NCBI GenBank assembly: GCA_017640685.1
Contig: JAEPQF010000005.1
Coordinates: 1 to 53,157, forward strand
Source of the DNA: Hyphomicrobiales bacterium
Lineage (GTDB): Bacteria; Pseudomonadota; Alphaproteobacteria; Rhizobiales; HXMU1428-3
Length of the DNA: 53,157 nt
Direction: 5' to 3'
The notes beneath the pieces were generated by a model. The model saw only the letters and a program-made list of their open reading frames with translations. It did no database searches and was not told the DNA's origin. Below are positions 1-53,157 of the stretch, one piece after another (position 1 is the first letter of the stretch; each line of letters starts with the position of its first letter). The position numbers and the translations under genes are program-made.

Positions 1-2
1 AT

Positions 3-428
3 CCTTCGTTAAAGGCAAAAAGCAAGAAGCACGTGCTACAAGAACTTGCGCGTGTTGCTGCTGAAAAAACCGAATTGGATGAGAGGGATATTTTTGATGT
101 CTTGTTACAGCGGGAGAGGCTCGGCTCTACCGGTATTGGGCAAGGTGTTGCTATTCCCCATGGTAGATTGCCATCAATTGACAGGATTATTTGCGTTTTT
201 GCGCGGCTAGATGAGAAAGTTAACTTTGACTCACTTGATGATGAGCCAGTTGACCTGGTTTTCCTTCTTTTGGCTCCTGAAACAGCAGGTGCTGACCACT
301 TAAAAGCCTTAGCGCGCATTTCACGGCTTATACGTGACCCACAAATTTTAGATAAATTACGAGGCTCTAGAGAGCAGGGTGCTCTTTATTCAGTTTTAAC
401 TGAAGCCTCTGCGTCTCACGCGGCATAA
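3..428 (+). CDS. ptsN: PTS IIA-like nitrogen regulatory protein PtsN (5' end cut by window edge)
   Basis: EIIA-Ntr, the terminal phosphate acceptor of the nitrogen phosphotransferase relay, a cytoplasmic regulatory protein rather than a sugar transporter. The reading frame is open from base 3, and the residues before the GTG at 33 (PSLKAKSKKHVLQELA) match the family's N-terminal region. That GTG is therefore an internal valine and the true start lies outside the window. The phosphorylatable histidine is in GVAIPHGRLP (codon 159-161). The pattern LGSTGIGQGVAIPHG and the later LVFLLLAPETAGADHLKALA are diagnostic. In alphaproteobacteria ptsN usually follows rpoN and hpf, which would lie to the left. 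A strong terminator follows at 491, so this is the end of its transcript. Its upstream donor PtsP is encoded at 4684. Confidence 0.95.
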   Translation, partial: PSLKAKSKKHVLQELARVAAEKTELDERDIFDVLLQRERLGSTGIGQGVAIPHGRLPSIDRIICVFARLDEKVNFDSLDDEPVDLVFLLLAPETAGADHLKALARISRLIRDPQILDKLRGSREQGALYSVLTEASASHAA

Positions 429-490
429 TTAGCTTATTTGAGCTTAAATTTAGCTAAAAAAGTGGTTTTTGATAGAATTCCATAAGAATT

Positions 491-527
491 AAAAAAGAGC
501 TCTGAGTGATTTCAGGGCTCTTTTTTT
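491..527 (+). terminator. Rho-independent terminator after ptsN
   Basis: A stem of about 14 bp (AAAAAGAGCTCTGA paired with TCAGGGCTCTTTTT, one wobble) with a short loop runs straight into seven T residues, 63 bases after the ptsN stop. The A-rich left arm makes it able to act in both directions, so it may also end transcripts arriving from the DUF1150 gene on the minus strand. Confidence 0.85.
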
Positions 528-560
528 ATCTCACTGCTATTCCAAGCGCTTTTTTTGGGC

Positions 561-640
561 ACTCCAGTTGGCATTTCTTCACTTCAGATGGCTTTTCTAT
601 GCTTCAGTTGACATTTCTTTACTTCAGATGCCCACAAAGC
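561..640. repeat. 20-bp tandem repeat, four degenerate copies
   Basis: Copies start at 561, 581, 601 and 621, an exact 20-base period. Each opens with a variant of ACTTCAGATG (ACTCCAGTTG, ACTTCAGATG, GCTTCAGTTG, ACTTCAGATG) and the first three continue with a variant of GCATTTCTTC. The fourth copy leads directly into the first palindromic unit (622-645), and the shared word CTTCAGATG suggests that the tandem array grew out of that dispersed repeat. No gene covers it. Confidence 0.75.
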
Positions 641-730
641 ATCCGTGTAAATAACCGCAATTGCGCTTTAGATGATCACTAGCATCCGCGCTTTCTTAGC
701 TGCGCTTTAGATGCCCACCAGCATCCGCGC
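622..730. repeat. Three units of a dispersed palindromic repeat
   Basis: Three related units lie at 622-645, 663-691 and 702-730. The core is (C/T)T(C/T)AGATGCCCAC(A/C)(A/C)AGCATCCG; the last two units are flanked by GCGC on both sides and start 39 bp apart. Each core can fold, with GATGC pairing with GCATC around a 6-7 base loop. The last unit ends on the stop codon of the DUF1150 gene. Related units recur at 26573-26670 and 27871-27910. They resemble REP-type intergenic palindromes in size and placement; no function can be read from the sequence. Confidence 0.75.
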
Positions 731-1008
731 TAGTTCACGGTGTGGACGTATAATTTATTGTTTTCAGCAGCTTCTTTGGCTGAATAGAGGTCTTCCGCTA
801 GAAGAACTGGGGTGCCATTTGCTGCGTGCAGAGCATAAAAGTGCCCGATTTCAGGAAACTCTTCAATTTCGGGAAATAAAGACTGCGCCTCATCCAAGGT
901 TACTTCCTGGACGTAGACAACATCATCCATTCCCAAATCGGCAAAGTCTTCTTCTGTCATGGATTTTACATGATAATCTTCAATTTTCGGGTTTGTGAGC
1001 TCTAACAT
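730..1008 (-). CDS. DUF1150 family protein
   Basis: A 92-residue acidic protein of the DUF1150 family, whose function is unknown. The features I recognise are the alternation LGMDDVVYVQEVT followed by the C-terminal block FYALHAANGTPVLLAEDLYSA, typical of the family (variants of ALHAADGTP). In alphaproteobacteria this gene commonly sits directly downstream of a small heat-shock protein gene, as it does here (109 bp after the Hsp20 gene on the same strand). A shared heat-induced transcript and a role in proteostasis are a reasonable guess from context only. Its stop codon touches the palindromic repeat unit at 702-730. Confidence 0.85.
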   Translation of the reverse strand: MLELTNPKIEDYHVKSMTEEDFADLGMDDVVYVQEVTLDEAQSLFPEIEEFPEIGHFYALHAANGTPVLLAEDLYSAKEAAENNKLYVHTVN

Positions 1009-1117
1009 GACTTTACCCTTTCATTTTTGAGCCATTTTTCGGCTCGCTAGATCCATGAATGCCCTTAATAGTGGGCCTTACTTTATTTACTCTGGTTTGC
1101 ATGATTTTTCTAAATCC

Positions 1118-1558
1118 TCATGCTGTCGTAATTGGTATGTTTCTTTGAACCATTATTGGTTCAGGTTTTTTGAGTTTAATAATCAATAATCCGTTTTTAA
1201 GTGTGGCGGATAAAACTTCTATCGTTTCAGCCAGTATAAATTTCTTTTTAAACTGACGAGTGGCTATTCCTTGATGCAAAAACTCAAAATTTTCTTCGGT
1301 AGCTTTCTTGCCAGTAATTATTAAATTTCTCCCTTCTACGATCACTTCCAGCAAATCTGCTGTAAATCCAGCCACGGCAAGGGTGATATTTAATATCGTC
1401 TCTTTGTTTGTCTCGTTAAGCTCTCTTTCAATATTAAACGGCGGATAACCGCTTTCAGTTTGAAGGTTTGCTATATGCTCTAATGTTTGTTCAATTTCTT
1501 CAAATCCCAGCACATGGGCATTGTTAATCCTAATCATGCTGGGCATATTTTTTGTCAT
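1118..1558 (-). CDS. Small heat-shock protein, Hsp20/IbpA type
   Basis: A 146-residue cytoplasmic holdase that binds unfolding proteins as an oligomer until ATP-dependent chaperones such as ClpB (encoded at 13615) recover them. The alpha-crystallin domain runs from about residue 35 to 135: PPFNIERE, the strand ITLAVAGF, LIITGKK, and the closing GLLIIKLKKPEP. A C-terminal IPI at 141-143 matches the IxI motif used for oligomer assembly. The start at 1558 has only a weak ribosome site; Met5 and Met8 are alternatives. Heat-shock genes of this kind in rhizobia often have a 5' RNA thermometer (ROSE type). I looked upstream and could not establish one. Confidence 0.9.
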   Translation of the reverse strand: MTKNMPSMIRINNAHVLGFEEIEQTLEHIANLQTESGYPPFNIERELNETNKETILNITLAVAGFTADLLEVIVEGRNLIITGKKATEENFEFLHQGIATRQFKKKFILAETIEVLSATLKNGLLIIKLKKPEPIMVQRNIPITTA

Positions 1559-1616
1559 CTCTTTTATTTTAGCGGCAATCGCGTTAAAATTCGTTAATTA
1601 ATCTTAGTTTAGTTAT

Positions 1617-1848
1617 TTATTCGGGCTTTAATAAGTCGAAATGCCATTCATCTGATTTTTTCTCAAATTTTATACTCGATAATGTATATGGTTTGCCGCG
1701 CTTAAACTTCAATAGCCTGTTTTTTGATCTTCACCTTTTCTAAAACCTAATTTCTTTTCAAAAACAGAGACTTAATATCATGCCCTTCGCTATTCAAAGA
1801 ATTTTGTTTATCTGCAGTGTTTTGTGACTTGTTTAAAATTTTACACAT
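1617..1848 (-). pseudogene. Possible broken small gene, about 77 residues with two frameshifts
   Basis: Between the divergent Hsp20 and PilZ genes the minus strand reads as a protein-like sequence if one base is restored in each of two homopolymers. The pieces are MCKILNKSQN...SEGHDIKSLF, then EKKLGFRKGEDQK, then RLLKFKRGKPYTLSS and FEKKSDEWHFDLLKPE before a TAA at 1617-1619. The first break is at a run of five T (minus strand, near 1760), the second at a run of six A (near 1720). The restored length is exactly 77 codons plus stop. I do not recognise the family. It may be a decayed gene, a sequencing artefact in an intact gene, or chance. It lies upstream of hsp20 on the same strand. Confidence 0.35.
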
Positions 1849-1930
1849 TTTTGCAACGGCTCTTCAATGAATACTCGCTATTATCTTTTCTAAGAACCAA
1901 AAAAATAACTTTAATAAATCGATTGCTGGA

Positions 1931-2218
1931 ATGAACAGAATGTCAGACCTTAAGACTTCAAATCAAAGAACTATGGAAGAAAACCGTAAAGCTGCTCGTA
2001 TTCGCACCTTGCAAGGTGCAACTATCAAAATTGATAAAAATTCTACATTTACCTGCCATATCAAAACAAGAAGTGATCATGGCTTTGGATTAAAGCTTGG
2101 TAATACTGCTGGTATTCCTGATGAATTTTGCCTTATTGATGAGAAAAACAATGTGAGTTACAATGTCGTTGTCGTTTGGCGGAAGCGCTCAATGCTTGGC
2201 GTTGAGATTGTCGATTAA
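1931..2218 (+). CDS. Small PilZ-domain protein
   Basis: A single-domain 95-residue protein of PilZ type, the fold that usually binds cyclic di-GMP. The N-terminal NRKAARIRT holds an RxxxR-like pair (R-K-A-A-R), followed by strands GATIKID and CHIKTRS, and a late VVVVWRKRSMLGVEIVD, where the W-R and GVE elements are typical of alphaproteobacterial stand-alone PilZ proteins. The second ligand motif, usually D/N-x-S-x-x-G, reads S-D-H-G-F-G here, so nucleotide binding may be weak or lost. Start ATG 1931 is used; Met4 is possible. It is transcribed divergently from the Hsp20 gene and is followed by the convergent ubiG. Confidence 0.7.
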   Translation: MNRMSDLKTSNQRTMEENRKAARIRTLQGATIKIDKNSTFTCHIKTRSDHGFGLKLGNTAGIPDEFCLIDEKNNVSYNVVVVWRKRSMLGVEIVD

Positions 2219-2261
2219 ACTTCGTTCACACTCTCACTGCATCTATAAACTAATGCACCTA

Positions 2262-3026
2262 TCAGCCGGAATTTGTGTCTTTACTAGCTGTAAGAAAATA
2301 ATTCACGTCACAATCGCTAGAAATGCTCCAACTCTCTTTAAATGGTGAAAAAACAAGACCATTGCGCTCGCGTGGAACTAGGCCCGCATTTTCGACAATT
2401 TCTGAGAGTTCGTCCGGTGTGACAAAGCGGTTCCACTGATGCGTGCCTTTTGGCAACCATTGAAGAACATATTCCGCGCCTACAATGGCTAAAGCAAAAG
2501 CTTTGGCTGTTCTGTTGATGGTGGAGAGAACCATTAAACCACCTGGTGCCACTAATTTAGACACCATGGTTGTGAATTCAGGCACGCTTGGCACATGCTC
2601 GACCACTTCAAGCACAAAAACGACATCAAACGTTTCGCCATTTTCAACGACATCTTCCGCTTTGCAGGCGCGGTAATCTATTTTGACACCTTGCTGCTCA
2701 GCGTGGATTTTTGCCGCTTTAATGTTATTTTCAGAAGGGTCAATGGCGGTCACGTTTGCCCCTTGTTTGGCCATTGGCTCAGCTACTAGCCCGCCGCCGC
2801 AGCCAACATCAATGAGGCTTAACCCTTTTAAAGCCTCTTCAGCACCAAATTCACGGCCAAAGTGCCTACAAATTTGTTCCCTGAAAAAGGCTAACCTTGC
2901 GGGGCTAATTTTGTGCAAAGGGCGGAATTTTCCGGTTGGATCCCACCACTCGTCTGCCATTGCTCCAAAACGAGCGATTTCTTCTGGATCTAACGTGGCT
3001 GATTTTTGATGAATTTCTTGGCTCAT
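2262..3026 (-). CDS. ubiG: Ubiquinone biosynthesis O-methyltransferase UbiG
   Basis: SAM-dependent methyltransferase acting on the two ring hydroxyls in ubiquinone synthesis. Length of 254 residues is normal for the family. The N-terminal block EIARFGAMADEWWDPTGKF followed by RPLHKISPARL is the UbiG signature, motif I for SAM is LIDVGCGGGLVAEPMA (about residues 90-105), and VFVLEVVEHVPSVPEF followed by PGGLMVLSTINRT completes the Rossmann core. In Hyphomicrobiales ubiG and lysC are commonly neighbours and divergently transcribed, as here. The start ATG at 3026 fits the usual N-terminus. Confidence 0.95.
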   Translation of the reverse strand: MSQEIHQKSATLDPEEIARFGAMADEWWDPTGKFRPLHKISPARLAFFREQICRHFGREFGAEEALKGLSLIDVGCGGGLVAEPMAKQGANVTAIDPSENNIKAAKIHAEQQGVKIDYRACKAEDVVENGETFDVVFVLEVVEHVPSVPEFTTMVSKLVAPGGLMVLSTINRTAKAFALAIVGAEYVLQWLPKGTHQWNRFVTPDELSEIVENAGLVPRERNGLVFSPFKESWSISSDCDVNYFLTASKDTNSG

Positions 3027-3347
3027 AAAGCAATTAAGTGGACATTTTGTAGATTTGTCAACCAGTACATTTCCGCTTCCTTTTTAATTTATTAATGTGA
3101 TCATTTTTTATGATTTTTTTTGACAAGGTTGATCGATTTACCAGTTCGGCGTATGTATAGGTCAGTCGTGGGGCAGATGCCCTTTTAAAATAATAACTTT
3201 TTGGGTAGGCTCTTTCTTTTTTTCTCCATTTCCCAAACTTGAACTTTAATTTTCTAAGTATTGACAATCACTTAGAAAGTTAAGGCGCTTGCGTGTGAAA
3301 AATGTTTAGAGAGCTCCAATTATATAACATTTGGACGTTTGGCTGAA
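3027..3347. other. ubiG-lysC divergent intergenic region (about 320 bp)
   Basis: AT-rich spacer between two divergent genes, so it must hold promoters for both. A TTGACA-like hexamer lies near 3261-3268 on the plus strand but lacks a good -10 at normal spacing; TATAAC near 3323 is a weak alternative for lysC. A 69-codon basic minus-strand reading frame (3058-3267) uses a TTG start, resembles nothing I know, and is probably not a gene. Confidence 0.4.
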
Positions 3348-4613
3348 ATGGCTCTTATCGTAATGAAATTTGGTGGCACATCAGTTGCCGATATGGACCG
3401 TATTCGTAATGTTGCACAGCATGTGAAACGTGAGGTTACTGCTGGAAATAAGGTGGCTGTTGTTGTCTCTGCCATGGCAGGGCGCACCAACGAACTCGTT
3501 AGCTGGGTGAATGATGCAGCAAAAACACCAGATCCGAGAGAATATGATGCGGTGGTTTCTTCAGGAGAACAGGTCACATCTGGTTTGTTAGCCCTTTGTT
3601 TGCAAAATGAAGGCGTTCAAGCTCGCTCATGGCAAGGTTGGCAAATTCCTTTAGAAACTGATGAGGCACATAGTAAAGCTCGGATTACTGACATAAAAGG
3701 TGGGGATCTTAAAACATCAGTTGAAAATGGTACTGTGGCTGTGATTGCAGGGTTTCAGGGTATTTCTCCTGATGGACGCGTGGCTACTTTGGGGCGTGGT
3801 GGATCTGACACCAGTGCAGTGGCCATTGCTGCAGCACTTGACGCTGACCTTTGTGATATATACACGGATGTAGACGGGGTTTATACAACCGATCCGCGTA
3901 TAGTTTCAAAAGCCCAACGACTTGAAAAGGTTTCCTATGAGGAAATGCTTGAAATGGCAAGTTTAGGGGCAAAAGTTTTACAGACCCGCTCTGTTGAGTT
4001 GGCTATGGTGAAAAATGTCCGCCTTGCTGTTCGCTCTAGTTTTGATGACCCGGCCTCTGTTCCGGCAGTTAATTTAGATGGGAATAGCACGATTGGAACG
4101 CTTGTATGCAATGAGGATGAGATTTTGGAACAGCAAGTTGTAAGTGGCATAGCCTATGCCAAAGATGAAGCAAAAGTAACTTTGATAAATGTGGCTGATG
4201 AACCTGGCGTAGCAGCTAGAGTGTTTGGCCCTCTTGCTGAAGCGAATATCAATGTTGATATGATTGTACAAAATGTCTCTGCTGATGGTGCTACGACAGA
4301 TATGACTTTTACAGTGCCTGAAGATGATTTAGAGCGGGCAATTTCTGTTTTAGAGGCTAGCAAAGATGAATTACGCTATGCTGAGCTTAAAGGCGCGACT
4401 GATATTGTGAAAGTATCTGTGATTGGTGTTGGTATGCGTAGCCATGCTGGTGTCGCAGCTAACATGTTTAAAGAACTCGCTGAAAAGGGCATTAACATAC
4501 AAGCGATCACGACTTCTGAAATTAAGATCAGTATTTTAATTGATGCTGCCTATCAAGAACTAGCGGTCCGAACTTTGCATAGTTTATTTGGCTTAGATCA
4601 AGAAACTGCATAA
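3348..4613 (+). CDS. lysC: Aspartate kinase
   Basis: Catalyses phosphorylation of aspartate, the first step to lysine, threonine, methionine and diaminopimelate. The N-terminal kinase domain opens with IVMKFGGTSVAD and includes VVSSGEQVTSGLLAL, GRGGSDTSAVAIAAAL and CDIYTDVDGVYTTDP. Two C-terminal ACT domains (about 265-340 and 345-415) carry feedback control; TTDMTFTVPEDDL and ITTSEIKISILID are typical. I place the start at ATG 3348, giving the usual MALIVMKFGG N-terminus; an upstream in-frame TTG at 3339 adds only three residues. Length of 421 residues is normal for a single-subunit kinase without a fused homoserine dehydrogenase. Continues on the same strand into ptsP. Confidence 0.96.
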   Translation: MALIVMKFGGTSVADMDRIRNVAQHVKREVTAGNKVAVVVSAMAGRTNELVSWVNDAAKTPDPREYDAVVSSGEQVTSGLLALCLQNEGVQARSWQGWQIPLETDEAHSKARITDIKGGDLKTSVENGTVAVIAGFQGISPDGRVATLGRGGSDTSAVAIAAALDADLCDIYTDVDGVYTTDPRIVSKAQRLEKVSYEEMLEMASLGAKVLQTRSVELAMVKNVRLAVRSSFDDPASVPAVNLDGNSTIGTLVCNEDEILEQQVVSGIAYAKDEAKVTLINVADEPGVAARVFGPLAEANINVDMIVQNVSADGATTDMTFTVPEDDLERAISVLEASKDELRYAELKGATDIVKVSVIGVGMRSHAGVAANMFKELAEKGINIQAITTSEIKISILIDAAYQELAVRTLHSLFGLDQETA

Positions 4614-4621
4614 ATTTTGTG

Positions 4622-4656
4622 ATATTGCTCTAAACATTATTGGTTGAGAGCGATAT
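4622..4656 (+). other. Inverted repeat between lysC and ptsP
   Basis: A 10-bp stem (ATATTGCTCT with AGAGCGATAT, one wobble) around a 15-base loop sits 9 bases after the lysC stop and 28 bases before the ptsP start. There is no T run, so it is not a standard terminator. It could protect the lysC mRNA 3' end or act as a processing site. Confidence 0.4.
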
Positions 4657-4683
4657 TGGGGATAATCATTTGGGGCAAATATA

Positions 4684-6957
4684 ATGGCACCAGCTAATGC
4701 TGCACCGCGTGTTTTAATGCGCCGGTTGCGTGAAATAATGGCACGGCCAGGCGAACCGCAAGCGCGGCTCGATGCTATTGTTACGCAAATTGCCCGCATT
4801 ATGGTTGCTGAAGTTTGCTCCCTTTATTTACGCCGCCCCGATGGATCTTTAGAGCTATTTGCTACAGAAGGCCTGAATAAAGAAGCCGTTCACAATACTC
4901 ATTTAGCAAAAGGTGAAGGGCTTGTTGGCCTTATTGCCGATCGCGCTGAGATCGTTAATATTCACGAAGCACAAGACCACCCAGCCTTTTCTTACAGACC
5001 TGAAACTGGGGAAGAGGTTTATCATTCTTTTCTTGGTACACCTATTTTGAGAGGTGGCCGCACTCTTGGTGTTATCACGGTGCAGAACCAGGCTCGCAAA
5101 GTTTATTCAGAAGAAGAAATTGAAGCTCTTGAGACCACCTCAATGTTGGTGGCTGAGCTTATTACATCTGGTGAGCTTGATGATGATGTTGCGGCCATGG
5201 CAGACCGAACATCCAGCCGGCATTTTTCAGGTGAGACAATTTCAGATGGGATTGCGCTTGGTCATGTGGTTTTGCATGAACCGCGTGTTACCATTCATGA
5301 ATTTTTCTCTGATGATCTTCACAATGAAAACCTTCGTCTTGATCAAGGCTTGGAGACCCTGCGTGCTTCCATTGATAAGATGCTTTCAAAAGCAGAATTA
5401 CAGCGGGCAGGTGATCATAAAGAAGTGCTCGAGGCTTACCGGTTATTTGCTCATGATCAGGGCTGGGTTAACCGGCTTAAACAAGCAGTTGCTTCTGGGT
5501 TGACCGCCGAAGCTGCTGTTGAGCGCGTGCAAAATGACATGCGGGCACGTATGCTTCCACAAAAGGATCGCTTTTGGGCGGAGCGCATGAAAGATCTTGA
5601 GGATCTTGGCAATCGGCTTTTGCGCATTCTTGTTGGTGATACTGAGACAGCTGCGACCTCTAATTTGCCTGAAGATACCATATTGGTAGCGCGCACGATG
5701 GGGGCAGCTGAACTATTAGATTATGATCCAAAAATATTGCGCGGTCTTGTTCTGGAAGAATCTGGGGCAAGCAGTCATGTTGCGATCGTTGCGCGCGCTC
5801 TTGGCATTTCAGCAGTTGGTGAAGCGGCTAATATTGTGAACCGGGTTGATACGGGCGATGACATCGTTGTTGATGCCATCACCGGTGATGTTTTTGTTAG
5901 ACCCACACAAGATGTTATTGAAGCTTATTCTGATAAAGTGCGCTTTCATGCGGCCAAGCAGAAGCAATATTCAGAGCTTAGAAATAAAGATGCGATCACA
6001 TTAGATGGCCAGGAAATTTCTTTAAAAATAAATGCTGGTCTGTTGGTTGACCTGCCGCATTTGGCGCAATCAGGGGCAGATGGAATTGGGCTTTATCGTA
6101 CTGAATTACAATTTATGATCGCGGCTAAATTTCCGCGCATGTCAGAGCAAAAGGAAACTTACAAAGCTGTGCTTGATGCAGCTGGGCATAGGCCTGTTGT
6201 CTTTCGCACGCTTGATGTTGGGGGCGATAAAATTCTTCCCTATATGCGAATGGCAGGTGAGCAAAACCCAGCGCTTGGCTGGCGTGCTATTCGCATGACA
6301 CTTGATCGGCCAGGGCTCTTTCGGACGCAAGTTCGGGCGCTTTTACAGGCGTCTAAAGGGAAAGTTTTGCGCTTGATGCTCCCGATGGTGACTGACCTTT
6401 CTGAGCTCACAAAAGCGAAAAAACTCATTCGAAAAGAAGAAAACTTCCTAAAACAGCACGGACATGAGGGGCCTAAACAACTTGAAATTGGCCTTATGAT
6501 TGAGGTTCCAGCGATTGTTTATCAGCTTGATGAAGTGTTGCCTCTCGTTGATTTTGTCTCAATTGGCAGTAATGATTTGATGCAATTTTTATTTGCCGCT
6601 GATCGCACAAACCAAAATGTGGCTGCACGGTATGATATGCTGCATTGTGTGTTTCTTCGCGTATTACAAAAAATTATTACAAAAGCGAACGCACATAATG
6701 TACCGGTAACGCTTTGTGGCGAAATGGCTGGTAAACCATTAGAATCTATGGCACTTTTAGGGCTAGGCTTACGATCTATTTCTATGTCACCGGCTTCTAT
6801 TGGCCCCGTGAAATCTATGATCCTCTCACTCGACCTACAAAAGCTTGAGACATTCATGATTGAAACTCTAGCAACTAAAAGCGGTTCTTTACGATCTTCA
6901 TTAGAGACTTATGCTCTAGATAAGAATATCAATGTAGAAGCCTTCAAACTTTCCTAA
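4684..6957 (+). CDS. ptsP: Phosphoenolpyruvate-protein phosphotransferase PtsP (EI-Ntr)
   Basis: First kinase of the nitrogen PTS, taking phosphate from PEP and passing it through NPr to PtsN (encoded at the left edge). The N-terminal GAF domain (about 20-165; LELFATEGLNKE, FLGTPILRGGRTLGVI) is the sensory part and is known in this family to respond to glutamine. The enzyme-I core follows. The phosphohistidine is in ESGASSHVAIVARALG (about residue 367), and PEP-binding motifs GIGLYRTELQFM, FRTLDVGGDKILPYMRM, SIGSNDLMQFLFAADR and TLCGEMAGKP are all intact. Length of 757 residues is normal. The gene lies 70 bp after lysC, a pairing that is common in Hyphomicrobiales. Confidence 0.96.
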   Translation: MAPANAAPRVLMRRLREIMARPGEPQARLDAIVTQIARIMVAEVCSLYLRRPDGSLELFATEGLNKEAVHNTHLAKGEGLVGLIADRAEIVNIHEAQDHPAFSYRPETGEEVYHSFLGTPILRGGRTLGVITVQNQARKVYSEEEIEALETTSMLVAELITSGELDDDVAAMADRTSSRHFSGETISDGIALGHVVLHEPRVTIHEFFSDDLHNENLRLDQGLETLRASIDKMLSKAELQRAGDHKEVLEAYRLFAHDQGWVNRLKQAVASGLTAEAAVERVQNDMRARMLPQKDRFWAERMKDLEDLGNRLLRILVGDTETAATSNLPEDTILVARTMGAAELLDYDPKILRGLVLEESGASSHVAIVARALGISAVGEAANIVNRVDTGDDIVVDAITGDVFVRPTQDVIEAYSDKVRFHAAKQKQYSELRNKDAITLDGQEISLKINAGLLVDLPHLAQSGADGIGLYRTELQFMIAAKFPRMSEQKETYKAVLDAAGHRPVVFRTLDVGGDKILPYMRMAGEQNPALGWRAIRMTLDRPGLFRTQVRALLQASKGKVLRLMLPMVTDLSELTKAKKLIRKEENFLKQHGHEGPKQLEIGLMIEVPAIVYQLDEVLPLVDFVSIGSNDLMQFLFAADRTNQNVAARYDMLHCVFLRVLQKIITKANAHNVPVTLCGEMAGKPLESMALLGLGLRSISMSPASIGPVKSMILSLDLQKLETFMIETLATKSGSLRSSLETYALDKNINVEAFKLS

Positions 6958-7162
6958 TTGCGCCATCAAAAGTCCATGTTAAATGGTTAATAGGTTAATA
7001 CTTGCCTCGTATGAATTTACCATTTTGAGCAGATTTCACTTGAATTTTCCGCCTAACTAAGGACATTATTGTCCAATATTAGCTATATGTGTAAGGTAGT
7101 TAAGAGAAAAGCTTCTTAAATTGGTTAATTTTGTGTCCTGAGCTTTTCTATTTAGTATTGCG

Positions 7163-8689
7163 TTGAAACGGGTGTGTATCGTGTATCGTTCTAATCATTT
7201 TGAGTCCCAAAATGTTGGGCAGGGCCTTGCTGTAGGGAAAGACATTGCTAAAGACGTTACTGCTGAGCAATCATCAGTGAAGAGATCAAATCAGCAAATG
7301 CCGTTTACTTCGCATGTTAAAGCAATAAACTCACCTCACTTACCTGATCCACATTCAAATTCGCATCTCAGTTCAGCGCCTCACCTTACTGGTCGCATGC
7401 CTGCTGATGACCTTCATCACCAACAGACTAAAACAGCATTAGCTGGGGCCGTACCACCCCAAGCTTTATCAACGCCTCTTTCGCCCCCTTTAGAAAAAGA
7501 AGCTCCTTATAAAACTCGTTCTCTTCAGCAAAGCATTGAGCAATCAACTTTACCTCCAAGAGGAACGACTGAAACTTCCTTTAAAAATCAATTGATGCCT
7601 CATCAATCAGAAACTGATGAACAAATTAGTGACCTTTTCACAGCTATGGGGCGTGCTAGTCAGTTGAGCCAATCTCAATTGGCTGCTCGATTGCAAACCA
7701 CACCAGCTTTAATCTCAGCTCTTGAAAGTGGTGCCTTAAATGACTTGCCTGGATGGGAAGAGATTGAACCAGTGATTAGTCGTTATGCTGAATTTATGAA
7801 TATTGATGATCGCCCAATTTTACGCCGTATGCGAGAACAACTAACCGAACATTTTTTAACAAATATGACGGCAGATACACCCTCAACATTAGAAACATTG
7901 AAACCGAACACGCAAACACCGCCGCCTTTACAAAATGATTTTGTTCAAAATGGACAATCTTTAATGCCAAGCTCTGATATGAGTTTGAAAGCTTTTGCCA
8001 ATGGCAACCTTACAAATAAGAAAAATGTAGCGGATCAATTTCGTAATGGTATGACAGCTGAGCTCAATTCAGCCTCACAGCTTAATCCTCAATCACTTGA
8101 GGATCGATTTGCAGCCCTTACTTCTGCGGTAAGCAATTCTCAAAATTCATCGCATATTATTGCTCAGTCTCAAGCTCAGGCCCAGTCTCAAGCTCAACAA
8201 CTGGATACACGAACAGCCATTGCAGGGCTTAATTCAACTCCTCATCAGATGCAGGGATATGTTGACCAACAGCAACAAACTCCTCACATGGGACAGCAAG
8301 GCACTTACTCAAATCCGCAATTTTTAAATAATGGTACTCAAGTAAATGCCCAGCCAGCGATGGCACAAACAACTGCAAAGTCAAAAACTAAAAATAAATG
8401 GCTAAGAATTTTTGGTAATTTTGCGCTTGTAATGATCTTATTGGTTGGTTTTATTAATTGGCAACCAAACCGCTTCTGGTCTGGAGTTGACCAGCTTCCT
8501 AAACCGATTTCTAAATCCATTTACACTTTATTTGAGTTTGTCATGCCGGATCCTTTGGCATCAGTTTATCGCATGAATTGGGTCCATGTGGCAGATCCTC
8601 GTATGAGAAAAGCTGATAAATTGGCAGTTCCTGCTGTTCGCAAACTGCCACGCCTTGATTTTTCAAAGCTAGGCTCCTTGAACAACTAG
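7163..8689 (+). CDS. Helix-turn-helix protein with single C-terminal transmembrane helix
   Basis: A long polar, Gln/Ser/Pro-rich N-terminal region (about 1-150) precedes an XRE-like helix-turn-helix at about 155-230 (SQLAARLQTTPALISALESG). A low-complexity Q-rich linker follows; it contains a 14-base direct repeat encoding QSQAQ twice near 8167-8198. One membrane helix (about 418-437, FALVMILLVGFINW) and a 70-residue C-terminal tail complete the protein. The layout, cytoplasmic HTH plus one membrane span, is like RodZ, though the periplasmic part has no RodZ domain I can recognise. A gene of this kind is often found between ptsP and prfA in Hyphomicrobiales. The start is unsure: TTG 7163 or GTG 7172. 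Function is unknown; a membrane-anchored DNA or cytoskeleton contact is a guess. Confidence 0.7.
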   Translation: MKRVCIVYRSNHFESQNVGQGLAVGKDIAKDVTAEQSSVKRSNQQMPFTSHVKAINSPHLPDPHSNSHLSSAPHLTGRMPADDLHHQQTKTALAGAVPPQALSTPLSPPLEKEAPYKTRSLQQSIEQSTLPPRGTTETSFKNQLMPHQSETDEQISDLFTAMGRASQLSQSQLAARLQTTPALISALESGALNDLPGWEEIEPVISRYAEFMNIDDRPILRRMREQLTEHFLTNMTADTPSTLETLKPNTQTPPPLQNDFVQNGQSLMPSSDMSLKAFANGNLTNKKNVADQFRNGMTAELNSASQLNPQSLEDRFAALTSAVSNSQNSSHIIAQSQAQAQSQAQQLDTRTAIAGLNSTPHQMQGYVDQQQQTPHMGQQGTYSNPQFLNNGTQVNAQPAMAQTTAKSKTKNKWLRIFGNFALVMILLVGFINWQPNRFWSGVDQLPKPISKSIYTLFEFVMPDPLASVYRMNWVHVADPRMRKADKLAVPAVRKLPRLDFSKLGSLNN

Positions 8690-8964
8690 GCCGTACATTG
8701 CCATTGGAAATGCTTGACGGTATTCTTTTTCTCATTAGAGCTAGTCATATCACTGTTAAAGTTTGAGTGAGATGCTTGTCTTTTTTTCATTATTCATTAT
8801 GGTCTAAGCTGGTTTTTATAGATATGAATGTGTTATTTACCTATGCATTCATCTCAAAAATCTAATGGAATAGCTGCCCCTTCATTTGACAATTGATATT
8901 CGCCTCTTGAACATCAGCCACTGTTCCAAAACAACAATAAATTTAAAAAAATAGGAGTGAGGCC

Positions 8965-10059
8965 ATGGCATCTGTGTCAGCTTTGCCAAAGGAAAAGCTT
9001 GAACAATTAGTTGCTCGTTGGGAAGTGGTGCAAACTGAACTTTCAGCCGGTCCTGCGCAAGATGTTTTTGTGAAACTTTCTCGTGAATTTGCTGAGCTTG
9101 ATCAGGTTGTTACTGAAATTAAAAGCTACTTTAGCACTGTGGAAGAAATTGACGGCCTCAATGAAATTCTCAGCGATGAGGATGCAGATGATGAAATGAA
9201 GCTTATGGCAACAGAAGAGCTTCAAGAACTAACGGCTAAAATCCCTGAGTTTGAGCAATCCATTCAAATTAAATTATTGCCGAAAGACGAAGCGGATAAT
9301 CGCAGTGCTATTCTTGAAGTGCGGGCAGGCACAGGCGGGGATGAAGCGGCGCTTTTTGCTGGTGACTTGTTTCGTATGTACCAACGCTATGCAGATCTTA
9401 AGGGGTGGAAGGTTGAGATTATGTCTTCCAATGAATCTGCGGTTGGTGGCTATAAAGAAATTATTGCGAGTGTCACTGGGGCGGGTGTATTCTCGCGTTT
9501 GAAATATGAATCTGGTGGACACCGTGTGCAACGGGTGCCGGAAACTGAGTCTGGCGGGCGCATTCACACTTCAGCGGCAACCGTAGCGGTGCTTCCTGAA
9601 GCTGAAGATGTTGACATTGATATTGAAGATAAAGACTTACGAATTGATGTGTTTCGCGCGAGTGGGCCTGGTGGACAATCAGTGAATACAACTGATAGTG
9701 CGGTTCGTATCACTCACTTGCCAACAGGTCTTATTGTTATTCAGCAAGATGAGAAATCTCAGCATAAAAACCGAGCCAAGGCGATGAAAGTTTTACGATC
9801 TCGCCTTTATGATGCTGAGCGCCAACGCCAAGAGGATGAACGCTCTGCTGAACGGCGCGGACAAATTGGCTCTGGTGATCGCTCGCAGCGTATTCGCACC
9901 TATAACTTTCCGCAGGGCCGGGTCACAGATCATCGGATTAATCTCACCTTACATAAACTTGAACAAACCCTTGCTGGTGAAGGCTTAGATGAAATTGTTG
10001 ATGCACTTGTAACCGAGGCGCAGGCTGAGCAATTGGCTGCGATGAATAGTCAAGATTAA
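8965..10059 (+). CDS. prfA: Peptide chain release factor 1
   Basis: RF1 reads UAA and UAG stop codons and triggers peptide release. The catalytic GGQ motif is in [18 protein letters not shown] (about residues 230-247). The stop-codon recognition tripeptide is in [19 protein letters not shown], where PET fills the PxT position of the RF1 class and separates it from RF2 (SPF). Length of 364 residues is normal. The start is well supported by AGGAG (8953-8957) seven bases before ATG 8965. It is followed after 54 bp by prmC, which methylates the GGQ glutamine. Confidence 0.97.
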
Positions 10060-10113
10060 GTTCACAGCCATATTTTAAACTTATGTTTTGTGTTCGTTTT
10101 ATAGGGGTAAAGT

Positions 10114-11001
10114 TTGACCCATTTTTCTGTTAAAGCCACTCAACAAAAGCATCTTATGTCTGAACTCACTGACGCGTTTGAAAATGCATCTATAGAGACA
10201 GCTGCTTTGGATGCTCGGTTACTTTTGCAGCATGTCACGGGGCTTTCTCATAGTGATTTTATTTTACAGCAAGAGTTGGAGTTAACCTCCTCTCAACTCT
10301 CACAATTATCTGCTCTGGCCAGGCGCCGCCTTCATCGTGAACCAATCAGTCGGATTATTGGGCATAGTGAATTTTGGTCACTTCCTTTTCTTATTTCAAA
10401 AGACACGCTAGACCCTCGCCCTGATACGGAAACATTAATTGAGCACGCGCTTGAATTGATTGGAGCGCGAAAAAATGAACCGCTAAGATTGCTAGATTTG
10501 GGAACAGGTAGTGGTTGCATTCTTTTAAGTTTATTGCATGAGATTCCATTTGCGACTGGGCTTGGGGTAGATATCAACCCAGGTGCAATAGAAATTGCTC
10601 AGAAAAACGCACAAAAGTTGAGTTTAGAGACGCGGGCAAAGTTTCAAAAAAGCGATTGGTTTTCAACCCTTGAGGGAAAGTTTGATGTCATACTCTCCAA
10701 TCCTCCTTATATTCCAGAATCAGAGCTTGAAAATTTAATGCCAGAAGTTAAAAATTTTGACCCAGATTTGGCTTTAAATGGCGGGGAAACAGGCCTTCAA
10801 CCTTATGAATTGATTTTTAAAGAGGCCTTACAATTTTTAACTTCTGAAGGGTTTTTACTTCTTGAATTTGGACAAAACCAGGAAACTCAACTTATTGAAA
10901 TCTTGAATGAATCTAATCTGAAGCCATTTTTGGATTGTTATACCTTCAAAAAAGACTTAGCAGGCATCATTCGCACATTTGGAGCACAGTTTTCCTTTTA
11001 A
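10114..11001 (+). CDS. prmC: Release factor glutamine methyltransferase
   Basis: SAM-dependent N5-glutamine methyltransferase that modifies the GGQ glutamine of RF1 and RF2. Visible motifs are the SAM loop LLDLGTGSGCILLSLL (about 128-143), the substrate-binding ILSNPPYIPESEL with the NPPY signature (about 193-196), and the N-terminal RRLHREPISRIIGHSEFW and LDPRPDTETLIE. The start is TTG 10114, supported by AGGGG about 7 bases upstream; this gives 295 residues, normal for the family. The gene directly follows prfA, the usual pairing. Confidence 0.94.
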   Translation: MTHFSVKATQQKHLMSELTDAFENASIETAALDARLLLQHVTGLSHSDFILQQELELTSSQLSQLSALARRRLHREPISRIIGHSEFWSLPFLISKDTLDPRPDTETLIEHALELIGARKNEPLRLLDLGTGSGCILLSLLHEIPFATGLGVDINPGAIEIAQKNAQKLSLETRAKFQKSDWFSTLEGKFDVILSNPPYIPESELENLMPEVKNFDPDLALNGGETGLQPYELIFKEALQFLTSEGFLLLEFGQNQETQLIEILNESNLKPFLDCYTFKKDLAGIIRTFGAQFSF

Positions 11002-11885
11002 TTTATCGATTAAGTGAAAAAAAATCTTGGCGTTGAGGCTGAAAAAGGCTATGCTCTATTCGTTATTTGGCTGTTAGATTTATTTCCGGCCAGCTTTCTG
11101 ATTTGGGTGGGGGCACCCTGTTTCTCTGTTAACAATTCGCGGTTTTTTCGCTTGAAGCGTAATAGTAGATTTCAGAAACATTTTAACGCCGCATTTGTCT
11201 TCAAATCTGTTTTTATATATTGGAAGAACGTGGTTTAAGATTGCGGAATCTAATGATTGTTATGACGGCTAGCTTTTTGTGAAATTGATCTATGATCAAA
11301 TATTTGCCATTTTTGATTTGCTAGATTTAATAGAATTAATCGATAAATTTGTTTTAAACACACTTTGATTTCTGTGCTTAAAATTGAAAAATCACAGGTA
11401 ATATAGTCTCATAAAACAAATCATAACTTTAGAGGCCGAGGGATAAATACCAGCATTTTTAAACGGGATTTTATCTCTTATTTGTTAGGGACAAATTTAT
11501 TTAGAACATAGCTATAAGACTTTGGAGACAATAGTATCTCTATTTTGTGTCTTTTTTCCTTATTTAAATCGACACTAAATTTCACAAGCTAAGGGTGTGT
11601 GGACCTTAATTTCAGTTTGTGGTTCAAAGACAAAATATTCCTTTGAATTGTTTGGAGAATTATGTTTGTTTTCTGATGATTAATGTTTAACTTGCATCTG
11701 GATTTATTAGCTTTTCGCTGAAAATCACCACACCTTTTGATATTTATTTGTCATTATTAAAAGCCAATTAATAAAGGACATTGTCCTTGGACTTCTCTTT
11801 GAAACTTTTGTTTCTAAAACAGGGAATAACTTAGGCACTTGATGACTTTTTAACTTAAACCAAACTAAAAATTGAATGGAAGCCG
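11002..11885. other. Long AT-rich intergenic region upstream of the DUF4167 gene (884 bp)
   Basis: No convincing gene is present. The short frame at 11014-11238 begins with GTG, has no homology I can recall, and is unlikely to be real. A possible terminator is listed separately at 11526-11557. A short perfect hairpin AAGGAC-ATT-GTCCTT lies at about 11774-11788, near 100 bases before the DUF4167 start. The remaining 300 bases could be a long 5' leader of that gene. Confidence 0.5.
11526..11557 (+). terminator. Possible terminator in the prmC-DUF4167 gap
   Basis: AGACA pairs with TGTCT and ATAG with CTAT around a short loop, followed by six T residues at 11552-11557; the two stem halves have unequal internal bulges. 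It would end a transcript running out of prmC. The imperfect stem makes this uncertain. Confidence 0.35.
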
Positions 11886-12521
11886 ATGAGGCAAGCTCAA
11901 TCAAATCGACGTGGACGGGGAAGAAGCCGTAAGGCTCAAAACCCACTGACAAAAAATTATGAATCTAATGGGCCGGATGTAAAAATTCGTGGCACTGCAG
12001 CTCACATATCTGAGAAATATAATTCTCTTGCTCGTGATGCTCAGACATCTGGTGATACGGTTCGCCAGGAAAATTATTTCCAACATGCCGAGCATTATAA
12101 TCGGATCATTGCGGCCGCTCAGCAAAATAATCAAACAAATTCCGAGAAATCAGATGAGCAAACGGCTGAACAGAACTCTTCTGATGAAGCTGAACAGCAA
12201 GCAACCAATGGCCGGTCTCGTGGTGAAAATAGCCGTTCTGATGGACGAAAAAATAACCGCCGTCGCCGCCAAGATAATCGCTCACAAAGAACTAATGGTG
12301 ACGCTTCTGAAGAGGCTAAACAAGCCGTTACTGCAGAAGATGATAGTAATGATACCACTGCAGCTGAAAAGCCTGAGAAGAAACCTCGCGGAAGAGGGCG
12401 TCGTCGTTCTGAAACTCAAGTTGAAGTGATTGCTTCTGAGGAAACTGAGCAGCCAGTAGCTGAAACACCGCCATCTGAAAGTCCAGTTGTTGAAAATAAT
12501 GCGGATGATGCAGCTGCATAA
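11886..12521 (+). CDS. DUF4167 domain protein
   Basis: A 211-residue, strongly charged protein. The first 80 residues are the conserved DUF4167 domain: RRGRGRSRKAQNPLTKNYES, then GPDVKIRGTAAHISEKY and QENYFQHAEHYNRIIAAA. The rest is low-complexity, with Arg-rich runs (NNRRRRQDNRSQ, RGRGRRRS) between acidic Glu/Ala segments and probably disordered. The basic Arg/Gly-rich parts suggest nucleic-acid binding, but the function of the family is not known to me. The gene is widely conserved in Hyphomicrobiales between prmC and clpB. The start ATG 11886 has GGAAG close upstream and matches the family N-terminus. Confidence 0.9.
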   Translation: MRQAQSNRRGRGRSRKAQNPLTKNYESNGPDVKIRGTAAHISEKYNSLARDAQTSGDTVRQENYFQHAEHYNRIIAAAQQNNQTNSEKSDEQTAEQNSSDEAEQQATNGRSRGENSRSDGRKNNRRRRQDNRSQRTNGDASEEAKQAVTAEDDSNDTTAAEKPEKKPRGRGRRRSETQVEVIASEETEQPVAETPPSESPVVENNADDAAA

Positions 12522-12532
12522 TCCGCATTATT
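12495..12532. terminator. Large palindrome spanning the DUF4167 stop codon
   Basis: A perfect 12-bp inverted repeat (AATAATGCGGAT and ATCCGCATTATT) encloses 14 bases that are themselves almost a palindrome (ATGCAGCTGCAT). The hairpin contains the last codons and the TAA. There is no T run after it. It lies 27 bp from the end of the convergent MOSC gene and may act as a bidirectional transcription barrier or mRNA 3' end protector. Confidence 0.6.
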
Positions 12533-12558
12533 ATCGCGGCTAAATTTCATCTAGAAAT

Positions 12559-13362
12559 TCATGATAAAATCAATGCCGTATCATTCACTTTCAATTCACC
12601 GCCTTTGATGATTTTTCCATAAACACCAAAATTTTCATTATTGAAATGTTGTGTGAGCGTTGCCGGGATTGAGCGCCCTCTTTGCCCCGTTTCAAGGTCA
12701 ACATTAATTGCGGCACAGCGGCTTGTTTCGTCGATGATTTCAATCTCGACTTCTCCGATCTTAATGATTTTACCAACCCACTGTTTTTCCATCCAAGGTG
12801 TTGTTGTTTCCAATACAATATTTGAGCGGAACCGTTTCAAGTCCACTTTATCATTTAAAATCACCTCAAGGGCTTTGGCTGATGCGGTTGTGATGATATG
12901 AACGAGTGGCTCTGGGCAATCAGCAAAATGGTGGTTTGGAGCTGATTGCAATTTTGGCGGGCCTTTTAATTCTTCTTTCATGAAAGCTGCTATGAATTGC
13001 TCAATCATATTACGGCCGATTGATGTTGAGAGATTGCCTTTGGCAACCTGACGGCCTTCTCTAAAAATAGTTAGTGTTTCAGTTTCAGCCTCAAATTTTG
13101 TGTCGAGCCTTGCTAATCGCTCATGTTTCATCAGTGCTAAAAAATTAATTTTCGGCAGGAACTTAGGATCTTTTGCATTGAAACGAGATGGACCATTTTC
13201 AATCGCATAAGCTCGATCATAGGGAAAACATTGCCCGGTTTCAACGGTTACTGTATCTAGATCTTCAGCGGATAGACCTTTAACTGGATAACGATGGAGA
13301 GAATGAACAGAGATTTGCTCTTGATTTATATTATTGCCATCATCGCCGCTCTGGCTTGTCAT
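12559..13362 (-). CDS. MOSC domain protein (mARC-like)
   Basis: A 267-residue protein with an N-terminal MOSC beta-barrel (ISVHSLHRYPVKGLSAEDL, FPYDRAYAIENG) and the C-terminal MOSC domain (about 130-262). The domain's conserved cysteine, the expected molybdenum ligand, is in IIDETSRCAAINVDLETGQR. Proteins of this layout relate to eukaryotic mARC and bacterial YcbX, which bind molybdenum cofactor and reduce N-hydroxylated compounds. No fused ferredoxin domain is present, so an electron partner would be separate. The start ATG has AGAGG upstream. It is convergent with the DUF4167 gene and divergent from clpB. Confidence 0.85.
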   Translation of the reverse strand: MTSQSGDDGNNINQEQISVHSLHRYPVKGLSAEDLDTVTVETGQCFPYDRAYAIENGPSRFNAKDPKFLPKINFLALMKHERLARLDTKFEAETETLTIFREGRQVAKGNLSTSIGRNMIEQFIAAFMKEELKGPPKLQSAPNHHFADCPEPLVHIITTASAKALEVILNDKVDLKRFRSNIVLETTTPWMEKQWVGKIIKIGEVEIEIIDETSRCAAINVDLETGQRGRSIPATLTQHFNNENFGVYGKIIKGGELKVNDTALILS

Positions 13363-13614
13363 TTTTTTATCCTCTCAGCTTAAGGCTGAATTTAAGACAG
13401 CTGTACTTTCTTCTTATTTTAGCATTTATTTTTGCATAATGCCTCTTTAATTCGTTTCTTGGCAACATATATAATTGTTAGGGTCATAATGATTGCCTTA
13501 ATGGGATTATTTGACGCAGATCATATTTAAATTACATAAAAACACATAACTGTTTAGACACATGAAATTTGCCTTTCAAAGGGAATTTTTTGTGGGCATG
13601 AAGAGGCAGAAAAA

Positions 13615-16197
13615 ATGAAACAAGAACGTTATACGGACCGCGCAAAGACCATTGTTCAAGCGGCGCAACAAGAAGCGCTTGCCAATGATCATCAACAATT
13701 CACTCCCCTCCATTTACTAAAAGCCCTCCTGGAAGACCAAGATGGACTTACTGTTAATTTGATTACCAAAGCTGGTGGTAATGCCCAGCTTATTGGTGCG
13801 CAAGTGAGTGCCGCTCTTTCTAAAATACCAAAGGTTAGTGGCTCTGGTGCGGGGCAACTTTACATTGCGCCTGATATGGCGAAGCTTTTTAAAGCTGCTG
13901 AAGAGGTTGCTGATAAAGCTGGTGACAAGTTTGTTACTTCTGAGCGCTTATTGCTTGCAGCATGCCTTGAAGTTTCTAGTGAAGCAGGGCGCATTTTATC
14001 TGCTGGTGGGATTACCGCTCAAAAATTAAATGAAGCGATTAATGATATTCGCAAAGGGCGCACAGCTGACACGCAATCAGCTGAAGAGGGGTTTGATGCA
14101 CTCAAACGCTTTGCTCGGGACCTCACCGAGGAAGCAGCGAATGGTAAGCTTGATCCGGTGATTGGGCGCGAGGAAGAAATTCGCCGCACAGTGCAAGTGC
14201 TGTCTCGTCGCTCGAAGAACAATCCGGTTCTTATTGGTGAGCCTGGTGTTGGTAAAACAGCGATTATTGAAGGGCTGGCCCTTCGGATTGTTAATGGCGA
14301 TGTGCCTGAGAGTCTTAAAGGGAGACAACTTCTCTCGCTTGATATGGGCGCGTTGATTGCTGGTGCGAAATATCGCGGTGAATTTGAAGAACGGCTTAAG
14401 TCAGTTCTTTCTGAAGTGAAAGCAGCTGAAGGTGGGATTGTGCTCTTTATTGATGAGATGCACACCCTTATTGGCGCTGGTAAAACTGATGGTGCGATGG
14501 ATGCCTCTAACTTGCTTAAGCCTGCGCTTGCGCGCGGTGAGTTACACTGTGTTGGTGCAACGACATTGGATGAATATCAAAAGCATGTTGAAAAAGATGC
14601 CGCGTTAGCGCGGCGTTTCCAGCCGGTGTTTGTTTCTGAGCCAACTGTTGAAGACACGATTTCTATCTTGCGTGGCTTGAAGGAAAAATACGAGCTCCAT
14701 CACGGTGTGCGGATTTCTGACAATGCGCTTGTGGCTAGTGCCACCCTTTCTAACCGCTATATCACAGACAGGTTTTTGCCAGACAAAGCGATTGATCTGA
14801 TGGATGAAGCAGCGAGCCGTTTGCGCATGCAGGTTGAATCAAAACCAGAAGAGCTTGATGAACTTGACCGCCGCATCATTCAACTAAAAATTGAGCGCGA
14901 AGCTTTATTGAAAGAAAATGATGAAGCTTCGAAAGAGCGCTTGAAAAAGCTCAGTGAAGAACTTGCGAACTTTGAAGAGCAATCTCGTGCGCTCACCGAG
15001 CGGTGGGCGAGTGAAAAGGCCAAACTTTCTGACGCCAATAAAGTGAAAGAGCAACTTGACCAAGCACGCATTGAGCTTGAGCAAGCCCAGCGCGCCGGTG
15101 ACTTAGCCAAAGCAGGTGAGCTTTCTTATGGTGTGATCCCCGAGCTTGAGAAGCAACTTGCTGATAGTGCAAATACCGAGACGCCTTCTGACCTGATGGT
15201 GAATGAGGTGGTTCGTGAATCTGACATTGCAGGTGTTGTCTCTCGCTGGACTGGTGTGCCAGTTGACAAAATGCTTGAAGGTGAGCGTGAGAAGCTTCTT
15301 AAGATGGAAGAAGCGATTGGCACCCGAGTGATTGGCCAGGAAGATGCAGTGAAGTCGGTTTCAACGGCTGTTCGCAGAGCTCGGGCCGGTTTGCAAGACC
15401 CGAACCGCCCGATTGGTTCTTTCATGTTCCTCGGCCCAACTGGTGTGGGTAAGACAGAGCTGACGAAGGCTTTGGCAGAATTTCTCTTTGATGATGACAC
15501 GGCGATGGTTCGCATTGATATGTCTGAATTTATGGAGAAGCATTCTGTCGCTCGGCTCATCGGTGCGCCTCCTGGATATGTTGGTTATGAAGAAGGTGGT
15601 GTGCTCACTGAAGCTGTGCGCCGGCGGCCTTATCAAGTGATCTTGTTTGATGAGATTGAAAAAGCTCACACTGATGTTTTCAATGTGCTCTTGCAAGTCT
15701 TGGATGATGGTCGCTTGACAGATGGTCAAGGGCGGACGGTTGATTTCCGTAATACGCTTATCATCATGACATCTAACCTTGGCTCTGAACATCTGGTCAC
15801 GCTTAAAGAAGATGATGATGTTGAGTTGGTAGAAGCCAAGGTGATGCAGGAGGTTCGTGGTCATTTCCGGCCTGAGTTCCTTAACCGTGTGGATGAGGTG
15901 ATCTTGTTCCATCGTTTGAAGCGGGCTCAGATGGCAGCGATCGTGACCATTCAACTGAAGCGTTTACAAAAACTCTTGGACGAGCGCCAGCTCACACTCG
16001 TGCTTAGCGAGACTGCCACTGAGTGGCTTGCGAATAAAGGCTATGATCCTGCTTATGGTGCACGGCCCTTAAAGCGGGTTATTCAAAAACAAGTTCAAGA
16101 CCCCTTGGCTGAGAAGATCCTCGGCGGCGAAGTGCTCGACGGGCAAACCATCAAGGTTGATGTAGCTGATGGTGAGCTTAGTTTTGAAAGTGAATAA
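13615..16197 (+). CDS. clpB: ATP-dependent disaggregase ClpB
   Basis: Hexameric AAA+ chaperone that pulls polypeptides out of aggregates together with DnaK and small heat-shock proteins. The Clp N-domain covers about 1-150. Nucleotide domain 1 has Walker [14 protein letters not shown] (near 207) and Walker [17 protein letters not shown]. The middle coiled-coil domain (about 400-525, [17 protein letters not shown]), which separates ClpB from ClpA, is present. Nucleotide domain 2 has Walker [17 protein letters not shown] (near 607) and the [13 protein letters not shown] pore loop. Length of 860 residues is normal. The upstream 250 bp should carry a heat-shock promoter; I could not point to one with confidence. 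Confidence 0.98.
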
Positions 16198-16204
16198 ATG
16201 ATAA

Positions 16205-16247
16205 AGGATACCTTTAATGAACAAAGCCAATGCATTAAGGGTGTCCT
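16205..16247 (+). terminator. Long hairpin after clpB
   Basis: AGGATACCTTTAATG pairs with CATTAAGGGTGTCCT over 15 bp (two wobbles) around a 13-base loop, starting 8 bases after the clpB stop. No T run follows on the plus strand, so it is not a canonical terminator, but a stem this long is unlikely by chance. It may stop or pause transcription into the next gene, or stabilise the clpB mRNA. Confidence 0.55.
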
Positions 16248-16274
16248 ATAAGAAAAAATCTAAAGAGGCATCTG

Positions 16275-16844
16275 TTGCAAAATTTAGATTTAGTAGAAAT
16301 ACCATGTAATTTTGTAGGGTCATTTAAGGTCGGGGATAACATATCTTACAATGTTGATATTCTGACAGAACTTTGTAAAGCAAATGAAGAAGATAGATTC
16401 AACAAGGTCATTGTATGCCAAGTTGGTTCAATACTTGAAGCTTGCCTTTCCGAGGTTATTTCAAGAGCTCAAAACTTTAACCGTGAAGGTGTAATATCTA
16501 TTACAGAAGAAGATCGTAGTGAAATTTCTCTAAAAAAAATCGATAAATTCAATACTGTGATAGACATAATGAAAAAATACCATATCCTTGATAAACTAGG
16601 CTCCGATATTTATGACGAACTACATCGAATAAGAAAATACAGAAATAAAATTCATATTCAAGATGATATAAATATCGGAGGTGTACCTCGAGATGAGATT
16701 GAAGCTTTTACTGCTGAGATTTTTAAATGGTCACTAAATTTAAACTTTAGGGTCGTAAAGTTTTTGAGTGAGGAGCTTCTTAGGCCCAAGCATCAAAGTT
16801 ATGTTCAGCCATTAAAAATACCTGTTCTAATTAAATCTGCTTGA
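16275..16844 (+). CDS. Hypothetical protein with possible HEPN-like helix
   Basis: A 189-residue soluble protein I do not recognise. Helices predominate, with KVIVCQVGSILEACLSEVIS near residues 55-74. The segment DELHRIRKYRNKIHI (about 115-129) has the Arg-x6-His pattern and RN element seen in HEPN or DUF4145-type domains, which often bind or cut RNA in defence and toxin systems. That is a motif-level resemblance only. The start is TTG 16275, supported by AAAGAGG 6-7 bases upstream. The gene stands alone between the clpB hairpin and a convergent gene ending 3 bp away. It looks AT-rich next to clpB, which suits an acquired gene. Confidence 0.6.
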   Translation: MQNLDLVEIPCNFVGSFKVGDNISYNVDILTELCKANEEDRFNKVIVCQVGSILEACLSEVISRAQNFNREGVISITEEDRSEISLKKIDKFNTVIDIMKKYHILDKLGSDIYDELHRIRKYRNKIHIQDDINIGGVPRDEIEAFTAEIFKWSLNLNFRVVKFLSEELLRPKHQSYVQPLKIPVLIKSA

Positions 16845-16847
16845 ATT

Positions 16848-17588
16848 TCACTTCAATGAAATTCTATAAACCTCCCCGAACTGTAAGAAGCTATCCAGGC
16901 TTTTTGCTCCGGTGATAACTAAGTTTGTTTCGCTTTTATCGAGGGCCATGTTGGTGACGAAGCGTAGGCCGGTGTGGAGGCTTTTTTTGTATTTTCCATT
17001 GGCACCGTAAACATAGATGCGGCCTCTGGCGTATTCGGCGATGTAGATGGTGCCGTTTTTGGAAATCTCTATGCCGTCTGGACCTGTATATTCAGGATCT
17101 CTGCTTCGAAAGGGAGAGGTGTTTTTAAAATTGGTGAAGAGTTTTTTCTTGCCTATTTTTCCTTTCCCTAACAGCGGATATTTGATCACGCGCTTAGCTA
17201 GGTGCTCTGAGACATAAAGCTCATTTTTATAAATCGCGATGCCATTTGGGTAAATGAGGTTTTCGGCTATTTTTGTTAACACGCCTTCTTTGCTTAGGTA
17301 AAAAATGAGCCCCATTGGCTGGAGCTTCTTGTCAAAATGACCAGGGGCAGTCAGGTATACACCGCCCTGCCCATCACTTATGCAGTCGTTGGGGTGGAAG
17401 ATCGCAATGCCTTCTTTGCTTTTTTTGACGGAACGGAGCGTTTTGCCTTTCCTGTCAACAATGATCAGTTCATCACTTAAGTGGCAAAGGATGACGAGTT
17501 TATTTGTTTGATAGCGCGCGAGAGACGTTGGGCCACATCCCTTTTTATAGAAGTAGGGGCTAGCCCCTTTAAAGGGCTTTATTATGCT
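16848..17588 (-). pseudogene. SMP-30/gluconolactonase-like beta-propeller, C-terminal part of a frame-shifted gene
   Basis: This is the -1 frame continuation of the gene starting at 18460. The frame is open from the A run at 17588-17596 to the TAA and reads as 246 residues of SMP-30-like propeller. Family metal-ligand motifs are present: FHPNDCISDGQGGVYLT, IYPNGIAIYKNELYVSEH and GPDGIEISKNGTIYIAEY. The fourth, PEGPVF, lies before the break in the other frame. Every piece of the propeller is therefore intact, and only one base separates it from a complete 537-residue protein. A 155-codon internal ORF with ATG at 17315 exists but would omit a third of the propeller. SMP-30 proteins are metal-dependent lactonases or esterases; the substrate here is unknown. 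Confidence 0.75.
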
Positions 17589-18460
17589 TTTTTTTTAAGC
17601 GTCATTTTTTCAAACGTTCGTGCTGGCACTTTCATCACTCTGTTCCGGGTCATTTCTGTGTAGTACAAATCACCATCTATGAACACAGGGCCTTCTGGGT
17701 AAGCAGCTTGTTTTTCTATTATTATTCTTTGCCCCTTTTTAGCTTCTGCTGGCTGAATGCCTGCAAAAGTTACGCTCAAAAGACATGTAACGCTTAGGAC
17801 AATAGCTAGCAGTGCATTAAGCTGAGTTGCTGGTTTTTGGGTCTCTGATTTCGGGCGGGCAAAGATGACGATGACCATTGCCAGGACAAGAAATACAGAA
17901 AGAGACATTGTGAGTGACCGTGTGCCAAAATTTGGGATGAGATAAAAAGAGGTTAGCAGCGTGCCAAAAATATTGCCCGCTGTAGAGACGGCAAACACCG
18001 TGCCTGAGGTGCGGCCTGCGTGTTCAACATCCATTAAGGTGCGTCGGATGGCGACAGGTGAGAAGGTTGAGAGGCAAGCAACGGGAGGCCCTGTGACGAT
18101 GAGGGCCCCAACGAGGGCGCCAAGTTTTACATCTTCGATGGCTGTGATAACCATTTCCATCATCGGATCAATGAATTGGGGTAAGGCGATCATATATAAA
18201 GCCGAGACGAATATCATCGCTTCTAAAAGCCAGCCGGATTTATGCCTATCTGCATTATACCCGCCTAGGAAATATCCCCCCATCATAGCCAGGAGGACAA
18301 CAGAAATGAGAGCTGCCCAAGTGAAAATCGTTCCGCCGAAATAGGGATTTAGATAGCGTGATGCCAGCATTTCTAAGGACATGATCACAGCGCCAACAGT
18401 AAAAGCTGCGATGAGCATCATGATAAAAGAAAGTGAATTATTGTTATTTTTATTCGGCAT
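17582..18460 (-). CDS. Membrane protein of fused-MFS/spermidine-synthase type, joined to start of an SMP-30 propeller
   Basis: Residues 1-205 form six membrane helices of the kind that precedes the synthase domain in fused MFS/spermidine synthase proteins (LEMLASRYLNPYFGGTIFTW, then LLAMMGGYFLGGYNADRH). A seventh helix (LNALLAIVLSVTCLLSVTFAG, about 217-237) leads into AKKGQRIIIEKQAAYPEGPV, the first strand and first metal ligand (Glu) of an SMP-30 propeller. The frame then ends at TAA just after nine A residues (17588-17596). A -1 shift there restores the rest of the propeller. Seven helices would place the propeller outside the cytoplasm. The start codon follows the TAA of the upstream synthase-like gene directly (TAAATG), so the two are probably translationally coupled. 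Confidence 0.8.
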   Translation of the reverse strand: MPNKNNNNSLSFIMMLIAAFTVGAVIMSLEMLASRYLNPYFGGTIFTWAALISVVLLAMMGGYFLGGYNADRHKSGWLLEAMIFVSALYMIALPQFIDPMMEMVITAIEDVKLGALVGALIVTGPPVACLSTFSPVAIRRTLMDVEHAGRTSGTVFAVSTAGNIFGTLLTSFYLIPNFGTRSLTMSLSVFLVLAMVIVIFARPKSETQKPATQLNALLAIVLSVTCLLSVTFAGIQPAEAKKGQRIIIEKQAAYPEGPVFIDGDLYYTEMTRNRVMKVPARTFEKMTLKKKA

Positions 18461-19387
18461 TTAACGGTCCCGTTTTTCATTGTGGGTTTTGATGGTTTTC
18501 AGCATATTTACTGGTGCGAAATCATCGGTCAGCGGTTTGGTTTTGGTATTGAAATCTAAGAGCATCGCGCGTTTTTGGATGAGGTCAGGCAAGGCATAAC
18601 GGAAATTATGGGTCTCTTGCAATTCGGTTGCTTTATCTATGACGCTTTCAATGGGCTTTTTCTCTCCATCATAAGCAATGGCCACAATATTGCCGCCGCC
18701 TCTATAAACATCAACATGATCAAAAACTGAAGAAATGGTGGCGATGGCGCTGTCATAAAGCATAGTTGAGGGCTCGATATTTTGCACCATGACACCGCCT
18801 TTGCTGAGGCGTTTTTTGGCTAGCTTAAAAAACTCTTTGGTCATCAGATGAAAGGGAACAAACTGCCCTCTGTATGCATCGACAAAAATGATGTCGTGCT
18901 TTTGTTTTTTACGCAGAATGTGCATGCGGCCATCAAGTTCAGAGATGATAAAATTTTCACTTTGCTTGCCGTTTTCTTTAAAGCCGTAATATTTTCTCGA
19001 TAAGCGAATGATCTCTGGATCGAGTTCGACAGCTACGACTTTTGCTTTTGGCAAGGCTTTATGAAGGTACCAACTGGTAGAGCCACCGCCCATGCCAATC
19101 ATAAGGAAAGACTTTAAGTTTTTTGGGTATGCCAAGCCGATGGTGAAGCTTTTGGTATATTCAACAGGAAGTTCTGTTAAATCGTTAGGATTTCGACGAC
19201 TTTCAACGTAGCGCCGGCTCTTATGGCCGAAAGCAAGGGTGATATAAGGTGTTTGTTTGTAGATATAGATGGTGTTGTAGGGACTTTCGACTTTTTCTAA
19301 GAGCTTTTCGGCTTTCAAAGGGGATGAGAGCGCCAAGAAACATGGCATACACATAAGGAATGCAGTAAATTTATTGTTCATATTCAA
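18461..19387 (-). CDS. Secreted spermidine-synthase-like protein
   Basis: A 308-residue Rossmann protein of the spermidine synthase fold. The first 26 residues look like a Sec signal peptide (FTAFLMCMPCFLALSSPLKA, then EK). The nucleotide-binding region is present (SFLMIGMGGGSTSWYL, VVAVELDPEIIRLSRKYYG), and IIFVDAYRGQFVPFHLMT matches the catalytic segment. Against true SpeE, the GGGDG motif reads GGGST, and the catalytic DxxD pair keeps only the first Asp (DAYRG). Aminopropyl transfer is therefore doubtful, and an exported protein would not meet the usual cytoplasmic substrate pool. The gene is directly coupled to the membrane/propeller gene, suggesting one envelope complex. Confidence 0.8.
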   Translation of the reverse strand: MNMNNKFTAFLMCMPCFLALSSPLKAEKLLEKVESPYNTIYIYKQTPYITLAFGHKSRRYVESRRNPNDLTELPVEYTKSFTIGLAYPKNLKSFLMIGMGGGSTSWYLHKALPKAKVVAVELDPEIIRLSRKYYGFKENGKQSENFIISELDGRMHILRKKQKHDIIFVDAYRGQFVPFHLMTKEFFKLAKKRLSKGGVMVQNIEPSTMLYDSAIATISSVFDHVDVYRGGGNIVAIAYDGEKKPIESVIDKATELQETHNFRYALPDLIQKRAMLLDFNTKTKPLTDDFAPVNMLKTIKTHNEKRDR

Positions 19388-19584
19388 ATACTAACCATCT
19401 AATTCTAACAAATTTTACTAAGAGACCTGCCATCAGGTTTTAAACTAATTTTCTTTCACCCAATAGAGCTATTTCTTGGCAACATTGCAATAATTTAATC
19501 TTCCTTGATATGGAAATTTCATCACAGTTATTTTATACTTTGGCTCAAATTATGAAATTTTCAGCACTTTGGAGGGTTTTTGAA

Positions 19585-21459
19585 ATGCGCGGTCTGGCTT
19601 CTTTTATTTTGACTGTAATTTTGCTACTTCCTTTCTCTACGACAGGGTATGCAAAGAGAGTGGCACTTGTTGTTGGTAATGACAGTTATGTCAATGTGCC
19701 AAAGCTAGCCAAGGCGCAGAATGACGCTGATAGTATTTCAAAAAAATTGAAAGACCTAGGCTTTCAGGTTCATTTACATAAAGACCTAAACCGGCGTGGA
19801 TTTAATCAACAATTACAGAAATTTCTCTCTTCCCTGCAAGCAGGCGATGAAGCGCTTTTCTTCTTTGCGGGGCACGGTGTTGAAATTCGCGGGCAAAACT
19901 ATCTCCTTCCAACGGACATTCCCAATGCTGAGCCTGGCCAGGAAGCATTTGTGAAAAGTGAAGCGATTGGCGTGAATTATGTTCTTAATGAAATTGGTCG
20001 CCGGAAAGTTCGCATGACAATGCTGATTTTGGATGCTTGCCGGAATAACCCTTTTCAAAAATCAGGGACGCGTAGCTTAGGGCGCACACGCGGCCTTGGC
20101 ACCATGGAAGCGCCACCAGAGGGCACTTTTATTCTTTATTCTGCCGGGTTTGGGCAATCGGCGCTTGATCGTTTGAGCGATAGTGACCCGCATCCAAATT
20201 CTGTGTTCACACGGACTTTGGTGCCATTGCTCTCAAAACCAGGATTAAAACTTTCTGACACAGCGCGGCAAGTGCGCCGCAAAGTTATGAAGCTTGCGTC
20301 AACCGTTAGCCATGAACAGCGCCCAGCTTATTATGATGAAGTATTAGGTGATTTTTATTTCACTCCGCCGGCTGCTGGTCTTGTTGAACATTCAACACCG
20401 AAAAATGTGATCACAAAACAGCCTACTGTTAGTATTCAAGGTGGTGGAACATGTGGAGTTTGGCCGCAAATTGCAACATCTGCCACTTATGCCCAAGTCG
20501 AGGCGTTTTTAGCTGAATGTAAATCAGGTATTTACTCAACTTTAGCGAAAGCACGTTTGGAAGAGTTGAAGGTGAAACAACCGAATAAGGCACTTGCTCT
20601 CCTGCCACCTGTTATTAAGAAACCGAAAAAAGTTTCCAAAAATGCACAAGCTATTTTCACCAGAGCCTGGAATATTTTCAATGGGCGCAATGGAGAGACC
20701 AAAGATCATTACAAAGCTGTGCGGCTTTATAGACAAGCTGTTTCTATGGGACACAAGAGTGCGATGGTGAACCTTGGTTATTCTCTTGAAAATGGTTTTG
20801 GTATTGAGAAAGATGTAGTGAAAGCTGCCCAGATGTACAAGAGAGCAGCTGAGCTTGGGGAAGCTCAAGGTATGACCAATTTAGGTTATATGTATGAGAA
20901 CGGTAAAGGCATCACTCGTGATTTAAAAGAAGCAGCCAAATGGTACAAAAAATCGGCTTTGGCTGGTAACTATAATGGCATGACGAACTTTGGCTATATG
21001 AATGAAACTGGTCGCGGTATTCCGGTGAATTTTAAAGCAGCCGTCAAGTGGTATCGCAAAGGTGCTGATGGCGGTGTTGCTCGGGCTAAAAACAATCTTG
21101 CTTATATGTACCTTTATGGTCGCGGTGTGAAGAAAAGCGAGCGCACCGCATGGTCTTTATATAAAGCGGCAGCTGACCAGGGCTTTGCGAACTCTAATTA
21201 TATGCTTGGTTATATGAGACTGCTCGGCAAAGGTGTGAAACGCAATGATAAAAAAGCTGCCAAGTGGGTGTTTAAAGCGCTTCAAGGGAAGCATCAGTTT
21301 GCTGTGAAAGAAATGACAACGAATTCAGCTGGCTGGTCATTGGTCTTTAGAAGAGAGTTGCAACGTTTGATGTCAAATGCTGGCTATTATAGCGGGGCGA
21401 TAGATGGAAGGTTTGGGCCAGAAACTTTCAATGCTGTTCGCAGTGTGGCTGGGCAATAA
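19585..21459 (+). CDS. Secreted caspase-like (C14) protein with Sel1-like repeats
   Basis: Numbered from ATG 19585, which I prefer because GGAGGG lies 8-9 bases upstream and the protein then opens with a clear signal peptide (MRGLASFILTVILLLPFSTT, then GYA). The upstream in-frame ATG at 19510 has neither. The caspase-like domain (about 22-260) has the dyad His97 in FFFAGHGVEIRG and Cys152 in MLILDACRNNP. A spacer follows (WPQIATSATYAQVEAFL), then five or so Sel1/TPR-like repeats (for example AMVNLGYSLENGFGIEKD, GMTNLGYMYENGKGI). The C-terminus (LMSNAGYYSGAIDGRFGPET) resembles half of a peptidoglycan-binding type 1 domain. Such proteins are predicted periplasmic proteases with protein-binding repeats; the target is unknown. 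It diverges from the synthase-like gene. Confidence 0.88.
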   Translation: MRGLASFILTVILLLPFSTTGYAKRVALVVGNDSYVNVPKLAKAQNDADSISKKLKDLGFQVHLHKDLNRRGFNQQLQKFLSSLQAGDEALFFFAGHGVEIRGQNYLLPTDIPNAEPGQEAFVKSEAIGVNYVLNEIGRRKVRMTMLILDACRNNPFQKSGTRSLGRTRGLGTMEAPPEGTFILYSAGFGQSALDRLSDSDPHPNSVFTRTLVPLLSKPGLKLSDTARQVRRKVMKLASTVSHEQRPAYYDEVLGDFYFTPPAAGLVEHSTPKNVITKQPTVSIQGGGTCGVWPQIATSATYAQVEAFLAECKSGIYSTLAKARLEELKVKQPNKALALLPPVIKKPKKVSKNAQAIFTRAWNIFNGRNGETKDHYKAVRLYRQAVSMGHKSAMVNLGYSLENGFGIEKDVVKAAQMYKRAAELGEAQGMTNLGYMYENGKGITRDLKEAAKWYKKSALAGNYNGMTNFGYMNETGRGIPVNFKAAVKWYRKGADGGVARAKNNLAYMYLYGRGVKKSERTAWSLYKAAADQGFANSNYMLGYMRLLGKGVKRNDKKAAKWVFKALQGKHQFAVKEMTTNSAGWSLVFRRELQRLMSNAGYYSGAIDGRFGPETFNAVRSVAGQ

Positions 21460-21501
21460 TTTATTTTTCTTAATTAAGCTACTCTTGACTGATAATTTAT
21501 G

Positions 21502-21537
21502 ACGAGAAGGTGACGATTTTTCATCTTCTCGTTTTTT
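21502..21537 (+). terminator. Rho-independent terminator after the caspase-like gene
   Basis: A 12-bp stem (ACGAGAAGGTGA with TCATCTTCTCGT, one wobble), 7-base loop, then six T residues; it begins 43 bases after the stop codon. It separates the caspase-like gene from the efflux operon. Confidence 0.9.
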
Positions 21538-21665
21538 ATTTCCGCTCATCTATCATGTAATTTTCTTTACCAGTTAAATTGAAAGGTATATATCTATTTG
21601 ATATATCTGTTCTCGCATTTTAAGAGAGATTTTTTATAATTGAGAGAGAGCCTCTAGGGGGTATT

Positions 21666-22778
21666 ATGACGCGTCTTTTCAATAGTGTTTTCTCTAGCCA
21701 CGTATTTCGCTTTTTCACACTTCTATTTTTTTCATTTTATTTAACCGCTTGCTCTGAACCTGAACCACCCCAAAAGACTGAGGTTGTTCGCTCAATCAAA
21801 CATATGACTTTGAAACCGAAGGTTGTTAATCAGGCCCGTTTGATCGCTGGGGTCATTACACCAGCTGTGAGCACTAAGGTGGCTTTTGAAATTTCAGGCC
21901 AAATCGTTAAGTTAAATGTTGCCGTTGGTGACAGAGTGAAAAAAGGGGATGTCTTAGCCGAGATTGACCCACAGACCTATAAACTCAGGGTGCAAAGTGC
22001 TGAGGGGAATTTAAAAAGTGCGCTTGCTCGTTTGGCTGATGCTGAGAAAAAATTTGAGCAACAACGCAAACTCTATCAAAAAAAATTCACAACCAAAACT
22101 GAGTTTGATAGCTCGTTAGCTACGCTCGAGAGCGCGCGTAGTGAAGTTTCCATTCAAGATAGCTCCTTGAAAATTGCGAAACGAGACCTTTCTAAAACCT
22201 CTCTTCTGGCCCCTTTTGATGGTGCCATTTCTGAAAAATCAGTTGAAGTTTTTGAAGAAGTGACCGCTGGCCGTGAGATTGTCACCCTTCATACTGAAGA
22301 TAATTATGAAGTTGATGTTTCCTTGCCTGAGACATTAGTAAATGAAGTTAAAATTGGTAATGAGGTTGATGTTAAACTCTCTATTGGGCTTGGCACCCCC
22401 ATTACAGGTTATGTTAAAGAGATTAGTTCACAAGCTGGCCAGGCAAACGCCTTTCCGGTTACCATTGGCTTAAGTGAAGCCCCCGATAAATTACGTCCTG
22501 GTATGAGCGCTGAGGTGACGTTTAAGTTTGAGGAAGATTTGGGTGTACCGACTTTTGCAGTGCCGACCTCTGCAGTATTGCCAAGTGGTGAGCCAGAAAA
22601 AGCTTTTGTTTTCATCTTCAATAAAGAGAAAAGTTTTGTGGAACGGAAAGTCGTCACTGTTGTCAATATACGCGATAATGACCTTCTCATTACTGGGCAA
22701 GTTAAGAGCGGTGATGTTATTGCGACAGCCGGTGTCTCTTTTCTTTATGACAAACGCCCCGTGCGCCTTCTTCAATAG
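21666..22778 (+). CDS. RND efflux periplasmic adaptor, lipoprotein
   Basis: Membrane fusion protein that links an RND pump to an outer-membrane channel. The signal peptide ends in a lipobox (FYLTACSEPE), so the protein should be lipid-anchored. The barrel-sandwich/lipoyl part shows VAFEISGQIVKLNVAVGDRV and GDVLAEIDPQTYKLRVQSAE, followed by a coiled-coil hairpin (about 95-165) and a beta-barrel domain (IGLSEAPDKLRPGMSAEVTF). Length of 370 residues is typical. A strong SD (AGGGGG) precedes ATG 21666. The pump gene follows after 16 bp, so the two form an operon. No outer-membrane partner gene is in the window. Confidence 0.92.
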   Translation: MTRLFNSVFSSHVFRFFTLLFFSFYLTACSEPEPPQKTEVVRSIKHMTLKPKVVNQARLIAGVITPAVSTKVAFEISGQIVKLNVAVGDRVKKGDVLAEIDPQTYKLRVQSAEGNLKSALARLADAEKKFEQQRKLYQKKFTTKTEFDSSLATLESARSEVSIQDSSLKIAKRDLSKTSLLAPFDGAISEKSVEVFEEVTAGREIVTLHTEDNYEVDVSLPETLVNEVKIGNEVDVKLSIGLGTPITGYVKEISSQAGQANAFPVTIGLSEAPDKLRPGMSAEVTFKFEEDLGVPTFAVPTSAVLPSGEPEKAFVFIFNKEKSFVERKVVTVVNIRDNDLLITGQVKSGDVIATAGVSFLYDKRPVRLLQ

Positions 22779-22794
22779 CTGAAAGAATTTTTCC

Positions 22795-25700
22795 ATGCGG
22801 AACTTAACAGCCTTTGCTTTAAACAATCGAACTTTGGTTTTGCTTTTTGTGGTGCTTATCCTCTTTGCAGGGCCTTTAAGTTACACCTCTCACCCTTCAC
22901 GAGAAGACCCTGAAATCACCATTCGAACGGCGCTGATTACGGCGCAATTTGAAGGGATGTCGCCTACGCGCATTGAAAATTTAATCACCCGTAAGATTGA
23001 AGAAAAGCTGCGCGAAATTCCTGAAGTTGAACACATTATCTCGACCGTTCAGAATGGGGTAACGATTATTCGTGCTGCCGTTTATGAACGGTATAGTGAC
23101 ATGGATCCGATTTGGCAAAACTTGCGCAATAAAATGGAGGATGTGAAAGGAGACCTACCAAGCGGTACGCAAGGCCCGTTTGTTAATGATGATTATGGTG
23201 AAGTGGCTATGGCTACAATCGCTTTGACAGCTGAAGGCTTTTCATTGGCAGAAATGCGCACAGAGGCCAAGCTCTTGCGCAATCAGCTTTATCGTGTTGG
23301 CGGTGTTCGTAAGGTTACTCTGTTTGGTGTTGAGCCAGAGCGTATTTTTGTTGAGGTTGATAATATTCGCCTCGCTCAATATGGGGTTCGTGTCTCTGAT
23401 ATTACCGATGCGATTAGCCGGCAAAATATTGTTTTACCAGGTGGCATTATACAAGCCAATGGCGATTCTTTTTATGTTGAGCCCACTGGCAATTTTGAAA
23501 ATTTAGAACAGCTTGAAAATTTACAAATCAAAATTCCAGATAAAACTGGCCAAGTTGCGTATTTAAAAGATATTGCAAAGATCACCCGTGGCTTTGCAGA
23601 TCCGCCAAAATCGCCCGCCTTTTTTAACGGTAAAAAATCAATTGTTCTTTCCGTCTCAATGATTGATCAATTTGATAGTTTTAAATTTGCGGAAGATTTA
23701 AAAGCCAAGACAACAGAACTTGAACAAGGTTTGCCTATTGGCTACCAACTTAGTTACATCACCTTTCAGCCAAATGAAATTGAAGTTGCCGTTAGTGGTG
23801 TGATGAACAATCTTTACCAGACAATTACAATTGTTCTTATCGTTGTGATGGTGTTTCTTGGCTGGCGCACAGGTCTTTTGGTCGGTGCCATGGTGCCGCT
23901 GGTTATGCTCCTTTCTATTCTTGTGATGCGTGTTATCGGCATTGAGCTTGAGCGTATGTCGCTTGCCACACTGATTATTGCGCTTGGTCTTTTGGTAGAT
24001 AATGGCATTGTGATTGCTGAAGACATTAGCCGGCGTTTGGCAGAAGGTGAAGAACGCCTCAAAGCTGTCATTGCTGCGGGCAGAGAAATGTCGATGCCGT
24101 TGCTTTCTTCAAGTTTAACCACAGTGTTCGCTTTTATGCCGTTAATGCTCGCCGATAGTACGGCTGGTGAGTATACACGCTCCATTTCTCTTGTGATTGC
24201 AATTTCTCTGCTTGGGTCTTGGGTTATGGCCGTGACAGCGATGCCGCTCTTTTGTTATTGGTTTTTAAAACCGGGTAAGCTGATTGATGATAGTCACTAT
24301 GAAACACAACCCTTTTACCGGATTTATCGCACCATTCTTGATAAAATCCTCAGTTTTAGATTTGCATTTTTAGGTTTGGTTCTCTTGATGCTGTTTGCTG
24401 GTGTGTCACTTTTTGCTTATGTGCCGAAAGTGTTCTTCCCGGCATCAGAGCGCACACAACTACAAATTTTGGTTGATGCTCCTGTTGGCAGTAATAGTTA
24501 CCTCACTCTTGCGGCTGTTAAACCATTGCAAAACTGGTTGCTGGATAAAACTAAGAACCCTGAGATCGTTAATCATGTGGCTTATGTCGCTGGCGGTGGA
24601 CCTCGGTTTTATTTAAGCCTTGACCCGAATGATGCTGATCCGTTTCGTGCCTTTTTGGTTGTGAATGTGAAAGAGCCTACGGATATTTTGCCCTTACTTG
24701 AAAAGGTGAGGATCTTTGCAAATAATTCCATGCCAGAAGTGAGAGTTACTCCTAAACCTATGTCTTTGGGGCCTGGAGAAGCTGGATTAGTGGAATATCG
24801 AATAGTTGGCCAAAATGCACAAGTTCTAAAATCCATATCAGAACGGATCATGACTGGCATTCGAGATATTCCAGGATCTCGCAATATTAAAGATGATTGG
24901 GAAAACCCAACGGTTAAAATCATCGTGGATATTGACCAAGCTAGGGCGCGGCGCGCTGGAGTGACTTCTGAACAGGTGGCAAACGCGCTGAATGCGAGTT
25001 TAGCTGGCACTACTGTTTCTGGTTATCGCGAAGGGGATCAAACAATCCCGGTGATTTTGCGAGAAAAAGGTTTGGCTCGGAACAATATTGACCGGCTCCG
25101 GACTTTGAATATTGGAGTTGCAAATGGCAACCCTATTCCGCTTTTGCAGATCGCAACATTTCGCGGACAGCCGGAATATTCTCTCATGCAACGGCGCGAT
25201 TTAGAACGCACAATCACTATATCTGCCGTGAATAAAAATATGACAGCCGCTGAACTAGATGCCGCTCTTACGCCTTTATTGGGCAAAATAGAAGCTGAGT
25301 TGCAGCCTGGTTACCAGATAGAAAAGGGCGGCGAACTTGAAAGTTCTGCCAAAGCACAAGGCTCTTTGTTTGCCTATATGCCGCTTGCTTTTGCGCTTAT
25401 CATCCTCGTGCTTGTAGCACAATTTGATAGTTTCAAGCGGCCATTGATTATTTTACTGACCATTCCTCTTGTCATTATAGGCGTGTCTTTGACGCTGTTT
25501 ATCGCACCAAATGCGAACTTCGGTTTCATGGCTATTCTAGGGCTCTTAGCACTTGCCGGGATTGTTATTAATAATGCTATTGTTCTGATTGATCGCATTG
25601 AGGGTGAGCGAGATGAAGGTGCGACGGTGAGAGACGCTATTCTCAATGCTTCTGTCACGCGGCTTAAACCGATTTTGATGACGACGGCGACCACTGTGCT

Positions 25701-25857
25701 AGGCCTGCTTCCGATTATCATTGCGCGAGATGTTTTGTTTTATGATTTAGCGCTGGTGATTTCTGGTGGGATGATTGCTGGCACGGTTTTAACACTTGGT
25801 GTTGTGCCAGTGCTTTATAGTTTGTTTTTCTGGCAGCAGGCTAAGCCTGATGCGTAG
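22795..25857 (+). CDS. RND family efflux transporter permease
   Basis: A 1020-residue inner-membrane proton-driven exporter with the usual two-fold layout: helix 1, a large periplasmic loop (about 35-335), helices 2-7, a second loop (about 560-860) and helices 8-12. The fourth-helix motif reads LGLLVDNGIVIAEDISRR. The first Asp of the proton-relay pair is kept and the second is Asn, which is common in the non-AcrB branch of the family. Substrates cannot be told from sequence; branch features suggest drugs or lipophilic compounds rather than metals. It ends the two-gene operon and is followed by a strong terminator. Confidence 0.93.
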   Translation: MRNLTAFALNNRTLVLLFVVLILFAGPLSYTSHPSREDPEITIRTALITAQFEGMSPTRIENLITRKIEEKLREIPEVEHIISTVQNGVTIIRAAVYERYSDMDPIWQNLRNKMEDVKGDLPSGTQGPFVNDDYGEVAMATIALTAEGFSLAEMRTEAKLLRNQLYRVGGVRKVTLFGVEPERIFVEVDNIRLAQYGVRVSDITDAISRQNIVLPGGIIQANGDSFYVEPTGNFENLEQLENLQIKIPDKTGQVAYLKDIAKITRGFADPPKSPAFFNGKKSIVLSVSMIDQFDSFKFAEDLKAKTTELEQGLPIGYQLSYITFQPNEIEVAVSGVMNNLYQTITIVLIVVMVFLGWRTGLLVGAMVPLVMLLSILVMRVIGIELERMSLATLIIALGLLVDNGIVIAEDISRRLAEGEERLKAVIAAGREMSMPLLSSSLTTVFAFMPLMLADSTAGEYTRSISLVIAISLLGSWVMAVTAMPLFCYWFLKPGKLIDDSHYETQPFYRIYRTILDKILSFRFAFLGLVLLMLFAGVSLFAYVPKVFFPASERTQLQILVDAPVGSNSYLTLAAVKPLQNWLLDKTKNPEIVNHVAYVAGGGPRFYLSLDPNDADPFRAFLVVNVKEPTDILPLLEKVRIFANNSMPEVRVTPKPMSLGPGEAGLVEYRIVGQNAQVLKSISERIMTGIRDIPGSRNIKDDWENPTVKIIVDIDQARARRAGVTSEQVANALNASLAGTTVSGYREGDQTIPVILREKGLARNNIDRLRTLNIGVANGNPIPLLQIATFRGQPEYSLMQRRDLERTITISAVNKNMTAAELDAALTPLLGKIEAELQPGYQIEKGGELESSAKAQGSLFAYMPLAFALIILVLVAQFDSFKRPLIILLTIPLVIIGVSLTLFIAPNANFGFMAILGLLALAGIVINNAIVLIDRIEGERDEGATVRDAILNASVTRLKPILMTTATTVLGLLPIIIARDVLFYDLALVISGGMIAGTVLTLGVVPVLYSLFFWQQAKPDA

Positions 25858-25876
25858 TTTGCTTCTCTTAATTCGG

Positions 25877-25916
25877 CCAGCCCCTTGATCGCTTTTGGGG
25901 CTGGTCTTTTCTTTTT
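25877..25916 (+). terminator. Rho-independent terminator after the RND permease gene
   Basis: CCAGCCCC pairs perfectly with GGGGCTGG around a 12-base loop and is followed by a T-rich run with C interruptions (TCTTTTCTTTTTT), 19 bases after the permease stop. Confidence 0.9.
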
Positions 25917-26095
25917 TAAGATAATCCATTCCACTGCCTCAATTTTTTCACAGTGCAGGTTTAAGTAGGTTTCCAAGCTACTTAAGCGAACTTCACTTCA
26001 GCGGTTTGTGATTCTTGTTCACATCTCCTACAGTCCTGATCATTTTGATGATTTCAGCTTCTGTATAGGGAAGGTTTTTCTCAGTGTAGTTTACC

Positions 26096-26169
26096 AAGGA
26101 TATAGCTCAGTTAGGTAGAGCATCAGACTATTAATCTGACGGTTGAAGGTTCAAATCCTTCTATCTTTT
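26096..26169 (+). tRNA. tRNA-like gene, anticodon ATT (formally Asn), atypical
   Basis: All four arms fold. The acceptor stem AAGGATA/TATCTTT has 7 bp with one G-T pair; U8 A9 are present. The D arm is GCTC-AGTTAGGTA-GAGC. The anticodon stem TCAGA/TCTGA is perfect, with loop CTATTAA (anticodon 26130-26132), followed by a 5-base variable loop and the T arm GAAGG-TTCAAAT-CCTTC. Total length is 74 bases with discriminator T and no encoded CCA. Anticodon ATT would read AAU (Asn), but bacteria normally use GTT, and A34 is otherwise almost limited to tRNA-Arg(ACG). One base change from either Asn (GTT) or Lys (TTT) would explain it. The first pair A1-U72 and U73 are also unusual for tRNA-Asn. It may be functional, a diverged copy, or a mimic. 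Confidence 0.65.
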
Positions 26170-26258
26170 CGCGTCTTGAAAACGCATCAGCCTGTCACGC
26201 TGACTTTAATACAACTCTTGGTTCGAAAACGGGTTTGTGATTTTGAGGGTTCTTTTTT

Positions 26259-26277
26259 AAAGAGCTTGCTCTTTTTA
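26259..26277 (+). terminator. Short hairpin with T run downstream of the tRNA-like gene
   Basis: TTAAAGAGC and GCTCTTTTTAA form a self-complementary hairpin with a two-base apex; T runs lie on both sides, so it could terminate in either direction. It lies about 90 bases after the tRNA-like gene. Confidence 0.5.
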
Positions 26278-26487
26278 AGGGGGCTTGATTGATCACCCTA
26301 AATGATATGCCGCAGCTTCATGATGATGATGACGCGCTATCGCCCTAAGCTTTACTTTTGCTTTGCATAAAATGAGCTTAGCGCTTTGGATGCTTTGATT
26401 GTCCGCTCTGAAAATGCCGCTTGAGTTTTTGTCACTCGTTTTCGGATCATTTATTTTTAATTGAACTAAAACGCACTTATGCGCGAC

Positions 26488-26515
26488 AGATATAAAATCT
26501 AAATATTTTATATCT
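26488..26515. repeat. Perfect 11-bp AT-rich inverted repeat
   Basis: AGATATAAAAT and ATTTTATATCT are separated by 6 bases, about 175 bp before the slipin start. The symmetry and AT-richness would suit a regulator-binding operator or a weak bidirectional stem; no T run follows it beyond the arm itself. Confidence 0.55.
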
Positions 26516-26561
26516 GATTTTTTCAAACATAAAACTGAACATGGTTAAGTTTATAACCAGT

Positions 26562-26670
26562 TTTTTTAGTGGCGCTTCAGATGCCTCTTTTTATGGGCCT
26601 TTAGATTGCCCACTAGCAACCGGCCTAAAGCATCCGCTTTTTTAAACTTCAGGTGCCCGCAAGGCATCCG
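26562..26670. repeat. Palindromic repeat units upstream of the slipin gene
   Basis: Units related to those at 622-730 occur here: GCGCTTCAGATGCC (26572-26585), CCTTTAGATTGCCCACTAGC (26599-26618, closed by AACCGGC) and CTTCAGGTGCCCGCAAGGCA (26648-26667, closed by TCCG). In the last, GTGCC pairs with GGCAT-like bases around CGCAA, and in the middle one GATTGC and GCAACC are the pairing arms, so the hairpin is kept although the sequence changed. The first 19 bases (26562-26580) recur exactly at 27871-27889 on the other side of the slipin gene. Confidence 0.7.
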
Positions 26671-26689
26671 TATTCATGAGGGTAAAGTT

Positions 26690-27844
26690 ATGGGACTTAT
26701 TGATTGGATTTTTGGAATGAAACGATTTCTTGTTCATGAGAATGAACGAGTGATCACTCTTTATAAAGGCAAAGTTAAACGTATCCTTGGACCGGGGGAG
26801 TATGCGCTTCCTAACCGGGGCAACCGTTTGACTATTGTCAGATATGATATCGTTACTGATCCATTTTTTGCCTCTAATCTCACCAAAGCGATTATGAGAA
26901 AAATTCCAGATCAAGCTAAGACACATTTAACAACCATTCAAACATCTGCCACTGAAGTGGCGATGCTTGAGCGGGACGGGCAACTTTATAGTGCGCTTGG
27001 ACCTGATGAGAAAATTTATGTTTGGAATGATGCTGGCCCTTGGTCAGTTTCCAAAATTGATGTTTCTGATGATTTTGCGGTTTCCCCTGCTCTTTTGAAA
27101 CGTTCTGGCATTTCTAGAATTGTGAATTACTTTTATGTGAAAGAAGTTTTGGATGGGCAAGTGGCACTTGTTTATATTGACGGTGCTTATGACCGCAAGT
27201 TAGGACCTGGCCTTCATGGCTTTTGGCGCATTGGGAAGTCCGTTGTGTTTAAGATTATAGACACACGGCGCCAGTCTCTTGACGTGAGCAGTCAAGAAGT
27301 TTTGACGAAAGACCGTGTCACCATTCGTGTGAACATTGCTGCTGATTACAAGGTTGTTGATCCTTTATTGGCAACAACAAAGGTTAAAGATTTTGAAGAT
27401 GCGCTTTATCGCTCGCTTCAATATGCATTTCGCAAAACTCTTGGTTCTTTGAGCCTTGATCAAATTTTGGAAAAGAAAGTCTCAATTGATGCAGACGCAG
27501 CCCAAAGGATCAAAACTGAAATGGCTGAGATCGGCATTGAAGTGAAAGACATTACTTTGAAAGATGTGATTCTTCCTGGTGATATGCGTGAGATCTTGAA
27601 TAAAGTTGTCACGGCTGAAAAGGAAGCTGAAGCGAATGTTATTCGCCGTAGAGAAGAGACCAACGCAACGCGGTCTCTTTTGAACACAGCCAAAGTCATG
27701 GCGGATAACCCTGTTATGCTTCGGTTAAAAGAACTTGAAGCTTTGACAGAGATTTCTGCCAAGGTGGACAAACTTACCATTCATAATGGCACAAGCGGCT
27801 TGATGAATGATATTGTTCGCTTAGGAGAAGAAGGGGAGATCTAG
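26690..27844 (+). CDS. Slipin (SPFH/stomatin-like) family protein
   Basis: A 384-residue membrane-associated scaffold protein. It begins with a short hydrophobic stretch (MGLIDWIFGMKRFLVHENER) followed by VITLYKGKVKRILGPGEYAL. The SPFH core is recognised by RRQSLDVSSQEVLTKDRVTI, then VVDPLLATTKV and LYRSLQYAFRKTLGSLSLDQ, and ends in a charged helix (VVTAEKEAEANVIRRREETN). Slipins organise membrane microdomains and often pair with NfeD proteases; no nfeD is present here. The start ATG 26690 is chosen because GAGGG lies 6 bases upstream; the longer frame from TTG 26606 runs through the palindromic repeat and is not credible. Confidence 0.88.
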   Translation: MGLIDWIFGMKRFLVHENERVITLYKGKVKRILGPGEYALPNRGNRLTIVRYDIVTDPFFASNLTKAIMRKIPDQAKTHLTTIQTSATEVAMLERDGQLYSALGPDEKIYVWNDAGPWSVSKIDVSDDFAVSPALLKRSGISRIVNYFYVKEVLDGQVALVYIDGAYDRKLGPGLHGFWRIGKSVVFKIIDTRRQSLDVSSQEVLTKDRVTIRVNIAADYKVVDPLLATTKVKDFEDALYRSLQYAFRKTLGSLSLDQILEKKVSIDADAAQRIKTEMAEIGIEVKDITLKDVILPGDMREILNKVVTAEKEAEANVIRRREETNATRSLLNTAKVMADNPVMLRLKELEALTEISAKVDKLTIHNGTSGLMNDIVRLGEEGEI

Positions 27845-27870
27845 AGCTTTGTTCTCTCACGGGCTATTGC

Positions 27871-27910
27871 TTTTTTAGTGGCGCTTCAGGTTGCCCAAAT
27901 ACAACCGCGC
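27871..27910. repeat. Palindromic repeat unit downstream of the slipin gene
   Basis: The unit GCGCTTCAGGTTGCCCAAAT (27881-27900), closed by ACAACCGCGC, has GCGC at both ends and GGTTG/CAACC arms. The first 19 bases (27871-27889) are an exact direct repeat of 26562-26580, so the slipin gene is bracketed by copies of this element. Confidence 0.7.
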
Positions 27911-27924
27911 TGCTATTGCGGCAG

Positions 27925-27995
27925 GCCCTCCGAGGGGCGGCGCAACGCGCCGGGCAGCTGGCGCTGCCATGTCCCTCAGCCCATAAAGGGCTGAG
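27925..27995. repeat. GC-rich cluster of four consecutive hairpins
   Basis: Four stems follow each other with almost no spacer: GCCC/GGGC (27925-27938), GGCGC/GCGCC (27939-27951), GGCAGC/GCTGCC (27953-27968) and CTCAGCCC/GGGCTGAG (27975-27995). The block is far richer in GC than its surroundings. It follows a palindromic repeat unit and lies between two convergent genes, like a BIME-type mosaic. It may have come from a mobile palindromic element; no second copy is in the window. Confidence 0.6.
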
Positions 27996-28026
27996 CTCCT
28001 TCTTCGTAAAGTTAGATTGTTAAAAG

Positions 28027-28059
28027 AAAAGCCATAAGCATTTGCTTATGGCTTTTTTT
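28027..28059. terminator. Bidirectional terminator between slipin and DMT transporter genes
   Basis: AAAAGCCATAAGCA and TGCTTATGGCTTTT form a perfect 14-bp stem with a two-base apex and T runs on both strands. The stop codon of the minus-strand transporter gene (28046-28048) is inside the right arm, so the gene's last codons double as terminator DNA. Confidence 0.9.
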
Positions 28060-28948
28060 CTGCTCTGACGAAACTCACACCTATAGCTGCAAGAGCAACA
28101 CCGCCCCAGGCCCATATAGAGAGAGTTTCATCAACCAAAACCCACGCATAAATGGCAGCAATTGGTGGAACGAGAAAAAACAGAGATGATACTTTTGACG
28201 CTTCACCAAACTTGATCATCATGAGCAAAAGAGTCACACCGATGATTGAATTGCCAACAACCAAATAGACTAACGTTAAGTAAAGCTCTGTTGTTGCTTC
28301 ATAGCGATAACCTTCAAAGATTAATGCTAAAATCAGAGTGCAGACAAAGCCAACAATATATTGAATTAAATTCATTGAAATGGGGTGTTGATTGCCACCG
28401 AACCGTTTTTCGTAAAGCGTTAGAATTGTCATGGTGAATAATGCACCGCATGACAAAATAATCCCAAGACTTGAAGAATAAGTTATTTCAGTTTGCAAGA
28501 TAATCACGATTAAAGCACCGCTTAGACCCAATAGGAAACCAAGCCATTGACGCTTTGTTATCACTTCGCCAGTTATTTGCGGTGAGAGGACGGCGATTAA
28601 AATAGGCTGCATTGACGTGATTACCGCAACGCCGCCAGCTGAAATGCCAAACACAATGGCATAATAAACACAACTGAAATGAACCACTTGAAGTAAAAAG
28701 CCTGAAGTTATTGTGTGCTGCCATTCTTTTTTTGTTTTCGGCATTGCTGGTTTGAAAATTAAATAGAGCCCGTAAAAAGCAATACAAGCGAAGAAAAAGC
28801 GCATGTTTAGTAAGGTAAAGGGAGCTGCACTATTCAGCCCTAATTTTGCAAATGTGAAACCTCCTGCCCACAAAAGAATGAAAATGAGTGGGGCAGCTTT
28901 GATAAAAATGGACGCTTTGGATTTGCTATCACCATCTGGCAATGACAT
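28046..28948 (-). CDS. DMT superfamily (EamA) transporter
   Basis: A 300-residue inner-membrane protein with ten predicted helices in two EamA repeats (about 15-145 and 155-295). Typical elements are ILLWAGGFTFAKLGLNSAAP in the first repeat, GVAVITSMQPILIAVLSP, and FLVPPIAAIYAWVLVDETLS in the second. EamA proteins export amino acids or other metabolites; the substrate is not evident. The start ATG 28948 has no clear ribosome site. The gene stands alone, convergent with the slipin gene. Confidence 0.9.
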   Translation of the reverse strand: MSLPDGDSKSKASIFIKAAPLIFILLWAGGFTFAKLGLNSAAPFTLLNMRFFFACIAFYGLYLIFKPAMPKTKKEWQHTITSGFLLQVVHFSCVYYAIVFGISAGGVAVITSMQPILIAVLSPQITGEVITKRQWLGFLLGLSGALIVIILQTEITYSSSLGIILSCGALFTMTILTLYEKRFGGNQHPISMNLIQYIVGFVCTLILALIFEGYRYEATTELYLTLVYLVVGNSIIGVTLLLMMIKFGEASKVSSLFFLVPPIAAIYAWVLVDETLSIWAWGGVALAAIGVSFVRAEKKP

Positions 28949-29066
28949 TGGATTGATCGTTTCTATGGAGATTAAAGTTTAAGCTGGTTAGTGCCTAATG
29001 AATTCACTCGTTTATAGTGATGCCTAGTTCTAAGATTTGTAAAGCTGCAAAATTGGGTATTGCGCT

Positions 29067-31172
29067 TTAAGAGTTAATACTTAGACTTGCTTCTTCTACA
29101 GCTGCTGGTAACCAAACAGAGAAAGTTGTTCCTCTGCCAAGAACGCTTTTCACATCAATGTGCCCCCCCATACGGCTGATCAAGGTTTGTGAAATTGAAA
29201 GCCCGAGGCCTGTGCCTTCACTTTGCTTGGTTGTAAAGAAAGGATCAAAGACGCGTTTTAAAACATCTGGTGACATGCCTTTGCCAGTGTCAGAGATTTC
29301 TATGAGAACACCAGGTGTCTCGCCTTCAACTTTGTCTTTGCAATTTAATGTTAACGTTCCTCCACCTTCCATAGAGTGAATTGCATTGACGATGAGATTG
29401 ATAAGCACTTGTTGGAACTCTGTTCTGTTGATTAATACAGGGTTCTCGGAATTTGAATTTCTTTCCACTTTTATGAGCGTTTTATTAAGTAAGTGCTGAA
29501 CAAGGAGCAAGCAATCTGTCATTACATCATCAACCATATGTTGATCGTGATAACCGGCAAACTCTTCTGGTCTTGCGAATTGCAAGAGTTTGCTCACGAT
29601 AAGATTGATTGAATGAACCTGCTCATCTATCAACCTAAACTCAGTGATGACTTGATTTGTTTCTTCTCCTAACACTTCTCGGATGACGTCCATATTGCCT
29701 TGTATAACAGCAACAGGGTTATTGATTTCATGGGCAACACCCGCTGTGATTTCACCAATTGCGGCTAATTTTTCAGATATGACCAATTGTTTGGTGGTTG
29801 ATTCTAATTGCTTATTAGTGGCTTGTAATTCAGCTGTTCGCTCTTCAACACGCTTGTTCAGCTCTTCAGCCCAGTTTCTCAATTGCTTATCTCTTTGTTG
29901 CAGTAGATCTAATAGTTCATCTAGGTGGTTCGCAACTTTACCAATTTCATCTCTGCTTTCAACGGGCCCTGTTCGCGCACTCATATTACCTTCTTCAACG
30001 TCAAGTATGGTGGAGACCATGCGCTCTAATGGTTTGAAAATGCCGCGCACCCAATAGAGGAAAATGGGAACAGAGATTAAGGTGACAACTAGGAAAATCG
30101 CTACCAAAATAAAAAGCGTTGTGTATTTTTCTGTTTGAAATGGTTTATCAAGAAACCCAACATAGAGCATCCCGACCCGTTTGCCATAACTATCTATAAT
30201 GGGTTCATAAGCTGAGATGTACCAATCATTAACAACGAAGGCTCGGTCTAACCAGATTTTTCCTTTATCCAAGACTGTTTCACGCACAATGGCAGACACT
30301 CTTGTGCCCAGAGCTCGCTTATTTTCAAAAAGGCGAACATTCGTACTCACACGCACATCATCTAGGAACAAAGTGGTTGTGCCTTGACTACCAAAGGGAA
30401 GACTGGCTTGTTGATAGACCAGAGCGTTGATTGTATCTATAAAATCTAGATTTCTATTGAGAAGTATACCGCCGACTAGAGCTGCCTTTTCACCATTGAT
30501 TGTCACTGGTGTTGCGGTTTGCACCATCATGCCGCGAGTTTCCATTTTTCTATTTGTTGGAACGGCGGCTTTAGTTGGAATTAATTTAACCGTGGCTTGG
30601 TTGGCGAGTTCTGGTGACAAAAAGGAAAGCTGTTTTTGATTATAAATATCAATGCTAGTTGCCGATTGACCTTTCAAAGCTTTTTGGATGACCGACCATA
30701 TTTTCGGTATCCTTTCACTTTTTGTTTTGGAGGCTGATGAAATGATTTCTCCTTTTTCTTTTACAATATAGAGGAAATCAAACTCGAGTTTATTGCGGCT
30801 TTTTTGCAAGAAAAAGGAAAGCTCATTATCAACATTGTTCTTTACGACATCTACAAAATTCGCAGATGCCCCAACAGCTTGTATTTTTTCCCCGCTATTT
30901 TCTAGAATGCGATTTAGGTACTGACGCGCGATGGTCAGGTCGCCATTTACTTTTGATATTAATAGATTATCAAACTGACCAGACCAGCGATATATGGAAA
31001 ACCCCATTAACAAAGGCGAAACGAGTAATATGGGAAGCAAGGCAACGAGAAGTAGGCGCAGGCGAACAGATTTATCGACATCAGGTATCGCAAGTTTGAA
31101 CTTTTTTGGCGCTGTATTAAACATTTTCAAAATTACTCTTTGAGGGAAAATTCTCTCTTTGCTTCCTTTCAT
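29067..31172 (-). CDS. Membrane sensor histidine kinase with Cache and HAMP domains
   Basis: The sensor half of a two-component pair. One membrane helix near 27-50 (LLLVALLPILLVSPLLMGFS) is followed by a double-Cache-like extracytoplasmic region (about 55-350; VGMLYVGFLDKPF is characteristic), a second helix (FILVAIFLVVTLISVPIFLY), HAMP (RMVSTILDVEEGNMSARTGP), a coiled coil, and the kinase core. The phospho-accepting His (about residue 481) is in ITAGVAHEINNP; the N box is INLIVNAIHS, and G boxes are ISDTGKGM and EGTGLGLSIS. The start may instead be the ATG at 31124 (16 residues shorter); neither has a strong SD. It is 31 bp downstream of its regulator gene, in one operon. Cache domains usually bind small organic acids or amino acids. 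Confidence 0.92.
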   Translation of the reverse strand: MKGSKERIFPQRVILKMFNTAPKKFKLAIPDVDKSVRLRLLLVALLPILLVSPLLMGFSIYRWSGQFDNLLISKVNGDLTIARQYLNRILENSGEKIQAVGASANFVDVVKNNVDNELSFFLQKSRNKLEFDFLYIVKEKGEIISSASKTKSERIPKIWSVIQKALKGQSATSIDIYNQKQLSFLSPELANQATVKLIPTKAAVPTNRKMETRGMMVQTATPVTINGEKAALVGGILLNRNLDFIDTINALVYQQASLPFGSQGTTTLFLDDVRVSTNVRLFENKRALGTRVSAIVRETVLDKGKIWLDRAFVVNDWYISAYEPIIDSYGKRVGMLYVGFLDKPFQTEKYTTLFILVAIFLVVTLISVPIFLYWVRGIFKPLERMVSTILDVEEGNMSARTGPVESRDEIGKVANHLDELLDLLQQRDKQLRNWAEELNKRVEERTAELQATNKQLESTTKQLVISEKLAAIGEITAGVAHEINNPVAVIQGNMDVIREVLGEETNQVITEFRLIDEQVHSINLIVSKLLQFARPEEFAGYHDQHMVDDVMTDCLLLVQHLLNKTLIKVERNSNSENPVLINRTEFQQVLINLIVNAIHSMEGGGTLTLNCKDKVEGETPGVLIEISDTGKGMSPDVLKRVFDPFFTTKQSEGTGLGLSISQTLISRMGGHIDVKSVLGRGTTFSVWLPAAVEEASLSINS

Positions 31173-31203
31173 TTAAAGGCTTATTTTTTATCTTCTTTTT
31201 TAT

Positions 31204-32607
31204 TCAAACTTCCCATTGCGCGCATTTACGATCAATGGTTTTTCTTGAAATGCCTAACCTTCTGGCTGCTTCCGCTCTGTTGCCATTTGAATCGTCCAAA
31301 ACTTTTAAGATATGCCGTTTTTCGACCTTATCCATTCTTTCAGAATTTAAATCTTCTTTGGTTGTATTTTTGGTTTGGAATTGCGTTGGGTAAGCTCCTA
31401 AAATAAGAGAGCGTTCAATGAAATTGCGTAGCTCCCTTACATTGCCTGGCCATTCCATATTAGTTAGGCCATCTAAAACTGTTTTAGTGAGCGGCAAAGA
31501 TTGAACGCCCAATTCTTTTGAAAATTTTTCAACAAACATCTCTGCTAGTTCTTTAATGTCTCCCCTTCTTTGTCTGAGCGGTGGCATGGCGATGTGCATG
31601 ATGTTGAGACGATAAAATAAATCTGAGCGGAAACGCCCTTCTTCGACTTCTAATGGTAAATCTGCATTGGTCGCAAAGATAAACCTGACATTGACGGGCA
31701 CTTCACGTTCAGACCCAACCGGCCTGATTTTTTTATCTTCAATTGCACGCAATAATTTACTTTGCATGCTCATTGGTAGTTCCGCGATTTCATCCAAAAA
31801 TAAAGTCCCGCCATTTGCATAGGAGAACAAACCCTCTCTTCGACTAAGCGTTTCACTGGATGCTTCTTTTAATTGGCCAAAAAATTCGCTCTCAATCATA
31901 TCTTCAGCTATAGCGGCGCAATTAACTGGCACGAAAGGTTGGTCAGCTCTATCTGACAATGAATGAAGTGTTCGAGCTGCAATTTCTTTTCCAGAACCAG
32001 ACTCACCGGTAAAGAGCACTGAGGTTGGCATGGGGGCTACGCGTTCTAAAGTCTTTCGAATTTCTGTGATTGCTTTGGAAGAGCCTAGCAGGCGATTATA
32101 TTGACTATCTTCATTGGCATTGGCTTCTAGCTCGTACCTTAAAAGAAAGTTTTCTCTACGGAGGCGAATGCGATCTAGGCAACGAGCGACTGCGTTTAAA
32201 ATTTGATTTGAACGAAATGGCTTAAGAACAAAATCAACGGCACCGGCTTGAAGGGCGCGAATTGCGGTTTCTAAATCTGCGTAAGCGGTGATTAAAATAG
32301 CGTCTGCGAAAAAACCAATGCTTCTTTGTTCGACCAACCATTCGACACCGCTTTGCCCTGTCATGATATTATCTAGAATAACAACATCAAAATGGCCTTT
32401 ATCAAGTGCTAAAGAGGCTTCTTTGGTATTTGAGGCTTCTACGACTTCTTTGCAGCGAGGTTTTAACATTTTCACTAAGAAATTTCGAATGCCAGGTTCG
32501 TCATCGACAATTAGAATTGAAGCCTGGGATAACCAGGGACCAAATTCAAGATTTTGGCCTTCTTTATAATTTGTTTTTATAGGCACTATTTTTTGCTGGT
32601 CGGGCAT
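31204..32607 (-). CDS. NtrC-family response regulator lacking the GAFTGA motif
   Basis: Receiver domain (about 30-145; acidic site VDDEPGI, phospho-Asp in VVILDNIMTG, Lys in DFVLKPFRS), AAA+ domain (Walker A FTGESGSGKEIAARTL, Walker B GGTLFLDEIAELP) and a Fis-type HTH (NRAEAARRLGISRKTIDRKC). Between ESEFFGQLKE and RREGLFSYANGG, where sigma-54 activators carry GAFTGA, the sequence reads ASSETLS. Without that loop it probably cannot remodel sigma-54 holoenzyme, as with the exceptional NtrC of Rhodobacter capsulatus and HupR-type regulators, which act with sigma-70. I start it at ATG 32607 because GGGAG lies 8 bases upstream; GTG 32616 is also in frame. It is followed by its cognate kinase gene. 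Confidence 0.9.
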   Translation of the reverse strand: MPDQQKIVPIKTNYKEGQNLEFGPWLSQASILIVDDEPGIRNFLVKMLKPRCKEVVEASNTKEASLALDKGHFDVVILDNIMTGQSGVEWLVEQRSIGFFADAILITAYADLETAIRALQAGAVDFVLKPFRSNQILNAVARCLDRIRLRRENFLLRYELEANANEDSQYNRLLGSSKAITEIRKTLERVAPMPTSVLFTGESGSGKEIAARTLHSLSDRADQPFVPVNCAAIAEDMIESEFFGQLKEASSETLSRREGLFSYANGGTLFLDEIAELPMSMQSKLLRAIEDKKIRPVGSEREVPVNVRFIFATNADLPLEVEEGRFRSDLFYRLNIMHIAMPPLRQRRGDIKELAEMFVEKFSKELGVQSLPLTKTVLDGLTNMEWPGNVRELRNFIERSLILGAYPTQFQTKNTTKEDLNSERMDKVEKRHILKVLDDSNGNRAEAARRLGISRKTIDRKCAQWEV

Positions 32608-32616
32608 ACAATTCAC

Positions 32617-32940
32617 TCCCGTTTTTCAAAGAAGAAACTCTAAACTCACTATGCTCAGCATTTCTTCGCTTTGCAAGCCCCTCATTTTTATAAGCTTAAG
32701 AATGGATTGTTAGAATATGCGCAGACCTTAATATTTTAACTTTTCTTATTTTATTATTAGTATTAGTAAAACTAAGCTTTAAAACAAAACCAACTATCTC
32801 AACTATACTTTTTTATGTTTTTTCTCTTTCTTATCATTTAAGAAAAATTTATTTTTTATTCCTTGCTTCCTGGACAGGTTATAAGCCATAAATGCAAAAA
32901 AATCGTCGTCCGTTATTTTCAATTTATGATCGGGGTAATT
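32617..32940. other. Divergent intergenic region, regulator versus ugd
   Basis: Very AT-rich spacer of about 320 bp, with long T- and A-rich stretches at 32730-32860, separating the minus-strand regulator operon from the plus-strand ugd gene. It should hold promoters for both; I could not single out -35/-10 pairs with confidence. The part from 32863 is open in the ugd frame but looks non-coding. Confidence 0.4.
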
Positions 32941-34107
32941 ATGAAAATTGCTGTCGCTGGCATAGGCTATGTCGGGTTATCAAATGCTATCTTACTCGCT
33001 CAAAACCATGAAGTCGTTGCTGTTGATATTGTCGCAGAGAAAATAGATGAGCTTAATCATGGTATCTCTCCGATTATTGACGATGAGATTAATCATTACC
33101 TCAAAACAAAAAATTTAAACTTACTTGCTACGCTTGATAAGAGCCTGGCATATAAAGATGCCGACTATATTATTATTGCCACGCCTACAGATTATGACCC
33201 TGAGACAAATTTTTTCAATACCAGTTCAATTGAAGCTGTAATAAACGATGTATTAGAAATCAATCCTAATGCCATCATGGTTATTAAATCGACTATTCCT
33301 GTTGGCTATACTGAAAAACTAAAAAATGAATTCAATTGCGATAATATCATATTTTCTCCTGAATTTTTGAGAGAAGGCAAAGCGCTATATGATAATCTTT
33401 ATCCGTCACGTATTATTGTGGGTGAGCAATCTGATAGAGCTGAAACTTTTGCCAACTTACTCATTGAGGGTGCTGAAAAAAAAGATATATCAACACTTTT
33501 TACAGGCTCCACAGAAGCTGAAGCAATTAAGCTGTTCGCGAACACATTTTTAGCGATGCGCGTTGCTTATTTTAATGAGCTTGATACTTATGCTGAAATG
33601 CATGGTTTGGGAAGCCGTGAAATTATTGAAGGCGTGTGCCTCGACCCACGTATTGGAGACCACTATAACAACCCTTCTTTTGGTTATGGTGGTTACTGCC
33701 TACCCAAAGATACGAAACAATTGCTTGCAAATTATAGAGATGTTCCTCAAAACCTTATCAATGCAATTGTTCAATCCAATACAACTCGAAAAGACTTTAT
33801 TGCGGATACAATCATTCGAATGAATCCCAAAATTGTCGGTATTTACCGGCTTATCATGAAGGCCGGGTCTGATAATTTCAGGGCATCTAGTATTCAAGGT
33901 ATTATGAAACGTATTAAAGCTAAAGGAATTGAGGTTATTGTGTTTGAACCAGAGCTAAAAGAAAATGTTTTTTTTCGCTCGAGGGTTATCACAGATTTAG
34001 ATGAGTTTAAAAAAGAAGCCGATGTGATTATTTCAAACCGTCATTCAGATGATTTAAGTGATGTTTTGGAAAAAGTTTATTCCCGAGATTTATTTGGGAA
34101 TGACTAA
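32941..34107 (+). CDS. ugd: UDP-glucose 6-dehydrogenase
   Basis: Oxidises UDP-glucose to UDP-glucuronate with NAD, supplying an acidic sugar for surface polysaccharide. The N-terminal NAD fold is [35 protein letters not shown] is the family signature, and the catalytic Cys is in [14 protein letters not shown]. Starting at ATG 32941 (CGGGG 7 bases upstream) gives 388 residues, equal to the short E. coli Ugd type; the longer reading from 32863 adds a non-homologous leader. It heads the polysaccharide region, 39 bp before the ligase gene. Confidence 0.94.
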
Positions 34108-34146
34108 GTTAATCATCTGCCTTTTTTCAATTTTGAGAGCATTTAA

Positions 34147-35427
34147 ATGAAAAGTTTTTCGGCTTCAAACCTCTTGAACTATTTTTCATATGATGATGAC
34201 CTATTGCGGCGCATCATGTTACTGATTCTTTTGCTCATGCCAATTTTTATTCTAATTGGGCGCTCCCCCCTAGATATCGCAGCTTCTACAATAGCGGTTA
34301 GTTTTCTTATTCATTCAATTTACTGGAAGGATTTTAGCTGGCTTCGAGCAAAATGGGTTCAAGCAACACTCATATTTTGGTTATTCATTGTTTTGAATAG
34401 CCTCCATGCACATGATGTTAATCAGGCTCTTTCAAGAGCTGCCCCTTTTATTCGGTTTCCCCTTTTTGCGATTGCTGTTTCTTATTGGATTTTGCGATCT
34501 GAAGAAGATTTGAAAAAGTTCATATATACTTTTGCTGCCACCCTCGTTTTTTCAACGGCTGATGGTTTATTTGAGCTGTTATTTGGGTTTGATTTTTCAG
34601 GAAGAGAGCAATTTCCAGGGCGGTTATCTGGCCCCTTTGAGCTAAGTACACTTGGAATTTACCTTACTAAATTGGGGTTACCTATTCTCATTGCTTTTTA
34701 TGCAATCGCACCTAAAGACAATAGGTTATTAGATGTAGCCTGGTTTGCTTTTGGCCTACTTGTTCTCTTTATCATTACTTTTTCTGGTGAGAGAATGGCG
34801 CTGTTGCTTACTTTATTTGCTTTGTTTTTATGTGCCTGGATGGTCAAAAAATACCGAGTTTATTTAATGAGCACCTTGCTTGTCTCAGTGATCGCTTTTT
34901 CAAGTTTTGTTGTTTTGAATAAAGATTTTTATGACCGGATCTATATGTCTACGATAGGGGAGATAGAATCTGATCCGAATAAATCAACAGCATATAAAGG
35001 ACAAATTGATGCTGCGATTGATATTATAAGGGATTACCCTTTGTTGGGAGTTGGTGCTGATAATTATCGTTTTGTTTGTAAGTTTCCGAAATATGACCCT
35101 CTAGCAACTGATACTTTCAGCCGTTGTCTTATTCACCCTCATAATGTCTATCTAGAAACCTGGGTTAATAATGGGCTGATTGGGATACTTCTTTTAGGGT
35201 TTATATTTTACCACTGGTTGAAATTGTTCATCAAGCATAGACCTGACAAATCTATGGATGCTCTTTTGTTAAGCGGTAGCCTTGGTGTACTTTTGTTTAT
35301 ATGGCCGTTTTCAGTTGGAATGAGTATTTACAATAATTTTAATGGGATCTGGTTTTGGTTGATGGTTGGGTTTGCTTTGGCAACTTACCAAATACGCACG
35401 TCAACGCCTTATAAGAAAGAAAGCTAA
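34147..35427 (+). CDS. O-antigen ligase/polymerase-like membrane protein
   Basis: A 426-residue protein with about ten to twelve membrane helices and one larger periplasmic loop (about 265-345). That loop carries YPLLGVGADNYRFVCKFPKY and LIHPHNVYLETWVNNGLIG, the His-containing pattern of the Wzy_C family (WaaL ligases and Wzy polymerases). Because the export genes here are of ABC type, which need no polymerase, a ligase role (joining glycan to lipid A-core) is the more likely reading. It follows ugd on the plus strand and its last 4 bp overlap the end of the convergent glycosyltransferase gene. Confidence 0.85.
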   Translation: MKSFSASNLLNYFSYDDDLLRRIMLLILLLMPIFILIGRSPLDIAASTIAVSFLIHSIYWKDFSWLRAKWVQATLIFWLFIVLNSLHAHDVNQALSRAAPFIRFPLFAIAVSYWILRSEEDLKKFIYTFAATLVFSTADGLFELLFGFDFSGREQFPGRLSGPFELSTLGIYLTKLGLPILIAFYAIAPKDNRLLDVAWFAFGLLVLFIITFSGERMALLLTLFALFLCAWMVKKYRVYLMSTLLVSVIAFSSFVVLNKDFYDRIYMSTIGEIESDPNKSTAYKGQIDAAIDIIRDYPLLGVGADNYRFVCKFPKYDPLATDTFSRCLIHPHNVYLETWVNNGLIGILLLGFIFYHWLKLFIKHRPDKSMDALLLSGSLGVLLFIWPFSVGMSIYNNFNGIWFWLMVGFALATYQIRTSTPYKKES

Positions 35428-36542
35428 AGGCTTGAATATACCTTTAATGTTTGCTCAATGACCAGTTCATTGGCAAACTCTTTTTCCGCCCGCTGGCGGC
35501 TTTTCTCGCCCATTTTTAGGCGAAGCTCTTCATTTTCTATTAGTTTTACAAGAGCGCCAGCTAAAGGCTCGACGCTCTTAATTGGTACAAGAAGCCCATT
35601 TACTCCATCTTCAACAACTTCTCGGCACCCCACTGTATCTGTTGTGACGATTGGTAAACCAGATGCGGCTGCCTCGATTAATGATTTGGGTAAACCTTCA
35701 CGATATGATGGCAGACAAGCAATGTGCGTTTGCTTTAATAGTTCAGAGACGTCATTACGTTTTCCCAGCCATTCGATTCCTTCAACCTTTGACCATTCTT
35801 TTAATTGCTCTTTGGTGAATGAAGTTGGATTTGCTTCATCTAATCCACCCACTAAAATAAAACGGGCTTGAATATTTTTTGTGAGAACTTTTTTTGCAGC
35901 TTCAATGAATTCTTGAATTCCTTTATCTCGTAGCATTCTTGCAATGAGCATCACTGACGGAACACCTGTTTTAGGGGCTGGTGTAAATTGTTTCATGTTA
36001 ACACCAGCGCCTTTGATCAGAATTGCGTCTTCTGATTTTAGGGCGTTCATTTCAACGAAATAATTAAGGTCATCACTATTTTCAAATATGACTTTACTAT
36101 TGCCTCTGTTCAAAAACAATCGATAGGCCAATTTGATAAATGGCTTTAAGAGTTTTGCTTTTAATTCGTTTGAGGAAAAAACATAACCCAAGCCTATGGG
36201 GGCATTTACAACAGCGGGAACTTTTAAAAGCCTGGAAATAAAGCTTCCATAAAATATTGGCTTTGCCGAGATTTGATGCACAATGTCTGGTTTTTCAGCT
36301 TTATAGAGATTAAAAATTTTGTACAGAAAGTGTAGTTCCTTAAAAAGGTTTATGCCGCTCCGGTCATAAGAAAGTGGAATAAATCTCAACCCCTCATTTC
36401 TTATTTGATCACCATGTTTATTTTCGTTTGCGACGACCACAACATCATAGCCTGCTGCTTTTGCAGCGATGGCTCTGTCCAAGAAGTGAGAGCAAACAAA
36501 CCAATCTTCTGAAAGAAGAAGTAATAGTTTTTTCTGAGACAT
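35424..36542 (-). CDS. Glycosyltransferase family 4
   Basis: A 372-residue GT-B fold enzyme. The N-terminal half (LLLSEDWFVCSHFLDRAIAA) is the acceptor side. The C-terminal half has VMLIARMLRDKGIQEFIEAA and PSYREGLPKSLIEAAASGLP, in which the E-x7-E retaining GT4 motif is intact, then IVTTDTVGCREVV. Sequence features recall enzymes that add the second sugar on lipid-linked acceptors (VNAPIGLGYVFSS), but sugar and linkage cannot be assigned. It is the last gene of the minus-strand polysaccharide block and starts 4 bp after the preceding gene's stop. Confidence 0.9.
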   Translation of the reverse strand: MSQKKLLLLLSEDWFVCSHFLDRAIAAKAAGYDVVVVANENKHGDQIRNEGLRFIPLSYDRSGINLFKELHFLYKIFNLYKAEKPDIVHQISAKPIFYGSFISRLLKVPAVVNAPIGLGYVFSSNELKAKLLKPFIKLAYRLFLNRGNSKVIFENSDDLNYFVEMNALKSEDAILIKGAGVNMKQFTPAPKTGVPSVMLIARMLRDKGIQEFIEAAKKVLTKNIQARFILVGGLDEANPTSFTKEQLKEWSKVEGIEWLGKRNDVSELLKQTHIACLPSYREGLPKSLIEAAASGLPIVTTDTVGCREVVEDGVNGLLVPIKSVEPLAGALVKLIENEELRLKMGEKSRQRAEKEFANELVIEQTLKVYSSL

Positions 36543-36546
36543 TATC

Positions 36547-37422
36547 TTATTTAGACTTATTTAAAGCTTGGGTTAAATCTTGTTTGATTTGTTCTGGAAC
36601 ATTTTCAGACATCCTTTGGAAAAAAAGCGCCTGACACCCCGGAATGGCTGCAAGGCAATCAACACTTACTTTTATAAGACTGACTATTGAAGCGTTTATC
36701 ATATTTTTCCATTGATTTTGTTTTTTGAAAAATTTCATTTGCTCTATATAAAGAGCTTTTCTTGCGACCATTGTGAGCTTGAAGTTAAATGGTCCTTGAC
36801 GGTATCCAAACAAAACATCTGGTAAGCAAGCAAAACGACTGAACTGGTGCGTTCTTAATAATAATTCCTGATCTTCTGAACGTTTGACTTCAGGATAGGC
36901 ATAGGGGTTTTCTTTAAACCAACTTGCTTTGCCCATCCAAGTTGGATGAGGGAGAGGAATATTGCGCCAGACTTGTGCGGTCATTACTTTATGATCTGCG
37001 GCGAAGGGAAGTAATCCAATGACTTCTCCATTCCCTCTGAATGCAACTGCTCTACAACCAAGCAGATCAATATTCTTATGGTTTTCAAGAAAATCGACTT
37101 GTTTTTCAAGTCTTTCAGGAAAGGCAATATCATCAGCATCCATTCGAGCGATGTATTTCCCTTTGGACTTTATGACAGCTTCATTTAAACGCTTAGATAA
37201 TCCCTTATTCACCCCATCACTAAAGAGCTTGATCCTTTTATCCTCCAGACCTTTCATTAGCTCCAGGCTTCCATCTGTTGATCCATCATCCATCAAAACC
37301 AATTCCCAGTTTTGATAGGTTTGTTTTTCAATTGATTGAATAGCAAGAGATAAATCAGTACCTCCATTGTAGACAGGAAGGATCACAGAAACTAGAGGCT
37401 GGCTTTCAGGATTTTCACACAT
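36547..37422 (-). CDS. Glycosyltransferase family 2
   Basis: A 291-residue GT-A enzyme. SVILPVYNGGTDLSLAIQSI and LVLMDDGSTDGSLEL form the nucleotide-binding start, and YIARMDADDIAFPERLEKQV holds the DxD-type metal site. The region PHPTWMGKASWF and RSEDQELLLRTHQFS is typical for GT2 enzymes of polysaccharide clusters. The sugar donor is unknown. It is read together with the next gene (4-bp gap). Confidence 0.9.
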   Translation of the reverse strand: MCENPESQPLVSVILPVYNGGTDLSLAIQSIEKQTYQNWELVLMDDGSTDGSLELMKGLEDKRIKLFSDGVNKGLSKRLNEAVIKSKGKYIARMDADDIAFPERLEKQVDFLENHKNIDLLGCRAVAFRGNGEVIGLLPFAADHKVMTAQVWRNIPLPHPTWMGKASWFKENPYAYPEVKRSEDQELLLRTHQFSRFACLPDVLFGYRQGPFNFKLTMVARKALYIEQMKFFKKQNQWKNMINASIVSLIKVSVDCLAAIPGCQALFFQRMSENVPEQIKQDLTQALNKSK

Positions 37423-37493
37423 ATGAATATTTCAGTATACCAGAAGCTTCACTATATCTATTATTATAGATAAAATATTAGCTCCTTAAAAAA

Positions 37494-38375
37494 CTAAAAC
37501 CTTTCCCATCCAGATGGTATTAAATCTTCAACATTTAAACTTTTATTGGCAAACCATTTCTTTGGAGCGAAAACCGTTTTATCTTCATTTGGATTGAGCC
37601 ACGCACCCCACCAACTGAAAGAGCTATTTGCTATAATATGGTGATTGCAGGCTGACATTAATGCCATATCTTGCTGGTCTTTTCCATCTGAGCTTGGTTG
37701 GATGAAATGGCAGGGCCAATGATTGGGTAGGTTTGACTTCGCCCATTCGGGATCATCACTAAATATGAAAAATACTGGTGCCTTTTTTTGCTCTGCCATT
37801 TTTTGCATCATAGAGTGGTACCAATCTGATGGACAAGTTCCATGATGTTTGTTGGCAGATGGGTTCGTTATATAATCTCCACGCCTGACATGAACAGAGA
37901 TAGAATTTTCAGCTTGGATTTCATTTGCAATTTTCTGCCTGTCTTCAGTTAATTGATTTTCCAAGCAAAAATCTTTTCGTATTTGACTTTCTATTTCTTT
38001 AAAATAAAGTTCTGATTGCCAATAACCTTGTAAATAAACGGGTTCTTTTATATTAAAAAAATCATCATTCACCTGAAAATGTTTTTCCATAAAAAGAGGA
38101 ACACCCATCTTTTTAGGCTTCAAAAAACGACCACGAATTCTATCTAATTTATTTTTGATTTTTGATGGTGGCTTTTCGGTTTCTAGAACTGTCTCAAATG
38201 AAAAAGAAAACTCATCTAATGCATATTTGCGATCGAGTTGGTCTATAAACCAGGAAGTATCCAGTTTTAATGGACAGTCCAACTTTATTGATAAGCTCCT
38301 AGCAATCGCATATTGGAACATCTGATTGCCTAAGCCACCTTCTAGTCTTGATATAACGGCTTTGTTTTTATTCAA
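37494..38375 (-). CDS. GT11 alpha-1,2-fucosyltransferase-like protein
   Basis: A 293-residue enzyme of family GT11. The N-terminal motif is SRLEGGLGNQMFQYAIARSL, motif I for GDP-fucose binding is SVHVRRGDYI, and the C-terminal block HHIIANSSFSWWGAWLNPN is diagnostic. It should transfer fucose from GDP-fucose to galactose or a related residue. Gmd, the first enzyme toward GDP-fucose, is encoded at the right edge of the window, which supports the donor. The start is TTG at 38375 with AGAG upstream; no ATG fits before the conserved SRLEGGLGNQ. Confidence 0.92.
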   Translation of the reverse strand: MNKNKAVISRLEGGLGNQMFQYAIARSLSIKLDCPLKLDTSWFIDQLDRKYALDEFSFSFETVLETEKPPSKIKNKLDRIRGRFLKPKKMGVPLFMEKHFQVNDDFFNIKEPVYLQGYWQSELYFKEIESQIRKDFCLENQLTEDRQKIANEIQAENSISVHVRRGDYITNPSANKHHGTCPSDWYHSMMQKMAEQKKAPVFFIFSDDPEWAKSNLPNHWPCHFIQPSSDGKDQQDMALMSACNHHIIANSSFSWWGAWLNPNEDKTVFAPKKWFANKSLNVEDLIPSGWERF

Positions 38376-38461
38376 GATAATCTCTTTGGAAAGAATGCAT
38401 CAATTCAAATTTTATGATGATTGTTTTGGAATATTTTCTGCAAAGTTAACCGGATATGTTT

Positions 38462-39160
38462 TTAATAAACCAGCGTCATTCCTGGTAAACCAATATTTTC
38501 GCGCTCTCGTTTTAAACCTAAATCTTCACCAAATTCATCCATTACTTCAGTCACGGCTTGATGAGGCCCGATGTTGTAATTTGATTTTTCAGTTTGATAG
38601 AACGTGTCATGCAATAACACTTTGGGTGATTTAACCTGCTTCACAATTTCAGATAATTCTTTTTTGACACTTTCATATGAATGATCACCATCAACAAAGA
38701 ACAAAACGGTCTCCCCTTCTGGTAAAGAGTTATAAATGTCTAAGGAGGTTTTCAAGCCATCTCCTAAATGAAGATGTACATTGTTTTTTCCTTTAACAAA
38801 CTTCCCGCGTAAATTTTTAGGGTGCTCTTCATGTTCGATGTCATCGGGTAAATCAACAGAGTGAATTTGTGTGTTTATCTGAAAAAAAGAGGCCGTTTCG
38901 TGAAAAATTCGAGCTGAGACACCCAAGTTAGTGCCCCATTCAAAAATATAAGATGGCTTGAACCTGCAAACAGTTCCGGCCATTAGCATCATTTCATTCA
39001 AAGGGTATGGATGATAACCAACGATTGGCACCAAACGATGCGCCACAAAGTCTGACATTATCCAATTATTTATTTCGAACTGGTCACAATCCAAGTTAGG
39101 GACTGGTGCCAAATGTGATTTTTGTACTCGGTTTAATAATCGTTTTGCTAGTTGTCTCAT
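38462..39160 (-). CDS. Class I SAM-dependent methyltransferase
   Basis: A 232-residue protein with the Rossmann-type methyltransferase core. SYIFEWGTNLGVSARIFHET is motif I, IHSVDLPDDIEHEEH follows, and VLFFVDGDHSYESVKKELSE then KVLLHDTFYQTEK are typical of the Methyltransf_24/CmcI-like group. Such enzymes in glycan clusters usually O-methylate sugars. The substrate is not evident. It sits between the GT4 gene at 39191 and the fucosyltransferase gene. Confidence 0.8.
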   Translation of the reverse strand: MRQLAKRLLNRVQKSHLAPVPNLDCDQFEINNWIMSDFVAHRLVPIVGYHPYPLNEMMLMAGTVCRFKPSYIFEWGTNLGVSARIFHETASFFQINTQIHSVDLPDDIEHEEHPKNLRGKFVKGKNNVHLHLGDGLKTSLDIYNSLPEGETVLFFVDGDHSYESVKKELSEIVKQVKSPKVLLHDTFYQTEKSNYNIGPHQAVTEVMDEFGEDLGLKRERENIGLPGMTLVY

Positions 39161-39190
39161 TAAACTTCACTCCATTTGGGAAATGAGAAA

Positions 39191-40483
39191 TTAGTCAAGG
39201 GTCTGAAGAAATACCTCTTCATATTTTTCGAATAGTTTAGCCCAACTATAATTTCTTTCCCACGACTGGCGAGCATTGCTGCCCAATTGTTCTAATTTAG
39301 TTTTGTTTTTTAATAGAGAATTTATTTCTCTGGCTAAAACCATCACGTCTGTTTGGGTAAAGCCTTTAAAATCTTTTTTTGCTGAATAAATTAGCCCGCC
39401 ATTTGTCCAACGGGCGATTTCTTCAGCATTACCAACAGGAGCACTTAAAAAAGGTAGACCAGCTGCACAAGCTTCATACAAAACAAGCGGTGAATATTCG
39501 ATATGAGAGGCAAAGACGAAAAGGTCTGCTTCAAAAAAACAGTTTAGTAAATCTTCTCTCTCTAAATCACATGAGATAATCTTTTTATTGTCTCCATGTT
39601 TACCTTTATTCACTCTTTCAATTACATCTTCCAATTTTGAAAAATATGTTTCTCTCAATCTCAAAGCTATAAGTAGGCGAATAACAGTTAGTTTTATTAA
39701 GTGGGTAAGAGATTTAAGACTTATATTTCGTAATTTGTTTTTGAGTTTTTTTAGTTTGCTAGAATTTTTAGTTGTCGGCATTTTATTGCCATTTAGTATC
39801 AATGTGACTGATTGTTCGAATTCTAAATTGGCGAAAGCTTGAGCGACTTCTAGATGACCTTTTGCTCCGTTTAATGTCCCGACAGTAAGCAAGAGTAAAG
39901 TTTCATCACTAATATCGTTACTCTTTCGAAATTGAGGTTTTGGTATCACACCAAATTCATGCTCATCTGCCCCGTTTGGAATTAAATGACAATTTTTTAT
40001 GTCATGCATACGTGCGAATTCGAAATCTCTATATTCATTTGCATGGAAAATTAGAGCATCTAACTTTTTTAAGACCTCAGGTAATTTCTCGAAATATTCG
40101 CTATATGATGGTTCATAAAGTCCTGAGAAACCACATGGAACGAAAACTATTTTAGCTGAAATTTCATCAAATTTTTCTATGAGCGCATCAAACGTCCATT
40201 GTTGTGCAGCATAGATGAAAATTACATCAAACTTCCCGTTGATCACAAAATTCTGGTAATCATTGAGCTCAGTTCCATTTAACCCATTGGTCCAGTTTCC
40301 ACTAACATCAAATGATTTGATTTTTACTTTATCTAAATTCTGACTTTTCCGGTGATCTAGTTTAGTCGTGGCGACTGTCACATCGTGATTTTTAGCAGCT
40401 AGCCTTGTTGCTATTTGCTTCATTACTTCTTGAACACCGCCAACACTGGGGTGAAAAAATTCACAACAAAGAAGAAATCTCAT
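39191..40483 (-). CDS. Glycosyltransferase family 4
   Basis: A 430-residue GT-B enzyme. The N-terminus (FFHPSVGGVQEVMKQIATRL) is typical of GT4 acceptor domains. LLTVGTLNGAKGHLEVAQAF opens the donor domain, and FVFASHIEYSPLVLYEACAA has the E-x7-E motif. An insertion of about 70 charged residues (around 240-305, KKLKNKLRNISLKSL) splits the donor domain, so the protein is longer than usual and may be held at the membrane by this basic segment. The donor sugar is unknown. Confidence 0.87.
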   Translation of the reverse strand: MRFLLCCEFFHPSVGGVQEVMKQIATRLAAKNHDVTVATTKLDHRKSQNLDKVKIKSFDVSGNWTNGLNGTELNDYQNFVINGKFDVIFIYAAQQWTFDALIEKFDEISAKIVFVPCGFSGLYEPSYSEYFEKLPEVLKKLDALIFHANEYRDFEFARMHDIKNCHLIPNGADEHEFGVIPKPQFRKSNDISDETLLLLTVGTLNGAKGHLEVAQAFANLEFEQSVTLILNGNKMPTTKNSSKLKKLKNKLRNISLKSLTHLIKLTVIRLLIALRLRETYFSKLEDVIERVNKGKHGDNKKIISCDLEREDLLNCFFEADLFVFASHIEYSPLVLYEACAAGLPFLSAPVGNAEEIARWTNGGLIYSAKKDFKGFTQTDVMVLAREINSLLKNKTKLEQLGSNARQSWERNYSWAKLFEKYEEVFLQTLD

Positions 40484-40524
40484 CTAAATAAAAAGTAGCT
40501 GACCTTGTATTGACCTAAGAGTGA

Positions 40525-41547
40525 TTACCCTGACCTCAGTCTTTGCTTACTTATTAGCCCCCTGATATGTGTCATAATCAAAATTTTTGTCACAGATGTG
40601 AGTAAGAGTTTTGATGATAAATATTTACGTCCAAACTTAATTAATTCTTTCGCTGCGAATAAAGCATCACTATTGGCACCGCGTACGAATTTTAAAAACA
40701 CTTTACTCACAATGAGATTAAATGCTCTATCCTCAAATAAATTTCTTCGTTTATTCTCTGAGATTAAATTATTTAGATACTCGCTAAAATTGGAGCAATT
40801 CTTTTTTGACCATTCAATATTTAATGGTAGCAACTCTTCCGAAAAAGGAAGGTCATAGTAAGAAAACATCTCTTTTTGAAGTTCTATGACTGAGTTTTTT
40901 TGCGCTTGTGTATTCTTTTTTGATGCACTGCTTTTGTGCACGCGATAATCTAATAGAACTTCTGAAATATTCGCGAAATTATATTTTTTGCTAAGCTCAA
41001 ACCAAAATGCCCAATCTTCAGCATGAGGAAAATTCGTCAAATAGTTGCTCTCACCATTTCGTTTTAAGATTTCTTTTCGAAACATCACTGTTGGATGAGC
41101 TAAAGGATTTTCAAACAACATTAAAGGTTTTATGGCTTCAGCGTTTGCGGGGTATTTATGGATAAAATTTCTTCTTACATGTCCAAATAATTTAATCCAA
41201 GTTCCAACAATATCTACTTCCTTGTTTTCTTCTAAAAACTTTAATTGTTTTTCTAATCTCTTTGGACGAGATAAATCATCGCAATCCATTCTAGCGATAA
41301 ATTCACTTGAGGATTTGTATAGTCCTTCATTTAAAGATGAGACTATTCCCTGATTAGTTTCATGGTTGATAAGATGAATGCGATTGTCAGTGTAAGACGT
41401 AATAATGTCTTTGGTTTTGTCCGTCGATCCATCATTTATAATAATGAATTCAAAATCTTCAAAGGTTTGTTTTAAGATGCTATCTATTGCTGGTCTTAAA
41501 TAACTTTCACCGTTATAGACAGGCATTAATATGCTAAGTCGTGGCAT
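40525..41547 (-). CDS. Glycosyltransferase family 2
   Basis: A 340-residue GT-A enzyme with SILMPVYNGESYLRPAIDSI, FIIINDGSTDKTKDI, and FIARMDCDDLSRPKRLEKQL (DxD-type site), then NPLAHPTVMFRKEIL. It resembles the protein at 36547 along its catalytic half, so the two may be related by old duplication. The C-terminal 100 residues are variable and helical. A 192-bp gap upstream (41548-41739) is the largest break in the minus-strand block. Confidence 0.9.
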   Translation of the reverse strand: MPRLSILMPVYNGESYLRPAIDSILKQTFEDFEFIIINDGSTDKTKDIITSYTDNRIHLINHETNQGIVSSLNEGLYKSSSEFIARMDCDDLSRPKRLEKQLKFLEENKEVDIVGTWIKLFGHVRRNFIHKYPANAEAIKPLMLFENPLAHPTVMFRKEILKRNGESNYLTNFPHAEDWAFWFELSKKYNFANISEVLLDYRVHKSSASKKNTQAQKNSVIELQKEMFSYYDLPFSEELLPLNIEWSKKNCSNFSEYLNNLISENKRRNLFEDRAFNLIVSKVFLKFVRGANSDALFAAKELIKFGRKYLSSKLLLTSVTKILIMTHIRGLISKQRLRSG

Positions 41548-41739
41548 ATCTCATTTACTTTACAAAATGATATTCATTCCCCAAATATGCATCGCATTAA
41601 CACGATAACACACCCCATTTCGTACAGTATTATACTATATAAAAGCAACCTTGCATTTTAATTTTAATCAATTGCTGGATGTATTTCTTTTGTTTCCTCA
41701 CATAAATTATTAAGACGTTTCTATTGAATTAAGGCGACT

Positions 41740-42576
41740 CTAAAAGTACTTATTCTTAAATGAGGCTAGGACTACTTTTGTTTTATTATAAATCTTCATT
41801 GCTATTGAAAAGAAATTTATCGCAATGAATTTTATTAAAATAACGGGTAGACCAACCTGATTATGTGTCCAATACCATCCAAAATAATTACTAAAAACTT
41901 GCCGCCTTTGAAACCAATAACCAGGGGAGAACGCTCGTGCACTGTCTGTTGGATCATCAGAGTAAATGACTAGAGGCTCATCTAAATATTGGAAATTTGT
42001 TATGCTTGTTGCTCTTAACCACAGAGAATAATCTTCACCGACTTTCAAATTATGCGTCTCAGGGAAAAAACCTATTTTATCCAAGAGTTTTCGATTAATT
42101 AAAACTGAGCTACAAATAATTTTATTATCGTCGAGTAAATCATTTAAAACTATTTCTGACTTTGAATGTGAAATAACACGCCCAACCTGCCCAATTGAAG
42201 GCACCAATCTGGATGCATTTGTGCATGCTGCTTCACCACCCGTCAAAGATAAATTCTCTATCTGATATTGAAGCTTTTCTGGTAACCATTCATCATCACT
42301 ATCAAGAAACGCAATCCAATCACCCTTGGCTTTTCGAATGCCGCGATTTCTTGGGATGGCAGGACAGCCTCCCCTTGGCCCTTCTATCCATTTAACAATA
42401 TCACTTGGAAATGAATCAATTATCTCTTTGGTATTATCATTTGAGCCATCATCACAAATTAGAACCTCAAATGCTGGAAGCGTTTGCGCCAGCACACTAT
42501 TGATTGCTTTTGAAATACAATCAGCTCTATTCCAAGTTGGAATGATAACAGAGATTTTAATATCTGATAGAGACAT
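41740..42576 (-). CDS. Glycosyltransferase family 2
   Basis: A 278-residue GT-A enzyme with SVIIPTWNRADCISKAINSV, VLICDDGSNDNTKEII, and WIAFLDSDDEWLPEKL (metal site), and ICSSVLINRKLLDKIGFF. The domain composition is plain and the donor unknown. It follows the methyltransferase at 42676 with a 99-bp gap. Confidence 0.9.
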   Translation of the reverse strand: MSLSDIKISVIIPTWNRADCISKAINSVLAQTLPAFEVLICDDGSNDNTKEIIDSFPSDIVKWIEGPRGGCPAIPRNRGIRKAKGDWIAFLDSDDEWLPEKLQYQIENLSLTGGEAACTNASRLVPSIGQVGRVISHSKSEIVLNDLLDDNKIICSSVLINRKLLDKIGFFPETHNLKVGEDYSLWLRATSITNFQYLDEPLVIYSDDPTDSARAFSPGYWFQRRQVFSNYFGWYWTHNQVGLPVILIKFIAINFFSIAMKIYNKTKVVLASFKNKYF

Positions 42577-42675
42577 GTCATTTTATGTTCGATGTTTTTT
42601 AATTATCTATATTTCCTTAGATATTAACATCACAATTGATATAGCTAAGTTTAAAATAGAATAATCATTAATGAC

Positions 42676-43326
42676 CTAAAGTGCTTTACATTTTTCCCAT
42701 TGAGTTTTTGCATCTTTCAACCAAATGGAGAGCAATTTCAGTTCATCAGGATTTTCATTTAATAGAAACATTGAAAGGTATTTTTTTAGCCTTTCTTCTG
42801 CTTGCTCTGGACTTTCAATTGAATGAACCTTTTTTGCGATTATCTCAATATTATAGGTTCCCATCCAACTATTTCTTTTTATTTTTTTCTTTTTAAAGCC
42901 AAAGCTTTCGACAACCAGCTTTAATAATTCAGGCGTATAACCCTCATAGTGATCTGCCCAATGTGCTTCGTGTGAACCGAATAAATGCCTTTCTGCAACC
43001 GCTTTTTTCTTCAAGGATCGAAACGGACTGATAACAGCTTTAGATGTTCGCTCGAGGTCAGGAACTTCGATATGAAGTATACCGCCCGGCATTAACCAGC
43101 TATTCCAGCAAGCAACTAATGCGCTGGCAACTGGTCTTGGAAAATGCTCATATACATGGTGCAATCTAACTTCAGCAATTGAATTTGCGGGATAGCGCAA
43201 AGCTAAAACATCAGCTAATTCGTCCGCGATACTTTTTTCCTGTGTAGAATGTTCTGACAATGGGAAGTCAATATTTACATACCCATCTAAATAACGTTGA
43301 CCACATCCAAGGTGTAATTTTTTCAT
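42676..43326 (-). CDS. SAM-dependent methyltransferase
   Basis: With the start at ATG 43326, which overlaps the preceding stop as ATGA, the protein is 216 residues and opens with KKLHLGCGQRYLDGYVNIDF. That N-terminus is typical of class I methyltransferases of glycan clusters (motif I LHLGCG). EVRLHHVYEHFPRPVASALV and PGGILHIEVPDLERTSKA complete the core. An ATG four codons earlier (43338) is possible. It probably modifies a sugar of the local polysaccharide. Confidence 0.82.
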   Translation of the reverse strand: MKKLHLGCGQRYLDGYVNIDFPLSEHSTQEKSIADELADVLALRYPANSIAEVRLHHVYEHFPRPVASALVACWNSWLMPGGILHIEVPDLERTSKAVISPFRSLKKKAVAERHLFGSHEAHWADHYEGYTPELLKLVVESFGFKKKKIKRNSWMGTYNIEIIAKKVHSIESPEQAEERLKKYLSMFLLNENPDELKLLSIWLKDAKTQWEKCKAL

Positions 43327-44018
43327 CTTTTTTCCCAAGCCTTATTGCATACAAAAATTGAATTTATGTACGTATCTGCATAAAGAAAATAATCATTTTC
43401 TAACATCAAATTAATTATTTCAGTTATTTTCTTTTCATTATTATCTTCAGTAAAAGTTAGCGTTTCAACACAAACGATTTCGGGTCTATATTTATCAAAA
43501 TCTATTGATTGAAGAATTGCCATATCTAATCCCTCGACATCTAATGAAATCAAATTTGGACATTTGCCCCCACCTTGTTTCTCAATAATATTTTCAACCG
43601 TTAGCAATGGTATTTTTACTATTTTTTGAATTTTTTGAGATGTAGTATTTTCTAACCTTTCCGCTTCTTTTCGAGAGAAAGTATTTAGTGTGGGGGTGCT
43701 CATTATAAAAAAATCAGAGGTTTCAATTTTTGCTCCAATCCCAATATTTAAGCAAATATCTTTGGGTCTTTTTTTTGTTATTTTTTGACTTAAGATAGGG
43801 TCTGGCTCAATACAAATTCCTCTAGAGTTCTTCTTATAAAAATAATATGTATTGCTTAAATATGTTGGATGATGAGCACCAATATCTAAATAGGTTGGGT
43901 GGTTTATCCCCATTGTTTGAAATGCAAAATCAATAATGACATCTTCACCACATTGAGCATACGTTATCGCTTGCTTACTATTTTGCTTTCTTAAAAACTT
44001 TGAAATTCTTCTAAGCAT
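43323..44018 (-). CDS. FkbM family methyltransferase
   Basis: A 231-residue SAM-dependent O-methyltransferase of the FkbM family. YAQCGEDVIIDFAF, TYLDIGAHHPTYLSNTYYFY and GICIEPDPI form the SAM site, and NLISLDVEGLDMAILQSIDF is the family signature. FkbM members methylate sugar or polyketide hydroxyls. The start overlaps the upstream gene by 8 bp and the stop overlaps the next start by 4 bp, so translation is tightly coupled. Confidence 0.88.
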   Translation of the reverse strand: MLRRISKFLRKQNSKQAITYAQCGEDVIIDFAFQTMGINHPTYLDIGAHHPTYLSNTYYFYKKNSRGICIEPDPILSQKITKKRPKDICLNIGIGAKIETSDFFIMSTPTLNTFSRKEAERLENTTSQKIQKIVKIPLLTVENIIEKQGGGKCPNLISLDVEGLDMAILQSIDFDKYRPEIVCVETLTFTEDNNEKKITEIINLMLENDYFLYADTYINSIFVCNKAWEKR

Positions 44019-45012
44019 TTTTGAAAATTATATCCTGTAAATTAGATGCTGATTTTTCATCCGAAAGATTTTCAATCACCCATTTTCTTGGTGAATATGA
44101 TTTCTGATTTTTCAGGAATTTAGATAAGCTCTCTTTAAATTCACTTTCAGTTTTAAAAAACAAGCCACACGAATTTGTTAGATATGGCGCGGATGAACAA
44201 TGACGCTCTTCTTCCTTAGAAGAGTCTTTTCTTTTAATCTTAATTATTCCTGGTTCCCAAACAATTGTAGGTACATCCATAGCCCAAGCCTCAGCGAGGG
44301 CTATTCCTTGACTCTCATGTGCACTGAAAAATATAGACACACGACTTGAGGATAGTTCTTTTTTAAATTCTTCTAATTCGTATTTTCCATAAACTAATCT
44401 TTTTAAGATGAAGCCTTTTTCAGACAAACAGTCCTCACACCTTTCTATTAAATCAAAACAAGTTTCATCTTTTATATAAATCAGTGCTTTCTGATTTCTT
44501 TTTATTTCTTCTCTTGGTTGCCAATAGTTTATATCCACTCCAGATGGCCAAATGTCTATTTTTTTATCTAATAATGGCAAATCATCAATGTACACAGCAC
44601 GTGTCCATTGGCTATTTACTAAAAACAAATCAATTTCAGGAGAGCTTATTGCTAGATCATCAGTTGGTAATACAACAAGGTTTGGTCCCGCCACCAGTTT
44701 TTTTATCTCTCCATTTTGTTTCCAAGAGATGGCTTGCTTCAAAGCGTTTACATCACTGAGGACGTGGACTGTATCTGCTACTTCTTCTATTGATTCCGGG
44801 TCCAAATTCACCGGGATACCAATGTTTCTAAATCCGTGAATAACACTTCTTGTAACGGCTGAGTGTCCTCCGAATTCAGGAGGTTCGGGGATCTTTATTC
44901 CTCTAACCCCATACCAGATGTTTTTTAAAAATGCCCGGAGGATTAAATAATAAGATTTTTGCCCAACGTCGATTGGTCTTGTTAAAAACGTTATTTCAGG
45001 TTTTTGTGGCAT
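44011..45012 (-). CDS. Glycosyltransferase, GT4-like
   Basis: A 333-residue protein. SRVSIFFSAHESQGIALAEA followed by WAMDVPTIVWEPG has an E-x7-E pattern in the right place for a GT4 donor domain, and KKIDIWPSGVDINYWQP resembles the inter-domain segment. The N-terminal half (GGHSAVTRSVIHGFRNIGIP) is shorter and more divergent than in standard GT4 enzymes. Family assignment is thus from the donor half. Overlaps the FkbM gene by 8 bp. Confidence 0.7.
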   Translation of the reverse strand: MPQKPEITFLTRPIDVGQKSYYLILRAFLKNIWYGVRGIKIPEPPEFGGHSAVTRSVIHGFRNIGIPVNLDPESIEEVADTVHVLSDVNALKQAISWKQNGEIKKLVAGPNLVVLPTDDLAISSPEIDLFLVNSQWTRAVYIDDLPLLDKKIDIWPSGVDINYWQPREEIKRNQKALIYIKDETCFDLIERCEDCLSEKGFILKRLVYGKYELEEFKKELSSSRVSIFFSAHESQGIALAEAWAMDVPTIVWEPGIIKIKRKDSSKEEERHCSSAPYLTNSCGLFFKTESEFKESLSKFLKNQKSYSPRKWVIENLSDEKSASNLQDIIFKNA

Positions 45013-45057
45013 GTGTATTTGCTAGTTTTTAATAATAAACGTTTCTCTTGCACTAAT

Positions 45058-45786
45058 TTATCGAATTTTGCAGCCATGAAACCCTTTATTTCTATTTGGA
45101 AGATCCTGAATAGGAGGGCCAAAAAAATCTAACTCCCAATTTGAAAGCCTTTTTTGCCACCACTCTTTTGTCCGCACATGCCACATGAAATCATGATGCG
45201 TGTCCCCCCAGCATTCAGCAAAAGAAAGTATAGAGCCATTGGGTGCTTTTTCATTCACTAATTTACAAATTGCTGCCACTTCTTTGTCGCGTAGATGGCT
45301 CAACACACACCCTGTAAAATATAGGGCGGGTTGTTCGAGAGTTAGACTTGATAAAATGTCTTCAGCAAAGCCGTTTTCTTTTTTGATATTTGGGTATTTT
45401 TCGTCATCATATAATTCATTGCTAATTGCAATTGCACTTGCTGATGGTTCTATAGAAACCACATTTTCAAACCTTGAAGAAAGCTGAGCCGAGTGCCAAC
45501 CAGTGCCTGATCCAATGTCAATCGCTATAGAGCGTATATCAGGATAATTATCCAATAAATCAAACAATTTCATTTCTGGTCCATTCAGCTGTTCTTCAGC
45601 TGAATATTGTGCATGTACTTCTCTTTCCGTTTCTAATTTATCACTTCTTAGATATTCGGAATTGTGAATAAGATAACTATCTGCTTCAGATTGCTTCGCA
45701 ACTGTTAATTTGTTTTTTAATCTCTGCAATAAGCTTTTCATGTTGTTATTTCTTTCTAAGAAATTTTGCAATCTTAGTAACTTCAC
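45058..45786 (-). CDS. SAM-dependent methyltransferase
   Basis: A 242-residue protein with motif I SIAIDIGSGTGWHSAQLSSR and an acidic strand VVSIEPSASAIAIS, followed by YFTGCVLSHLRDKEVAAICK and GSILSFAECWGD. The reading from GTG 45786 overlaps the upstream stop (GTGA); ATG 45741 is a good alternative and removes 15 residues. It is presumably another glycan-modifying enzyme; the substrate is unknown. Confidence 0.78.
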   Translation of the reverse strand: MKLLRLQNFLERNNNMKSLLQRLKNKLTVAKQSEADSYLIHNSEYLRSDKLETEREVHAQYSAEEQLNGPEMKLFDLLDNYPDIRSIAIDIGSGTGWHSAQLSSRFENVVSIEPSASAIAISNELYDDEKYPNIKKENGFAEDILSSLTLEQPALYFTGCVLSHLRDKEVAAICKLVNEKAPNGSILSFAECWGDTHHDFMWHVRTKEWWQKRLSNWELDFFGPPIQDLPNRNKGFHGCKIR

Positions 45787-47000
45787 GATGCATTTGGTTT
45801 AAGGGGAATTGATTTCAACTTCTTTTTAAGTGCATGTTTGGCGTCTTGAAGTTTTGATTTTAAAATAAGTTTGTAATCTATAAATGGTGCAGGATTTCTT
45901 GCTACGTCTTGGTAAACATCAATGATCTTTGCTAACTGGCCTTGTAGTTCATAATTTTCTTTGAAATTTTTCAAAGCATTTTGAGATAGCGTCTCTTTAT
46001 AAATTTGATCTGATTTTAATTTGTTTAATTGGGCGCTATATTCTTCTACTGTATCAACGACATGCCCTGCATCTCGAATGCATTCCACATGACCATTATT
46101 CACTTCGCTTGTGTGTGAAATAATTGGCAAACCAAAATACATAGCTTCTGCCATTGCTGTTGAGTTTACTTCACCATCTTTACGACCATGTGCATAGACA
46201 TCTAAGCTATTTAAGAACGAATAAATTTTACGTCTATCGGCAGTATGATCGAGTTGTTGAAAATTTTTGAGCTCTAATTTTTTTGCTTGTTCTGAATATA
46301 GTTGGCTACCGCCTAGAATTAAAAAGTGGGTGTTTTCATCTTCTATTTGTTTGTAAGCTTTTAGGGGAATATGTGAGACTATTCCGTCATCGCCCCTTTG
46401 ATGGAAACCAAAAATGATTTTGTCTTTTAAATCTAATTCTTCTCTTACATTATCTAAATTCAAGTCGGGAATATCCATTGGATGAGAGATGATGACAGTT
46501 CTTCTTTCATCTCCTCCCTCATTAATCCATTTTTCTTTTGCCCACTCGCAAATATGCATTACTCTTAAAATGTTGGGTTGGTTATCTACCCCTCCTAAGA
46601 AATGAACTGAATCAATAATTGGTGTTTTTTTGATTTTAACAAAAGGGTATTCAGGGTGACCAGCGCGCCCTGTTTGAATGATGTCGAAATCGCTTTCGTT
46701 AAATAACTCCCAAAAATTTGTATCGATCCAATCATGCGTAGGTGTTGTTACATCCTTCGCACCGACTTGAAATTTCACCAATTTAACATTGTGTTCTTCC
46801 ATAAACTTTAAGCGCTCTTGGCTTGTATCTGGATGAATGAAATCTGAACCAATGTAAGGGGCTGTATCACAATAGAAATATGTGACATCAAACATGGTTT
46901 TTGGAAGGTGGGCTGCGATTGTTTGTAAAAATTTTTCCGTGCCGCCAGCGGATAAACCGCCAAATTTAATAAATGCTATTCTAATTTTATCTGATGTCAT
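45783..47000 (-). CDS. Glycosyltransferase family 4
   Basis: A GT-B enzyme of 405 residues when started at ATG 47000, which has GAGGG 7-8 bases upstream and gives a natural opening (KIRIAFIKFGGLSAGGTEKF). The longer frame from ATG 47066 adds 22 non-homologous residues. The donor half includes IIFGFHQRGDDGIVSHIPLK and DVYAHGRKDGEVNSTAMAEA, with an E-x7-E motif in the right position. Donor sugar unknown. Confidence 0.85.
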   Translation of the reverse strand: MTSDKIRIAFIKFGGLSAGGTEKFLQTIAAHLPKTMFDVTYFYCDTAPYIGSDFIHPDTSQERLKFMEEHNVKLVKFQVGAKDVTTPTHDWIDTNFWELFNESDFDIIQTGRAGHPEYPFVKIKKTPIIDSVHFLGGVDNQPNILRVMHICEWAKEKWINEGGDERRTVIISHPMDIPDLNLDNVREELDLKDKIIFGFHQRGDDGIVSHIPLKAYKQIEDENTHFLILGGSQLYSEQAKKLELKNFQQLDHTADRRKIYSFLNSLDVYAHGRKDGEVNSTAMAEAMYFGLPIISHTSEVNNGHVECIRDAGHVVDTVEEYSAQLNKLKSDQIYKETLSQNALKNFKENYELQGQLAKIIDVYQDVARNPAPFIDYKLILKSKLQDAKHALKKKLKSIPLKPNAS

Positions 47001-47068
47001 CTTCACGCCCTCTGGCCCAAACTTTTTGTGAGCCAAGCTTTTTGTACCCCATGCACTTTGGTTCATGC

Positions 47069-48025
47069 CTATTTTTGGCCTTTGATCACACGTTTTGCTT
47101 TGCCTTTAATCCGACTGATTATCCCTGGTTTGCGAATTATGCTTGTAGGTTGTCTTCCTGTTTTATTTGAGAATTCTAAAGCTAATTCGTTGATATGCCA
47201 AATTTGCAAAGGCTCAAAAAATTCAATTCCATGTCTATTAAATAATTTGAGAATTTCATTTAAATGCCAGCTTGCCGGCGTTCCGGTTATCATCGGATCT
47301 ATCTTAAGGTTTTCAGTCCATTCAATCGGAATTTGCCTTAGCGCCACTTTTGGATCATCAAGTGTGATTGCATAAGTTGCGTTTATTGTTTCAGCGGTAT
47401 TTGGTGCATTAATCAGTTCTAAGCACCGATACCAAGCCTGCTTTAATTGGAATTTTTGCCACGGAACAAATTGAAAGTGCAGCACTGCCCCTTCTTCAAG
47501 TGGCAGTTTAACTAATGTTTCTTCTGTATTTGGACCTTGGGTCCTTCCTTCAGATAAAAACCTCTCCTCAAATACATAGCTAGGATGATCGCAAACGATA
47601 AAATCCTTAAAATTATTGCTCCATACACTTTGATCATCTCGAAACTTATCGACGGTTTTCCATAACGCTAGCCATTGCATACTTAGTTTCTGGCCCGGTT
47701 GCAAACGCTCTAAAAGCTCACGTCCGTTTTTTAAAAAATTAGCTGTAAATGCTTCATCTGCATCCAACCAGATGAAATGAGTACCACCATTTGCACGCCC
47801 TAATTCAAGTAATTTATTTCTTAGCTCAGACATTGAATGCCTTTCGCCAGAATTAGAGTGGAACGTTTCTACCTTGACGTTTGCATTTAATAGTATCTCT
47901 CTAGTGTTATCTTCAGAATTATCATCAAGAGCAATAATTTCATCTGTAATTTGACAAACAGAAGACAAATAAGCTGGTAAAATCCAAGCTTCATTTTTAA
48001 CAGGTAATAGAGCTATGACCTTCAT
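47069..48025 (-). CDS. Glycosyltransferase family 2
   Basis: A 318-residue GT-A enzyme with VIALLPVKNEAWILPAYLSS, IIALDDNSEDNTREIL and THFIWLDADEAFTANFL (metal-binding DxD). The pattern KNEAWILPAYL is common among GT2 proteins related to lipopolysaccharide core enzymes. Its start overlaps the preceding stop by 4 bp (ATGA), indicating coupled translation. Donor unknown. Confidence 0.87.
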   Translation of the reverse strand: MKVIALLPVKNEAWILPAYLSSVCQITDEIIALDDNSEDNTREILLNANVKVETFHSNSGERHSMSELRNKLLELGRANGGTHFIWLDADEAFTANFLKNGRELLERLQPGQKLSMQWLALWKTVDKFRDDQSVWSNNFKDFIVCDHPSYVFEERFLSEGRTQGPNTEETLVKLPLEEGAVLHFQFVPWQKFQLKQAWYRCLELINAPNTAETINATYAITLDDPKVALRQIPIEWTENLKIDPMITGTPASWHLNEILKLFNRHGIEFFEPLQIWHINELALEFSNKTGRQPTSIIRKPGIISRIKGKAKRVIKGQK

Positions 48026-48975
48026 TGAGATGTTTTTTCTTTTAAACGTCTAAGATAAGATTTTACCGTTCTTAGGCCTTGATAAGCTCCACTATTTTGT
48101 AAGCTTGTTTGGCGCGCAGAACGTTGGAGCCCTTTATCAAACCAATCAGTTTCTCTTTTTTGTATCCAATTTTCATAATCTGGAACAAAATCAGAGACAT
48201 TCAATTTCTGACCATCCAGTTCAATATGGCGTATGTCATAATTCAGTGCTTTGGGGAGATATTGATATTCTATTTTATCATAAATGCCATATCGCAACTC
48301 AATCACTGTTCGCTCAATTGGTTGAAGGGAATTTGGGCGCGTACTTGCTCCTAAACCTTCATTTAAATAATAGCCTAGCAATCCTTTTGTTTTAACCGCT
48401 TTACCATGTAAGGCCAGGCGAACAGATAAATCAAAATCCGCACCAGATTTTAAAGCTTCATCAAAGTAGCCTGCTTTCTCACAAAGAGATTTTCTAAACA
48501 TGATAAAGGGGCCAAAGATCATGCCCCTTGTAAATTCCGTTTCAGGGAATTGATCATGCTCGACAATTTCACCTTCTGTAAGACCAAATGACGTCACAAT
48601 TTTATAATCACCAAATGCAATCTCTGCACCTGGTGTTTTCTGCAGGGCATCTACTTGTTGTGAAATAGAAGCGGACGTGCGCAAATCATCAACGTTCCAG
48701 ATGGTTACAAATTCTCCGCTTGCCTCTTTGATGCAACGGTTCATTGAAACACCGATTGGGTCAACTTTTTCAACGATGATGTGTTTAATTCTATTTGGAT
48801 ATTTTTCCTGGAAGTCTTGAACCCATTTAATTTCTTCTTCATCCGGTTCATTATGATCCAGGACAATTTCTAACTTCTCAAAAATATCTTGTTCAGGGAG
48901 CCACTCTAAAAACTTTTTTAGGTACCTCTTCATACGAAAACAAGGTGTGATTGTGCTTACAAGTGGTTGATCCAT
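48022..48975 (-). CDS. Glycosyltransferase family 2
   Basis: A 317-residue GT-A protein with VSTITPCFRMKRYLKKFLEW, IGVSMNRCIKEASGEFVTIW followed by NVDDLRTS (the DD metal site), and KSGADFDLSVRLALHGKAV. The nucleotide-binding segment LEIVLDHNEPDEEE is divergent from the usual DDGSTD. Donor unknown. It ends in a 4-bp overlap with the next glycosyltransferase gene. Confidence 0.83.
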   Translation of the reverse strand: MDQPLVSTITPCFRMKRYLKKFLEWLPEQDIFEKLEIVLDHNEPDEEEIKWVQDFQEKYPNRIKHIIVEKVDPIGVSMNRCIKEASGEFVTIWNVDDLRTSASISQQVDALQKTPGAEIAFGDYKIVTSFGLTEGEIVEHDQFPETEFTRGMIFGPFIMFRKSLCEKAGYFDEALKSGADFDLSVRLALHGKAVKTKGLLGYYLNEGLGASTRPNSLQPIERTVIELRYGIYDKIEYQYLPKALNYDIRHIELDGQKLNVSDFVPDYENWIQKRETDWFDKGLQRSARQTSLQNSGAYQGLRTVKSYLRRLKEKTSQ

Positions 48976-48992
48976 GATTAAACTACCAACTG

Positions 48993-49790
48993 TTATTTGT
49001 TTTCTCTTGCCATGTTTACCATGGTTTCAAGACCATCCCTAATACCAACTGAGGGAAGCCACCCTGGTACTTTTCCCTGGATTGGTGTGATCGGTGTGCT
49101 ACCGATTTTTTCTCCTGGAATTACCTTTGCCCCTGTAAGTTCGGCGATAATATCTGCAATTTCTCGAATTGAGACCCATTCAAAACTACTGACATCGTAG
49201 AGCCCTGAATATTGATTTGATAAAGCCGAATGGAATGCTTTGCAGACATCATTAATATGAATGAATTGGCGGCGTTCCTCGCCTGTTGTCAGCATTCTAA
49301 TTTCGCCATCGTTTAAAGCTTGATGAACAAAGTCAGCAACCACATGGCTTCTTTCTGAAAATTCTTCGAGATCACCATAGACATTCCACAATCTAACACG
49401 AACACCATCTATCAAATGTGTCCACACTTCACCTAATCTTTTAGTAACGCCATAAACGGTGTCATGTTCTTCAGCTAATTGGCTTGAGACAAAAAGAAAC
49501 GGAACCTTCGATTCTTTCAATTGAGGCATAATGTTTAATAAAAGGCGCAAGTTCCAATCTAGTTGGATGAATTGAACATCTTCTCTATATAAATATTTGG
49601 CGCCGCCAACATCCCAAGCAAGGAAGTAAACTCTATCAACATCCTCTAAATTCAATGATACCAAACGACCATCTTGATCTTCACCTTGTTTAATATCAAA
49701 GCGAACAACTTCCTCTCCGATAGATTCTAAATAGCGACAAAATGGTTTGCCCACAAAGCCATCTGAACCAATAACTAAATTTTTTACCAT
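48993..49790 (-). CDS. NAD-dependent epimerase/dehydratase (extended SDR)
   Basis: A 265-residue extended SDR. The NAD-binding glycine motif is NLVIGSDGFVGKPFCRYL, the catalytic pair is in DTVYGVTKRLGE (YxxxK), and LTTGEERRQFIHINDVCKAF matches nucleotide-sugar epimerases. It is somewhat short for the family (usually about 310-340), with a reduced N-terminal half, so the sugar it acts on cannot be inferred. It may make a deoxy- or epimerised sugar for the cluster. Confidence 0.85.
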   Translation of the reverse strand: MVKNLVIGSDGFVGKPFCRYLESIGEEVVRFDIKQGEDQDGRLVSLNLEDVDRVYFLAWDVGGAKYLYREDVQFIQLDWNLRLLLNIMPQLKESKVPFLFVSSQLAEEHDTVYGVTKRLGEVWTHLIDGVRVRLWNVYGDLEEFSERSHVVADFVHQALNDGEIRMLTTGEERRQFIHINDVCKAFHSALSNQYSGLYDVSSFEWVSIREIADIIAELTGAKVIPGEKIGSTPITPIQGKVPGWLPSVGIRDGLETMVNMARENK

Positions 49791-49842
49791 AAAATTTAAT
49801 GCACCTTAATGTATCAAAATTTGAACTCTCATAACGATGTCA

Positions 49843-50790
49843 CTATCTAATCAATGACTTGAGAACAGATTTTATTTTTTGTTTTTTTGAAATAATTGTG
49901 TTGGTTGTTGCACTTGCTTGGTTTGGATTTGTTGCTTCATATCCAAGCTTCGTCAATGCTTCATATTCATATTTTTTAAGATCAGGCGTTAGACCGCGAA
50001 ACTCATCATAAGGTTGCACAGTTTTGCTATCTTCCCAGGAAATTTCTTCTAAAGATTTTGCCCCTTTAAATGGTTCTTCAATTTCACCTTCAACCAATAA
50101 TTTCTGATTTTTATTGAATAACTCATCGCCGAGTTCTTTTGCCATATCGACTGTTGAAAGGAAAAATTCATTAGAACTTTCAATGGCAGCTTCAATATCT
50201 TCCTTAACAGTAAAAGGACCGTCCCAAAGAATTGCCAAGGTTTCATAGTGAGGGCCTACATATGGGTAGTTTCTGGCAGCCCGTGTTTTTTTGATCTGTA
50301 ATTCAGGAGAGAAATGTAGAGAATGTTTTTTAAATAAAAAGACTAACTCATTTTCATTCGTTTGCTCATTATATCTTAAGTCAGTAACCCAATGGTGATG
50401 TGAAGCACCTAACATGCCTGGAAATTCTAACCCAGATAGTTGTTCATAATATCTTGAAGGGACTTCGATGTACCCTCTTTTTGAAACACGTTGCATTTCT
50501 TTAACGACACTTATCGGATCGCGGATGTCTTCAAGCAAATGGCCACAAACCACAAAGTCAAATGTTTGATCTTCAAAGGGAAGAGGGTCGCAAACATCCT
50601 GAACAATCCATGTGTCTTTTGAAAAATGTTCAGGCAAATCCATCATAAAGGAATTTTCCTGATAGCGTTTTTCATAGGGCAAAATATCAACGACGTAATT
50701 CGCTCTTCGAAAAGGTTGAGCTGCACCGCCTATATCGAGGACCTTGTCGTCTTTGCTTATTTGATTAAAAATTAAATGACTATAAAGCAT
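49843..50790 (-). CDS. SAM-dependent methyltransferase
   Basis: A 315-residue protein with a class I methyltransferase core in its first half: DDKVLDIGGAAQPFRRANYV (motif I), DLPEHFSKDTWIVQDVCDPL, and FDFVVCGHLLEDIRDPISVV. The second half is an uncharacterised extension of about 150 residues. Its position directly after the Wzt-like gene suits an enzyme that methylates the glycan end seen by the exporter, but no chain-terminator domain is visible. Confidence 0.75.
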   Translation of the reverse strand: MLYSHLIFNQISKDDKVLDIGGAAQPFRRANYVVDILPYEKRYQENSFMMDLPEHFSKDTWIVQDVCDPLPFEDQTFDFVVCGHLLEDIRDPISVVKEMQRVSKRGYIEVPSRYYEQLSGLEFPGMLGASHHHWVTDLRYNEQTNENELVFLFKKHSLHFSPELQIKKTRAARNYPYVGPHYETLAILWDGPFTVKEDIEAAIESSNEFFLSTVDMAKELGDELFNKNQKLLVEGEIEEPFKGAKSLEEISWEDSKTVQPYDEFRGLTPDLKKYEYEALTKLGYEATNPNQASATTNTIISKKQKIKSVLKSLIR

Positions 50791-50809
50791 AAAATATACC
50801 TTAAACTTT

Positions 50810-52105
50810 TTACATAGTGGATTTAGAAGCGGACCATTCTTGGCCTAGAACAAAATCTCCGCATACTCCACTTGGTTGGTCAAAGCCGGTTTGATATGGA
50901 TCACATCGATATACCGAAAATTCTATAGCATGCTCCCAATCATCCCATCTTTCCAGCCCCCAAACACGCGCTGAAAAACTCATAGAATAAGTTCCCGAGG
51001 TTAAAGGGATTGGCCCAATCTTACAAACATAGTGAGTATCTTCTTGCGTATAATAATGATCCCTTACAGGGTTGGCTGCGCCAAAACTTATGCGATCTCC
51101 TTTTTCATTAAAGAGGTAATATTCAATTGTGAAACTATCTGCAGGTGGTTTTTCACTTCCCCACAAATGGACCTCAATTGTATCACCGGCTTTAAATTCT
51201 GTAGATGGTTGACCATCTTCGGCATTTCGCAATTCCACTTTAGAAAAGTGGAACCCGCCTGGAGCATTTTTTCTGACTATAGTTGAAAGTCTGTTTTCAG
51301 CTAATTCTTGAGAAGATTTTTCATACTTTCTTGTGATTTCTTCTGTTGAACCTTTCTCAAGAACTTGACCATCACCCATGATGATTGCCCTATCACAAAG
51401 CTGTCTGACCGTGCTCATATCATGACTAACGAAAATGATTGTTCGCCCGCTTTGGCCAATTTCTTTCATTTTCCCAAGGCATTTATTTCTAAAATTAAGA
51501 TCGCCTACGGCAAGCACCTCATCAACTATGAGAATTTCAGGTTCGAGATGTGCAGCAACAGCAAAAGCCAAACGCACAAACATACCAGATGAATATCGTT
51601 TAACTGGTGTGTCTAAAAATTGTTCGACCTGAGCAAATTCTACAATTTCATCAAACCGGCTTTTGATGTCGTTTTTTGTCATGCCGAGAATGGCGCCATT
51701 GAGAAATATATTTTCTCGGCCTGTTAGCTCTGAGTTAAACCCTGTTCCTACTTCCAGCAAACTAGAGACACGACCTCGCATCGTGATTTTTCCCTTGGTT
51801 GGGTCTGTGATGCGAGAAAGAACTTTTAATAAAGTTGATTTACCAGCGCCGTTCCGGCCGACAATTCCGATTCGATCGCCGACATTAATTTCTAAATTAA
51901 CATCTTTTAGAGCCCAGAACTCTTCTATCTCATCGCCAATAATAAGTGGGCGCCCTTGTAGCATATCCATACTTTTTTTGCAGAAGCTTCCCACGCTTTG
52001 AACAAGGACATCTCTTAAAGCTGTATAGCGCTCTTTTTGTTGAGACTTGTGTCCAACAAGATAGCATTTGGATAAATTTTCAATCGTGATTGCTGTATTT
52101 GACAT
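50810..52105 (-). CDS. wzt: Polysaccharide ABC transporter ATP-binding protein with Wzt C-terminal domain
   Basis: The ATPase of an ABC exporter for polysaccharide. In the nucleotide-binding domain (about 25-270), Walker A is GIVGRNGAGKSTLLKVL, the signature is VKRYSSGMFVRLAFAVAAHL, Walker B is ILIVDEVLAVGD, and the switch His is in IIFVSHDMSTV. The last 150 residues (FKAGDTIEVHLWGSEKPPAD, GTYSMSFSARVWGLERWD) form a Wzt_C beta-sandwich, which in known systems binds the finished, end-modified glycan. Lies 18 bp after the permease gene. Confidence 0.92.
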   Translation of the reverse strand: MSNTAITIENLSKCYLVGHKSQQKERYTALRDVLVQSVGSFCKKSMDMLQGRPLIIGDEIEEFWALKDVNLEINVGDRIGIVGRNGAGKSTLLKVLSRITDPTKGKITMRGRVSSLLEVGTGFNSELTGRENIFLNGAILGMTKNDIKSRFDEIVEFAQVEQFLDTPVKRYSSGMFVRLAFAVAAHLEPEILIVDEVLAVGDLNFRNKCLGKMKEIGQSGRTIIFVSHDMSTVRQLCDRAIIMGDGQVLEKGSTEEITRKYEKSSQELAENRLSTIVRKNAPGGFHFSKVELRNAEDGQPSTEFKAGDTIEVHLWGSEKPPADSFTIEYYLFNEKGDRISFGAANPVRDHYYTQEDTHYVCKIGPIPLTSGTYSMSFSARVWGLERWDDWEHAIEFSVYRCDPYQTGFDQPSGVCGDFVLGQEWSASKSTM

Positions 52106-52123
52106 TTGCTTTAATACTGTGAA

Positions 52124-52960
52124 TTAAATTATATCTGCGAAGGTCTTTTCTGTTTTACGGAATTGGCGAATGCCTAACCATAAAAAGAAACCAATGATCA
52201 GCCAGCTTAAAATAAACCCTGGCATATAAAAATTAGCTTCGTTTCCTAAAATCGACCATCTAAAACCATCAATTACGCCTACCATAGGATTTAGAGAATA
52301 TAATAACCGCCATTGCTCTGGAACAACTGATGAGCTAAATCCGACGGGTGATAGATACATTCCTAATTGTAAAATAAATGGGATGATATAACGAAAATCC
52401 CTATATTTAACATTGAGTGAAGACAGCCAAAGACCTGGACCTATCGCTGCAAGAACTGCCATAATTAAGAAAAATGGCAAGAATAAAATTTGCCAACCTG
52501 GGGCATAGAGAAACCAAAGCATTAAGCCCACTAGAATGATAAAACTGATTAAAAAATCAATGAGAGATACGACCAAGGTCGAAACCGGCACAATCATTCG
52601 TGGAAAATAAACTTTGCTAACCAAGTGAGAATTAACAACCATACTGTTGCCAACATCAGCTAGACCTTGCGAAAAAAATTGCCAGGGGAGTAAACCTGCG
52701 TAAACCATTAAGGCATAGGGTGCAGCTCCTTCTGAAGGTAACTTTGCGAGGTTACCAAAAATAACCGTAAATACGATCATTGTAATAAAGGGGCGGATTA
52801 ATGCCCAGGCTAGCCCAACAACTGTTTGCTTATAACGTACAGAGACATCACGCCAGGCCAGAACAAGAAATAATTCTCTATATTTCCAAAGATCTCGCCA
52901 ATAATTACGATCAGCAGCTCCAGCCTCAATGACTAGAATTTGCTTATTGAGTTCAGACAA
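52124..52960 (-). CDS. wzm: Polysaccharide ABC transporter permease (Wzm-like)
   Basis: A 278-residue ABC-2 type inner-membrane protein with six predicted helices. The family signature LFLVLAWRDVSVRYKQTVVG and ALIRPFITMIVFTVIFGNLA is clear, and YLSPVGFSSSVVPEQWRLLY and LNPMVGVIDGFRWSIL are typical of O-antigen or teichoic acid exporters. The start is TTG 52960 with GAGG upstream; the first residues then match the family. It pairs with the downstream ATPase to move the lipid-linked glycan across the inner membrane. Confidence 0.92.
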   Translation of the reverse strand: MSELNKQILVIEAGAADRNYWRDLWKYRELFLVLAWRDVSVRYKQTVVGLAWALIRPFITMIVFTVIFGNLAKLPSEGAAPYALMVYAGLLPWQFFSQGLADVGNSMVVNSHLVSKVYFPRMIVPVSTLVVSLIDFLISFIILVGLMLWFLYAPGWQILFLPFFLIMAVLAAIGPGLWLSSLNVKYRDFRYIIPFILQLGMYLSPVGFSSSVVPEQWRLLYSLNPMVGVIDGFRWSILGNEANFYMPGFILSWLIIGFFLWLGIRQFRKTEKTFADII

Positions 52961-52994
52961 AACTTAACCTCATCAAATAAAATTCAGGGATGAA

Positions 52995-53157
52995 TTAGCC
53001 ATCTTCCAAGCTAATTTTTACATCAAATCCATGTTGCTTTAACAAGGCGGTTCGTTTTGCCTGCTCCAGATCAAAACTTGTCATTTCTTGACACATCTCC
53101 TGGGCCGTAATTTCTGGAACCCAGCCAAGTTTTTCTTTGGCTTTCGTTGGGTCTCCC
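52995..53157 (-). CDS. gmd: GDP-mannose 4,6-dehydratase, C-terminal end (cut by window edge)
   Basis: The last 53 residues only are inside the window, read from the right edge to the TAA at 52995-52997. They include [20 protein letters not shown] followed by [10 protein letters not shown] and [14 protein letters not shown], which match the C-terminus of Gmd closely. Gmd converts GDP-mannose to GDP-4-keto-6-deoxymannose, the precursor of GDP-fucose and GDP-rhamnose. This fits the GT11 fucosyltransferase-like gene at 37494. It probably opens, or is near the start of, the minus-strand polysaccharide operon; the epimerase/reductase for GDP-fucose is expected to the right. Confidence 0.88.

Follow-up and report, generated by a model that had tools for sequence, protein, structure and literature searches.

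At the level of expression, the closest described systems for the gene discussed here are dnaX of Thermus thermophilus and mxiE of Shigella. The former yields two products by way of a homopolymer of nine A's, as we propose here, and in the latter, in which the run consists of U's, the long product likewise needs a slipped transcript (Baranov 2005, in the part of that work on which we draw). According to the same part of Baranov 2005, it is very likely that slippage makes use of a run of nine A's when homologues keep its length, and A or T runs are selected against at nine bases in many genomes.

At the level of the protein, the closest described systems are the fused MFS/spermidine synthases (NF037959), the fungal enzyme NHMT, METTL13, and the propellers of the SMP-30, DFPase, and lactonase kind. 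NHMT is a seven-helix protein with a synthase-like domain that methylates the N-terminal histidine of secreted proteins (PMC10349129, in the sections cited here), and the transferase domain of METTL13 is likewise synthase-like. For the function of the fused MFS/spermidine synthase family, the fungal NHMT work was the one lead from the literature that we followed, and the terms spermidine, SMP-30, gluconolactonase, and MFS are absent from the main text of Antonov 2013. Here, we describe a gene in the window (the whole stretch of DNA that was analysed, 53,157 nucleotides from a Hyphomicrobiales bacterium) that probably encodes a membrane-propeller protein across a conserved, selected frame break, and that is a new candidate for a known mechanism in a new setting.

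A module of synthase, membrane core, and propeller

All parts of the module lie on the minus strand. The synthase-like or methyltransferase-like protein is encoded at 18461 to 19381 (stop included), counts 306 residues from the ATG at 19381 or 308 from a TTG at 19387, and matches PF01564 with 43.4 bits. The first-pass annotation of this DNA had credited it with a signal peptide, an altered GGGST loop, and only one Asp of the DxxD pair, and these features hold: judged by eye, together with the similarly hydrophobic starts of its homologues, a predicted Sec signal peptide of 24 residues (19310 to 19381) ends in PLKA before a Glu; GGGST is present; and D-A-Y-R replaces DxxD. As had also been noticed, its TAA directly abuts the start codon (ATG) of the membrane gene. 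The assignment of that second gene to the fused-MFS/synthase kind is borne out by NF037959, whose membrane half matches it with 86.7 bits and whose C-terminal half matches the synthase-like protein with 85.1 bits, both above the cut-off of 40.

The membrane gene had been read in the first pass as encoding one protein in which seven helices are followed by an SMP-30 propeller. A propeller does follow, the downstream part alone matching PF08450 with 74.8 bits (cut-off, 26.3), but 16848 to 18460 is not one ORF. The zero-frame ORF (17582 to 18460) encodes the helical core, a signal-peptide-like helix, and the first propeller strands and ends in LKKKA-stop, and the remaining SMP-30/SGL propeller is encoded in the -1 frame at 16848 to 17594, stop included. 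The helix count also needs qualification: a hydropathy scan gives six helices in the window's protein, the last of which (residues 217 to 235) is signal-peptide-like, and six or seven in relatives. The AlphaFold model of the fusion from a sister species (mean pLDDT, 81.9; pTM, 0.55) shows six helices predicted with confidence and a weak seventh, after which come a disordered joint and the propeller.

The three parts had been proposed to belong together. Matches to all of them occur in all eight genomes of the genus that were examined, so the layout goes beyond chance; in one of these genomes (G001), synthase and membrane gene are each located close to the end of a different contig, and their adjacency is inferred there. 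The obvious objection, that the pair might not be conserved in related genomes, is answered within the genus, where it is. Diverging from the module on the plus strand (19510 to 21459) is a gene for a caspase (C14), Sel1, and peptidoglycan-binding protein, relatives of which stand beside the module in all eight genomes of the genus and, in G044, not far from it; we claim no membership in the module for it.

A frame break at nine A's

In the window, the membrane frame that starts at 18460 is open for 292 codons and is closed by a stop at 17582 to 17584, the second codon past a run of nine A's (17588 to 17596; T9 on the plus strand) that is our proposed slippery site. Beyond the run, the propeller resumes in the -1 frame (16851 to 17594), which is itself closed by a TAA at 17595 to 17597 that overlaps the start of the run. 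A single continuous membrane-propeller ORF in the window is ruled out by the stop after the run and the change of frame. The same break, at exactly nine A's, is common to all four genomes of the window's clade (G000, G002, G003, and G004), in each of which the second or third codon past the run closes the zero frame and a propeller-frame TAA overlaps the run's start. By alignment to the sister-species model, the break would be located in a turn between two early propeller strands.

The four other genomes of the genus (G001, G005, G006, and G007) have one in-frame fusion ORF of 518 to 536 residues, and in a quick tree the broken genes form one clade nested inside the in-frame fusions (SH-aLRT, 98). 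The tree has 53 rows and long branches, L102 having been left out on account of a contig end and the window and G002 having been added, and we rely on it only for the frame-broken clade and the genus. The break is thus known from four species and a single origin, with G003 and G004 being metagenome bins and G000 and G002 drafts. The sequences themselves show that the gene is broken, that four species have the break in common, that the shifted frame is constrained (see below), and, in the quick tree, that the broken genes make up one clade. The alignment is ambiguous around the run, MAFFT not placing the nine A's of G002 and G004 opposite those of G000 and G003. Nine A's as such are not improbable here because AAA codons for Lys are well kept in these genes, with 37 of 55 aligned Lys columns keeping AAA in all four genomes.

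Is it possible that the genomic DNA holds ten A's and that the gene is an ordinary fusion like that of the sister species, misread through an error of sequencing or assembly? The site is a homopolymer, and it is seen in draft assemblies only. In addition, the assemblies of G000, G002, G003, and G004 contain 372, 413, 361, and 376 runs of eight A's; 50, 68, 56, and 64 runs of nine (238 in total); and 3, 3, 1, and 4 runs of ten, which makes exact runs of ten 16 to 56 times rarer than runs of nine and runs of nine 6 to 7 times rarer than runs of eight. The steeper drop at ten could stem from the assembly or from selection that disfavours long runs, and on counts alone a collapse of longer runs is possible. 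However, an error at this site is unlikely because four separate assemblies agree on the length of the run, because every one of them holds runs of ten A's, and because the other sites with nine A's that were examined look unbroken: among 30 of the 238 (the first in the list, not a random choice; 21 inside an ORF of at least 60 residues and 9 in none), there was no site at which ORFs meet in different frames. We give such an error a slim chance.

Phase variation is a further explanation for a break at a homopolymer. Replication slippage would alter the length of the run and thereby toggle the propeller on and off within a population, and A and T runs are mutable in replication too (Baranov 2005 and Antonov 2013, in the parts cited here). 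Under this explanation some in-frame lengths would be expected, yet the four assemblies have an identical off length, and we regard phase variation as quite improbable.

Selection on the shifted frame

The break has one origin, in-frame relatives exist, and in 11 of the 52 related loci discussed below the core has a synthase next to it but the profile detects no propeller; these observations would fit a tolerated or recent inactivation, with the propeller as the decaying tail of a pseudogene. Against inactivation stands purifying selection in the shifted frame. For the part after the break, dN/dS is 0.05 to 0.12 at a dS of 0.5 to 1.9 (six pairs from four species, with the part in G003 limited to 149 codons by a contig end), and the same pairs give 0.07 to 0.10 for the membrane part and 0.02 to 0.04 for the synthase. 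The 149 to 248 codons available in the four species contain no extra stop or change of frame.

This selection extends over the stretch that precedes any ATG, GTG, or TTG in the shifted frame, the first of which is found at codons 89 to 94 in the four genomes (in the window, at codon 94, 17313 to 17315). Over the 74 codons that lead from CGPT to this ATG, GTG, or TTG, variable sites number 7, 6, and 51 by codon position; with 51 of 64 variable sites at third positions, the coding constraint on the shifted frame is therefore strong (binomial p of 4e-14 against one third, a value that is indicative, the sites being related by descent). Across these codons, dN/dS is 0.02 to 0.06 in the four of six pairs in which dS is unsaturated, and the two other frames contain 3 to 7 stops. 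In the in-frame sister species, the same 74 codons give a dN/dS of 0.20 to 0.29, at larger distances and in the two of three pairs for which it was computable (G001 is left out because of its length). The ratios of the broken clade are lower than those of the sisters, and there is therefore no sign of relaxation in that clade. Together, the dN/dS and codon-position data largely refute inactivation, which we consider highly improbable. A restart of the propeller at a common start codon inside the gene was rejected as well, there being no ATG, GTG, or TTG before codons 89 to 94; the rarer starts ATA, ATC, ATT, and CTG occur earlier.

The break also divides a putative metal site. The propeller fold predicted for the sister species matches DFPase, xylonolactonase, Drp35, and SMP30 in structure comparison. 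Alignment A7 (seven in-frame fusions) is invariant at the Glu of YPEG, the Asn of PND, the Asn of Y.NG, and the Asp of GPDG, and the window has all four residues. By analogy they may be DFPase-type metal ligands, corresponding to E21, N120, N175, and D229 of DFPase (mutated in a structure entry), which are calcium ligands there. The codon of the Glu in YPEGP, likely the first of these ligands and invariant in alignments A4 and A7, is at 17693 to 17695, upstream of the break, and the residues of PND, YPNG, and GPDG are encoded after it. If the DFPase analogy holds, the site therefore works only as one chain.

Slippage of RNA polymerase as the proposed mechanism

In total, we consider it probable that the gene at 16848 to 18460 functions in spite of the frame break, which RNA polymerase would bridge by slipping on the nine A's, with two products as the outcome. 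In this model, RNA polymerase slips on the run, and part of the transcripts would carry an altered number of A's. Transcripts with one extra A would encode the full membrane-propeller protein, and the remaining transcripts would encode a protein of 292 residues (or similarly short) that ends past the first propeller strands and comprises the core, helix 7, and about 50 residues. One mRNA population would in this way deliver the membrane core in excess of the propeller. In the same model, the core, made of helices of the fused MFS/synthase type, would cooperate with two exported enzymes. The first would be the signal-peptide-bearing synthase-like protein, which is more likely a SAM-type group transferase than a spermidine synthase; the second would be the DFPase- or lactonase-type propeller, which would be linked to the core via what appears to be an old signal peptide of its own. 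What we infer is slippage at transcription, the existence of the two products, the view that their ratio is the point of the arrangement, export, and the enzymatic roles; retention of the break could reflect tolerance of a harmless break instead of its use.

Could the ribosome, and not the polymerase, be the machine that slips? In programmed ribosomal -1 frameshifting, the tandem Lys codons AAA AAA would slip back one base, with the same two products. Within the run lies A_AAA_AAA, which has been implicated in shifting by the ribosome, and a cassette of nine A's led to 40% shifting, a figure that alone does not separate transcription from translation (both from the part of Antonov 2013 cited here). 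The 70 bases downstream of the run fold somewhat better than shuffles in G000 and G003 (z of -1.3 and -1.8). A hairpin downstream of the nine A's and common to the four genomes was looked for and rejected, the structures differing among them at z values of -0.7 to -1.8, and a ribosomal signal is slightly disfavoured because the four genomes have no downstream structure in common. We consider slippage at transcription more likely than slippage at the ribosome, to which we give a minor though appreciable chance.

The predicted exported partners across related loci

How general is an arrangement of this kind? A scan with two peptide patterns from the genus, in which other branches are under-sampled, returned 52 loci, whose architecture was read by hand with profiles derived from members of the genus and from a few relatives. 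The core is fused to a synthase, the usual form, in 27 of them (L084 also has a separate synthase, and L085 is cut) and to a propeller in 7, which belong to the window's genus and, outside it, to L068 and L075/L104. The frame-broken version accounts for 2 (L054 and L055); the others comprise one locus (L091) in which the propeller is a gene of its own, 11 that pair the core with a separate synthase and in which the profile detected no propeller, 3 with the membrane gene alone, and 1 odd case (L083). Not one of the 52 has a core fused to both synthase and propeller. In 20 loci, all among the 25 that have no fused synthase, the synthase is encoded separately and immediately upstream of the membrane gene, and the membrane-propeller and frame-broken groups overlap with this separate-synthase group; the number is 21 with L057, a membrane-propeller fusion whose synthase is on another contig of its genome. 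The odd case, L083, is a membrane-synthase fusion with a frame change at 4430 to 4720; the break is without a homopolymer, is an error or a mutation, and was ruled out as a second case of slippage.

The split synthases that were inspected have signal-peptide-like starts, that of L093 being rather a signal anchor. In L091, the separate propeller gene overlaps the stop of the core and has a signal-peptide-like start of its own, and in G044, synthase and propeller adjoin, each with a signal-peptide-like beginning, and the core is located on a different contig. The first-pass annotation had called the layout unusual. The split with a propeller-bearing core is real, but separate exported synthases and propeller fusions are found in other lineages too. 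More surprising than the layout is the conserved break at nine A's, which the first pass had missed.

In fusions to either partner, the soluble domain is for the most part preceded by a helix that combines basic residues with a hydrophobic stretch and ends in a motif resembling AxA; in the window, this helix is encoded at 17741 to 17812 (residues 217 to 240, ending in PAEA), between core and propeller. By a crude pattern of AxA or VxA, 22 of the 23 scored membrane-synthase fusions match (4 of 27 could not be scored), and the miss, L060, ends in LHA. The pattern is present in 8 of 11 membrane-propeller proteins, against 40% of control stretches from the same proteins, a weak control; it is missed in the three remaining frameshift species, in two of which the segment was wrongly delimited. 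The simplest history suggested by these sequences is that either exported partner could become attached to the core by way of the signal peptide that it already had.

Aminopropyltransferases require both Asp residues of DxxD. In all 14 rows of alignment A5, DxxD has become DAYR and the acid of the GxG(D/E)G loop has become S or R. That acid, too, is required in an aminopropyltransferase and is likewise missing from NHMT (PMC10349129, in the sections cited here). The window's synthase reaches 53.8 bits against TIGR00417, below the curated equivalog score of 249.55. The aminopropyltransferase fold is kept, with spermidine synthases ranking first when the AlphaFold model (mean pLDDT, 72.5) is compared with known structures (3anx: Z of 21.6, rmsd of 3.8, and 262 residues aligned; METTL13, 5wcj: 15.9, 2.8, and 182). 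By contrast with the structures, a profile of the 14 split synthases has METTL13 as its best PDB match, by a small margin (1.2e-15 versus 1.7e-14 for the best spermidine synthase). E119, invariant in A5, aligns with a Glu of METTL13 and is a candidate counterpart of the SAM-binding E340 of NHMT.

By analogy, then, methyl or similar transfer outside the cytoplasm seems more likely for the synthase-like protein than polyamine synthesis. The idea of an exported enzyme set working on something other than polyamines stands insofar as the signal-like starts, the lost acids, and the METTL13 profile point that way; the structural ranking, with spermidine synthases first, does not. A homologue that is a cytoplasmic, active aminopropyltransferase would speak against the idea, and no homologue was shown to be one.

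Among the neighbouring genes inspected, no partner gene for the split form was shared beyond the genus and G044. In Bradyrhizobium sp. BTAi1, the split pair is followed by a gene for an M28-family peptidase with a signal-peptide-like start (L098, 4592 to 5569). On a Pseudoalteromonas plasmid (L136, 4387 to 6361), a split membrane/synthase pair, both members of which are annotated as fused MFS/spermidine synthase and whose synthase has the loop GGGSL as in METTL13, is followed by a TlpA-type disulfide reductase.

Significance and comparison with known systems

Genes broken at slippery runs are readily annotated as pseudogenes, and here the hidden frame bears unusually clear marks of selection, with the in-frame copies of close sister species serving as a natural control. 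The family also suggests that many bacteria may have exported SAM-type transferases that are called spermidine synthases, and the supply of cofactor outside the cytoplasm would then become a question. We can carry the speculation further, to a picture that we ourselves find improbable as a whole: a periplasmic modification unit whose half-MFS core would serve, possibly with S-adenosylmethionine, an exported METTL13- or NHMT-like transferase and a propeller enzyme joined by a retained signal peptide, and in which transcriptional slippage on nine A's would set the ratio of propeller to core in one clade. The stoichiometry of such an envelope enzyme would be governed by slippage of RNA polymerase.

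The gene shares with genes that use slippage on nine A's a conserved run length and a selected downstream frame, both found in all four genomes of the clade; the other four genomes of the genus are in frame. It differs from dnaX and mxiE in that it encodes a membrane core joined to a propeller that is predicted to be exported. Relative to the fused MFS/spermidine synthases of NF037959, the module is divided into two genes, and its membrane part carries a propeller in place of the synthase. In contrast to NHMT, the helices of which are found only in fungi according to the cited sections of PMC10349129, the system is bacterial and is split into two genes. Finally, the propeller shares PF08450 and, by the sister-species model, a fold with the SMP-30, DFPase, and lactonase propellers, but here it is attached to a membrane core and encoded in two frames.
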